Assembly (NCBI RefSeq): GCF_021129175.1
Contig: NZ_JAJOHV010000053.1
Coordinates: forward strand, 1 to 48,178
Direction: 5' to 3'
Length of the DNA stretch: 48,178 nucleotides
From: Chromobacterium piscinae
GTDB lineage: Bacteria; Pseudomonadota; Gammaproteobacteria; Burkholderiales; Chromobacteriaceae
The notes beneath the pieces are model-generated. The model was not told the DNA's origin. It worked only from the letters and a program-made list of their open reading frames with translations, and did no database searches. The position numbers and the translations under genes are program-made. Positions 1-48,178 of this stretch are shown here, one piece after another (position 1 is the stretch's first letter; the number at the start of each line of letters is the position of its first letter).

Positions 1-1227
1 GTCGGCGACGAGGCGCTGGCGCGCCAGGTCGGCGGCGCGGTGGCGCGCGGCCTCAAGAGCCTGGGCGTCAACTGGAACTTCGCGCCGGTGCTGGACCTGA
101 ACAACAATCCGGCCAATCCGGTGATAGGCGAGCGCTCGTTCGGCGCCGATCCGGCGCGCGCCGCCGCCCTGGCCCGCGCCTGGATGGACGGCCATCTGGC
201 CGAGGGCGTCGCCTGCTGCGTCAAGCATTTCCCCGGCCACGGCGACACCCACACCGACTCCCATCTCGACCTGCCGGTGGTGGACAAACCGCAGGCCGAG
301 CTGCGCGACTACGAGCTGGCGCCGTTCAAGGCGCTGTCCGCCCACGCGCCGGCGCTGATGAGCGCCCACATCCGTTTTCCGGCGCTGGACGCCGAGTGGC
401 CGGCCACGCTGTCGCCGGCCATCCTCACCGGCCTGCTGCGGCGCGAGCTGGGCTACCGTGGCGTGGCCATCACCGACGCGCTGAACATGAAAGCGATACG
501 CGAGCGCTGGGGCCAGCCGGCCGGCGCGGTTCAGACGCTGAAAGCCGGGGCCGACCTGGCGCTGGTACTGCAGTTCGCCGACGAGATGGAAGCCAGCTTC
601 GACGCGCTGTGCGCCGCCTTGCGCAGCGGCGACTTGGCCGAAGCGCGCCTGGCCGAAGCCGCCGCGCGGGTTGACGCGCTGATCCGCCGCTATCCCAGCG
701 TTTCCGATTACGACTACGCCGCCCAACAGCGCGCGGCCGACGAGGCGCTGTTCGCCGACGCCTGGACCCGCGCGCTGACCGCTCATGGCGAGATCCCGAC
801 GCTGCCGGCCGGCCAGCGGCTGCGGCTGGTGGTGCAGGACCAGGCGCCGTCCGACGGCGTGTCCGAGGAAGGCCTGGCGGCGGACGCGCTGATCGCCGCG
901 CTATCCCGGCGCCACGCGCTGGAGGTCGTCCGCTTCAAGGAGCGCGCCTCGCTGGCCTGGTCGACGCTGCCGCAGGACGGCCTGTTCACGGTGCTGGCCT
1001 CGACCACCCGCGAGCGCTACGGCCGGCGCGAGCAACAGGAATGGAGGCCGGACTTGCATCTGGCATTATGGAACCCCTACGCCGCCGCCGATATCGCCGC
1101 GCCGGCCTTGATCAGCTACGGCTTCGCCGACGCCGCGCTCTTCGCGGCCAGCCGCTGCCTGGCCGGCGAGATCGCCGCCGCCGGCCGGCTGCCGGTGGAC
1201 CTGGGCCAACCCCATCAGGAGCAATGA
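1..1227 (+). CDS. Beta-N-acetylhexosaminidase, GH3 family (5' truncated by window edge)
   Basis: The frame is open from base 1, so the start lies outside the window and about 408 C-terminal residues are seen. NagZ-type hallmarks are visible: FAPVLDL, the [14 protein letters not shown] block carrying the Asp-His acid/base dyad, and the ITDALNM nucleophile aspartate. These enzymes release terminal beta-linked GlcNAc from muropeptides or chitooligosaccharides. Roughly 200 residues follow the nucleophile region, so the protein is longer than the single-domain enterobacterial NagZ (about 340 aa) and probably has a second domain. The stop is one base before the ATG of a sugar ABC ATPase. This suggests a GlcNAc or chitooligosaccharide uptake operon rather than pure murein recycling. 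The substrate is inferred. Confidence 0.88.
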
Positions 1228-1228
1228 G

Positions 1229-2353
1229 ATGTCCCGACTCTCGCTGAAGAACATCCGCAAGGTGTACGACGACGGCAATGCCGTGATCCACGATGTCAGC
1301 CTGGACATCCGCGACGGCGAATTCATGGTTTTCGTCGGCCCGTCCGGCTGCGGCAAATCGACGATGATGCGGATGATCGCCGGCCTGGAGGACATCAGCG
1401 CCGGCGAATTGTGGATAGACGACAAGCTCTCCAACGACATCGAGCCGGCCAAACGCGGCCTGGCGATGGTGTTCCAGAGCTACGCGCTGTATCCGCACAT
1501 GACGGTGCGCGACAACATGGCCTTCAGCCTGAAGCTGGCCGGCAACAGCAAGGCCGAGATCGACGCCGCCGTGCGCCGCGCCGCGCAGACGCTGCAGATC
1601 GAGCACCTGCTGGAGCGCAAGCCCAAGGCCCTGTCCGGCGGCCAGCGCCAACGCGTCGCCATCGGCCGCGCCATCGTCAGGAAACCCGGCGTGTTCCTGT
1701 TCGACGAGCCGCTGTCCAATCTGGACGCCGCGCTCAGGGTGCAGATGCGCATCGAGCTGGCCCGGCTGCACCAGGAGCTGGGCAGCACCATGATCTACGT
1801 CACCCACGACCAGGTGGAGGCGATGACCATGGGCCACCGCATCGCGGTGTTCAACGCCGGCCGCATCGAGCAGGTGGGCACGCCGCTGGAGCTGTACAAC
1901 CGCCCGGCCAACCGCTTCGTCGCCGGCTTCCTCGGCTCGCCGAAAATGAACTTCATCCCGGCGCGGGCGCTGGACCAGCACGCCGCCGGCGTGGAGCTGG
2001 AGCTGCCGGGCGCATTTCGCCTTACCTTGCCGCTGGCCGACGCCGGGGACGGCCCGCTGGCGCTGGGCGTGCGCGCCGAGCACCTGTACTTCGCCGAATC
2101 CGGCCTGCCGGCGACGGTGCAGCTGGTGGAGCACCTGGGCGACCAGCAAATCGTCTATCTGCGCCACGAAGGCGAAGGCGAGACCATCGCGCTGAAGCTG
2201 CCCGGCCACGAAGCCGAGCCGCGTCCCGGCGAGCGCCGCTTCCTGGCCCCGGACCCGCGCCATTGCCACCTGTTCGGCGGCGACGGGCTGGCGCTGGCGC
2301 GGCGTGACCCGCTGCCCATCCAGGAAAGGTCGCAAGAAACGGCCACAAGCTGA
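1229..2353 (+). CDS. Carbohydrate ABC transporter ATP-binding protein (UgpC/MalK/MsmK family)
   Basis: This 374-residue ATPase has the full set of ABC motifs: Walker [10 protein letters not shown] near residue 38, the Q-loop, signature [14 protein letters not shown], Walker [12 protein letters not shown] and the switch histidine in YVTHDQ. The C-terminal third is the OB-fold (TOBE) regulatory domain typical of MalK/UgpC proteins that energise sugar importers. The ATG is one base after the hexosaminidase stop, so the two are co-transcribed and probably translationally coupled. The permeases and binding protein would lie upstream, outside the window. Substrate cannot be read from the ATPase; beta-GlcNAc oligosaccharide is inferred from the neighbour. 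Related ATPases can serve several importers. Confidence 0.92.
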
Positions 2354-2373
2354 CTCGCTTCGCTGCACGCGCC

Positions 2374-2405
2374 GCCGGTTTCCGAGTCGTCACCGCGAAA
2401 CCGGC
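2374..2405 (+). other. Hairpin between the sugar ABC gene and the glycosyltransferase
   Basis: GCCGGTTTC (2374-2382) is the reverse complement of GAAACCGGC (2397-2405), with a 14-base loop. It lies in the 79-base gap between two apparent transcription units. No U-run follows, so it is at best a weak or factor-dependent terminator. Confidence 0.35.
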
Positions 2406-2432
2406 CTTATCGAAATATACCTTCCGGCCATC

Positions 2433-3359
2433 ATGAAAATTTCGATCGTCATTCCCACCTACAATTGCTCGGCGCTGCTGGCCGCCTCGCTTCGCGCTCT
2501 GGAACGACAAACCCTGCCGCGCCGCCAGTTCGAAGTGATCGTCTGCGACGACGGCTCATCCGACGACACCGAACAAGTCGCCTCCCGTTTCGCCTCCGCG
2601 CTGTCCCTGCAATACCTATGGCAACCCGACCAGGGCTTCCGCGCCGCCACCGCGCGCAATCAAGGCGTCGCGGCGGCAAACGGCGACATCATTCTATTTC
2701 TGGACTCCGGCGTGCTATTGGCGGAAACGGGACTGGCCGCGCATTGCCGCCGCCATGCCGCGCGGCCCCGTCAAATCGTGATTGGCTACGTCTACGGCTA
2801 TATGGCGCAGACCCTGCACACCGAGTGGGGCGGCCCCAGCCCCGATCCCGACTGGCCCAGCCGCGTCGATCCAGGGCGTGTAGAAGCATCCATCGCCGCA
2901 TTGCGCGCCATGCGGGTGGCCGATGTGCGCGAGGGGCGCTATCTGCGCCATGGCGACGATCTTTCCGTCTGGCCGGTGCCGTTCGATGTGTTCTGGACCT
3001 GCCATGTCTCGCTGGAGCGCGCGCATTTTCATGAAGCGGGCGGCTTCGACGATGATTTCCGCCAGTGGGGCGGCGAGGATTTCGACCTCGCCATTCGCCT
3101 GTTCAACAGCCCGGATTCGCACTGGACGCTGGATCGCGAATGCCGATCCATTCATCTCCCGCACCAGGAGGAGGTGGCCTCCAATGCGCAACGCGAACAG
3201 CGCGTCGCCGACACGCTGCGCCGCCTGGCCGCGCGTTATCCGCAACCTCAGCTGCTCGCATACCTGGACTGCCTGGCGGCCAACAGCAAGCCGCTGGACG
3301 TCAACGCTTACCTGCCGCGCCCAGCCCGCGCGGCGCCGGTGGAAAGCGCGCTATGCTGA
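2433..3359 (+). CDS. Family 2 glycosyltransferase with galactosyltransferase-like C-terminal region
   Basis: The start is the ATG at 2433; the frame is open further upstream but the GT-A fold begins exactly here (MKISIVIPTYNCSALL). The 308-residue product shows the nucleotide-binding CDDGSSDDTEQV motif near residue 40 and a FLDSG motif near residue 92 where most relatives have DxD, so the second acidic residue is missing. A GGFDDDFRQWGGEDFDLAIR block near residue 210 resembles the Glyco_transf_7C region that completes the active site. It probably moves a sugar from a nucleotide donor to a small acceptor in the cytosol. No membrane segment is seen. The stop overlaps the next start by 7 bases, so it belongs with the oxidoreductase and the sugar exporter. 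Donor and acceptor are unknown. Confidence 0.85.
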   Translation: MKISIVIPTYNCSALLAASLRALERQTLPRRQFEVIVCDDGSSDDTEQVASRFASALSLQYLWQPDQGFRAATARNQGVAAANGDIILFLDSGVLLAETGLAAHCRRHAARPRQIVIGYVYGYMAQTLHTEWGGPSPDPDWPSRVDPGRVEASIAALRAMRVADVREGRYLRHGDDLSVWPVPFDVFWTCHVSLERAHFHEAGGFDDDFRQWGGEDFDLAIRLFNSPDSHWTLDRECRSIHLPHQEEVASNAQREQRVADTLRRLAARYPQPQLLAYLDCLAANSKPLDVNAYLPRPARAAPVESALC

Positions 3360-5260
3360 AAGTCGCCATTCTCGGCTGCGGCTACATGGCCTATTACTAC
3401 GCGATGGCGGCATTCAACCACCGCGCCCTGTTCTCGATATGCGGCGGCTACGATACCGATGAACAGCGCGCCTCGCGCTGGGCGGCGCATTTCCATGCCC
3501 GCGCCTATCCGTCTTTTGACGCCCTGCTGGCGGATCCCGACATCGATATCGTCGTCAACCTGACCCCGCCGCAACAGCATTTCGACGCCAATCTGCGCAT
3601 TCTGCGATCCGGCAAGCACCTATACAGCGAAAAACCGCTGGCGATGACCGGCGAACAGGCCAGAACCTTGCAGCGGGTCGCCCAGCTCCACGGGGTTCTG
3701 CTCGGCGCCGCGCCGTCCTGCCTGCTCAGTCCTGCGGTGACGCTGGCGGCGCAGCTGCTGGAACAAGGCGCGATCGGCCGTCCCCGTTTCCTGCATCTGT
3801 CCATGCATGATTTCCGCGTCGACTTGGCCAGGCCGGAGCGCTGGATCAACCCGCTGGGCGTGGGCTGGCCCTACGCCAACGAATTCGAAACCGGTTGCAC
3901 CGCCGAGCACAGCGCCTATTCGCTGTCCATCGCGCTGGCCTGGTTCGGCCCGGTCAAATCGGTGGATAGCCTCACCCGGACGGCGATCCCCGACAAGCGG
4001 GTTGCGGGGGCGCCGCTCCCCCCCGGCTCCTCGCCCGACTTCACCACCAGCGTGCTGGATTTCGCCAATGGCGTCACCGGCCATCTCACCTGCGGCATCG
4101 TATGCGACACCGCGGACAGGAGCATCGCCATTCATGGCGATGAGGGCAGCTTGGCGCTGGAAGACTGCTGGGATTATTTTTCCCCTCTGCGCCTTTCCCA
4201 CCGCCGGCCCCTGGGCGACGGCCAACACGTGGAGACCCGCACCATCGCGCCTGAGCGCGGCGCGGGCTTTATCCACGATTACGGCATGGAAATGGATCAA
4301 TGCATGGGTATCGCCAACCTTTGCCTGGCGATCCGCAATCATTCCCCGTTGCTATGCGGCGGCGAACTGGCGATCCATGCCACCGAGCTGTGCGAGCGCA
4401 TATCCAACGGCGGATCCGCGCAGCTGGACGCGTCGTTCCAACCCTTGTCCGCCCCGCCCTGGATGGCGGCGGCCCGCGCCGCTCTCGGCGCGCCTCCGCT
4501 CATCGCGTGGCGGCAAGAGCAAGGCACGCCAGAAGCCGCGCTGCCGGCGTCCAAAACGATAGCGGGCATCCATCTGGACACGCTCCCGGCAATGCCGGCC
4601 GCACCCGCCTGCCTATACGCCGCCGGCAACGACTCCGAACTGCCCCGGCGACTGGAGGAGACGCTGGCGGCCGGCCTGCCCGCTTACCTGCCCCCCTCCC
4701 GCTTCGCCCAGCTGCTGCTGCGGAACGGCCCGCGGCCCGATCTTTCGAGCCCCTGGCTGAAAAGCGGCCTTCCCGCCGGTTATCGCGCCGATGTTCGCGG
4801 CGCGCTCCGGCAATCGCTGCCTCCCAAGCAGTTGGAAACGCTGCGATGGGAATGGACTACCGCGGCGCCAGCGGATCGGCTGGCTGACGCCTTGGCCCTG
4901 TGCGGCCTGCTCGCCGACTGGCCCGACGCGCCGGTCGAACTGCGATTCGGCTCAAACCAGCGGGACGATATCCGCCTCGACCTGCATTGGTCGAATGGCC
5001 CCCGCATCGAGATGCGCATCCGGCGCGGCGAAGCCGACGCGATCCAGGCCCATGCTTCGCTGCGCGGCATGGCCGAGTTCATCGTGCCAGAGGCATGGCT
5101 GGCCGCCGCGCTGCGACCAGACCCGGAAGCGGCCCTCAGGCAGTTGAGCTGGCTGGCCCGGCTGCCGACGCATCATGCGGACTGGCAGCCGGCGCACTCA
5201 TTCCGCTTCGCCGCCCTGCTCTACGCTTTGCCCGCCCCGGCTCAGGCCTTATTCCACTGA
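3353..5260 (+). CDS. Gfo/Idh/MocA-family oxidoreductase with an extra ~275-residue C-terminal region
   Basis: The ATG at 3353 overlaps the glycosyltransferase stop (3357-3359). The first ~360 of 635 residues form a Gfo/Idh/MocA dehydrogenase: a Rossmann start with ILGCGYMA, LLADPDIDIVVNLTPPQQH, the EKPLA motif carrying the conserved lysine near residue 95, and a TAEHSAYS block in place of the usual catalytic D-x3-H region. Members oxidise or epimerise sugars and cyclitols with NAD(P). Residues from about 361 to 635 exceed the usual family length (330-390) and match nothing I recognise. They contain no membrane segment and end with a hydrophobic Leu/Ala-rich stretch. The extension may be an acceptor-binding or second catalytic domain. 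Confidence 0.85.
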   Translation: MLKVAILGCGYMAYYYAMAAFNHRALFSICGGYDTDEQRASRWAAHFHARAYPSFDALLADPDIDIVVNLTPPQQHFDANLRILRSGKHLYSEKPLAMTGEQARTLQRVAQLHGVLLGAAPSCLLSPAVTLAAQLLEQGAIGRPRFLHLSMHDFRVDLARPERWINPLGVGWPYANEFETGCTAEHSAYSLSIALAWFGPVKSVDSLTRTAIPDKRVAGAPLPPGSSPDFTTSVLDFANGVTGHLTCGIVCDTADRSIAIHGDEGSLALEDCWDYFSPLRLSHRRPLGDGQHVETRTIAPERGAGFIHDYGMEMDQCMGIANLCLAIRNHSPLLCGGELAIHATELCERISNGGSAQLDASFQPLSAPPWMAAARAALGAPPLIAWRQEQGTPEAALPASKTIAGIHLDTLPAMPAAPACLYAAGNDSELPRRLEETLAAGLPAYLPPSRFAQLLLRNGPRPDLSSPWLKSGLPAGYRADVRGALRQSLPPKQLETLRWEWTTAAPADRLADALALCGLLADWPDAPVELRFGSNQRDDIRLDLHWSNGPRIEMRIRRGEADAIQAHASLRGMAEFIVPEAWLAAALRPDPEAALRQLSWLARLPTHHADWQPAHSFRFAALLYALPAPAQALFH

Positions 5261-5273
5261 TGGGACGCCATCC

Positions 5274-6443
5274 ATGACCTTCCGCGACTCCTCCTTGCTC
5301 GCCAGCATTTTCCTCACAGGCATGAGCACCGCGCTGTTCAACCCCCTGCAAAGCTCTTTCTTCGTGCGCGAGCTGGGGGCCAGCCCCGGCTTCGTCGGCG
5401 TGTATATGGCGCTGTCCATCGGCTGCGCCATGCTGACGTCGCACTGGGTAGGCGCACGCTCCGACGACGGCCGGCCGCGGCAACGGTTGATCCGTCTATC
5501 CGCGCTGGCAGGCATGCTGGCCTTCCTCGCTTTCGCCACGCTCCGCGACAAGGTCTGGCTGGCCTTGGCCAGCCTGAGCCTGGTCAGCCTGACCTCGATT
5601 GCCGCGCCGCAACTGTTTGCGCTGGCGGCGTCGCGATCGTCGGGCAACAGCGCGGGCATGCTGGGCTCCATGCGCGCCATGGTGTCCCTGGCCTGGGTGA
5701 TCGGCCCCCCTCTTTCATTCGGCATCGCCGCCGCCCTTGGCTACCAGGCCGCATTCGCGCTCTTGATCGCCATCTATGGCCTGATCTGGCTGGCCAGTTA
5801 TCGGCTTCCCGCCAGCGATAAACCGCAAGCCGCGCCCGCTGCGGCCGCGATCGACGACAAACCCGGCAAAGCGATGTGGCTGGTGGCCGCCGGCATCGGG
5901 GTGCTCTATGTCGCAATCAATAATTACATCATCCAGATGCCGCTCCACCTGGCTCTGCAGCCGCATGCGCCCGCATGGCTGCCAGGGGTGCTGTTCGGGT
6001 TGACCGCCGCGATAGAGATTCCTTTGATGATGCTGTCCGGCAAGATCAGCCGCCGCTGGCCGCCTGAAAAACAGCTGCTGGCCGCCGCCATGCTGGGCGC
6101 CGGCTATTACATCGTATTCGTCATGGTGGATGCCTGGCAGCTCATTCTGCTGCTTCAATGGCTGCCTGCCGCCTGCATCGCCTTGAGCGCCACCGCGGGG
6201 CTCCAGCTGTGCCAGCAATTGGCCCGGGAGCGTCTGGGCTACGCGTCCACGCTGTACTCCAACGCGATATCCGCCGGCATGGCGCTAGGCGCGCTGCTGG
6301 GCGGCGGCATCGCCGCGATCTGGGGCTACCGCGCGTCGCTCGCCCTATGTTCCGTCGCCTGCGCGCTGGCTTGCCTGCTGTTTCTCTGGCTGCGTTGGGA
6401 AAGGACGCGCGCGGCCGGCGCGCTGGCCGCGCAATTGAAGTGA
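5274..6443 (+). CDS. MFS sugar efflux transporter, SET (SetA/SetB) type
   Basis: The start is the ATG at 5274, 13 bases after the preceding stop; the longer frame upstream lies inside that gene. The 389-residue protein has about twelve hydrophobic segments. It opens with a SET-like helix (ASIFLTGMSTALFNPLQSSF), the family loop after helix 2 (GARSDDGRPRQRLI) and a helix-5 block SLAWVIGPPLSF that parallels SetA. SET proteins export sugars and glycosides such as lactose, IPTG and glucose analogues from the cytosol. As the last gene of a three-gene run with a glycosyltransferase and a sugar oxidoreductase, it is probably the exporter of the cassette product. General multidrug MFS is the alternative. 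Confidence 0.85.
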   Translation: MTFRDSSLLASIFLTGMSTALFNPLQSSFFVRELGASPGFVGVYMALSIGCAMLTSHWVGARSDDGRPRQRLIRLSALAGMLAFLAFATLRDKVWLALASLSLVSLTSIAAPQLFALAASRSSGNSAGMLGSMRAMVSLAWVIGPPLSFGIAAALGYQAAFALLIAIYGLIWLASYRLPASDKPQAAPAAAAIDDKPGKAMWLVAAGIGVLYVAINNYIIQMPLHLALQPHAPAWLPGVLFGLTAAIEIPLMMLSGKISRRWPPEKQLLAAAMLGAGYYIVFVMVDAWQLILLLQWLPAACIALSATAGLQLCQQLARERLGYASTLYSNAISAGMALGALLGGGIAAIWGYRASLALCSVACALACLLFLWLRWERTRAAGALAAQLK

Positions 6444-6451
6444 CCTGCCAC

Positions 6452-6527
6452 TTACCCACAACCATCGCCGACAAGACAAGTTATCCACAATCAGGCTCCG
6501 CTAAGTATTCTTTCCTAGTTATGCACA
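6452..6527. promoter_or_regulatory. Three DnaA-box-like 9-mers upstream of the chemoreceptor gene
   Basis: The 130-base gap between the exporter and the chemoreceptor holds TTACCCACA (6452-6460, one mismatch), TTATCCACA (6481-6489, perfect) and TTATGCACA (6519-6527, fits TTWTNCACA), all on the plus strand. No clear -35/-10 pair or sigma-28 promoter could be assigned. Confidence 0.55.
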
Positions 6528-6573
6528 ATCTGCCCTACAACTAGAACAGAATCATTCTTGTCGGGAGCTTCTC

Positions 6574-8196
6574 ATGGAGCGCCAAACCTCTCTGGCCGGA
6601 CAGTTGGCCGCCATCGTCGGCCTAGTGGTCTCCATCCTGCTGTGCGCATCGCTGTTTTCCCTGTACCAGCTATGGGGCGGCATCCGCACTTTCCGCGACC
6701 AGGTGGCGGCCGACCAGCAGAGCGTGCGGCAGGTGCTGACCATGCAAGTGGACTTCAAGAAGCAGGTTCAGGAGTGGAAGGACACGCTGTTGCGCGGCCA
6801 GGATCCAGCCAAGCTGGCCAAGTACTGGGGCAATTTCGAGAAGAAGGAAGGCCAGGTCCACGACGAGGGCGCCGCGCTGGCGGCATCGGTATCGGATCCC
6901 CAGGCTCAGCAATTGCTGCAGCAATTCGTCTCCGCCCACCAGAAAATGGGCGAAGACTACCGCCGCGGCCTGGAGGCGTTCAAACAGTCTGGCGGCGACG
7001 CCAAGGTCGGAGACAAACAGGTGGCCGGCATGGACCGCCCGCCGACCGACCTGCTGACCCAGGCCAGCGACCTGCTGGCCAAGCGCGCCAAGGCCGACGC
7101 CGCCGACGCGGAAGCCAGCGCCAACGCCGCGCTGTGGCGGGTGGGGGTCGCGATGGCCATCGGCACCGCGCTGGGGCTGGGCTTCTTCCTGTATTACGTC
7201 AACTCCACCATCATCCGCCGCGCCCGCCAGGTGGTCGCCGACCTGACCCGGCTGGCCGACGGCGACTTCACCCGGCCGTTCCAGCCTGGGCGAATGGATG
7301 AGATCGGCCGCATCGCCGCCTGCAGCGAAACGGTGCGCATCCATCTGGGCGCGCTGATAAGCGAGCTGATCCAGGCCGCCAGGCAGGTGGGCGACACCAG
7401 CCAGGAGCTGGGCCGCTCCGCCCGCGCGCTGGCCAGCGGCGCCGAAACGCAGAACGACGCCATCGCCAGCAATGCCGCCTCGCTGGAACAGATGGCCACC
7501 AGCATAGACACCATCGCCGATCAGACCTCGCGCATCAGCGAGGATTCGCACAACAGCGCGCAGAAGACGCGCGAGGGGCTGGAAGAAGTGGCGCGGCTGC
7601 GCCGCCAGGCGGAAACCATAGACACAGTGATGGGCCAGGTCGACACCGCCTCGCAGGCCTTCCGCGACAGCACCCAGGCCATCGGCCATTTGACCAGCCA
7701 GATCCGCGACATCGCCGAGCAGACCAATCTGCTGGCGCTGAACGCGGCGATCGAGGCCGCGCGCGCCGGCGAGATGGGCCGCGGCTTCGCGGTGGTGGCC
7801 GACGAAGTGCGCAAGCTGGCGGAAAACTCGGCCAAGGCGGCCAGCGAGATCAAGCTGGTGACGGAACAGCTGAGCCAGAACGCGCAATCAGTGGGATCGA
7901 CGGTGCAAAGCGGCCTGGACGCCACCCGGCAGAGCCGCGGCACCATGGAAACGGTGATGTCCAACCTGCAGGCCGCCAACGACAGCGTGCAGGAGGCCAG
8001 CGGCGGGGTGGTGCAGATCCGCGACGCCATCGCGGAACAGAAAACCGTGTGCAACAGCATCGCCGGCAGCTTCGAAACGGTGTCGCAGATGGTGGCCGAC
8101 AATACTCTGGCCGCCGGCGAGCTGCACGGCGCGGTGGTGAGCCTGAACGGGCTGTCCACGCACATGCAGGACATGGTGGGCAAGTTCCGCCTGTGA
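6574..8196 (+). CDS. Methyl-accepting chemotaxis protein
   Basis: This 540-residue inner-membrane chemoreceptor has a TM helix near residues 11-31, a mostly helical periplasmic sensor of about 155 residues, a second TM helix near 186-209, a HAMP domain and the cytoplasmic signalling domain. The highly conserved hairpin tip ([20 protein letters not shown]) lies near residues 378-397, followed by the [13 protein letters not shown] segment. It should signal through CheW/CheA to the flagellar motor. The C-terminus (GKFRL) lacks the xWxxF tail used to tether CheR/CheB in some receptors. The ligand cannot be read from the sequence. It converges on the next gene with a 3-base gap. Confidence 0.95.
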
Positions 8197-8199
8197 GGG

Positions 8200-8856
8200 T
8201 CAGGCCGAGAAAAACGGATTGGCGGCGTTCAGCCGGAACCGCAGCAGCCGGCCGGCATGCGGCGCCAGCCGCCGCTCCAGCCAATCCATGCCGGCTTCGC
8301 CGGACGGGAAACCGGCATCCGGCCGCTCGCTGACGAACACCGCGTTGCGGCTGGACTCGGTCAGCTTGAAACGGTCGGACTCCAGCCAGTTCAGGCAGCG
8401 GCACACCACCTCGCGCCCGCCGTTCAGCCACGCCGCCTCGCCCGGCAACGCGCGCTCAGCGTCGGCGCGGCCCAGGGGCAGGAAAGCTTCGTCGCCGCGC
8501 GCCAGATCCAGCATCAGCTCGCCGTCCAGCTTGTCGATGTCCTCGCCGCCAAACGGCGCCAGGCTCAACAGGGAAGCCTGGTTGTACAGGTCCACCAACG
8601 GCAGGATGCGGCGCAGCTTGCCCTTTTGCGCCGCTTTCGCCAGATACTCCAGCGAACAGCGCGCCTTCTTGTCGCCCGGCAGCGCGCGGTAGATTTCCTT
8701 CCAGCGCAGCAATAGCGCGTCCAGATCGGCCTCATGCGCCGGCAAAGCCAGCTCCGCTTCCGGCAAGCCGGCCGCGTCAAGGTCCAGCGCCAGCAGCCCG
8801 CTGACTTCCATTTCCGGCATCCGGCCCAGCAGGGCCTCACTCAAGGCAATGCGCAT
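8200..8856 (-). CDS. B3/B4 tRNA-binding-domain protein (PheT-like domain, free-standing)
   Basis: The start is the ATG at 8856, preceded on the minus strand by AAGGGAGCGAAG; the frame stays open to 8904 without a better ribosome site. The 218-residue protein matches the stand-alone B3/B4 domain family: KARCSLEYLAKAAQKGKL, LPLVDLYNQASL, GGEDIDKLDG, an F-PLG motif and VVCRCLNW. The domain also occurs in the beta subunit of phenylalanyl-tRNA synthetase, where it takes part in editing. Free-standing members are suspected editing or amino-acid-binding proteins, but their role is not settled. It stands alone, convergent with the chemoreceptor gene. Confidence 0.8.
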   Translation of the reverse strand: MRIALSEALLGRMPEMEVSGLLALDLDAAGLPEAELALPAHEADLDALLLRWKEIYRALPGDKKARCSLEYLAKAAQKGKLRRILPLVDLYNQASLLSLAPFGGEDIDKLDGELMLDLARGDEAFLPLGRADAERALPGEAAWLNGGREVVCRCLNWLESDRFKLTESSRNAVFVSERPDAGFPSGEAGMDWLERRLAPHAGRLLRFRLNAANPFFSA

Positions 8857-8951
8857 CTTCGCTCCCTTCATCGACATCCGCACCATGCTAGCCAATGCCG
8901 CCAAGGTCGTGAAACGAAAGCTTTTAATGAGGCATTAGCGCGCCGGCGCCG

Positions 8952-8981
8952 GAAACGAAACAGCCCGGCGAACCGGGCTGT
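8952..8981 (-). terminator. Rho-independent terminator after glpD
   Basis: Read on the minus strand, ACAGCCCGG, a TTCG tetraloop and CCGGGCTGT are followed by TTTCGTTTCC. The hairpin lies about 20 bases past the glpD stop and ends the glp block. Confidence 0.85.
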
Positions 8982-9002
8982 ATTGTAGATCGGGAAAACC
9001 GC

Positions 9003-10514
9003 TCAGGCGCTCAGCGCCTCGCGCGGCGGCTGCGCGCGCGCGGCCAGCCAGGCGTCCACCACCTCGGCGGCGTCGGCCGGCAGGTGCAGCTTGAGCTTGG
9101 AGCGTCGCCACAGGATGTCCTCGCTGCGGGTCGCCCATTCGGCGTCGGCTAGATAGGCCAGTTCGGCTTCGTACAGGCCCGGCAGCACTTCCTTGCCCAG
9201 GCCGGCCAGGCTGTCCGCCTTGCCGATCAGCTTGGAAACGCGGGTGCCGTAAGCGCGCGCCCAGCGCTCGGCGAGCGCTTCCGGCAGCCACGGATGGCGC
9301 TGGCGCAGGCCTTGCAGGAAGCGGCCGAAATCGGCGCCCGGCATGTCGCCGCCCGGCAGCGGCGCGCCGGCGGTCCAGGTGGCCTGGCCGCAGCCGAGCA
9401 GCGGCGCGATCTTGTCCACCGCCTCTTCCGCCAGCTTGCGGAAGGTGGTGATCTTGCCGCCGAACACCGACAACAGCGGCGCGCCCTTCAGGTCCATCTC
9501 CAGCGCGTAGTCGCGGGTGACGCTGGAGGCGTTGTCGGACGCGTCGTCCAGCAGTGGGCGCACGCCGGAATAGGTGGACAGCACGTCGTCGGGCGTGATC
9601 TGGCTGTGGAAGTAGCGGTTGCTCATCTGGCACAGGTAATTGATCTCGTCGCCGTCTATCGCCACCTGGGCCGGGTCGCCATGGTATTCGACGTCGGTGG
9701 TGCCGATCAGCGTGAAATCCTTCTCGTACGGAATGGCGAAGATGATGCGCTTGTCCGGGTTCTGGAAGATGTAGGCGAACGGGTGGTCGAAGATCTTCTT
9801 CACTACGATGTGGCTGCCCTTGACCAGGCGGATGGACTTGCTGGACGGCATCGCCAGCTTGTCTTCGATCAGGCTCTGCACCCACGGCCCGGCGGCGTTG
9901 ACCAGCGCGCGGGCGCGGACCTCGAAGCGGCTGCCGTCCTCGCGCTCCAGCGTGGCCAGCCAGTGCTCGCCATCGCGGCGGGCGGCGACGCAGGCGGTGC
10001 GGACATGGATTTTCGCGCCATGCTCGGCGGCGTCCATTGCGTTCAGCACCACCAGCCGCGCGTCCTGCACCCAGCCGTCGGAATAGACGAAGCCGCGCTT
10101 GAAGGCGTCCTTCAGCGGCGCGCCCGACGGGTGCCTGGCGAAGCTGATGGTTTCCGAGCCCGGCAGCACTTCGCGCTTCGCCAGATGGTCGTACAGGAAC
10201 AGGCCGGCGCGGATCATCCATTCCGGGCGCTGGTCGCGCGCGTGCGGCATCACGAAGCGCAGCGGCCAGATGATGTGCGGCGCGGCCTTCAGCAGCACCT
10301 CGCGCTCCTGCAGCGCCTTGCGCACCAGGCCGAACTCGTAATATTCCAGGTAGCGCAGGCCTCCGTGGATCAGCTTGGTGCTGGCCGACGACGTGTGCGA
10401 GGCCAGGTCGTCCTTCTCGCACAGCAGCACCGACAGGCCGCGCCCGGCGGCGTCGCGCGCGATGCCCGCGCCGTTGATGCCGCCGCCTATGATTACCAGA
10501 TCGTAAGTTTCCAC
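9003..10514 (-). CDS. glpD: Aerobic glycerol-3-phosphate dehydrogenase
   Basis: This 503-residue membrane-associated flavoprotein oxidises sn-glycerol-3-phosphate to dihydroxyacetone phosphate and passes electrons to quinone. The N-terminus has the FAD dinucleotide fold (DLVIIGGGINGAGIARDAAG), and STKLIHGGLRYLEYYEFGLV is a GlpD signature. Length matches E. coli GlpD (about 501). The start is a GTG at 10514 with GAGGT five bases upstream; an ATG within the same stretch is out of frame. It is the last gene of the glpK-F-T-D series, 170 bases downstream of glpT. That gap carries operator-like repeats, so glpD may also have its own promoter. Confidence 0.97.
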   Translation of the reverse strand: METYDLVIIGGGINGAGIARDAAGRGLSVLLCEKDDLASHTSSASTKLIHGGLRYLEYYEFGLVRKALQEREVLLKAAPHIIWPLRFVMPHARDQRPEWMIRAGLFLYDHLAKREVLPGSETISFARHPSGAPLKDAFKRGFVYSDGWVQDARLVVLNAMDAAEHGAKIHVRTACVAARRDGEHWLATLEREDGSRFEVRARALVNAAGPWVQSLIEDKLAMPSSKSIRLVKGSHIVVKKIFDHPFAYIFQNPDKRIIFAIPYEKDFTLIGTTDVEYHGDPAQVAIDGDEINYLCQMSNRYFHSQITPDDVLSTYSGVRPLLDDASDNASSVTRDYALEMDLKGAPLLSVFGGKITTFRKLAEEAVDKIAPLLGCGQATWTAGAPLPGGDMPGADFGRFLQGLRQRHPWLPEALAERWARAYGTRVSKLIGKADSLAGLGKEVLPGLYEAELAYLADAEWATRSEDILWRRSKLKLHLPADAAEVVDAWLAARAQPPREALSA

Positions 10515-10570
10515 CGCATACCTCGCTAAAGTCCGGACTGGCCTTGCCAGCTTTACTACCCAGAATAATT

Positions 10571-10630
10571 AATAACGAACCTTAATACAACACAAGATTT
10601 TCGTTTTACGTTTTATTTTGCGCGTTTTAT
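10571..10630. promoter_or_regulatory. Candidate GlpR-type operator repeats before glpD
   Basis: The glpT-glpD gap holds three copies of CGTTTTA at 10602, 10609 and 10623, in phase at multiples of 7 bases, and an AATAACGAAC half-site at 10571-10580 that reads GTTCGTTATT on the minus strand. E. coli GlpR half-sites contain TTCG followed by A/T-rich bases. The same CGTTTTA heptamer recurs upstream of glpK. Assignment to GlpR is inference; no glpR gene is in the window. Confidence 0.5.
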
Positions 10631-10684
10631 GTACGCGAATGGGCTTTTGCGCGGCCGACGCGTCGCCAGCCGCGCCCATCACGC

Positions 10685-12028
10685 TCAAGCCGAGGCCAGC
10701 TTGCCCTGTTGATGGCCATGCCAGGTGGTCAGCGCCAGCAGCACGATGGCGGCGACGCAGGAGCCGATCAGCAGCGCGAAGCCGCCGTCCCAGCCGAAAT
10801 GGTCGACGGTGTAGCCCACCGCGGCGTTGGCGGCCACCGAGCCGCCCAGGTAGCCGAACAGGCCGGTGAAGCCGGCGGCGGTGCCGGCGGCCTTCTTCGG
10901 CGCCAGCTCCAGCGCGTGCAGGCCCACCAGCATCACCGGGCCGTAGATCAGGAAGCCGATGGCGATCAGCGCCAGCATGTCCACGGTCGGGTTGCCGGCC
11001 GGGTTCAGCCAGTAGACGACGGTGGCCAGGGTCACCAGCGCCATGAAGAACACGCCGGTGGCGCCGCGGTTGCCGCGGAACAGCTTGTCCGACATCCAGC
11101 CGCACAGCAGCGTGCCGGGAATGCCGGCCCACTCGTAGAGGAAATAGGCCCACGACGACTTGTCGACCGAGAAGTGCTTGACCTCCTTCAGATAGGTCGG
11201 CGCCCAGTCCAGCACGCCGTAGCGCAGCAGGTAGATGAAGACGTTGGCCAGCGCGATGTACCACAGCAGCTTGTTGGGCAGGATGTATTTCTTGAAGATT
11301 TCGCGCGCGGTCAGTTCCTGTTCATGCGTGTCGCTGTAGTCTTCCGGATAGTCGTTCCGATAGGCCTCCACCGGCGGCAGGCCGCAAGACTGCGGCGTGT
11401 CGCGCATGGTCAGCCAGGCGAAGACGGCGACGCCGATCGCGGCGGCGGCCGGCACGTAGAAAGCGGCGCGCCAGTCGTTGAACCAGCCCATGCCCAGGAT
11501 GAACAGCGGGCCGATCAGGCCGCCGCCGACGTTGTGCGCGCAGTTCCAGATCGACACCACGCCGCCGCGCTCCTTCTGCGACCACCAATGCACCATGGTG
11601 CGGCCGCAAGCCGGCCAGCCCATGCCCTGGAACCAGCCGTTGAGGAACAGCAGCACGAACATGACGCCGACGCTGGAAGTGGCCCACGGCGCGAAGCCCA
11701 TCAGCAGGAAGACGGCGGCGGACAGCACCAGGCCGGCGGACAGGAACACGCGCGGGTTGGAGCGGTCTGACACCGCGCCCATCAGGAACTTGGACAAGCC
11801 GTAGGCGATGGCGACGCCCGACATCGCGAAGCCGAGGTCGCCGCGCGAGAAGCCCTGCTCCACCAGATAGGGCATCGCCAGCGAGAAGTTCTTGCGGACC
11901 AGATAGTAGCCGGCGTAGCCGATGAAGATGCCGAGAAAGATCTGCCAGCGCAGCCGGCGGTACAGGCCGTGCTGCTGCGCGTCGGGCAGCGGAGGAAGGT
12001 GTGGCGCGGGTTTGAACAGACTGATCAT
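10685..12028 (-). CDS. glpT: Glycerol-3-phosphate/phosphate antiporter
   Basis: This is an organophosphate:phosphate antiporter of the MFS, 447 residues, about twelve TM helices. GlpT features include the N-terminal [19 protein letters not shown] stretch with the phosphate-binding arginine, [19 protein letters not shown] after helix 4, and [15 protein letters not shown]. The start is the ATG at 12028 with GGAAAGAAG upstream; the frame extends further but no GlpT starts there. It imports glycerol-3-phosphate that GlpD oxidises. It sits between glpF (which ends in a terminator-like hairpin) and glpD, so it is probably transcribed both by readthrough and from its own promoter in the 194-base gap. 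Confidence 0.96.
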
Positions 12029-12173
12029 GGGACTTCTTTCCGAGTTGAGGTGCGGACAACAGCCATCCACCATCCCGGGCGAAACCATAAGGCGTCGCCC
12101 GTGGGGCGGATCGCTCCGGCGGGCCGCGCGCTCTGTCGGCGGCGGTCCCGCTTGGGCCAGTCTTGCGCTGGCT

Positions 12174-12206
12174 TATGAAAACGCCGCCGTGCGGACACGG
12201 CGGCGT
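12174..12206 (-). terminator. Terminator-like hairpin after glpF
   Basis: ACGCCGCCGTG (12181-12191) pairs perfectly with CACGGCGGCGT (12196-12206) around a 4-base loop. On the minus strand it is followed by TTTCATA, so it is an 11-base-pair stem with a short U-run. It would end or attenuate glpKF transcription before glpT. Confidence 0.7.
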
Positions 12207-12222
12207 CGAAACAGCTAAAACA

Positions 12223-12930
12223 TCAAAGCGGCAACGTGAAAGCCAGCGCCGCCAGCGCGCCGCCGATCAGCGAACCGACCACCGGCACCCAGGCGTAGCC
12301 CCAGTCGCTGTCGCGCTTGCCGGGGATGGGCAGGATGGCGTGCATGATGCGCGGCGCCAGGTCGCGCGCCGGGCTCATCGCGTAGCCGGTGGTGCCGCCC
12401 AGCGACACGCCGATGCCCAACACCAGCAGCGCGACCGGCAGCGCGTCGATCGCGCCCAGCGACATCTTGGGCGCTACCATAGACAGGATGGCGAACACCA
12501 GCACGAAGGTGGCGACAATCTCGGACATCAGGTTGCCCGGCAGGCTGCGGATGGCCGGACCGGTGCAGAAAGTGGCCAGCTTGGTGTCGGCGCAGTCGGT
12601 GGTTTCGTAGTGCTTGCGGTAGATCAGCCACATCAGGCCGGCGCCGGCCATGCCGCCCAGCATCTGCGCGGCGACGTAGCCCGGCACTTTTTCCCACGGG
12701 AACTTGCCGGCCACCGCCAGCGCCACAGAAACCGCCGGATTCAGGTGGGCGCCGCTGATCGCCGCCACGCTGAACACGCCGACGAACACCGCCATCGCCC
12801 AGCCGAAAGCCACCACGATCAGGCCGCTGTTGTGGCCCTTGGTGTTTTTCAGCAGCACGTTGGCCACCACGCCGTTGCCCAGCAGCACCAGCAAGGCGGT
12901 GCCGATGAATTCGCCCATCAAAGGATTCAT
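12223..12930 (-). CDS. glpF: Glycerol uptake facilitator (aquaglyceroporin)
   Basis: This 235-residue MIP channel has six TM helices and passes glycerol across the inner membrane down its gradient. The first pore loop is GAHLNPAVS. The second reads GYAMSPARDLAPR, so the asparagine of the second NPA box is serine, while the arginine of the selectivity filter is kept. The overall sequence (FGWAMAVFVGVFSVAAISG, LPIPGKRDSDWGYAWVPVVG) looks more like the Bacillus-type GlpF than the enterobacterial one. The start has GGAAAGAG upstream. It lies 108 bases after glpK in the same operon. The SPA change may alter permeation or may be tolerated. Confidence 0.94.
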   Translation of the reverse strand: MNPLMGEFIGTALLVLLGNGVVANVLLKNTKGHNSGLIVVAFGWAMAVFVGVFSVAAISGAHLNPAVSVALAVAGKFPWEKVPGYVAAQMLGGMAGAGLMWLIYRKHYETTDCADTKLATFCTGPAIRSLPGNLMSEIVATFVLVFAILSMVAPKMSLGAIDALPVALLVLGIGVSLGGTTGYAMSPARDLAPRIMHAILPIPGKRDSDWGYAWVPVVGSLIGGALAALAFTLPL

Positions 12931-12961
12931 GATTGTCTCTTTCCAACTTTATCTTGAGTTG

Positions 12962-12982
12962 CCCGCCGCTTGGCGCGGCGGG
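12962..12982 (-). other. GC hairpin in the glpK-glpF gap
   Basis: CCCGCCGC (12962-12969) pairs with GCGGCGGG (12975-12982) around a 5-base loop, about 30 bases upstream of the glpF start. No U-run follows on the minus strand, so it is more likely an mRNA stability or processing element than a terminator. Confidence 0.5.
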
Positions 12983-13038
12983 TCATGCCGTCATCACTAG
13001 CGAGCGGCCGGCAGCGGCTTGCGCCGGCCCCCGCGCCG

Positions 13039-14541
<1,503 letters not shown>

Positions 14542-14604
14542 GACTTTCTCCTGTTTGCCGGTAAGGCGGCATGGTGGACATGCCTGGGTGTCGACGTTGC
14601 GCGA

Positions 14605-14637
14605 ATGTTTGTTTTTTTGCTTATGACGTTCGTTTTA
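14605..14637 (-). promoter_or_regulatory. Candidate GlpR operator upstream of glpK
   Basis: Two related decamers, ATGTTTGTTT (14605-14614) and ACGTTCGTTT (14626-14635), are spaced 21 bases apart, two helical turns. The second contains the CGTTTTA heptamer (14631-14637) also present three times before glpD. The shared element at two glp control regions suggests a common regulator, probably a DeoR-type GlpR. Confidence 0.5.
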
Positions 14638-14770
14638 TTTGCGGACAATTCTAGGCCCGAACAGAACCTTGTCAATCTTCCGGTAAAAAAAAATACATTT
14701 TCCGCGCTGCAACCAGAGATCGCCGTCAGCGAAATACAGAATAAGTCCTTTAATATCAACACACTGAAAG

Positions 14771-14789
14771 ATGTAGCTCCGCGCTACAT
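14771..14789. promoter_or_regulatory. Perfect 7-5-7 dyad in the glpK-pyk gap
   Basis: ATGTAGC (14771-14777), a 5-base spacer and GCTACAT (14783-14789) form a perfect dyad. The geometry fits an operator for a dimeric regulator, or a short hairpin. It lies about 230 bases from the glpK start and about 500 bases from pyk. The binding protein is unknown. Confidence 0.4.
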
Positions 14790-15286
14790 TTTCACATGCG
14801 CTTATTTCCACGCCCCCGTTCCGGAAAAACAGCGCGCCATGCCCGCCCGCGCGGCGAGAACAGGCCTGGCTTCAGGACAAATGGATGTAAAAAGCGCCTA
14901 TTTCGCACTGCAACAAGCATTTGCATGCGCTACAGCTGCTTGCTTGAAAACGAAAAAATAAGAAAATAACCGAAACTAAAAAGCGGACGCTTCGATCAGA
15001 CCATCGTCGCAAAACGTTGTTTCGCCAACAAATGGCCGCAAACACGTAATCCTGCCGCTACAACGCAGATATGGCAGCATAAACAACAAGGCCGGCTCCG
15101 GTTCCACAACGGGCCGCGCGGCGCGAAACGCCGGGCATTCGACCCAGCGCAAGAAAGCGAAAACGGCGATATGGCATCATCGCCGCAACCGGATACGCGA
15201 CGCGGCGCCCCGTCCGGCAACCGCCCGCCGCAAGAATTACGCCATGGTTCCAAGCTACTCGGCCGCATGGGCCGCAAAGGACTGTC

Positions 15287-16693
<1,407 letters not shown>

Positions 16694-16717
16694 GACTCGG
16701 CCGGCATGGCAGCGACA

Positions 16718-16743
16718 ACGGAACCTTCGGGTTCCGTTTTTTC
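16718..16743 (+). terminator. Rho-independent terminator after pyk
   Basis: ACGGAACC (16718-16725), a TTCG tetraloop and GGTTCCGT (16730-16737) are followed by a run of six T. It is a textbook intrinsic terminator. Confidence 0.95.
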
Positions 16744-16802
16744 TTGCCCGCCCGCCGCAGGTACTATGCTGCAACAGTGACCACCTCCAAGAGCCTGTCC
16801 CG

Positions 16803-17570
16803 ATGCGGCCGACGTTTTTCCGCAAGGCGCTCGCGTCGCTGCTGTTGCTGGCGGCCTGCCTCGCCAGCCGCGCCGGCGAGCCGCCCGGCCTGATCGTCGA
16901 TTTCGACGCCAGCAACCCGCCGTTGATGTACGCAGGCAAGCAGGGCGCGGCCGGGCTCTACCCGCTGCTGGTCGCCAAGGCCTGCGATCGCGCCGGCATC
17001 GCCGTCACCCTGCGCGCTGTCTCCTGGCGCATGGCGCTGCAGGAATTGCGCAGCGGCAACGCCGCCGCCGGAGGCATCATCAAGACCGCCAGCCGGGAAA
17101 AACTGTTCGACTTCAGCCAGCCGCTGTTCACCGAACGGGTGGTGATGGCTTATCCCCGCGCCGGCGGCCAGCCCTACCGCCGGCTGGAGGATCTGAACGG
17201 CAAAAGAGTGGGGGTGATGGCCGGTTGGAGCTACGGCGACGCGTTCGACCAGGCCCGCAAGGACGGCAAGTTCGCCGCCTTCGACGGCGACAGCGACCAG
17301 CAAAACCTGCAGCGGCTGAAGATGGGCCGGCTGGACGTGGTACTGGGCATAAACGAGCCGCTGGAGCTGGCGTTGCGGGAAGGCGGCCACCACGGCTTCG
17401 CGCTGTCGGCGGAAGCGTTGTCGGCCAACCACTCCTACCTCGCCATCAACAAGCATTCGCAGCAGCAGGCGCTGCTGACCCGCTTCGACCTGGCGCTGGA
17501 GGGCATGCGCAAGGACGGCAGCTACGACAAGCTGGTGCGGGATTTCCTCAGCGCCCGCGGCGGCGATTGA
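16803..17570 (+). CDS. Periplasmic solute-binding protein, family 3 type
   Basis: The 255-residue product begins with a signal peptide (RKALASLLLLAACLASRAG, cleavage after about residue 24). The mature part has the SBP family 3 pattern: GLYPLLVAKACDRAGIAVTL, SWRMALQELRSGNAAAGG, the KLFDFSQPLF block, LEDLNGKRVGVMAGWSYGD and a C-terminal GMRKDGSYDKLV. Such proteins bind amino acids or related small solutes for ABC importers, or serve as soluble sensors. No permease or ATPase gene is next to it, so it is an orphan here. Ligand unknown. Confidence 0.82.
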   Translation: MRPTFFRKALASLLLLAACLASRAGEPPGLIVDFDASNPPLMYAGKQGAAGLYPLLVAKACDRAGIAVTLRAVSWRMALQELRSGNAAAGGIIKTASREKLFDFSQPLFTERVVMAYPRAGGQPYRRLEDLNGKRVGVMAGWSYGDAFDQARKDGKFAAFDGDSDQQNLQRLKMGRLDVVLGINEPLELALREGGHHGFALSAEALSANHSYLAINKHSQQQALLTRFDLALEGMRKDGSYDKLVRDFLSARGGD

Positions 17571-17580
17571 GCGCGCCGCC

Positions 17581-17988
17581 TCAGGCGCCGCGGATCTGGG
17601 CCAGCGCGCCGTAAAGGTCGGCGCAGCTCCAATGCTCGGAATACTTGCCGTCGCGCACCACCACGATGTCCATCGCGGAAATCGCGATGCGCTTGCCGCT
17701 GGCGGCCTGGCCGAAGAAAGCGCCGGTGTGGGTGGCTTCTATGGTCTTGCGCGTCACCACCTTGCCGTTTTCCTCGATCTGTTCATGGATGTGAACGCGG
17801 ATGTCAGACAAGGCCGGGTGCAGCATGCCGGTGAAGAAGCCGGCGAAACCATCCGGCCCCGAGGGGACGCCGGGCGGGGCCGAGTGATTGACGAAGTCGG
17901 GCGCCACCAATTCGGCGAATGCCCCCATGTCGCGGTTCTCTATCACCTCGCGGTTGAAACGTTGAATCACTGCCTTGCTGCTGTCCAT
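17581..17988 (-). CDS. SnoaL-like ester cyclase / NTF2-fold protein
   Basis: This 135-residue NTF2-fold protein resembles the SnoaL-like polyketide cyclase family: FNREVIENRDMGAFAELVAPDFVNHSA near the N-terminus, GPDGFAGFFTGM, and a C-terminal strand VVRDGKYSEHW. Family members range from polyketide cyclases to uncharacterised stress or steroid-isomerase-like proteins, and no polyketide genes are near. The start ATG at 17988 has AGGGCG upstream. It converges on the solute-binding protein gene with a 10-base gap. The 188 bases between its start and the next minus-strand gene hold its presumed AT-rich promoter. Confidence 0.75.
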   Translation of the reverse strand: MDSSKAVIQRFNREVIENRDMGAFAELVAPDFVNHSAPPGVPSGPDGFAGFFTGMLHPALSDIRVHIHEQIEENGKVVTRKTIEATHTGAFFGQAASGKRIAISAMDIVVVRDGKYSEHWSCADLYGALAQIRGA

Positions 17989-18176
17989 GAAATCGCCCTG
18001 GGAATGGGCGCCGGCACTCGTCCGGCGTCCGGGTTGAATCGCCGGCCATCCGGCAATGACGTTGAATTAAACGACAAGTACCATTTCATTTCAATAACAT
18101 AAAAAAGACAGTATCCAAACCATTCAACATCGTTCCTGTCCACTTCCGCCATCTGCGCGGCCTTCCGTCCGGAGAG

Positions 18177-18548
18177 TCAAAAGCTGTAGCTGCTGACTTC
18201 CACCAGATTGCCGTCCGGATCGTTGAAATACACCGAGGTGATGGGGCCCATCGCGCCGCTGCGGGTGATCGGCCCCTCGACGATGGCCACGCCCTCGCGC
18301 TTCAGGTGCTCGATCACCCCGGGCAGGGGGGTGGCGGCGATCAGGCACAGATCGCCGGAGCCGATCGCCGCATGATTGCGGGTCTCCTGGCCCAAAGACT
18401 GCAGATTGATCTTCTGGTTGCCGAAACGCAGCGCGCGGCGGCCGTTGCCGAAGGTCACCGCCTCCAGCTTCAGCGCGCGCTGATAAAACGCCGCCGCCGC
18501 CTCGATGTCGCGCACGGTCAGGACGATGTGGTCGATATGGCTGATCAT
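18177..18548 (-). CDS. VOC-family (glyoxalase/bleomycin-resistance fold) protein
   Basis: The 123-residue protein starts with the metal-ligand histidine motif HIDHIVLTVRDIEAAAAFYQ and ends with the paired motif SVYFNDPDGNLVEVSSY, the two halves of a single VOC module. It resembles virulence-related VOC proteins that lack a known substrate. The ATG at 18548 has CGGGG eight bases upstream; an in-frame ATG at 18554 is too close to that site. VOC proteins include glyoxalases, dioxygenases and antibiotic-binding proteins; which applies here is not clear. Confidence 0.82.
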   Translation of the reverse strand: MISHIDHIVLTVRDIEAAAAFYQRALKLEAVTFGNGRRALRFGNQKINLQSLGQETRNHAAIGSGDLCLIAATPLPGVIEHLKREGVAIVEGPITRSGAMGPITSVYFNDPDGNLVEVSSYSF

Positions 18549-18678
18549 GGCCATTGCCCCGGGTGGGAAACGGACTGTCCACCCTGCCACAAGCGCGCCG
18601 GCTTGTCATGCCTTCGGCATTCCATGACCATGGCCGCCGCTGGTATAGTCGTTTTTCCCATCGCTTACCGGTTCGGCC

Positions 18679-19887
18679 ATGACCCTCCATCTGTCGCTGC
18701 AACACGCCCGCCACCTGCAACTGGCCGCCCAGGGCCTGCTCGCCGCGCCGCGCCGCAAGGCGGCCAAGACGGACGCGCTGGCCGCCATCCGCCGCATGGC
18801 GCTGCTGCAGATCGACACCATCAGCGTGGTCGCCCGCAGCCCCTACCTGGTGCTGTACAGCCGCATCGGCGCCTACGAACCAGCCTGGCTGGACCAGTTG
18901 CTGGCCGAGGGCGCGCTGTTCGAATACTGGGCGCACGAAGCCTGTTTCGTGCCGACGGAAGACTACCGGCTGCTGCGCCACCGGATGCTGAACGCCGAAA
19001 GCATGGGCTGGAAATACTCGCAGCGCTGGCTGGACCAACACCGCGCCGACATCGACGCCATCGTCGAGCACATCCGCGCCCACGGCCCGGCGCGCTCGGC
19101 CGATTTCGAGCGCAAGGGCGGCAAGGGCAACGGCTGGTGGGACTGGAAGCCGGAAAAGCGCCACCTGGAAGTGATGTTCACGCTGGGACGGCTGATGGTG
19201 AAGGAGCGGCGCGGGTTCCAGCGCGTCTACGATCTGGCCGAGCGGGTATTGCCCGACTGGGACGACGCGCGCGACCTGCCGTCGCCGGAAGACGCGCAGC
19301 TGGACATGGTGCGCAACAGCTGCCGCGCGCTGGGCGTGGTCAAGCCCGGCTGGGCGGCCGACTACTACCGGTTGAAGCGCGCGCCGTACGGCGAGCTGCT
19401 GCACGGCCTGGCCGACAAGGGCGAGCTGATCCCGGTGAAAGTGGAAGGCTGGAGCCACGACGCCTTCGTCCACGCCAGCCTGGCCGCCGAGCTGGAGCTG
19501 GCCGCGGCGGACAGGCTCAACAGCGGCAACACCGCCATCCTGTCGCCATTCGACCCGCTGGTGTGGGACCGCAAGCGCGCGCTGGAGCTGTTCGATTTCG
19601 ATTACAAGATCGAGTGCTACACGCCGGCATCCAAGCGCCGCTACGGCTACTTCACCCTGCCCATCCTCAACCGCGGCAAGCTGGTGGGCCGGCTGGACGC
19701 CAAGGCCCATCGCAAGGAAGGCGTGTTCGAGGTCAAGTCGCTGCATCTGGAGCCGGGCGCGCGAGTCAGCCAGCGGCTGGCCGACGACCTGTCCGCCGCG
19801 CTCTGCCGGATGGCCGCCTGGCACGGCGCGCCGCGGCTGGCCATCGGCCAGGCGCCGGGGGACCTGGCCGCGCGCATCCTGGCCTGA
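18679..19887 (+). CDS. Winged-helix DNA glycosylase of the YcaQ/AlkX family
   Basis: The 402-residue protein belongs to the HTH_42 family. ALLQIDTISVVARSPYLVL near residues 41-59 holds the QxD active-site pair (Gln44, Asp46) of YcaQ-type glycosylases, followed by the EYWAHEACFVP block. The C-terminal ILSPFDPLVWDRKRALELF motif and DAKAHRKEGVFEVKSLHLE are also family marks. YcaQ from E. coli unhooks interstrand DNA crosslinks and removes bulky N7 alkyl-guanine; AlkZ relatives with QxQ protect producers of azinomycin-like drugs. The QxD form points to the general repair branch. It is monocistronic and convergent with the EthD-like gene. Confidence 0.88.
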   Translation: MTLHLSLQHARHLQLAAQGLLAAPRRKAAKTDALAAIRRMALLQIDTISVVARSPYLVLYSRIGAYEPAWLDQLLAEGALFEYWAHEACFVPTEDYRLLRHRMLNAESMGWKYSQRWLDQHRADIDAIVEHIRAHGPARSADFERKGGKGNGWWDWKPEKRHLEVMFTLGRLMVKERRGFQRVYDLAERVLPDWDDARDLPSPEDAQLDMVRNSCRALGVVKPGWAADYYRLKRAPYGELLHGLADKGELIPVKVEGWSHDAFVHASLAAELELAAADRLNSGNTAILSPFDPLVWDRKRALELFDFDYKIECYTPASKRRYGYFTLPILNRGKLVGRLDAKAHRKEGVFEVKSLHLEPGARVSQRLADDLSAALCRMAAWHGAPRLAIGQAPGDLAARILA

Positions 19888-19888
19888 G

Positions 19889-19935
19889 AACCTGTTCAAT
19901 GCCCACTGCGCGTCGGCGAGACTTCAGAACAGGTT
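19889..19935. terminator. Inverted repeat between convergent genes
   Basis: AACCTGTTC (19889-19897) and GAACAGGTT (19927-19935) are exact inverted repeats separated by 29 bases, placed between the stop codons of convergent genes. It may act as a bidirectional terminator, though no clear U-run follows on either side. Confidence 0.45.
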
Positions 19936-19943
19936 GCTAGCGC

Positions 19944-20303
19944 CTATTGCGCGTTGGCGTACCAGCCGCTGACGCCGGGCTGGCGCTCGTCCCACAGCGC
20001 CACTTCGCTGAACTGGAAATCGGGCTGGATATCCGTGTAATTGGGGATGTCGCCCATGATGCGCGCCGCCACCGGACCAAAGGCCTGCTGGAAAGCCTCC
20101 ACCGACTCGCACAGCAGCAAGGCCTGAGCCACATAGCCCGGCGCGCTGCCTGCTTCGGTGCCGGACAGGCCGCGGTCCACCCGTACCCCTTTCAAGGTGG
20201 CGCCCAATAATTGCTGCACCATGGGCATATGCTGCCGCAGGTAATAATCGAAATCGAAACGCGCGCCGGCGCGCTGGGGATAAATGACGCTGACGGTGAT
20301 CAT
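19944..20303 (-). CDS. EthD-family protein
   Basis: The 119-residue protein has the ferredoxin-like EthD pattern: TVSVIYPQRAGARFDFDYYLRQHMPMV at the N-terminus with the conserved Y-x3-H-x-P-hydrophobic box, and GPVAARIMGDIPNYTDIQP toward the C-terminus. EthD was found in an ether-degradation operon but its role there is unclear; most members are uncharacterised. GGAG lies about eight bases before the ATG. It is divergent from the small lipoprotein gene with a 151-base promoter gap between them. Confidence 0.8.
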   Translation of the reverse strand: MITVSVIYPQRAGARFDFDYYLRQHMPMVQQLLGATLKGVRVDRGLSGTEAGSAPGYVAQALLLCESVEAFQQAFGPVAARIMGDIPNYTDIQPDFQFSEVALWDERQPGVSGWYANAQ

Positions 20304-20454
20304 CTGGAACTCCGTGGCGGTAAAGGGGAGACCTCAACTTAAACCCAAACTCCCGCATTGCCAATGTCATTCATGACTGGCTGTCCGACAAAATGGAACT
20401 TGCGCCGCCTTATCCCGCTCTTTAACAGCATCTTTCACCGCTTAGGACAAAACC

Positions 20455-20748
20455 ATGCGTATCGTGATGCTCGCCGCCGGCAGCGCGCTGCTGCTCGCCG
20501 GCTGCAACCAGCAACAGACCACTCAGCTGCAACAGGCCGCATCGGCCGCCATCGGCAGCGTGCACCAGGGCGTGGACAACGCCAGCGCGCCGCTCGGCCA
20601 GCTGAAGGACCAAGCCAGCGCCGCGATCGGCGCGGCCAAGCTGGCCGCCTCGGCCGCCGCCCAGAATCCGGAGGTGAAACAGCAGGTGGACAAGCTAAAG
20701 GAACAAGCATCGGCGCTCAAGGGAGCCATCCTGCCGAAGAAAGAATAG
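20455..20748 (+). CDS. Small Ala/Gln-rich lipoprotein
   Basis: The 97-residue product has a short lipoprotein signal peptide ending in the lipobox LLAG-C (Cys16 or so), and a mature part rich in Ala, Gln and Lys with predicted amphipathic helices (QLKDQASAAIGAAKLAAS). No domain is recognised. The asparagine after the cysteine suggests Lol-mediated transport to the outer membrane. AGGA lies eight bases upstream of the ATG. It is followed after 98 bases by the PTS EIIA gene; the two may be separate transcripts, because an AT-rich stretch with a repeated ATTTAGA (20782, 20793) lies between them. Confidence 0.75.
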   Translation: MRIVMLAAGSALLLAGCNQQQTTQLQQAASAAIGSVHQGVDNASAPLGQLKDQASAAIGAAKLAASAAAQNPEVKQQVDKLKEQASALKGAILPKKE

Positions 20749-20846
20749 CGTTAACGAGATTTTGATGTCCGGCCGCCGTTTATTTAGATTCAATTTAGAC
20801 ACGCCGACCTAGCATGAGCCTGCATCCACCACACAGGAGAAGGTCC

Positions 20847-21416
20847 ATGCAAACCCTGGCCGACATCTGTCACGGCAGCGACATCCTGCTGGACGTCGAC
20901 ATATCGAATAAACGCCAGCTGTTCGAATACGCCGCCCGCCAGTTGGGCCAGCGCCACGCGCTGAACGCGCCGGCGCTGCAAGCGGCGCTGCAGCAGCGTG
21001 AGGAAACCGGCAGCACGGCGCTGGGCCACGGCCTGGCGCTGCCGCACGCGCGCATCGCCGGCCTGGCCGACGTGCGCGCGCTGTTCCTCGGCCTGAAGCG
21101 CGGGCTGGATTTCGACGCCCTGGACGGAGAGCCGGTGCACAGCCTGCTGGTCTTGCTGCTGCCGCGCGACACCCGCGCCCCCCATCTGCAACTGCTGGCG
21201 GAGATCGCCCGTGTCTTCGGCGAGCGCCCATTCCGCGCCGAGCTGGCCGCCTGCCGCCTCCCAGACCAAGTCGACAGCCTGTTCCAGCGCTGGTCCGACC
21301 CCGAACCCAGCAACGATCCTCATTTCATGCTGGACAGCAACCGCTATTTCCTCGACGCCGAAGCCAGCCTGCGGCCCGATTACAGCGTGCGCCGCAAGGT
21401 GACGGCCCGCTTCTGA
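20847..21416 (+). CDS. Free-standing PTS EIIA (fructose/nitrogen type, PtsN-like)
   Basis: The start is the ATG at 20847 with AGGAGA nine bases upstream. The 189-residue protein has the EIIA-Fru/Ntr fold, and GHGLALPHARI carries the phosphorylatable His67. VHSLLVLLLPRDTRAPHLQLLAEIAR is the typical central part. The EIIA domain ends near residue 148; the last 40 residues (SNDPHFMLDSNRYFLDAEAS) are an extra tail. Such solitary EIIA proteins are usually regulatory, acting through protein contacts instead of sugar transport. No rpoN or hpf neighbour is present, so it is probably a second PtsN-like paralogue, not the canonical ptsN. Confidence 0.85.
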   Translation: MQTLADICHGSDILLDVDISNKRQLFEYAARQLGQRHALNAPALQAALQQREETGSTALGHGLALPHARIAGLADVRALFLGLKRGLDFDALDGEPVHSLLVLLLPRDTRAPHLQLLAEIARVFGERPFRAELAACRLPDQVDSLFQRWSDPEPSNDPHFMLDSNRYFLDAEASLRPDYSVRRKVTARF

Positions 21417-21483
21417 CCGTGACAGCGGAAAAACGCCTTTGCTAGGATGAGACGATGGCTCCATTTCTACGCAACAGGCCCGC

Positions 21484-22608
21484 ATGTCCAATTCCCTGCT
21501 GATCATGGTTTCGCTGGCGGTCGCCAGCATCGGTCTCATCACCTGGCAGCACAGCGTGCGCTCCGACCTCATCCGGGCGCGGCGCCGCTGGCTGCAGGCC
21601 TCGCTGCTGCTGGCCGTCGGCATGCTGGTGGAAGGCTATGTCGAACCCGGCAAGGGGGAGATGCTGCGGCTGGCGCTGGGCAGCGGCATGAGCAACGCCG
21701 GCATCGCGCTGCAACTGACCATCATTGCCCGCGTCACCGGATTGAAGCCACCCAACTGGCTATGGCTGGCCGTCGGCCTGGTTTCCACGCTGGACAAGCT
21801 GTTGCCCTACCGCCCGCTGATGCTGGTGCTGGAAAGCGCCGAGATTCCGCTGCTCTACCTGGCCGCGGCCTGGCTGTACCAACGCGCCGAGCGGCTGGTC
21901 AGCCGCAACCGCTTCAGCCCCACCGCGCTGTTGTTCCTGTTGGGCGCGCTGCTGTTCGTCTGGCGCGACGCCAGCGATTTCTACCTCAGGCTGCAAACCT
22001 CCGCCGCGCCCGACAGCCTAGACCAGCTGCACCAGCTGGCGCTGGCGTTCGCCGCCGCCGCCCAGGTATGTGGCGCGGTCGGCTTTCTCAACATCGTGCT
22101 GCAGCGCCAGCACAACCGGCTGGAGGACGCGGCCAACTTCGATCCGCTGACCGGCGCCGGCAACCGCCGCGCGCTGCAATACTGGCTGCGCACGCTGGAG
22201 GCATCGGTGGAGCGCGTCTGCGTGGTGATGCTGGACATCGACCATTTCAAATCGGTCAACGACCGCTACGGCCACCAGGCCGGCGACGCGGTGCTGCAGG
22301 TGCTGGCCGCCGTGCTGCGGGGCGGCATCCGCGACAACGATATGCTGATCCGCTATGGCGGCGAGGAGTTCTGCCTGCTGATGCCGGACGCGGACATCGA
22401 GGACGGGATGCTGGCGACGGAGCGGCTGCTGCAGGCCTTCCGCCAGCTGGCGCCGCTGCCCAAGCAACCGGAGCTGCGCTGCGCGTTCTCCGCCGGCGTG
22501 CATGAATGGCATTGCCGGCAACAGGACTTCGCCGACGCCCAGCAGAAAGCCGACCAAGCCTTGTATCTGGCCAAGCAATCGGGGCGCGACCAAGTGCGCC
22601 GGCTCTAG
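21484..22608 (+). CDS. Membrane-bound diguanylate cyclase (GGDEF)
   Basis: The 374-residue protein has about six or seven hydrophobic helices in the first 210 residues, then a GGDEF domain from NFDPLTGAGNRRAL onward. The active site is RYGGEEF near residue 291, with the metal ligand in VVMLDIDHFKSVND. The RxxD inhibitory site (RDND) lies exactly five residues before GGEEF, so product feedback by c-di-GMP is likely. It makes c-di-GMP from two GTP. The N-terminal membrane sensor is not one I can name with confidence. The gene ends in a 4-base overlap with the convergent diguanylate cyclase. Confidence 0.92.
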   Translation: MSNSLLIMVSLAVASIGLITWQHSVRSDLIRARRRWLQASLLLAVGMLVEGYVEPGKGEMLRLALGSGMSNAGIALQLTIIARVTGLKPPNWLWLAVGLVSTLDKLLPYRPLMLVLESAEIPLLYLAAAWLYQRAERLVSRNRFSPTALLFLLGALLFVWRDASDFYLRLQTSAAPDSLDQLHQLALAFAAAAQVCGAVGFLNIVLQRQHNRLEDAANFDPLTGAGNRRALQYWLRTLEASVERVCVVMLDIDHFKSVNDRYGHQAGDAVLQVLAAVLRGGIRDNDMLIRYGGEEFCLLMPDADIEDGMLATERLLQAFRQLAPLPKQPELRCAFSAGVHEWHCRQQDFADAQQKADQALYLAKQSGRDQVRRL

Positions 22609-23744
22609 CGGCCGACGACGGGCTGCTCCTCGCTGGCTTTTTCGCCGGCCTTGTCCGCCGGAGCGCTGGGCCCGGCTGCCAGATCCATCCGGTGACGCTG
22701 CTTCATCTCGTACATGCGCTGGTCAGCCTTGCCCAGCAGCTCTTCCGGCAGCACGAAATCATCGGGCCCGGTTTCCGCGCAGCCCGTGCTCAAGGTCAAG
22801 CCGGGCAGGGCCGCGGCCAGTTCGTCACTCAGGCGGACGAGAAAAACTTCCTCGGCCTGCTTGCGGTCGCAATTGGGCAGCACGATGCAGAATTCGTCGC
22901 CACCGTAGCGGAAGCAACTGTCCTCAAGGCGGGTGATGCGGCCGATGACCTCGCCCAGCATGCGCAACACCTCGTCGCCGCGCTGGTGGCCCTCGCTGTC
23001 GTTGAGCAGCTTGAAATCGTCCACGTCCAGGTATACCAGCGCCACCTTTTCGTAGCGGCGCTGGGCGCTGCGCAGCACCCGGGTCAGCGTCTCGTCCAGA
23101 TAACGGCGGTTGAGCAGGCCGGTCAAGGGATCCGTGCGCGATAGCTCCTCCAGCTGGCGGGTGCGCGTCGCCACCTTTTCCTCCAGCGCGCGCGCGTACT
23201 GCTCCGACTTATTGCGCGAGGTTTCGATCTCGGCCACCAGGCTGCGGATATAGGTTTCGAACACCAGCGCCACGTCGAACATCATCAGCTTGTCCAGCGC
23301 CAGCAGCGTATGCTGCCGCACCTCGGACTCCGGTATCAGCTCGGTGAGCTTTTCCGCCAGCAGGAACTTCAGCGAATCCACCGCCGCCAAGTAAAGCTTG
23401 GGCTCCACGCCGATGCGCTTGTGCACCAGGCCGATGCGCAGGCGGATATTGACGTATTCCAGGTCGTAAATGCCGCTGAACAGGTCTACTACGTAGCGGC
23501 GCTGCGCCGCGCGCAGCCGCTGCAGGGTGTCGGCGTCGCCGATCAGCAGCGCGATCTCCGGCGTGCTGGTTTGCAGCTCGTAGAAACGGGTCACCAGTTC
23601 TTCCAGATGCGACTCCACCAGCGTGCCCGCGGCGTGCAGCAGCATTTCGTCGCGCGGCTCCAGGGCGAACAGATGTTTGCGCTGCTCGATTTCGAACTCG
23701 GTGATGCGCAGCTGTTCCAGCAGGGTCTGATCGGTTTGTTTCAT
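22605..23744 (-). CDS. Globin-coupled diguanylate cyclase
   Basis: This 379-residue soluble protein joins an N-terminal globin-coupled sensor to a GGDEF domain. RLRIGLVHKRIGVEPKLYLA around residues 101-120 carries the proximal heme histidine (His108) with the IG-x-EPK motif of globin-coupled sensors. A linker helix (RNKSEQYARALEEKVATRTR) leads to SRTDPLTGLLNRRYL and the active site YGGDEF (GGDEF at 281-285). The inhibitory RxxD (RLED) is present five residues before it. It should report oxygen as c-di-GMP, as DosC of E. coli or BpeGReg of Bordetella do. A C-terminal tail of about 25 residues is Ala/Lys/Glu-rich. GGGGAACGGG precedes the ATG. Confidence 0.9.
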   Translation of the reverse strand: MKQTDQTLLEQLRITEFEIEQRKHLFALEPRDEMLLHAAGTLVESHLEELVTRFYELQTSTPEIALLIGDADTLQRLRAAQRRYVVDLFSGIYDLEYVNIRLRIGLVHKRIGVEPKLYLAAVDSLKFLLAEKLTELIPESEVRQHTLLALDKLMMFDVALVFETYIRSLVAEIETSRNKSEQYARALEEKVATRTRQLEELSRTDPLTGLLNRRYLDETLTRVLRSAQRRYEKVALVYLDVDDFKLLNDSEGHQRGDEVLRMLGEVIGRITRLEDSCFRYGGDEFCIVLPNCDRKQAEEVFLVRLSDELAAALPGLTLSTGCAETGPDDFVLPEELLGKADQRMYEMKQRHRMDLAAGPSAPADKAGEKASEEQPVVGR

Positions 23745-23795
23745 CCCGTTCCCCAGGACGACGGTATCACCTTAAAGCTATATGCCGGTTTGGCG

Positions 23796-25271
23796 CTATT
23801 CAATCCCGGCAACTACCTTTTCCGCGGCGAAACTGGCCATCTGTCCACGCAGGGCCCGTGCCAGCCGCGCCACGCCCTGCCGCAGCCTAGCGCCCTCCAG
23901 GTCGGCGTAGCACAGGCGGAGGCCGGGCTCCGGACTGCCGTCGCCGGTGAAATGGCTGCCGGGCAGAATCTTCACGCCGTGCCGGCGGGCGTCGGCCACC
24001 AGCCGGTCCATGTCCAGCCGGGGGTCGAACCGCAGCCAGACGGCCAGGCCGCCGGCCGGCAGCTCGAATTCGGCGAGGCCGGCCAACTCTCGGTCCAGCG
24101 CCTCAGCCAGCGTTTGCCGCCGCTCCCGGTACACCCGCCAGGCGCGGCGCAAATGGCGCTTCAGCTCGCCGTGGTCCATCAGCTCGGCCACCGCCTGCTC
24201 GGTCACCGGATTGCCCTGCCGGTCTATCAGCAGGATGTTGTCGACGCAGCGCGCGATCAGCTCCGCCGACGCCACCACGTAACCCACCCTCAATCCCGGC
24301 GCCAGCACCTTGGACAGCGAGCCGACGTAGACCACGCGCCGGCCGCCGGGCAGGCTGGCCAGCGGCGGCATCGGTCGGTGATCGAAGTGGAACTCGTGGT
24401 CGTAATCGTCCTCGATGATGTGGAAATCGTAGCGCTCGGCCAAAGCCAACAGTTGCAGCCGGCGCTCGGCCGGCATCATTAAGGTGGTGGGAAACTGGTG
24501 GTGGGGGGTCAGATACACCGCCTTCACCGGATGGCCGCGGCACAAGTCTTCCAGCGCATCCGGCAGCATGCCGTGGCCGTCGCAGGCCACGTCCAGGCAC
24601 TGCGCGCCCTGCGAGCGGAAGGCGTTGCGCGCCGACGGATAGCTGAGGCGGTCCAACGCTACCGCGTCGCCCGGTTTCAGCAGCGCCTTGCCGGCCAGGT
24701 AGATGCCCATCAGGCTGCCGCGCGCCAGGCAGAGATTGTCCAGCGTCGCGGTCAGGCCGCGCTCCATCGTCAGCATGCGCAGCAGCGCGCGGCGCAGGCC
24801 GATCTCGCCGCGCGGATCGCCATAGGCCAGCCGGCCGGAGCGGGCGGTGGCGATCAGCGCGCGGCGGTAGGCGCGCCCCAGCGCGTCGAAGGGGATCAGC
24901 CGCGAATCCGGCACGTTTTCAGAAAAGTCGATCAGGTCGCCGTCCGCTGCCGCATCCTCCCAGTCCGCCGGCGGCAAGGCCTCTCCAGCCACCGGTTCCC
25001 GCAGCGGGGGCGGCAGCGAAGCGGCGACGAAAGTGCCGCGCCGGCCCTCGGCGCTGACCCAGCCCTGGGCCGCCAGCTCCTCGTAGGCCAGCACTACCGT
25101 CTTGCGGTTGATCGCCAGCCGCTCCGCCAGCTCGCGGCTGCCGGGCAGCGCGGAGCCGGGCGCCAGGCGTCCGCGCTGCACCGCGTCGGCGATCTGCCGC
25201 ACGATCTGCAAATGCAATGGTAGGGCGCCGTCGCGCGCCACGCTCAACAGAAAGGGCCAGGGTCTCAACAT
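23796..25271 (-). CDS. MocR-family (GntR/aminotransferase) transcription regulator
   Basis: The protein combines a GntR-type winged helix (QIADAVQRGRLAPGSALPGS, LAINRKTVVLAYEELAAQGW) with a fold-type-I aminotransferase-like domain. YVGSLSKVLAPGLRVGYVV holds the PLP lysine and HIIEDDYDHEFHF the PLP-contacting aspartate. MocR proteins sense PLP, GABA or related amino compounds. The ATG at 25271 is preferred over 25277 because GGGAG is seven bases before it but only one base before the other. It faces the reductase operon across a short region with three ACTGGTCC-like half-sites, so it very likely controls that operon. Confidence 0.93.
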   Translation of the reverse strand: MLRPWPFLLSVARDGALPLHLQIVRQIADAVQRGRLAPGSALPGSRELAERLAINRKTVVLAYEELAAQGWVSAEGRRGTFVAASLPPPLREPVAGEALPPADWEDAAADGDLIDFSENVPDSRLIPFDALGRAYRRALIATARSGRLAYGDPRGEIGLRRALLRMLTMERGLTATLDNLCLARGSLMGIYLAGKALLKPGDAVALDRLSYPSARNAFRSQGAQCLDVACDGHGMLPDALEDLCRGHPVKAVYLTPHHQFPTTLMMPAERRLQLLALAERYDFHIIEDDYDHEFHFDHRPMPPLASLPGGRRVVYVGSLSKVLAPGLRVGYVVASAELIARCVDNILLIDRQGNPVTEQAVAELMDHGELKRHLRRAWRVYRERRQTLAEALDRELAGLAEFELPAGGLAVWLRFDPRLDMDRLVADARRHGVKILPGSHFTGDGSPEPGLRLCYADLEGARLRQGVARLARALRGQMASFAAEKVVAGIE

Positions 25272-25288
25272 CGGCATGCTCCCGCTTC

Positions 25289-25331
25289 TGGACCAGTTTA
25301 TTTTATAAAAACTGGATGTTTTTACCGGTCC
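25289..25331. promoter_or_regulatory. MocR-type half-sites in the divergent promoter
   Basis: Three related octamers sit in the gap: ACTGGTCC on the minus strand (25290-25297), ACTGGATG on plus (25311-25318) and ACCGGTCC on plus (25324-25331). The tract TTTATTTTATAAAA between them could hold -10 elements. MocR proteins often bind such repeated half-sites between divergent genes. Confidence 0.55.
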
Positions 25332-25384
25332 AATGGCTGGCTAGCATAAGCCCATTCACATGACGGACCAAGATGGGAGGCCGA

Positions 25385-26431
25385 ATGGGCGAACTCTATT
25401 CCTACACGCTGGCGGGCATCCAGCCGCTGGGGCCGCAAACGCTGCGGCTGGATCTGCGGCCCGGCGACGGCCGCGGGATGCCGATCGCAGCCGGACAATA
25501 TTTCAGTCTGCGCCTGCAGGACGGAACCGCACGCAGCTATTCGCTGGCCTGCGCGCCGCGCGCGGACGGCGGCCTGGAAGCCCATATCCGGCTGCGCGAC
25601 GGCGGCCGCTGCTCGGAGTGGCTGCGCCGCGAGGCCCTGCCTGGACAAAGCCTGCAATTGTCCGGCCCCTACGGCGATTGCACATGGCGCGCCGCGGCGC
25701 CGGGCGAACAGGTGTTGATGCTAGCCACCGGCACCGGCATCGCGCCGCTGTACGCGATGCTAGCCGCGCTGGACGCGGAAGGAGGCGACTGGCCGGCCAT
25801 CTCCCTGTACTGGGGCGGCTGCCGCCCCGAAGAACTGTACCTGTCCGACGAATTGGCAGAACTGGCCGCGCGCCGCCATTCTTTCCGCTTCACGCCGGTG
25901 CTGAGCGACGCGCCGCCGGATTGGCGAGGCCGTCGCGGCCGCGCGCAGTACGCCGCCGCCGCCGACCATCCCAACCTGGACGGCGCCCGGGTTTACGCTT
26001 GCGGCGCGCCGGCGATGGTGGACGACGCGCGCCGCTTGTTGACCGAGCGCTGCGCGCTGCCGGCCGAATGCTTCCACGCCGACGCCTTCATCCCCGCCCT
26101 GACCGCCGCCCCCGCCGAAACCGGGGAACTGACGGTGCGCTGGCGGCAGCCGGACAATGGTTGGCAGAGCCTGGCGGCCGCTTCCGGCGGACGCCTAGTC
26201 GACACGCTGGCGGCGGCCGAACTGGTATTGCCGGTGTGCGGCGGCGAAGCGTCCTGCGGCGCCTGCCGCGTCGCCGTCCACCCAGACTGGCTGGACCGGC
26301 TGCCCCCGCCCGGGCGCAAGGAGCAACGGCTGCTGTCCTCGCTGGACGGCGCGCATCCCCGCCACCGACTGGCCTGCCAGATCGTGCTCGCCGCCGCGCT
26401 GGACGGTCTGCAATTAAGCAAACATCCCTAA
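25385..26431 (+). CDS. Flavin reductase fused to a C-terminal [2Fe-2S] ferredoxin domain
   Basis: The start is the ATG at 25385 with GGGAGG four bases upstream. Residues 1-235 form a ferredoxin-NADP reductase module: RSYSLA for flavin at 50-55, GTGIAPLYAM for nucleotide at 116-125, YACGAP at 204-209. Residues 245-348 form a [2Fe-2S] domain with cysteines 285, 291, 294 and 331. The spacing C-x5-C-x2-C-x36-C is that of adrenodoxin-type ferredoxins, while the common fused reductases use C-x4-C-x2-C-x29-C. It passes electrons from NAD(P)H to an unknown oxygenase or other acceptor; none is encoded beside it. It heads an operon with an M24 peptidase and a cyclotransferase-like gene. Confidence 0.86.
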   Translation: MGELYSYTLAGIQPLGPQTLRLDLRPGDGRGMPIAAGQYFSLRLQDGTARSYSLACAPRADGGLEAHIRLRDGGRCSEWLRREALPGQSLQLSGPYGDCTWRAAAPGEQVLMLATGTGIAPLYAMLAALDAEGGDWPAISLYWGGCRPEELYLSDELAELAARRHSFRFTPVLSDAPPDWRGRRGRAQYAAAADHPNLDGARVYACGAPAMVDDARRLLTERCALPAECFHADAFIPALTAAPAETGELTVRWRQPDNGWQSLAAASGGRLVDTLAAAELVLPVCGGEASCGACRVAVHPDWLDRLPPPGRKEQRLLSSLDGAHPRHRLACQIVLAAALDGLQLSKHP

Positions 26432-26450
26432 CCCGACAAGGAACACAAGC

Positions 26451-27137
26451 ATGGAACAAACCTGTCTGCAGCAAGAAGCCGTCGGCGCCGCCTTCGACCG
26501 CGATGCGATGCTGGACGTGCGCCGCCGCACGCTGAAAGCGGTCCGCGACATCGCCGCCAACGTTAGCCCCGGCATGCTGGAAGAGGACGCGGTGGAAATG
26601 GCACGCGACGTGCTGGCCGAAGCCGGCATGTTGCGCGGCTGGCACGACGTCTATGTGCGCTTCGGCCGCAACACGCTGAAAACCTTCGGCGCGGCGTCGG
26701 AACCGGATACCCGGCTGGGCGACGACGACATCTTCTTCGTCGACATCGGCCCGGTATGGAAGCAATGGGAAGGCGACGGCGGCGACACCTTCGTCACCGG
26801 CGCCGATCCGGAACGAGCGCGCTGCGCCGCCGATGCCCGCGCGATCTTTCATGAAGTGCGGGCAAAATGGCTGGAAGAGCGCAGCAGCGGGCGCGAGCTG
26901 TACCACTACGCCGAAGACTGCGCGCGCCGCCGCGGCTGGGAACTGAATCTGGACCTGTCCGGCCACCGGCTGGCGGATTTTCCCCACGCGGCCATCCACA
27001 AGGGCGCGCTGGCCGACTTCGACCACGCGCCGAGCGAGCTGCTATGGGTGCTCGAAATCCACATCCGCCACCCATCCGAACCCTACGGCGCATTCTTCGA
27101 AGACCTGCTGCTGGAGGATGGCCACTTCACTCGATAA
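26451..27137 (+). CDS. M24-family metallopeptidase (aminopeptidase P/creatinase fold)
   Basis: The 228-residue protein is a single pita-bread domain without the N-terminal domain of full aminopeptidase P. All five metal ligands can be placed: Asp98 (FFVDIGP), Asp112 (GDGGDTF), His172 (LSGHRL), Glu202 (LEIHI) and Glu217 (FFEDLLL), so it should be active. Candidate reactions are cleavage of Xaa-Pro peptides or an amidinohydrolase or lyase activity. The gene starts 20 bases after the reductase stop with AAGGAA nearby. The linkage with a MocR regulator suggests catabolism of an amino compound or peptide. Substrate unknown. Confidence 0.85.
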   Translation: MEQTCLQQEAVGAAFDRDAMLDVRRRTLKAVRDIAANVSPGMLEEDAVEMARDVLAEAGMLRGWHDVYVRFGRNTLKTFGAASEPDTRLGDDDIFFVDIGPVWKQWEGDGGDTFVTGADPERARCAADARAIFHEVRAKWLEERSSGRELYHYAEDCARRRGWELNLDLSGHRLADFPHAAIHKGALADFDHAPSELLWVLEIHIRHPSEPYGAFFEDLLLEDGHFTR

Positions 27138-27153
27138 ACAACGGGAGCTTGAT

Positions 27154-27489
27154 ATGCCTAAACTGTTTTCCTACGGCACGCTGCGGCAGGACGCGGTGCA
27201 ATTGGCCGCCTTCGGCCACCTGCTCGCCGGCCGCACCGCCGCATTGCCCGGCTACCGCCTCGACTGGCTGTCCATTGTCGATCCCGCCGTGGTGGCCGCC
27301 AGCGGCAAGAATGTCCACCCCATCGTCCGCTATAGCGGACAAGCGGCAAACCGGGTGCCCGGCGCGGTGTTCGACATCAGCGACGCGGAACTGGCGCAGG
27401 CCGACCGCTACGAGGCGGCCGATTACCGCCGCATCGAGGCCCGGCTCGACAACGGCGAGCGCGCCTGGGTCTACGTCGCCGCCGAATAG
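27154..27489 (+). CDS. Gamma-glutamylcyclotransferase-like (AIG2/GGCT fold) protein
   Basis: The start is the ATG at 27154 with GGGAG seven bases upstream; the frame opens earlier inside the M24 gene. The 111-residue protein begins with the GGCT marker KLFSYGTLR and has LPGYRLDWLSI, GAVFDISDAELAQADRYEAADYRR with the proposed catalytic glutamate region, and a final VYVAAE strand. GGCT enzymes release 5-oxoproline from gamma-glutamyl amines or peptides. It is the last gene of the reductase-M24 operon, 16 bases after the M24 stop, which hints at gamma-glutamyl or proline-related peptide metabolism. Confidence 0.85.
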   Translation: MPKLFSYGTLRQDAVQLAAFGHLLAGRTAALPGYRLDWLSIVDPAVVAASGKNVHPIVRYSGQAANRVPGAVFDISDAELAQADRYEAADYRRIEARLDNGERAWVYVAAE

Positions 27490-27512
27490 CCGCAGCGGAT
27501 CAGGTAGGGCGA

Positions 27513-27561
27513 CGAGAGGCGGCTTATCCACAGTCCCCTCTCGTTCTCAGATTTATCCACA
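27513..27561. other. Convergent-gene spacer with a hairpin and two DnaA boxes
   Basis: Two perfect TTATCCACA 9-mers lie on the plus strand at 27524-27532 and 27553-27561. The first sits in the loop of an inverted repeat, CGAGAGG (27513-27519) with CCTCTCG (27537-27543). The hairpin may terminate the reductase operon. Confidence 0.55.
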
Positions 27562-27565
27562 AGCC

Positions 27566-27805
27566 CTAGGCTTCGCCCTGCTGCAGCAATACCGACAGCT
27601 CATCTGCCGCCTCGCTCCACTCGGCGTCGCACTCCAAAGCCTGGCGCAAGAAAGCGGCCTGGGCCGGCGTCCAGAACGGCGCCTCGGCCAAGGCGACGCG
27701 CGGCGGCAGCGGGTGGCTGGAGATGAAGGCCCGGATGTCGGCGGGCTCGTCCGGCAAGCCCAGCTGGCGAAACAGTCCGGGCAACAAATGATTGCTGGTG
27801 TCCAT
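27566..27805 (-). CDS. DUF2789-family small protein
   Basis: The 79-residue protein matches the DUF2789 pattern: an N-terminal MDTSNHLLPGLFRQLGLP, then IRAFISSHPLP and APFWTPAQAAFLRQALECDA, ending in a DEL-SVLL helix. It is soluble and mainly helical, with no known function. The ATG at 27805 has AGGGAG six bases upstream; a second ATG lies directly before it at 27808. It is transcribed downstream of the Spo0M-like gene, about 100 bases after it, on the same strand. Confidence 0.82.
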   Translation of the reverse strand: MDTSNHLLPGLFRQLGLPDEPADIRAFISSHPLPPRVALAEAPFWTPAQAAFLRQALECDAEWSEAADELSVLLQQGEA

Positions 27806-27908
27806 CATCGACTCCCTAAGGTGGCTCCACCTCCTCATGCTAGACCGCCTCCGCCGCCTCTGTCCCACGGCGAACGCCTAATCAGCCCCATCGGCCGGTT
27901 TTCCGCGC

Positions 27909-28637
27909 TTACAAGCCCAGCCTGGCGCGAATCTCCGCCGTCCAGTCCACCGCCTCCCAACCCGGCTCCATTCTCAGGCTCAGGCAATAGTCGCGGCCAT
28001 CGCCGGCGATTTCTATCCATACATGGACAACTCCATGGCTGTCGGGAACCAGGGTCAGCCGGATCTCGCGCCAGTTCCAGCCGGCATCGCGCGGCCTCAG
28101 CTCCAATTCCTGATAGCAGCCCAGCGAGCCGGCGACGCCGCCGACATAGGCGATGCCGGCTTCCACCCCAGCGCCCGCCAACTCCCAGCCCAGCCGGGAA
28201 AACGCCTGCAACAAGGCGTCCATGCGCGGCGGCGGCAGCACCTGCAGCCGGTCGCTGTCGCCGGCGTCCCGCGCCTGGTCCAAGGCCAGATCGGTATGGA
28301 CCCACACCAGCGGCTCGCCTCCCAGGGCCGGGTGGCAATTGACCGGCGTCGCCTCCGGCAACGGCAGCAGAAACGGCAAGCGCCATTCGCAGCCGGCCGG
28401 AATCCGGCACGGGCCGCTGACCGGCAGGCTGGCCAGCAGCAGGGTTTCCCCGCCCCGCTCGCCTGCGGCTTCAGCCAGCAGCAGCAGTTCTATTTTGGCG
28501 ATGCGCTGGTCGACCGCTCCACCGCAGACCCTCACCTCTCCGCGCAGCGTTTCGCCGGATTTCAGGCGCGGATTCGACAGACGGGTGGCCACGGTAGCGC
28601 CGCCGGTCTCCGCGACGGAAAAAAACGATTTCAGCAT
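27909..28637 (-). CDS. Spo0M-like (sporulation-control/arrestin-like fold) protein
   Basis: The 242-residue protein opens with KSFFSVAETGGATVATRLSN and GETLRGEVRVCGGAVDQRIAKIEL, the hallmark of Spo0M proteins with an arrestin-like beta-sandwich. A middle segment reads VNCHPALGGEPLVWVHTDLALDQARD, and a C-terminal part resembles the Spo0M tail (LELRPRD). The family occurs in many non-sporulating bacteria, where its role is unknown; it is soluble and cytoplasmic. The ATG at 28637 gives the standard N-terminus, though the ribosome site is weak. It lies downstream of thiC behind a strong terminator, so it is probably transcribed separately. Confidence 0.8.
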   Translation of the reverse strand: MLKSFFSVAETGGATVATRLSNPRLKSGETLRGEVRVCGGAVDQRIAKIELLLLAEAAGERGGETLLLASLPVSGPCRIPAGCEWRLPFLLPLPEATPVNCHPALGGEPLVWVHTDLALDQARDAGDSDRLQVLPPPRMDALLQAFSRLGWELAGAGVEAGIAYVGGVAGSLGCYQELELRPRDAGWNWREIRLTLVPDSHGVVHVWIEIAGDGRDYCLSLRMEPGWEAVDWTAEIRARLGL

Positions 28638-28654
28638 GTATGGGCGATCCAAAT

Positions 28655-28684
28655 GAAAAACGGGCCGGCTAATTAGCCGGCCCG
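28655..28684 (-). terminator. Rho-independent terminator after thiC
   Basis: A perfect 24-base palindrome at 28661-28684 (core GGCCGGCTAATTAGCCGGCC) is followed on the minus strand by TTTTTC. It ends the thiC transcript about 50 bases past the stop. Confidence 0.9.
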
Positions 28685-28736
28685 CAGACATTTTATGCCT
28701 TTAAAATCGCAAAAAATACCAAAACACACCCATCAA

Positions 28737-30710
<1,974 letters not shown>

Positions 30711-30723
30711 CTATATGGCAGGT

Positions 30724-30856
30724 GACGCTTCCCTACGCCGGTATTATCCGGGTCAGGTTCCAAGGGTATTTCTCACCCGCGCTCCATCATCCGGCGCCAT
30801 GGCCTACACTTTGCTAGCCATCTGCGCCGAACGCCAGGCGCAGGACCCCTAGCGAT
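30724..30856 (-). ncRNA. TPP riboswitch (THI element) in the thiC leader
   Basis: On the minus strand the conserved THI pieces follow in order: CTAGGGGTCCTG at the 5' end, GGGTGAGAAATACCCTT (CUGAGA-type bulge), GGAACCTGACCCGGATAATA and CCGGCGTAGGGAAGCG at the 3' end. CGCT near 30854 pairs with AGCG near 30727 as helix P1. About 75 bases of GC-rich sequence separate the first and second conserved parts, so the optional P3 extension is long. It ends about 90 bases before the thiC start, so control by ribosome-site sequestration or termination would act in that spacer. Confidence 0.95.
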
Positions 30857-30976
30857 GCCGTGTGAAGGTAAGGCAAATATGGGATAATCGCAAGTTATCG
30901 TCATGACTCGAGTCCTTGCCGCCGACGCTGTCCTCCATGGGCGGAGCGGACTCCCAGCCCTCCGGAGTTTAAGTTG

Positions 30977-31636
30977 ATGGATTTCGAAAAAACCCGTTTC
31001 AACATGGTCGAACAGCAGATTCGCCCATGGGATGTTCTGGATACCAATGTGCTGGATCTGCTGTTTCACGTGAAACGCGAGGACTTCGTCGCCGACAATC
31101 AGCGCCAGCTGGCCTTTGTCGACACCGAACTGCCGCTGCCCAACGGCAGCAAGATGCTGCAGCCCAAGATGGAAGCGCGCCTAGTGCAGGACGCCGCCAT
31201 CCAGCCTAGCGACAAGATCCTGGAAATCGGCACCGGCAGCGGCTACCTGACCGCGCTGCTGGCCAAGATGGGCAAGCAGGTGGTGAGCGTGGAAATCGAT
31301 CCGGCGCAGAAGGAACGCGCGGCCGCCAACCTGAAGAAAGCCGGCATCGCCAACGCCACCCTGGTCGAGGGCGACGGCGTGCTGGGCCTGGCCGAGCAAG
31401 CGCCTTACGACGTGATCGTCGTCGGCGGCTCGCTGCCGGTGGTGCCGCAAGAACTGAAGGACCAGCTGGCCGTCGGCGGCCGCCTGATCCTGGTGGCCGG
31501 CGATCTGCCGGTGATGGCTTGCAAGCTGATCGAGCGCGAAACCGACACCAGCTTCCGCGAAACCGCGCTGTTCGAGACCTGTGTCGAGCGGCTGAAGAAA
31601 TTCGAGGCGGTTGAACCCGCCCGTTTCAGCTTCTGA
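30977..31636 (+). CDS. pcm: Protein-L-isoaspartate O-methyltransferase
   Basis: The product (219 residues) is a class I SAM methyltransferase: EIGTGSGYLTALLAKMG is motif I near residue 84, VVSVEIDPAQ motif post I, and YDVIVVGGSLPVVPQEL with LAVGGRLILV the PCMT C-terminal signatures. PCMT repairs isoaspartyl residues in aged proteins. The ATG at 30977 has GGAG nine bases upstream; a TTG just before it is in frame but less likely. The catalytic SxxG-type loop resembles the betaproteobacterial variant, with KMLQPKMEARLVQ instead of ISAP, which makes the substrate less certain. The rhodanese gene follows after 2 bases, so the two are one operon. Confidence 0.86.
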   Translation: MDFEKTRFNMVEQQIRPWDVLDTNVLDLLFHVKREDFVADNQRQLAFVDTELPLPNGSKMLQPKMEARLVQDAAIQPSDKILEIGTGSGYLTALLAKMGKQVVSVEIDPAQKERAAANLKKAGIANATLVEGDGVLGLAEQAPYDVIVVGGSLPVVPQELKDQLAVGGRLILVAGDLPVMACKLIERETDTSFRETALFETCVERLKKFEAVEPARFSF

Positions 31637-31638
31637 TC

Positions 31639-31965
31639 ATGCTGCGCGAAATCACCGCTCCGGCGCTGGCGGCGCAGCTAGCCGACCCGCAGGCCGCGCG
31701 CCCGGTGCTGCTGGACGTGCGCGAAGGCTGGGAATACCAGCTGGCGCGCATCGAAGGCAGCGTGCACATCCCGATGAATCTGATCCCGATCCGGATGAGC
31801 GAGCTGCCGGACGATGCGCCCATCGTCGCCATCTGCCACCACGGCATGCGCAGCGCCCAGGTGGCGCTGTTCCTGCTGAACGCCGGCTTCGAGAACGTGA
31901 TCAATCTGCAGGGCGGCATCGACGCCTGGTCGACCCAGGTGGACCCGGCCGTCGCCCGGTATTGA
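31639..31965 (+). CDS. Single-domain rhodanese-like sulfurtransferase
   Basis: The 108-residue protein is one rhodanese module: LLDVREGWEYQLARIEGSVHIPM, then the active-site loop ICHHGMRS with the persulfide cysteine, and LQGGIDAWS at the C-terminus. It resembles GlpE/PspE-like cytosolic sulfur carriers; no signal peptide is seen. It starts 2 bases after the pcm stop. An intrinsic terminator about 45 bases after its stop closes the operon. The sulfur acceptor is unknown. Confidence 0.92.
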   Translation: MLREITAPALAAQLADPQAARPVLLDVREGWEYQLARIEGSVHIPMNLIPIRMSELPDDAPIVAICHHGMRSAQVALFLLNAGFENVINLQGGIDAWSTQVDPAVARY

Positions 31966-32011
31966 TGCTGGACTGGACGGTTCGTCGCCCCTCTGACGCG
32001 ACGCGCCCTGC

Positions 32012-32040
32012 AAACACCGCCCCCGGGCGGTGTTTTGTTT
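32012..32040 (+). terminator. Rho-independent terminator after the pcm-rhodanese operon
   Basis: AAACACCGCC pairs with GGCGGTGTTT around a short C/G loop and is followed by TGTTT. The arms span 32012-32035. Confidence 0.88.
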
Positions 32041-32110
32041 TGGAACGAATCGCGCAGCCATCTTTCCAAGCCACGTTAACCGCCTGGCGATCCATAGCAA
32101 AGAACCCGAT

Positions 32111-32833
32111 ATGTCTTCTCTGACCTACCTCGCTCCCGCCCTCGCCCGCGTCCACCCCGCCTGGGAAAAGGTGCTGGGCCAGCCCGCCATCGCCGCCCGT
32201 CTGGCCGAAATCGACCGCCAGCTAGTCCTGCAGCAAGGCGACGGCAAGACGCTGTTTCCGCCCCCGCCCCAGGTATTCAACGCGCTGACCTTCGCCGCGC
32301 CGGCCGACGTCAAGGTGGTGATCCTGGGCCAGGACCCCTACCACGGCGACGGCGAGGCGATGGGCCTGTCGTTCTCGGTGCCGGCCGGCATGCGCGTGCC
32401 GCCCAGCTTGCGCAACATCTACAAGGAGCTGGCGGCCGACCTCGGCCACGGCATGCCCGCCTGCGGCGATCTCAGCCACTGGGCGCAACAGGGCGTGCTG
32501 CTGCTCAACAGCGTTCTCACCGTCGAACGGGACAAGGCCGGCAGCCACGGCAAGTTCGGCTGGCAGACGGTCAGCGACGCGCTGATCGACGCCGTCAACC
32601 GCGACAACCCCGGCTGCGTGTTCCTGCTGTGGGGCAATTGGGCGCAGACCAAGGCCGAGCGCATCGACGCCGGCCGCCACCTGGTGCTGACCGCCGCCCA
32701 CCCGTCGCCTTTGTCCGCCAGCCGCGGCTTCCACGGCTGCCGCCACTTTTCTCAGGTCAACGCTTGGCTGATCGCCTGCGGCCGCCAGCCGGTGCGATGG
32801 GAAGCGGCTCCCGCGCAGAACGCCCTGTTCTGA
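32111..32833 (+). CDS. ung: Uracil-DNA glycosylase
   Basis: This family 1 UDG of 240 residues removes uracil from DNA. Motif A is GQDPYHGDGEAMGLSFS, with the catalytic aspartate and the water-positioning segment; LLLNSVLTVE follows, and the DNA-intercalating loop is HPSPLSASRGFHGCRHFS. The start is the ATG at 32111, just after the pcm operon terminator; the frame is open upstream through the terminator, so the earlier start is unlikely. It stands alone, 78 bases before the CNNM transporter gene. Confidence 0.97.
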   Translation: MSSLTYLAPALARVHPAWEKVLGQPAIAARLAEIDRQLVLQQGDGKTLFPPPPQVFNALTFAAPADVKVVILGQDPYHGDGEAMGLSFSVPAGMRVPPSLRNIYKELAADLGHGMPACGDLSHWAQQGVLLLNSVLTVERDKAGSHGKFGWQTVSDALIDAVNRDNPGCVFLLWGNWAQTKAERIDAGRHLVLTAAHPSPLSASRGFHGCRHFSQVNAWLIACGRQPVRWEAAPAQNALF

Positions 32834-32841
32834 CAACGGCT

Positions 32842-32865
32842 CCGCCGCGCCGCTTTGCGCGGCGG
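32842..32865 (+). other. GC hairpin after ung
   Basis: CCGCCGCGC (32842-32850) pairs with GCGCGGCGG (32857-32865) around a 6-base loop. No U-run follows, so it is a weak or Rho-assisted terminator candidate or an mRNA 3' protector. Confidence 0.45.
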
Positions 32866-32911
32866 GCCGCTTGCCCTAAGCTAGTAGCTCCTCCACTCCC
32901 CTGCTCTCATC

Positions 32912-34222
32912 GTGGAAATCCTGCTGCTGCTGGGCCTGATCCTGTTGAACGCCGTGTTCGCGATGGCCGAAATCGCCATCGTCTCCTCGCGCAAAGTCCG
33001 GCTGCAGCAAAAGGCCGAAGACGGCCATAAGGGTGCCCGCGCCGCGCTGGCGCTGGCTTCCGAACCCACCCGCTTCCTATCCACCATCCAGATCGGCATC
33101 ACCTCGATCAGCATCCTGTCCGGCGTCTACGGCGAAGCGGCGCTGTCCGAGCATCTCCGCAGCGCGCTGCTGGACGTGCCGCTGCTGGCGCCGTACAGCA
33201 AACCGCTGTCGGTGGCGCTGATGGTGCTGTTCATCACCACGCTGTCGCTGATCCTGGGCGAGCTGGTGCCCAAGCGGCTGGCGCTGTTGAACCCGGAACG
33301 GGTGGCGATGGCGCTGGCGCGGCCGATGCTGCTGCTGTCGCGCGCGAGCGCGCCGCTGGTGCAGGTGTTCAGCCGCGTCACCGACGGCCTGCTGCGCCTC
33401 TTGGGAGCCAAGAAGAGCGACGAGCCGTCGATCACCGAAGACGAGATCCGCACGCTGATGGAACAGGGCGCCGACGAAGGCGTGTTCGACCGCGCCGAGC
33501 AGGAACTGGTGGAAAACATCTTCCGCCTGGACAACCGCAAGGCGTCGGCGGTGATGACGCCGCGCAAGGACGTGGTGATCCTGGACCTGGAAGACGGACC
33601 GGAACGCAATCGCGAGCTGTTGCTGGCCTATCCATTCAGCCATTTTCCGGTCTGCCGCGGCGACACCGACCAGGTGATAGGCGTGCTCAACGCCAAGACC
33701 CTGCTGGACCGCCTGCTGCGCGGCGAGCCGCTGGACTTCGCCGCCGAGCTGTCGCCGCCGTTGTACGTGCCGTCCACCTGCTCGCTGATGCAATTGCTGG
33801 AGCAGTTCAAGCAGGCTCGCAGCCACAGCGCGCTAGTGGTGGACGAATACGGCGAGCTGGAGGGCTTGGTGTCGATCAACAACGTGATGGAAGCCATCGT
33901 CGGCGACCTTCCAGCCATTGGCGGCGAAAGCGACGAGATCGTGCAGAGAGAGGATGGCAGCTGGCTGGTGGACGGCATGGTGTCGCTGGAGCATTTCCGC
34001 GAGTTCTTCGAGCTGGAGGCTCAATTGCCCGGCGAGGCCGGCGGCAACATCCACACCCTGGCCGGGGTGATCCTGCACCAGCTGGGCCGCGTGCCCAGCG
34101 TCACCGACCGCTTCGAATGGAACGGCTTCAGCTTCGAGGTGGTGGACATGGACCGCACCCGGGTGGATAAGATCCTGGTGCAGCGCCATCACCTGCCGCA
34201 GCCGGAGTTCGAGTCGATATGA
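32912..34222 (+). CDS. CNNM/CBS/CorC-HlyC-domain membrane protein (hemolysin family)
   Basis: The protein has 436 residues and a GTG start that gives the standard N-terminus of the family (EILLLLGLILLNAVFAMAEI). Three or so TM helices of the CNNM domain end near residue 150, followed by a pair of CBS domains (VMTPRKDVVILD, FSHFPVCRGDTDQVIGVLNAK, YVPSTCSLMQLLEQFKQ) and the CorC/HlyC domain (HTLAGVILHQLGRVPSVTD). Relatives are implicated in Mg2+ or Co2+ efflux or related ion handling; the old name hemolysin is misleading. The stop overlaps the next ATG (ATGA), so the acetyltransferase is translationally coupled to it. Confidence 0.93.
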   Translation: MEILLLLGLILLNAVFAMAEIAIVSSRKVRLQQKAEDGHKGARAALALASEPTRFLSTIQIGITSISILSGVYGEAALSEHLRSALLDVPLLAPYSKPLSVALMVLFITTLSLILGELVPKRLALLNPERVAMALARPMLLLSRASAPLVQVFSRVTDGLLRLLGAKKSDEPSITEDEIRTLMEQGADEGVFDRAEQELVENIFRLDNRKASAVMTPRKDVVILDLEDGPERNRELLLAYPFSHFPVCRGDTDQVIGVLNAKTLLDRLLRGEPLDFAAELSPPLYVPSTCSLMQLLEQFKQARSHSALVVDEYGELEGLVSINNVMEAIVGDLPAIGGESDEIVQREDGSWLVDGMVSLEHFREFFELEAQLPGEAGGNIHTLAGVILHQLGRVPSVTDRFEWNGFSFEVVDMDRTRVDKILVQRHHLPQPEFESI

Positions 34223-34659
34223 ACGTCGTCCCCGCCGCCTCCCGTCCCAACGCCTGGCAGGCCCTGCGCGCCGCGCTGTGGCCGCACTGCCCGCTAGATA
34301 GACACCAGGAGGAAATCGACGCCCAGAGCGCCGATGTCCGCCGCTGCGCCGCCTTTATCGCGCTCGACGGCCACGGAGACGCCGTCGGCCTGATCGAGCT
34401 CGCGCTGCGCGTCGATTACGTCAACGGCGCCTCCAGCTCGCCGGTGGCCTTCGTCGAAGGCCTGTACGTGGCGCCGGAGCATAGGCGCGCCGGCATGGCG
34501 GCCCTGCTGCTGGCTGCGGCCAAGGATTGGGCCATCCGCCGCGGCTGCGCCGAGCTGGCCTCCGACACCGGCCTCGACAATCTGGTCTCGCAGCAAGCGC
34601 ACCTGGGCCTGGGCTTCGAGGAAACCGAGCGCGTGGTGTTCTACCGGATGGCGCTGTAA
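34219..34659 (+). CDS. GNAT acetyltransferase of the aminoglycoside AAC(6')-I type
   Basis: The 146-residue protein parallels chromosomal AAC(6')-I enzymes: ALRAALWPHCP near the N-terminus, the diagnostic RVDYVNGASSSPVAFVEGLY stretch, the acetyl-CoA loop EHRRAGMAALLL and the tail GLGFEETERVVFYRMAL. Such enzymes acetylate the 6'-amino group of tobramycin, kanamycin or amikacin-like drugs. It starts inside the stop of the CNNM gene (ATGA overlap), so it is a resident chromosomal gene, not a mobile cassette. Whether it confers resistance or serves a housekeeping amine is unknown. Confidence 0.85.
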   Translation: MNVVPAASRPNAWQALRAALWPHCPLDRHQEEIDAQSADVRRCAAFIALDGHGDAVGLIELALRVDYVNGASSSPVAFVEGLYVAPEHRRAGMAALLLAAAKDWAIRRGCAELASDTGLDNLVSQQAHLGLGFEETERVVFYRMAL

Positions 34660-34665
34660 ACGTCC

Positions 34666-35661
34666 TCAGCGCGCCGCGCGCTGCTCCAGCCTGGCCTCCC
34701 CCTCCCCGAACACCTCCAGCGTCGCCCAGGCGCCGTTGAGCAGGCTCCATTGCGGCGGCACGTGGCCGATGTCGGCATCCACCGCCACCGGATACGGCAA
34801 ACCGTCCAACGCTGCGCGCAACGCCCCCTCATAGCTCAAAGCATCGCCGTCGGCCGCGTCAGGGCCGCTGCTGCGGCCCAATACCAGCCCGGCGAGGCCA
34901 TCCAGCGCGCCGGACAGCCGCAGGCCCGCCAGGGCCCTTAAAACGCCACAGGGCCCGAGTTCGCAGTTTTCCAGATACAAGATGGCCGGCTCCGCCTTGA
35001 ACGCGTCCAAATCGAAATACGGCGTGCCCTGCAGCGGCGCCAGCACGTCCAGGCAGCCGCCGATCAATCTGCCCTCCATTTTCCCGCTCCCGCCGCCCAG
35101 CAGCCGCACCCGGTTGGCGAACTGCCGGCCCGGCTCGTCCCAGCGCCAGTAGCGGCCATGCTGCGCCTGCGCCGGCGGCAGGCCGGTTTCCAGCGCCGCC
35201 AGCAGCGCCTCGTTGCCGAATGCCCGATCCTTCAAGGGCAGATCCATCAAGTTGGGGCCGTGCAGCGTCGCCCAGCCGGCGCGCAGCGTCAGCGGCGCCA
35301 TCAGCGTGGACACGTCGGAGAAGCCGGCCACCCACTTCGGCGGCAGCTCGGCCAGCGCGGCGAAATCCAGGCCCGGCAGCAGCTCGATCGCCCGCTCGCC
35401 GCCCCAGGGCGGCAGGATGGCGCGGATGCCGGGGTCGAACAGGAAACGCCGCAATTCGGCCAACCGCGCCGCGGCGGGCGCGCTGGCGTCGTGTTTCTCG
35501 TCGCGCAAGCATTCGCCCTCCTCCACACGGTAGCCGCGCGCGCGCAGCTCGTTCAGCGCGTCGTCCAGCCGGCCGTGCAGCTGCGGATGGACCCCGGAGG
35601 AAAAAGCGGTGACGGCGATAGCGTCGCCGGGCTGGAGCGGCGCGGGAAAGCGGATAGGCAT
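34666..35661 (-). CDS. S66-family peptidase (LD-carboxypeptidase/MccF-like)
   Basis: The product has 331 residues; the ATG at 35661 is chosen over a longer frame. It matches S66 peptidases: N-terminal PLQPGDAIAVTAFSSGVHPQL, the LPPWGGERAIELLPGLDF block, the nucleophile region WVAGFSDVSTLM with the catalytic serine, and GRLIGGCLDVLAPLQGTPY. LD-carboxypeptidases recycle murein tetrapeptides; MccF relatives cleave the toxic microcin C nucleotide-peptide. The missing signal peptide fits both. It converges on the aminoglycoside acetyltransferase with a 6-base gap. Confidence 0.9.
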   Translation of the reverse strand: MPIRFPAPLQPGDAIAVTAFSSGVHPQLHGRLDDALNELRARGYRVEEGECLRDEKHDASAPAAARLAELRRFLFDPGIRAILPPWGGERAIELLPGLDFAALAELPPKWVAGFSDVSTLMAPLTLRAGWATLHGPNLMDLPLKDRAFGNEALLAALETGLPPAQAQHGRYWRWDEPGRQFANRVRLLGGGSGKMEGRLIGGCLDVLAPLQGTPYFDLDAFKAEPAILYLENCELGPCGVLRALAGLRLSGALDGLAGLVLGRSSGPDAADGDALSYEGALRAALDGLPYPVAVDADIGHVPPQWSLLNGAWATLEVFGEGEARLEQRAAR

Positions 35662-35699
35662 GGATGTGGTCTCGAAGCGTGCGGATGGGTCTGCCGCGC

Positions 35700-36146
35700 T
35701 CAATCCCGCCGCGGCAGATCGAGCGCGAAGGTGATACCGGTGCTTTTCTGCTGGTAGCCGATGCGGTGGTAGAAGGCGTGGGCCCAGGTGCGGTGGATGC
35801 CGGAGCGCAGCCGGATGCGCGGATAGCCGCGTTCATGCGCCCACCTTTCACAAGCTTCCAGCAGCAGCCGGCCTATGCCCAGGCCGCGGCAGCCAGGATC
35901 GACGACGATGCCGCCGATTTCGACATAGCTGTCCGCTTGCAGCAGATGGCCGCCATGGCCGTGGATCCAGCCGACCACCTCGCCCTCCCGTTCCGCTACC
36001 CAAATCTCGTTGTTGATGGCGTCCCGCGCCGTGGCGTAGCGGGACGCCAGCTGCTCGGGCGTGGTCGGATAGTCGAGGTCGCCGCACAGGCGCGCCACCG
36101 CGCCGATATCGGCTTCCGTCATGGTGCGGATGAGAATGGGGTTCAT
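35700..36146 (-). CDS. GNAT-family N-acetyltransferase
   Basis: The 148-residue protein starts at the ATG 36146, giving ILIRTMTEADIGAVARLCGDL. The GNAT core has VGWIHGHGGHLL, EIGGIVVDPGCRGLGIGRLL with the acetyl-CoA pyrophosphate loop, and RLRSGIHRTWAHAFYHRIGY near the C-terminus. No specific substrate is apparent from the sequence. It is upstream of and in the same direction as the S66 peptidase gene, with a 38-base gap, and may be its operon partner. Confidence 0.88.
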   Translation of the reverse strand: MNPILIRTMTEADIGAVARLCGDLDYPTTPEQLASRYATARDAINNEIWVAEREGEVVGWIHGHGGHLLQADSYVEIGGIVVDPGCRGLGIGRLLLEACERWAHERGYPRIRLRSGIHRTWAHAFYHRIGYQQKSTGITFALDLPRRD

Positions 36147-36256
36147 GTGGTCGGTTCCGAAGCAAAACCCCATCCTAAGGGAATCCGGCAGGCAAACCAA
36201 ATGTCATTTCGCGCGGCGAACCAGCCCGCGCCAGCCGCCCGTCGTTCAGAAGCTTG

Positions 36257-37015
36257 TCAGCCGTTCTTGTTCAGCCGGCGGAGTTCGATCAGCTTCGCGT
36301 ACTTGATATAGCTGTTGAAGCAGCCGATCGAAATGTGCACCAGGCCCGGCAAACCATCCAGGAAGCCGCGGCGGACAAAATAGAACTTGAAGAAGCGCAG
36401 CAACGGGCTGAACAGCAGCTTGCCGGCGCCCACCTTCTTGCCGCGCTTGTACAGCTGTTCCGCCTGCAGCGAGGTATAGCTGTTCTGCTTGGATAAATAG
36501 AGCGCGATGTCCTCGCCGGACTCGTGCATCAAGTCGCCATCCAGCTTTTCCACAGGACCGTCGCAGATCACGTACTCGTGCACCGCGTCATCGGACCAGC
36601 GCGCGCGGCGGCGATCGAACAAGCGCAGCGACCAGTCCGGATAACCCTCGCCGTGTTTCAGGAAACGTCCCATGAAACGGTTGCAGCGCGGGAAACGATA
36701 GGCGGCGGCCTGTGGATTTTCCAGCATCTTATTGATAGACAAGGACAATTCTTCGGACAGGTATTCGTCCGCATCCAGGCACAGCACCCAGTTGTGGCTG
36801 GCTTGGCTGACCGCGAATTGCTTCTGCGGACCGAATCCCAGCCATTCCTGGTGGATAACTTTAGCCTGATAGGCGGAGGCTATTGCCAATGTGCTATCGC
36901 TGCTGCCGGAATCCACAACCACGATCTCGTCCACAAAGCTCAATTTCTGCAGACATTGTTCCAATTGTTTGCCTGCATTCTTGGTGATTAGCACCGCGCT
37001 GACAGCTACTCGCAT
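36257..37015 (-). CDS. Family 2 glycosyltransferase, WaaE/KdtX-like (LPS core)
   Basis: The 252-residue protein starts at the ATG 37015, giving MRVAVSAVLITKNAGKQL. It has the GT-A motif EIVVVDSGSSDSTLAIA, the DxD in LCLDADEYLSEELSL, and GYPDWSLRLFDRRRARWSDD, the marker of WaaE/KdtX-like enzymes that add glucose to heptose in the LPS inner core. It is downstream of and divergent from waaC/waaA, which fits an LPS locus. An in-frame ATG at 37033 is possible but has no better ribosome site. The stop is followed by a 110-base gap without recognised features. Confidence 0.85.
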   Translation of the reverse strand: MRVAVSAVLITKNAGKQLEQCLQKLSFVDEIVVVDSGSSDSTLAIASAYQAKVIHQEWLGFGPQKQFAVSQASHNWVLCLDADEYLSEELSLSINKMLENPQAAAYRFPRCNRFMGRFLKHGEGYPDWSLRLFDRRRARWSDDAVHEYVICDGPVEKLDGDLMHESGEDIALYLSKQNSYTSLQAEQLYKRGKKVGAGKLLFSPLLRFFKFYFVRRGFLDGLPGLVHISIGCFNSYIKYAKLIELRRLNKNG

Positions 37016-37034
37016 CTTTTCATGTATTCCCATT

Positions 37035-37080
37035 TATAAAGTGATGAAACTGGTAGAAGGTTGCTTCTTCTTGTGGATAA
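37035..37080 (+). repeat. Degenerate 46-base repeat, copy A
   Basis: This copy starts TATAAAGTGATGAAACTG and ends in TGTGGATAA, a minus-strand DnaA box at 37072-37080. Copy B at 37293-37337 aligns over its whole length with two single-base gaps and about eight substitutions. Confidence 0.75.
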
Positions 37081-37572
37081 GTACATTTATCCGTTTATTT
37101 TCAATACATTGATTCTATCCAAAAGCTGTTGTCAGCCGTGCTCGCAATCGGGTGAGCAGTTGTGGATAACTTTAGCGGTTTCTGCAGACTCATGGTTGTC
37201 CACAGTTGTTGATCCAGTTTTGCAGACTGGCTTGTGCACGACTTTTTTTGCATTCAAGTTGGCCTACCTCAGCGGTTTTTCATTAACGCAACTATAAAAT
37301 GATGAAACTGCTGAAGGTGGCACTTTGCTGTGGACAATTGCTAAAAATGCCTTTGCTTCATAGGTTTGCCCTGTTGATAGGCATGGGATTATTGTATAGG
37401 GCAATGGCAGGGCAGATTGTGGATAAATCCGGCCGGACTTATTCACAGCCTCTTATCCACATCCCGTCACGAGGGATTTTACGTGGTTAACCACAGCCCC
37501 GCTCGGGTACAATGCGCGCCATGATGAATGTGCTGATTGTGCGCACCTCGTCGATGGGCGACCTTATCCACA
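37072..37572. promoter_or_regulatory. Cluster of DnaA boxes (oriC-like or datA/DARS-like)
   Basis: Perfect TTATCCACA boxes lie at 37072-37080, 37161-37169 and 37418-37426 (minus strand) and at 37453-37461 and 37564-37572 (plus strand). TTATTCACA at 37439-37447 also fits the TTWTNCACA consensus. One-mismatch versions lie at 37196-37204 (plus), 37329-37337 (minus) and 37487-37495 (plus). The first half is mainly minus-strand, the second half plus-strand. No dnaA, dnaN or par genes are nearby, so a DnaA-titrating or DnaA-reactivating site is as likely as an origin. Confidence 0.7.
37293..37337 (+). repeat. Degenerate 46-base repeat, copy B
   Basis: This copy starts TATAAAATGATGAAACTG and ends in TGTGGACAA, a one-mismatch DnaA box. 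It lies 258 bases after copy A in the same orientation. Confidence 0.75.
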
Positions 37573-38483
37573 CTTGGCCGGCCATCACCGAGCTGAAAAC
37601 GCATTACCCGAATATCCGCTTGAGCTGGCTGACCGAGGAAAGCTTCGCCGACATCGCCCGCTTGCACCCGCAGGTGGACGAGGTGCTGACGCTGAGCTGG
37701 CGCAGTTGGCGCCGGCGCTTGTGGCAGCCTGCCGCCTGGCGCGAACTGAAGGCTTTGAAGCAAAAGCTGCGCGACGCGCGCTTCGACCTGGTGCTGGACA
37801 GCCAGGGCTTGCTCAAGAGCGCGATTCCCGCCCGCTGGGCGCGCGCGCCGTTGGCCGGGCTGGACTGGAGCAGCGCGCGCGAGGCCTTGGCCAGCCTGTT
37901 CTACGACAAGAAGCACAAGGTTTCGCGCAAGCTGGCGGCGATCGCGCGCAACCGGCTGCTATTCGGCCTTAGCTTCGGCTACGCGCCGGAAGGCCAGCCG
38001 TTGTTCGGCGTCCGGCCCGGCGAGCGGCCCAGCTGGATGCTCAGCGGCCGCTACGCGGTGCTGCTGCACGCGACCAGCCGCGCCTCCAAGGAATGGCCGG
38101 AAGCGCGTTGGGTGGCGTTGGGAACCGCGCTGTCGGCCCATCACGACATGGTGACGGTGCTGCCCTGGGGCAGCGACAAGGAAAAGGCGCGCGCCGAACG
38201 CCTGGCCGCGCAGCTGCCGGCCGCGGTGGTGGCACCCAAGATGAGCCTGGGCGAAGCCGCCGGGCTGCTGGGCCACGCCAGCGCGGTGATAGGCGTGGAC
38301 ACCGGCCTGGTGCACCTGGCCAACGCGCTGAACGTGCCGGTGGCCGCCATCTACACCGATACCGATCCGCAGCAGACCGGGGTGGTGGAAACGCCGTGGG
38401 CGACCAATCTGGGCAATATCGGCCAGTGTCCCACTGTGGATGAGGTGCTGGCGGCGCTGCAATCGCGGCGGGATTGGACATGA
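37521..38483 (+). CDS. waaC: Lipopolysaccharide heptosyltransferase I
   Basis: WaaC adds the first L-glycero-D-manno-heptose to Kdo2-lipid A at the inner membrane. The 320-residue GT9 protein starts NVLIVRTSSMGDLIHTWPAI, the classic WaaC N-terminus, and has LVLDSQGLLKSAIPARWA, LLHATSRASKEWPEARW and GVDTGLVHLANALNVPVAAIY near the C-terminus, the nucleotide-sugar binding segments. The exact start is uncertain: ATG 37521 and ATG 37524 are both in frame and neither has a strong ribosome site. A DnaA box at 37564 falls inside the gene. The stop overlaps the next ATG by 4 bases (waaA), so the two are coupled. Confidence 0.96.
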   Translation: MMNVLIVRTSSMGDLIHTWPAITELKTHYPNIRLSWLTEESFADIARLHPQVDEVLTLSWRSWRRRLWQPAAWRELKALKQKLRDARFDLVLDSQGLLKSAIPARWARAPLAGLDWSSAREALASLFYDKKHKVSRKLAAIARNRLLFGLSFGYAPEGQPLFGVRPGERPSWMLSGRYAVLLHATSRASKEWPEARWVALGTALSAHHDMVTVLPWGSDKEKARAERLAAQLPAAVVAPKMSLGEAAGLLGHASAVIGVDTGLVHLANALNVPVAAIYTDTDPQQTGVVETPWATNLGNIGQCPTVDEVLAALQSRRDWT

Positions 38484-39742
38484 GCTGGCAGCTGGCGCTG
38501 TACAACGGCCTGTGGCGCGCGCTGACGCCGCTGGTGCGGCGCTATCTGAGGAAGCGGGCGCGCAAGGCGCCGGCTTACCTGGAGCACTGGGACGAGCGTT
38601 TCGGCCAGGCGCTGTCGCCCAAGGCGATGGGCGCGATCTGGATCCACGCGGTGTCGGTAGGCGAGACGCGTGCAGCGCAGCCGCTGGTGGCCGCGCTACG
38701 CCGCGAATGGCCGGACGCGCCGCTGTTGCTGACCCAGATGACGCCGACCGGCCGCGCCACCGCCGAGCAGTTGTACCCGGACGCCGAGATCCGCTACCTG
38801 CCCTACGATTATCCACAGGCCGCCGCCGATTTTCTGCGCGCCTACCGGCCGCGTTGCGGCGTGCTGATGGAAACCGAGATCTGGCCCAATCTGATCCACG
38901 CGGCGGCGGCGCAGCGGGTGCCTTTGCTGCTGGCCAATGCCAGATTGTCGGAAAAATCGCTGAACGGCTATCGCAAGATCGCCGGCCTGATTTCGCCGGC
39001 TTTGGCGAAATTGACCGCTGTTGCCGCGCAGACGGTGGAAGATGGCGAGCGTTTGACGAAGTTGGGCGCGCGGAATGTTTCAGTCTGCGGCAGCAGCAAA
39101 TATGATATCGAGGTGCCGGAAGCGCAACGTCATCTGGCCGCCGACTTCCGCGCGCGGGTCGGCGGGCGGCCGACGCTGCTGTGCGCGAGCACCCGCGACG
39201 GCGAGGAAGCGCTGATCCTGGACGCCTGGATGGCCGCCGGCGACGCGGTCGGCGACGCGCTGTTGGTGATGGTTCCCCGCCATCCGGAACGATGGGACGA
39301 GGTGGAAAGATTGGCCGCCGAGCGCGGCCTGAAGCCACAGCGCCGCAGCGACGGCGCCGCCATCGCCGCCGATGCCCGGGTATGGTTGGGCGACAGCATG
39401 GGCGAGATGTTCGGCTACCTGGGAGCGTGCGACGTCGCCTTCATCGGCGGCAGCCTGCTGCCTTACGGCTGCCACAATCTGATCGAGCCGGCCCAGATGG
39501 GCGTACCGGCGCTGTTCGGCCCGTCGGTGTTCAATTTCCAGCAGGCCGCCGCAGATTCGCTGGCCGCCGGCGCGGGCCGCCAGGTGGGCGACGCGGCCGA
39601 GCTGGTGTCGACGGCCTTGTCGCTGATGGACGATCCGGCCGCCGGCGAGGCGATGCGCCAGGGCGCGGCGCGCTTTCGCGACGCCCACCGCGGCGCCAGC
39701 GAACGGATGTTGGCGCTGATCCGCCAGGCGCTGTCTTCCTGA
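38480..39742 (+). CDS. waaA: 3-deoxy-D-manno-octulosonic acid transferase (Kdo transferase)
   Basis: WaaA transfers Kdo from CMP-Kdo to lipid IVA. The 420-residue membrane-bound GT30 enzyme has the usual N-terminal anchor (SWQLALYNGLWRALTPLV), WIHAVSVGETRAAQPLVAAL, the metal/acceptor block GVLMETEIWPNLIHAAA and, near the C-terminus, FIGGSLLPYGCHNLIEPA with the CMP-Kdo binding residues. The ATG at 38480 overlaps the waaC stop (ATGA); a TTG six bases earlier is less likely. A perfect TTATCCACA falls inside the gene at 38809. A bidirectional terminator follows. Confidence 0.97.
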   Translation: MSWQLALYNGLWRALTPLVRRYLRKRARKAPAYLEHWDERFGQALSPKAMGAIWIHAVSVGETRAAQPLVAALRREWPDAPLLLTQMTPTGRATAEQLYPDAEIRYLPYDYPQAAADFLRAYRPRCGVLMETEIWPNLIHAAAAQRVPLLLANARLSEKSLNGYRKIAGLISPALAKLTAVAAQTVEDGERLTKLGARNVSVCGSSKYDIEVPEAQRHLAADFRARVGGRPTLLCASTRDGEEALILDAWMAAGDAVGDALLVMVPRHPERWDEVERLAAERGLKPQRRSDGAAIAADARVWLGDSMGEMFGYLGACDVAFIGGSLLPYGCHNLIEPAQMGVPALFGPSVFNFQQAAADSLAAGAGRQVGDAAELVSTALSLMDDPAAGEAMRQGAARFRDAHRGASERMLALIRQALSS

Positions 39743-39784
39743 CGGCCGTTCAAAGCCTTTTCCGGGCCGCGCGGCCTAAAAATG

Positions 39785-39812
39785 AAAAACCGCCCTGCCG
39801 GGCGGTTTTTTT
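39785..39812 (+). terminator. Bidirectional terminator between waaA and pheC
   Basis: AAAAACCGCCC (39785-39795), a TGCC loop and GGGCGGTTTTT (39800-39810) form an 11-base-pair stem with T-rich ends on one side and A-rich on the other. It can stop transcription from both convergent operons. Confidence 0.95.
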
Positions 39813-39823
39813 CATGGCTGGCG

Positions 39824-40594
39824 TCATTGTCCCAGCCATGTGGCGGACAGCCTGGCGAAGCCGCCGTCCTGCATCCGCTGGCTCAGCCATTGATCGACCC
39901 AGGCTTTCCAGCGCCAGTCGTTGGGCAGCAGGTAGGCTTTCTGCGAGAAATCGAACGGCTTGTCCGGATGGATGGCGCACAATTCCGGATGCAGCTTCTG
40001 CTGGTAACGGGTTTCCACCGCGTCGGTGACCATCGCATCGGCCTTGCCGTCGATGATCTGCTGGAAAATGCGGTTATTGTCGGGGAAAACCGTCAAATCG
40101 GCATCCGGCAGGCGTTGGCGGGCGAAGCGCTCGTTGGTGCCGCCCGGATTGACCACCAGCCGCGTTTGCTTGCGGTTCAGCTGTTCCAGGGTCTGGAAGC
40201 GGGCCGCATTGTCGCAGCGGGCGATCGGCGTCTTGCCGTCGTTCAGGTAGGCGGCGGAATACAGCGCCTGTTTCTGCCGCTCCAGGCTGATGGAGATGCC
40301 GCTCATCGCGATGTCGAACTTGCCGTCGCGCTGGTCGCGCATCAGCGTCGGCCAACTGGTGGCCACCAGTTGCAGCTTCACGCCCAGCGAACGCGCCAAA
40401 TCCGCGGCCATGTCTATGTCCAGGCCGCGGTATTGGCCGCTGGCGGAGTCCAGCCGAGTGAACGGCAGATAGTCGCCGGTGGTGCCTACGCGCAGCTCGC
40501 CGCGAGCGAGGATGTCATCCAGCCGGTCGGCCTGGGCGGCCGGGCTCAGCAGCAGCGCCGCCAGGCAGGCGGCAGCGATGGTTGGGGCTTTCAT
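39824..40594 (-). CDS. pheC: Periplasmic cyclohexadienyl dehydratase (prephenate/arogenate dehydratase)
   Basis: The 256-residue protein has a signal peptide (AAACLAALLLSPAAQA) and a periplasmic binding-protein fold turned enzyme. The match to Pseudomonas PheC is strong: RLDDILARGELRVGTTGDYL, MRDQRDGKFDIAMSGISISL, VVNPGGTNERFARQRL and QKLHPELCAIHPDKPFDFSQ, then KAYLLPNDW. PheC turns prephenate into phenylpyruvate (or arogenate into phenylalanine) outside the cytosol. The start ATG at 40594 overlaps the stop of the upstream gene by 4 bases, so translation is coupled. It is the second gene of a two-gene unit. Confidence 0.92.
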   Translation of the reverse strand: MKAPTIAAACLAALLLSPAAQADRLDDILARGELRVGTTGDYLPFTRLDSASGQYRGLDIDMAADLARSLGVKLQLVATSWPTLMRDQRDGKFDIAMSGISISLERQKQALYSAAYLNDGKTPIARCDNAARFQTLEQLNRKQTRLVVNPGGTNERFARQRLPDADLTVFPDNNRIFQQIIDGKADAMVTDAVETRYQQKLHPELCAIHPDKPFDFSQKAYLLPNDWRWKAWVDQWLSQRMQDGGFARLSATWLGQ

Positions 40595-41322
40595 CGGCTG
40601 CCTTCGCGCGGGTTCAGGGGGAAGGCGAACAGGTCGCGGCGATAGGTTTCCACCACCAGGCTGAACGGGGTATTGCCGTCCTTGTACAGCACGGCGCGGT
40701 GCTGCAGCACTTGTTCCGGGATGTCCAGGCCGCGCTTGGCGTCGGCGGCCGGCAGCGGGCGGGTTTCCCAGCCTTGCGGCAGCGGCGACCACAACAGCTT
40801 CGCGCTTTCGGTGCGGCGGGTGAAGTCCAGCGCCTTGACCGCGGCCCCGAACGGCGTGTCGGTGGTGTCCAGCAGGCGGTTCATCTCGGCGGTGAGCCGC
40901 GCCGGCACGTACCAGTTGTCGGCTTCGGACAGCACGCGGTCGCCGCAGGCCAGCTGCACCCGGCGGTAGCCGATGGCTTCGTCGGCGCCCACCTTCAACT
41001 GGCGGCGGATCTCGGCGTCGGCCGGCTTGCGGGTGGCGGTGTCGCGCAGCGCGCGGATGCGGGCCTCGGCGGCCAGTTTGTGCTCGCCGCACCATTGCTG
41101 CAGCGTGCGGGTGGCGCTGGGATTGCTCAGCAGGGTGGCGTTCAGCGTCTGCAGCAGCGCCTGCGCCTTGACGCGGGTCTCGGCGCCGTCTTGCCAGCCG
41201 GGATAGGACCAGGCTTCGGCGCGGGCCTGGCCGGCCATCAGCAGCGCGGCGGGCAGCATCCAGGCCAGCGTCCGTTGGCGAAATCTTACGGCATGGGTTT
41301 GGTGGGTGGCGTTATGCTTCAT
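40591..41322 (-). CDS. Exported protein resembling the chorismate-lyase/UTRA fold
   Basis: The 243-residue protein has a signal peptide with a hydrophobic core AWMLPAALLMAGQARA, cleavage after about residue 35. The mature part contains EIRRQLKVGADEAIGYRRVQ, LACGDRVLSEADNWYVPARL, a NRLLDTTDTPFGAAVK stretch and RAVLYKDGNTPFSLVVETYR. The arrangement recalls the chorismate lyase (UbiC) and UTRA superfamily, whose members bind chorismate or small effectors, but this one appears to be exported. It is directly upstream of pheC with an ATGA overlap. A role in periplasmic chorismate or prephenate metabolism is inferred from that pairing. No ribosome site is obvious before its ATG. Confidence 0.72.
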   Translation of the reverse strand: MKHNATHQTHAVRFRQRTLAWMLPAALLMAGQARAEAWSYPGWQDGAETRVKAQALLQTLNATLLSNPSATRTLQQWCGEHKLAAEARIRALRDTATRKPADAEIRRQLKVGADEAIGYRRVQLACGDRVLSEADNWYVPARLTAEMNRLLDTTDTPFGAAVKALDFTRRTESAKLLWSPLPQGWETRPLPAADAKRGLDIPEQVLQHRAVLYKDGNTPFSLVVETYRRDLFAFPLNPREGSR

Positions 41323-41461
41323 AGATTTTTACAAAAGTAGAACAAACATACTAATGAGGCCAATAGTAAACGCAAAGTTCCGCTAAGTTGAAAACAGGGT
41401 CGACCGCACTGGGCGGGCCGGCCCGTTTTCGCCTTTTCGAGTCGCCCTGCGAGGAGCCGTC

Positions 41462-42064
41462 ATGGCTAAAGATTTTTCTCCCTTGCCCACTCTGACTCTG
41501 CCGCGCACCACCGACCTGGTGAGACTGGACCAGCGGCCCCATCCGCCGATAGGCGTGGATAGTCCGGCGTTGAGCGTGATGACCGACCTGAAGCTGGTCA
41601 ATCCGATAGGCATACGCGCCGACGCCGATCTGCGCGAAGCCCATCAGCGCATGGTCAGCCACGGCATCCGCCTGCTATTCGTCCATGACGACGACGGCAG
41701 CCTGCTAGGCCTGGTCACCGCCGTCGACCTGCTGGGCGAGCGGCCCATTCAATGCATGAAGGAACACGGCAAGCACTACGCCGATATCCAGGTATCCGAC
41801 GTGATGACGCCGCGCGGGCGGCTGGACGCGTTGAGCCTGGCCGACGTGGCCATAGCTAATGTCGGCCAGCTGGTCGCCACCATGCAGCATTTGGGCCGCC
41901 AGCACGCGCTGGTGGTGGAAGTGAATCCGTCCAACGGCCACCACGAGCTGTGTGGCTTGTTCTCCACCTCGCACATGGCGCGTTTGCTGGGACAGCCGCT
42001 GTCCTTCATCCGCGTGCCGCAGGCGCTGTCGGAAATCCAGTACTCGCTGCTGCACGCCGGCTGA
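41462..42064 (+). CDS. CBS-domain pair protein
   Basis: The 200-residue protein has two CBS motifs: VNPIGIRADADLREAHQRMV with GSLLGLVTAVDLLG, and MTPRGRLDALSLADVAIANVG with HHELCGLFSTSHMARLLG. CBS pairs bind adenosyl nucleotides and act as energy or ion sensors. There is no fused catalytic domain, signal peptide or membrane segment, so it is a stand-alone regulatory module. GAGGAG lies eight bases before the ATG. A GGGCCGGCCC palindrome followed by TTTT lies just upstream (about 41416-41430). The partner protein is unknown. Confidence 0.88.
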   Translation: MAKDFSPLPTLTLPRTTDLVRLDQRPHPPIGVDSPALSVMTDLKLVNPIGIRADADLREAHQRMVSHGIRLLFVHDDDGSLLGLVTAVDLLGERPIQCMKEHGKHYADIQVSDVMTPRGRLDALSLADVAIANVGQLVATMQHLGRQHALVVEVNPSNGHHELCGLFSTSHMARLLGQPLSFIRVPQALSEIQYSLLHAG

Positions 42065-42152
42065 CGCTTTGCGCGGACGGCAAGAATCGGGTCGCCGCCG
42101 GGCGCGCGCCGCCATAGACTTCGGACATCGCAATGATACGAAGGAGAGCGGC

Positions 42153-42632
42153 ATGGCCTGGCAACTGGAAACCCTGGACCCGGTTTTCGTCGAACGGGCG
42201 CGGCGCGAAGGCGTCGACGCCCTCGGCCAGCCGGTGCGGCGGCGGCCGGCCGCCGGCGGCGAACCGTTCCGCGACGCGCTGCGCCGCGCTCGTGCGGGCG
42301 AAACGCTGATTCTGGCGGGCTACAGCCCCTTCCGCCAGATTGGGCCCTACCGCGAATACGGTCCGGTTTTCCTGGCCGCGGAGCCGCAGCAGGAGCCCTT
42401 GCCGGGGTTGTCATCGCTGCTGAGCCGCGCCGGCGAAGGCGCTTATCTCGGCGAAAGCGTGGCGTTGCGGGCCTACGACGGCGAACAAACCCTGCTGGAA
42501 GCCGCCTTGCTGCCGACGCGCGAGGCTGAGGCGACGCTGGCGCGCTGGGAGGCGCGGCCAGAGATCGCGTTCGCGATGCTGCGCTTTCCCGCACATGGCT
42601 GCTACGCGCTGCGGCTGAACCGGAGCGAGTGA
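42153..42632 (+). CDS. DUF1203-family protein
   Basis: The 159-residue protein shows the DUF1203 pattern: GETLILAGYSPFRQIGPYREYGPVFLA in the middle, then VALRAYDGEQTLLEA, and ends in GCYALRLNRS. The biochemical function of the family is unknown. The ATG at 42153 has AAGGAGAG nine bases upstream. The repair protein gene begins one base after its stop, so the two are co-translated, which hints at a link to alkylation stress. Confidence 0.82.
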   Translation: MAWQLETLDPVFVERARREGVDALGQPVRRRPAAGGEPFRDALRRARAGETLILAGYSPFRQIGPYREYGPVFLAAEPQQEPLPGLSSLLSRAGEGAYLGESVALRAYDGEQTLLEAALLPTREAEATLARWEARPEIAFAMLRFPAHGCYALRLNRSE

Positions 42633-42633
42633 A

Positions 42634-43509
42634 ATGGACGCCCTTTTGCACGCCGATGAGGAAGCCGGCCGCGATTACGCCCGCGTCCGCGACGCCATCC
42701 GCTACCTGGTCGCCCATGCCGGCGAGCAGCCGCAGCTGGCCGATGTGGCCGCCGCGCTCTGTTTGTCGGAATCGCGGCTGCAGCGGCTGTTCAGCCGCTG
42801 GGCCGGCGTCAGCCCCAAGCGCTTCATCCAGCAACTGACTTGCGAGGCGGCCAAGGCGCGGCTGGCGGCCGGCGCGCCGCTGCTGCCGCTGTCCCATGAG
42901 TTGGGACTGTCCGGCAGCAGCCGGCTGCACGATCTGTTCGTCACGCTGGAGGCGATGACGCCCGGCGAATACCAGCAAGGCGGAGCCGGCCTGGACATCG
43001 TCTGGAGCGTCGAGCCCAGTCGCTTCGGTCCGGTCCTGTTGGCGCAGACTGCGCGCGGCGTGTGCGCGCTGCAGTTTCTGGCGGATGACGACGAGGCGGA
43101 GGCCTGGCTGCGCGCGCAATGGCCCCGCGCCGCGCTGCGCCATCTCCCTGGCCATGCGCGCGCGTTGTGCGGCCGCTTGTTCGATCCCTTGTCCGAGGCG
43201 GATGGCTCGCCGCTGGCGTTGCGGGTGCAGGGCAGCAATTTCCAGATCCAGGTATGGCGGGCGTTGCTGGCCGTTCCCTACGGCGGCTTGCTCAGTTACG
43301 GCCAATTGGCGGAAAAAATGGGGCGGCCGGGCGCGGCGCGCGCGGTGGGCAACGCGGTGGGCGCCAATCCGGTGGCCTGGCTGATTCCCTGCCACCGGGT
43401 GATCCGCGCCGAGGGCGCGCTGGGCGGCTACCGCTGGGGCGAGGAACGCAAGTTGGACCTGATAGGCTGGGAGAGCGCGCGGCTCAGCCGCGAAGAGGCG
43501 ACGGCTTGA
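42634..43509 (+). CDS. Ada-like protein: AraC HTH fused to methylguanine-DNA methyltransferase
   Basis: The 291-residue protein has an AraC-type helix-turn-helix (QLADVAAALCLSESRLQRLF, GVSPKRFIQQLTCEAAKARL) in residues 1-110 and an O6-alkylguanine-DNA alkyltransferase domain after residue 190, ending in NPVAWLIPCHRVIRAEGALG with the acceptor cysteine of PCHRV. The Ada N-terminal zinc/methylphosphotriester domain is absent. It therefore repairs O6-methylguanine but cannot be switched on by phosphotriester transfer in the E. coli way. It is coupled to the DUF1203 gene before it and the DMT transporter gene after it. Confidence 0.92.
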   Translation: MDALLHADEEAGRDYARVRDAIRYLVAHAGEQPQLADVAAALCLSESRLQRLFSRWAGVSPKRFIQQLTCEAAKARLAAGAPLLPLSHELGLSGSSRLHDLFVTLEAMTPGEYQQGGAGLDIVWSVEPSRFGPVLLAQTARGVCALQFLADDDEAEAWLRAQWPRAALRHLPGHARALCGRLFDPLSEADGSPLALRVQGSNFQIQVWRALLAVPYGGLLSYGQLAEKMGRPGAARAVGNAVGANPVAWLIPCHRVIRAEGALGGYRWGEERKLDLIGWESARLSREEATA

Positions 43510-44369
43510 GCGGGCAAAAGCGGGAGTTCGCCTTGCTCGCGCTGTTGGCGGCGCTGTGGGGCGGCTCTTTCCTGTTCATGCGCGTCGCCGCGCCGGCTTT
43601 CGGCCCGCTGCCATTGATCGCGCTGCGGGTCGGCCTAGCCGCCTGCCTGTTGCTGCCGCTGCTGTTGTGGCGCGGGCAATGGCCGCTGTGGCGCGGCAAC
43701 TGGCTGCCCATCGCCGTGGTCGGCGTGTTTTTCACAGCGTTTCCGTTCAGCCTGATCGCCTGGGCCCAGCTGTCGTTGTCGGCGGGCATGGCCTCGGTGT
43801 TGAACGCCACCACGCCGCTGATGACCGCGCTGTGGGCGTGGCCGCTGGCCGGCGAGCGGCTGTCTTCGCGGCGGGCGGCGGGCCTGGCTTTGGGCTTGGC
43901 CGGGGTGTTGGCCTTGCTGGCCGGCCACGGCGCGCGTTTCGAGGTCCGCTCGCTGGCGCCGGTATTGGCGATGCTGGGCGCTACCGCCAGCTACGGCTGG
44001 GCCGGGCATATGGCCAGGCGCTGGCTGCCCGGCATGCCGCCCCTGGTGACCGCCTGCGGCGGCCTGGCCAGCGGCGCGCTGCTGATGCTGCCGCTGGCGT
44101 GGCGCGATTGGCCGGCGAGCCCGCCGCCGCCGCAAGCCTGGATCGCCCTGGCGCTGTTGGCGGTGTTTTGCACCGCGCTGGCGTATCTGATTTTTTATCG
44201 GCTGATCAACCGGCTGGGCGCAACCCGCGCCAGCGGCGTCACTTACTTGGTGCCGGCGTTCGGCGTGCTGTGGGGGGCGCTGTTCCTCGGCGAAACCATC
44301 GGCGCCGCGATGCTGCTGGGCGCGGCTTTGATCCTGGCCGGGGTATTGGCGCTGAACGCGCGGCGCTAG
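43506..44369 (+). CDS. EamA-family (DMT) transporter
   Basis: The 287-residue membrane protein has ten predicted helices arranged as two EamA repeats: LLALLAALWGGSFLFMRVAA and PVLAMLGATASYGWAGHMAR begin the repeats, with GVTYLVPAFGVLWGALFLGE near the end. The start is a TTG at 43506 that overlaps the Ada-like stop (TTGA), with GAAGAGG before it; no ATG in frame exists nearby. DMT proteins export or import small metabolites, often amino acids or drugs. Its stop overlaps the convergent LysR gene by 4 bases. Substrate unknown. Confidence 0.9.
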   Translation: MSGQKREFALLALLAALWGGSFLFMRVAAPAFGPLPLIALRVGLAACLLLPLLLWRGQWPLWRGNWLPIAVVGVFFTAFPFSLIAWAQLSLSAGMASVLNATTPLMTALWAWPLAGERLSSRRAAGLALGLAGVLALLAGHGARFEVRSLAPVLAMLGATASYGWAGHMARRWLPGMPPLVTACGGLASGALLMLPLAWRDWPASPPPPQAWIALALLAVFCTALAYLIFYRLINRLGATRASGVTYLVPAFGVLWGALFLGETIGAAMLLGAALILAGVLALNARR

Positions 44370-45229
44370 GCGGACAGCCGGCTCAGTTCGCGGAAAAACA
44401 GCCGGCTCAGCGTTTCCAGGTCCGGATCGCCGGCGCGATCAGCGCGCCGGTACAAGGCCAGCGGCACCGGCGGCAAGGCGGGCAGGCTGTCCGGCGGCAA
44501 GGGACGCAGCTTGCCGCTGGCGACATCCGGCAGCAGCGCGCCGACGCCCAGTCCCGCTTCCAGCGCCGCTTGCACCGCCAGCAGGCTGGAGCTCTCGAAC
44601 ACGACCCGGTGGCGGCGGCCGGCCAATTGCAGCGCCTGCAGCATCGCGTCGCGCCAGCTGCACGGCGCGGCGAACAGCACCAGCGGCAGCTCGTCCTCCT
44701 CGGGGCAGACGCCGCCGGCCGCCAGCCACGGCAGCGCGCACTCCATCGCCCAGGCCGGCGCCTGCGCTAGTCCGCACAGGCGCGGATTGGCGATCAGAAG
44801 ATCCAGCTCTTCCCGGCGATAGGCGGCGCTCAGCTCGCGTCCCGGCGCGACTTTCGCTTCCAGCTTCAGCCCGGGATGGGTGGCGGCGAAGTCGGCCAGC
44901 ACCCGCGGCAGATGCTGGCTGACCACGTCTTCTATCAGGCCGACCCGGCAAAGCCGCGGCGCGGCGGCCGGCGCGGCCGGCACCATCTGCTCGGCCAGGC
45001 TGACGATGCGCTCGGCGTAGGGCAGCAGCGTCTGTCCGGCCGGCGTCAGCGCCACGCCGCGGGTGGAGCGCCGCAGCAGCGTTTGTCCGCAATGGGACTC
45101 CAGCTTGCGCAATTGCAGGCTCAGCGCGGGCTGGCTGCGGCCCAGTTCCGCGGCGGCGCGGTTGATGCTGCCATGGCGGGCCACCGCGGCCAGCGCGCGC
45201 AGCAGCGCGGTGTCGATGTCGGCAGTCAT
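44366..45229 (-). CDS. LysR-family transcription regulator
   Basis: The 287-residue protein has the LysR winged helix in residues 5-65 (LLRALAAVARHGSINRAAAE, GRSQPALSLQLRKLESHCGQ), then an effector-binding domain (RVGLIEDVVSQHLPRVLADF). The start ATG is at 45229, 98 bases from the divergent small DMT protein, so that gene is the likely target. The stop converges on the EamA gene with a 4-base overlap. No close relative of known function is recognised, and the effector is unknown. Confidence 0.93.
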   Translation of the reverse strand: MTADIDTALLRALAAVARHGSINRAAAELGRSQPALSLQLRKLESHCGQTLLRRSTRGVALTPAGQTLLPYAERIVSLAEQMVPAAPAAAPRLCRVGLIEDVVSQHLPRVLADFAATHPGLKLEAKVAPGRELSAAYRREELDLLIANPRLCGLAQAPAWAMECALPWLAAGGVCPEEDELPLVLFAAPCSWRDAMLQALQLAGRRHRVVFESSSLLAVQAALEAGLGVGALLPDVASGKLRPLPPDSLPALPPVPLALYRRADRAGDPDLETLSRLFFRELSRLSA

Positions 45230-45327
45230 ATGGTTTGCTTATAGCGATTGGCGATTTTTGCAGTCTACCGATAACGCCAGCGCTTGTTTAGCATCGGACA
45301 GTCGATATCCGTTGCCGGGAGAAGGAA

Positions 45328-45744
45328 ATGTTTTTCGTCGCACTATTGCTGGCCGTGGCGGGCTCAGTCGTTTACCACCTGTCGATCAAGCAGCTGCCGC
45401 AGGCCGTGAACCCGTTCTTTTCGCTGGCGGTCAGCTACGGCCTGGCGATGTCGCTGTGCCTGGCGGGCATGTGGTGGCTGCCGGCGGGGCAGCGCGGGAT
45501 GTCGGCGCTGAACTGGAGCAGCCTGGGCGTGGCGCTGGGGATACTGGGCATCGAGATGGGTTTCCTGCTGGCCTACCGCGCCGGCTGGAACCTGGGCTAC
45601 GCGGCGCTCAGCTCCAATGTGCTGAGCACCGCCTTGCTGCTGCCGATAGGCTACTGGCTGTTCCGCGAGAACCTGTCGCCGGGCAGGCTGGCCGGGCTGG
45701 GCCTCAGCCTGGCTGGCTTGTGGATGATGCTGCGCTTTCGCTGA
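45328..45744 (+). CDS. Half-size DMT (EamA-like) membrane protein
   Basis: The 138-residue protein has four TM helices and one EamA-like repeat: FFVALLLAVAGSVVYHLSIK at the start, LGVALGILGIEMGFLLAYRA and LLLPIGYWLFRENLSPGRLA near the end. It is half the size of usual EamA transporters, so it would have to work as a dimer, as SMR proteins do. GGAGAAGG lies upstream of the ATG. It is divergent from the LysR gene. Its last 41 bases overlap the end of the histidine kinase gene on the other strand. Confidence 0.85.
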   Translation: MFFVALLLAVAGSVVYHLSIKQLPQAVNPFFSLAVSYGLAMSLCLAGMWWLPAGQRGMSALNWSSLGVALGILGIEMGFLLAYRAGWNLGYAALSSNVLSTALLLPIGYWLFRENLSPGRLAGLGLSLAGLWMMLRFR

Positions 45745-47050
45745 GCGTCTCGCCCAGCGGCAGGCGGATGGCCACCTTGAAGGCGCCGTCCTCGTCGGTC
45801 AGCTCCAGCGCGCCGCCGTGCTGCTTGGCCACCCGCGAGACGATGGCGAGGCCGAGGCCGCTGCCGCCGTCGGTGCCGCGGTGCTCGGCCAGCCGCTCGA
45901 ACGGCGCCAGCGCGGTTTCGCGCAGCGCGGCGGGAATGCCGTCGCCGTGGTCGATCACGCTGAGCATGGCGTCGCCGGCGGCTTTCTCCAGCCGGATGAC
46001 CACCGGCGGGCGGCCGTAGCGGCGGGCGTTCTCCAGCAGATTGCTCAACAGCCGCTCCAACGCCAGCGCGTCGGCCTTCAGTTCGATCTCGTCGCGGATG
46101 TCCAGCCGCGCGTCCATGTTCTCGCGGCGGAAGCGCGCCACCACGCTGGCGGCCAGATCGGCCAGCGCCACGGGCTCCAGCCGGCTGGTTTCCTCGGCGC
46201 GGGCGAAATCGATGAACTGGCGGACGATGCGCGACAGCTCGTCGATGTCGGACAGCATGTCGTGCTGGTCGGTGCTGGCTTCCTGCATTTCCAGCGTCAG
46301 CTTCAGCCGGGTCAGCGGCGTGCGCAGGTCGTGCGACAGGCCGGCCAGCATCAGCCGGCGCTCGCGCGCGGCGTTGTCCAGCGCCTGGGCCATGCCGTTG
46401 AAGTTGTGCGCCAAGAGCTGCATCTCGCGCGGGCCGGTTTCCGGAATCGCCTGCGGCATCGAGCCGCTGGCCAGCTGGCGGCTGGCCTGCACCACCTGGC
46501 TGATCGGCCGCGTGATGCGCCAAGCCAGCAAGGACGCCAGCAGCGTGGCGAACAGCGCCGCCAGCAATGAGGCCTGCAGCATCGGGCTGACCATCCGGTC
46601 GCGGTAGCGGCCGAAGGGGATCACCAGCCAATACGGCTGGTCCAGCACGTGCACGTGCACCCACAGTTCGCTGTGGTCGGCTCGGCGCGCGTAATGGGCC
46701 TGCACCGGCTCGTTCAGGTCATGCGATAGCCGCTGCGCCAGCATCGCGCCGATCTTGGGCAGATCCTCGCTGAACTGCTGGCCGCGGTCGGCGTTGAACG
46801 GCAGCAGGCTGGGCAGCCCGGGGCGGTTGTAGTTGTCGAGGAAAGCCTGCCGCTCTTCCTCCACCATGCCGGTCATCGAGTCTTCGAGAAAGGACAGCGT
46901 GTCCAGCACCTGGATGTACAGCTGCCGCTCCAGCAGCTTGTGACGCTCATTGTTGGCCAGCCAGATGGTGAACAGCTGGGTGGTGATCACCACGGTGACC
47001 ACCAGCAGTGCCAGCCGGAAGAACAACGAGCCTAACAGCTTGCGTAACAA
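45704..47050 (-). CDS. Sensor histidine kinase, EnvZ type
   Basis: The 448-residue kinase starts with a TTG at 47050, with AGGGAG seven bases upstream inside the response regulator end. It has a TM helix near residues 12-32, a periplasmic segment of about 125 residues, a second TM near 160-178, a HAMP domain, the phosphoacceptor motif GLSHDLRTPLTRLKLTLEM (H-box), and the N, G1 and G2 boxes (LLSNLLENARRYG, VIDHGDGIPAALRE, GGSGLGLAIVSRV). The H-box sequence is that of EnvZ-class kinases. It phosphorylates the OmpR-like regulator 3 bases upstream. The stimulus is unknown. Confidence 0.94.
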   Translation of the reverse strand: MLRKLLGSLFFRLALLVVTVVITTQLFTIWLANNERHKLLERQLYIQVLDTLSFLEDSMTGMVEEERQAFLDNYNRPGLPSLLPFNADRGQQFSEDLPKIGAMLAQRLSHDLNEPVQAHYARRADHSELWVHVHVLDQPYWLVIPFGRYRDRMVSPMLQASLLAALFATLLASLLAWRITRPISQVVQASRQLASGSMPQAIPETGPREMQLLAHNFNGMAQALDNAARERRLMLAGLSHDLRTPLTRLKLTLEMQEASTDQHDMLSDIDELSRIVRQFIDFARAEETSRLEPVALADLAASVVARFRRENMDARLDIRDEIELKADALALERLLSNLLENARRYGRPPVVIRLEKAAGDAMLSVIDHGDGIPAALRETALAPFERLAEHRGTDGGSGLGLAIVSRVAKQHGGALELTDEDGAFKVAIRLPLGETLSESAASSTSQPG

Positions 47051-47053
47051 GAC

Positions 47054-47785
47054 CTACTCCCTGGGCGATCCGTCCGGCACGAACACGTAGCCATAGCCCC
47101 ACACCGTCTGGATGTAGCGCAGCTGGCTGTCGGTCTCGCCGTTTTCCAGCGCCTTGCGCAGGCGGGAGATGTGCACGTCGATGCTGCGGTCCAGCGATTC
47201 GCCGTTGCCCTTGCCCAGCGCCAGCTCCATCAGCTGTTCGCGGGTCAGCGGGCGGCGCGGATGGCTGACCAGCACCGACAGCACCGCGAATTCGGCGCTG
47301 GTCAGCGACACCGGCTGGCCGCCGCGGCGCAGCTCGCGCTGGCCGAGGTTGAGCACGAACTCGCCGAATTCCACCACGTCGTCGGCGTCGTGCAGCGCCG
47401 CCAGAGCCGGCGTGGTGTGATGGCGGCGCAGCACCGACTGGATGCGGGCGGTCAACTCGCGCGGATTGAAGGGTTTGGGCAGGTAGTCGTCGGCGCCCAT
47501 TTCCAGGCCCAGGATGCGGTCGATGTCCTCGCCGCGGGCGGTCAGCATGATCACCGGCAGCGATTCGCCCTGGGCGCGCAGCCGGCGCACCACCGCCAGC
47601 CCGTCCTCGCCCGGCATCATCACGTCCAGCACGATCAGGTCGGGGCGGTTGCGCGCCAGCTTGCGATCCAGATCCTTGGGATCGGGCAGCGTTTCCACGA
47701 TATAGCCCTGCTGGGTCAGGTAGCGGGTCAGCAGTTCGCGCAGCTTGGCGTCGTCGTCGACGACCAGGATTTTATTATGTTCCAT
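47054..47785 (-). CDS. ompR: Response regulator, OmpR type
   Basis: The 243-residue regulator starts at the ATG 47785 (AAGGAACAGCAT before it). The receiver has KILVVDDDAKLRELLTRYL with the acidic pocket, LIVLDVMMPGEDG with the phospho-Asp, and MLTARGEDIDRILGLEMGAD with the Thr and DDYLPKPFNPRELTARI with the Lys. The C-terminal winged helix includes RPLTREQLMELALGK and RSIDVHISRLRKALE with YIQTVWGYGYVFVPDG, as in OmpR. It is transcribed first, followed directly by its kinase. The gene name is by similarity to OmpR and the EnvZ-like partner. The 349-base upstream gap holds the promoter. Confidence 0.93.
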   Translation of the reverse strand: MEHNKILVVDDDAKLRELLTRYLTQQGYIVETLPDPKDLDRKLARNRPDLIVLDVMMPGEDGLAVVRRLRAQGESLPVIMLTARGEDIDRILGLEMGADDYLPKPFNPRELTARIQSVLRRHHTTPALAALHDADDVVEFGEFVLNLGQRELRRGGQPVSLTSAEFAVLSVLVSHPRRPLTREQLMELALGKGNGESLDRSIDVHISRLRKALENGETDSQLRYIQTVWGYGYVFVPDGSPRE

Positions 47786-48134
47786 ATGCTGTTCCTTCAG
47801 TGTTCCGGCTGCCAGCTTAGCGCGGCATGGCGCAGGCTGGGACGCCTTGTTTTTTACAGATGTTAAGCCGCCACGTCGCGATACAGTCGTTAACAATTGT
47901 GACGTCCCCATTGACGTCCGCGCAAATGCTTGCGCTTAAGCTGGAACAAATGGCCGGCGCGGAAGCCGTTTCAAGCGGGAAATATGCAGTATTTTCATGA
48001 CGCTGGCCGAATCCGCCCCTTCCGGAAAACGGATCGCTGCGACGCTGATCCCCATCCGATGCCTTGCCGGGCTTGCGTTTCGCCGCTTTGAGCGGCGATG
48101 GCAGCGCGGTCAACAGACAGGATAGAATATCGAC
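47786..48134. other. Divergent gap between ompR and the final partial gene
   Basis: No gene is supported in these 349 bases. Near ompR it is AT-rich with GTTAACAATTG at about 47889. TCGCCGCT (48080-48087) and AGCGGCGA (48091-48098) form an 8-base-pair hairpin with a 3-base loop about 40 bases before the next ATG. A promoter for each divergent gene must lie here but was not resolved. Confidence 0.5.
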
Positions 48135-48178
48135 ATGAAGCGATATCTGATCATGCTGGCGCTGGGCGGCCTGCTGGC
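48135..48178 (+). CDS. Start of an exported protein (3' truncated by window edge)
   Basis: An ATG at 48135 opens MKRYLIMLALGGLLA, a signal-peptide-like N-terminus with positive residues followed by a hydrophobic core, and stays open to the window end. AGGATAGAA lies about 10 bases upstream. Nothing can be said about the mature protein. Confidence 0.55.
   Translation, partial: MKRYLIMLALGGLL

Follow-up and report, generated by a model that had tools for sequence, protein, structure and literature searches.

DnaA boxes between a glycosyltransferase gene and waaC

The window (the whole stretch of 48,178 nucleotides analysed here, from Chromobacterium piscinae) carries a dense group of DnaA boxes in a gap between a glycosyltransferase gene and the divergently oriented waaC. 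Features of the region are listed below, where the left and right halves refer to putative half-origins, a reading based on the order of sequence motifs.

31062..31077, no strand: parS-like palindrome TGTTTCACGTGAAACG (1 mismatch), 6 kb from the putative oriC
36257..37033, minus: family 2 glycosyltransferase gene (waaE-like), left neighbour (PF00535, 65.3 bits)
37033..37511, no strand: box-bearing gap between the glycosyltransferase gene and waaC, very probably oriC (skew, dif and parS in relatives, and conservation)
37035..37052, plus: AT-rich left edge of the left half, TATAAAGTGATGAAACTG (94% identity to 37293-37310 over 18 nt)
37064..37123, no strand: candidate unwinding region, sharing with the 60-mer at 10560 the lowest stability in the window (nearest-neighbour energies)
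37072..37080, minus: perfect box TTATCCACA, left half no. 1 (pattern scan)
37101..37110, plus: IHF-like core TCA-N5-TT, left half (core in 25 of 28 loci)
37127..37135, minus: weak box-like element, TGTTGTCAG on the plus strand, left half (TGTTG core partly conserved)
37161..37169, minus: perfect box, left half no. 2 (one of the best conserved blocks in a 28-locus alignment)
37196..37204, plus: one-mismatch box TTGTCCACA, left half no. 3 (pattern scan)
37293..37310, plus: AT-rich left edge of the right half, TATAAAATGATGAAACTG (compared with 37035..37052)
37329..37337, minus: one-mismatch box TTGTCCACA, right half no. 1, 257 bp after 37072 (perfect TTATCCACA in several relatives)
37358..37367, plus: IHF-like core TCA-N5-TT, right half, 257 bp from the left core (25 of 28 loci)
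37372..37380, minus: weak box-like element, TGTTGATAG on the plus and CTATCAACA on the minus strand, right half (mostly conserved in 28 loci)
37418..37426, minus: perfect box, right half no. 2, 257 bp after 37161 (scan and 28-locus alignment)
37439..37447, plus: box TTATTCACA, fitting TTWTNCACA, right side only (TTATTCACA, TTATCCACA or other variants in relatives)
37453..37461, plus: perfect box, right half no. 3, 257 bp after 37196 (scan and alignment)
37487..37495, plus: one-mismatch, box-like TTAACCACA (TTAACCACA in 25 of 28 aligned loci)
37512..38483, plus: waaC, heptosyltransferase I, right neighbour (TIGR02193, 410 bits vs cut-off 185.3)
37564..37572, plus: perfect TTATCCACA within waaC, in DLIHT codons (pattern scan)
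38474..39742, plus: waaA/kdtA, KDO transferase (NF004386, 596 bits vs cut-off 524)

A gene of the aminoglycoside 6'-N-acetyltransferase group E family (34219-34659; 150.9 bits vs cut-off 140) is located 2.4 kb from the putative oriC.

The initial annotation had counted six TTWTNCACA boxes, five of them perfect, and three boxes with one mismatch; rescanning of 37035-37572 gave exactly these numbers. It had also stated that left and right boxes point in opposite directions. This holds for the perfect boxes (left three on the minus strand, right two on the plus strand), but not for the weaker box at 37196(+). Allowing up to one mismatch, the 48-kb window contains 24 sites vs a mean of 1.95 in shuffled sequences (n=100, largest 5). 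The whole genome (5,006,402 bases) has 34 perfect boxes, five of which belong to the waaC cluster, and 13 matches to the reversed control pattern; five perfect boxes within 0.5 kb are therefore far beyond chance. The box at 37564-37572 may be a coding coincidence, since it lies inside the DLIHT codons of waaC. Clustered boxes in an AT-rich intergenic setting are a feature expected of oriC. Equally dense clusters at many other sites, which would have spoken against a special role, did not appear: among the box-bearing places fetched there was one other dense site. Neither an Rfam search of the window at gathering scores nor a comparison of the cluster region with plasmid records returned a match.

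Conservation of the cluster in related bacteria

WaaC is encoded in all 57 genomes of the family. The box cluster was found upstream of waaC in each of the 48 family genomes examined (30 loci, 12 of them turned round from the other strand, 17 more, and G037), with 3 to 9 perfect boxes in each. Boxes recur at about -440, -351, -316, -183, -94, -73, -59, -25 and +52 relative to the waaC start. Comparison of the waaE-waaC gap across relatives had been proposed along with the box count, loss of the boxes being named as an argument against a DnaA-related function; they are retained, and their spacing is largely kept in the family, with shifts in some genera.

Of the relatives that carry a name, Chromobacterium vaccinii has the most similar WaaC (97% identity). 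A survey of 73 named loci showed a minimum of three perfect boxes between -1000 and +150 of waaC in 44. These belong to Chromobacterium, Aquitalea, Pseudogulbenkiania, Gulbenkiania, Paludibacterium, Crenobacter, Craterilacuibacter, Vogesella and kin under other names. The other 29, which include Cupriavidus, Methylobacillus, Ignatzschineria and many Gammaproteobacteria, have no perfect box in the same span except for one locus (L222) with a single box. A wider sample of the order comprised 120 genomes, of which 99 encode WaaC, 95 of them outside the family; 20 of these 95 loci were fetched. No perfect boxes were found near waaC in 17 of the 20, all from other families. In a sister family (f49), one genome (G172) has eight perfect boxes and keeps the -442/-354/-319 spacing. 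Another (G140) has twelve with other spacings, within 1.5 kb upstream of and 0.2 kb inside waaC, several of them about 11 bp apart, and thus possesses a differently built cluster. A further genome (G098) has three perfect boxes near waaC, again with other spacings. Linkage of a box cluster to waaC is not general beyond the family and its kin.

Position of the cluster on the chromosome

Since the assembly to which the window belongs consists of 194 contigs, GC skew and dif were analysed in relatives only. Mapping of GC skew, also suggested in the initial annotation, put the cumulative minimum at the cluster or close to it in four genomes, each of a different genus. In G027 the minimum is at 238,322, 1.5 kb from the boxes (236,334-236,834), and dnaA (266-1,639) is 236 kb from the cluster. 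Corresponding values are 146,035 and 146,299-146,909 in G037 (0.3 kb off, dnaA from 22, at 146 kb) and 4,341,098 and 4,341,196-4,341,694 in G003 (0.1 kb off, dnaA from 4,235,290, at 106 kb). G055 has its minimum at 1,134,881, with the boxes at a distance of 13 kb and dnaA at 61 kb. Three genera thus have the skew minimum, by which an oriC is commonly recognised, within 1.5 kb of the cluster, and a fourth has it at 13 kb, dnaA being 75-236 kb from the cluster; the genomes concerned are four of the five tested, all of them relatives. Of twenty spaced samples of G027, those from 2.75 Mb to the end have negative skew and those from 0.6 to 2.6 Mb positive skew, apart from -0.003 at 2.3 Mb. The fifth genome, G032 (g4), has a shallow skew. 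Over 0.92-1.48 Mb the minimum is at 1,236,828, with dnaA about 13 kb and the cluster 88 kb away; at the cluster the curve reaches -1963, little below its value at dnaA (-1810).

One dif match was detected in 11 of the 14 complete genomes searched and none in the other three (G032, G040 and G053). In all 11, dif is closer to the antipode of the cluster than to that of dnaA (median 31 vs 183 kb), at 7 to 113 kb from the former (largest in G023), and dnaA and waaC are 75-297 kb apart. A terminus opposite the cluster, as expected of an oriC, is therefore seen in every genome with a dif match.

Sites resembling parS also surround the cluster, as they do an oriC. Among the matches listed for eight complete genomes (up to two mismatches; G055 and possibly part of G053 are outside this count), 55 of 61 are no more than 200 kb away from the cluster. 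The six others are all more than 200 kb from dnaA, and the reversed pattern, used as a control, had 0 or 1 match per genome. In G032, five of six such sites are less than 200 kb from the cluster and closer to it than to dnaA. Of the 57 genomes, 21 have strict parS matches; some of these are on contigs that lack waaC and so give no distance.

These data bear on the proposal, made together with the box count, that the cluster is a DnaA-control locus of datA or DARS type, the true origin being at dnaA. Dense boxes combined with IHF-like sites would suit datA as well. Of 29 fetched dnaA loci, 28 have a single perfect box upstream of the gene, as does the genome of the window (the 29th locus begins at dnaA and has no upstream part), and the skew minimum of G032 is closer to dnaA. 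However, a DnaA-type origin at dnaA would call for more than one box, and a control locus would be expected away from the origin, not at or near the skew minimum in four genera, opposite dif in 11 of 11 genomes and surrounded by parS. We consider this proposal very improbable. The best candidate for a datA-like locus that we have seen is on contig C28 (L035, about 48933-49105), where two perfect boxes 30 bp apart and five one-mismatch boxes are found within about 170 bp.

Two active origins, one at waaC and one at dnaA, might be suspected from the recurrence of the dnaA-proximal box and from the skew basin of G032, which spans both dnaA and the cluster. This possibility is practically negligible, because the 5-kb windows that separate dnaA from the cluster mostly have negative skew (39 of 46 in G027, 25 of 28 in G037, 17 of 20 in G003) and skew is positive beyond the cluster, where 2 of 32, 2 of 30 and 2 of 31 windows, respectively, are negative.

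Finally, the boxes lie between divergent genes and the waaC start follows directly, so they could mediate DnaA control of transcription of waaC or of the glycosyltransferase gene, with no role in initiation. Nine boxes whose spacing is kept across the family would probably exceed the needs of a promoter, and skew, dif and parS all point to the cluster. A simple scan of 36900-37700, which cannot exclude a sigma-70-like promoter, found neither promoter-like nor terminator-like sites. Transcriptional control as the sole function is hardly credible.

We conclude, with a probability of roughly 94%, that the cluster beside waaC is the chromosomal replication origin (oriC), located apart from dnaA. 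The boxes and their kept spacing are seen directly, as are, in relatives, the skew minimum, the opposite dif and the nearby parS; together with family-wide conservation and internal anatomy they strongly support the displaced origin that the initial annotation had offered as a guess.

Organization of the putative origin

Three pairs of boxes share a 257-bp offset (37072/37329, 37161/37418 and 37196/37453), as do the two IHF-like cores (37101/37358), identified by the IHF consensus. The 18-bp AT-rich element is repeated at 258 bp (37035/37293). Each half thus consists of a box in the '<' orientation, an IHF-like core, a second '<' box and a '>' box. In an alignment of 28 loci, boxes and IHF-like cores take most of the non-coding conservation, each core being present in 25. 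Compared with the layout of the left half of E. coli oriC, the cluster can be read as two half-origins of this type. They may have arisen by duplication, although the halves show little likeness outside the motifs. The least stable 60-mer between -1000 and +300 of waaC falls inside the cluster in all 24 relatives, its start ranging from -579 to -218. A match of the AT-rich edges to the DnaA-trio, as defined in excerpts of PMC8287927, was weighed by eye and is not claimed.

This arrangement suggests how initiation might proceed. DnaA would bind the strong boxes of both half-origins, 257 bp apart, and IHF would bend each half between its two '<' boxes, at the sites predicted from the motifs. Bending could let DnaA-ATP fill the weaker sites, with a filament running left into the AT-rich stretches. 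Their melting would allow the helicase to be loaded and two forks to leave. Both the melting site and the order of assembly are predictions from sequence.

Hda is encoded (254.5 bits vs cut-off 194.8), so inactivation of DnaA by Hda is likely. In a near relative (L004), 3,969 bases contain 17 GATC sites vs 14.8 expected, one of them within the gap. GATC is therefore not enriched there, and sequestration of SeqA/Dam type is not indicated.

The cluster resembles E. coli oriC in several respects. Both are located away from dnaA, carry strong boxes pointing '<' on the left and '>' on the right, have an IHF site (IHF-like in the cluster) between boxes, and have the AT-rich unwinding side (a candidate one in the cluster) on the left. 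Unlike E. coli oriC, which is flanked by mnmG and mioC, the cluster has waaC and a glycosyltransferase gene as neighbours; two putative half-origins with IHF-like cores 257 bp apart and the unenriched GATC of L004 are further differences. For Laribacter hongkongensis, a member of Neisseriales, the part of PMC3135505 considered here describes an Ori-Finder oriC prediction with eight DnaA boxes and the presence of Hda; by this description, it is similar to the waaC cluster in box richness and in Hda.

Separation of the probable oriC from dnaA

That oriC need not adjoin dnaA is already known (Ori-Finder 2022, PMC10225481; PMC9584773, both as excerpted), and a displaced oriC is thus of a known kind. 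Among the literature matches listed, a scope outside which subscription papers and DoriC fall, no paper dealt with a waaC-linked origin in the Chromobacterium family or with the two-box modules described below; DoriC may already list the waaC oriC for C. violaceum. Our reading places the origin of the whole family (Chromobacterium, Aquitalea, Vogesella and relatives) at waaC. The complete chromosomes of G027, G037 and G040 are numbered from dnaA. Analyses of replichores, gene dosage or gene strand that take base 1 as the origin would consequently be off by about 147-236 kb in these genomes.

As the cluster stays with waaC and its distance to dnaA varies, uncoupling of oriC from dnaA can be traced. 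Four genomes of the Vogesella group (G045, G048, G049 and G050) have dnaA as close as about 12-15 kb to waaC, compared with 75-297 kb in the 11 complete genomes with a dif match, which suggests stepwise separation of dnaA from oriC.

Two-box DnaA modules elsewhere in the genus

Two further DnaA-box arrangements in the window are direct repeats with a period of 29 bp.

6452..6527, plus: two-box module TTACCCACA / TTATCCACA (29 bp) together with TTATGCACA, flanked by genes for an MFS protein and a chemotaxis receptor
27118-27489, plus: GGACT gene, flank of the 27524 module
27524..27561, plus: two-box DnaA module with a 29-bp direct repeat; its two flanking genes converge, 76 bp apart
27566-27868, minus: DUF2789 gene, flank of the 27524 module

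In G027, a module likewise follows DUF2789 and another precedes the chemotaxis receptor gene, as the one at 6452-6489 does; the searched stretches of G027 contained neither the GGACT nor the MFS neighbour, so that one flanking gene per module is confirmed there. The position of 27524-27561 between convergent genes argues against promoter control at that module. A pair in Aquitalea (G003) was considered as the same site and dropped, the DUF2789 gene of G003 being 2.3 kb away.

Seven genomes searched for TTATCCACA-N0-30-TTATCCACA yielded 41 direct pairs, and the reversed control none. Gaps are 20 bp in 33 pairs and 21 bp in eight, with no pair at any other gap from 0 to 30. With limited one-letter freedom, 53 pairs with 20-21 bp gaps were found in six complete genomes. 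Five of them were dropped as modules because they read as coding sequence of DNA polymerase I (one copy was translated), assigned by what we take to be a polA motif. The remaining 48 are all within 35.3% of the origin-to-antipode distance on the six complete chromosomes, and 22 are within 5%; these genomes share ancestry and the pairs are not independent. The five polA pairs, at 0.21-0.26 of this distance, fall inside the same third. Complete Chromobacterium genomes have seven to ten modules each, several of which recur at about 10 and 29 kb from oriC, and the spacer shows a weak base preference. One pair is present in two of three Aquitalea genomes and none in the third; none was found at these gaps in five genomes of other genera.

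In three genomes, direct pairs account for 14 of 32, 12 of 38 and 10 of 25 perfect boxes outside the cluster. A weaker bias towards the origin is also seen for perfect boxes lacking an exact partner (KS p 0.002, 0.003 and 0.02 for three genomes).

For E. coli, the excerpted text of PMC12371093 reports DnaA-box density near the origin and titration, and concentration of boxes outside oriC near the origin is common to both. Unlike in E. coli as described there, the extra boxes of Chromobacterium often form direct pairs of one spacing (29-30 bp), and perfect boxes are few. Paired or clustered DnaA sites outside oriC have parallels in the double boxes of E. coli (PMC11317965) and in the oriC-proximal clusters of Bacillus and Streptomyces mentioned in PMC4585315, as far as the excerpts of these papers go. 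However, E. coli DnaA prefers boxes only 2-3 bp apart according to the former excerpt, whereas those of Chromobacterium are separated by 20-21 bp. Origin-proximal modules of a single spacing are the newer element here.

The modules may titrate DnaA. Tentatively, and with more reason for doubt than for belief, we propose that Chromobacterium has a dispersed replication-timing system of 29-30 bp direct-repeat modules in the origin-proximal third of the chromosome. Once initiation has taken place, their early duplication would soak up or inactivate DnaA and so block re-initiation, replacing datA and sequestration. With phased two-box modules, the DnaA-titration model could be put to a direct test in genomes that have as few as 30-42 perfect boxes.

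In the complete genomes G027 (3645337-3645372), G020 (1027522-1027557) and G017 (322530-322565) of the genus, perfect boxes also occur as an inverted pair 27 bp apart, more than 1.3 Mb from oriC.
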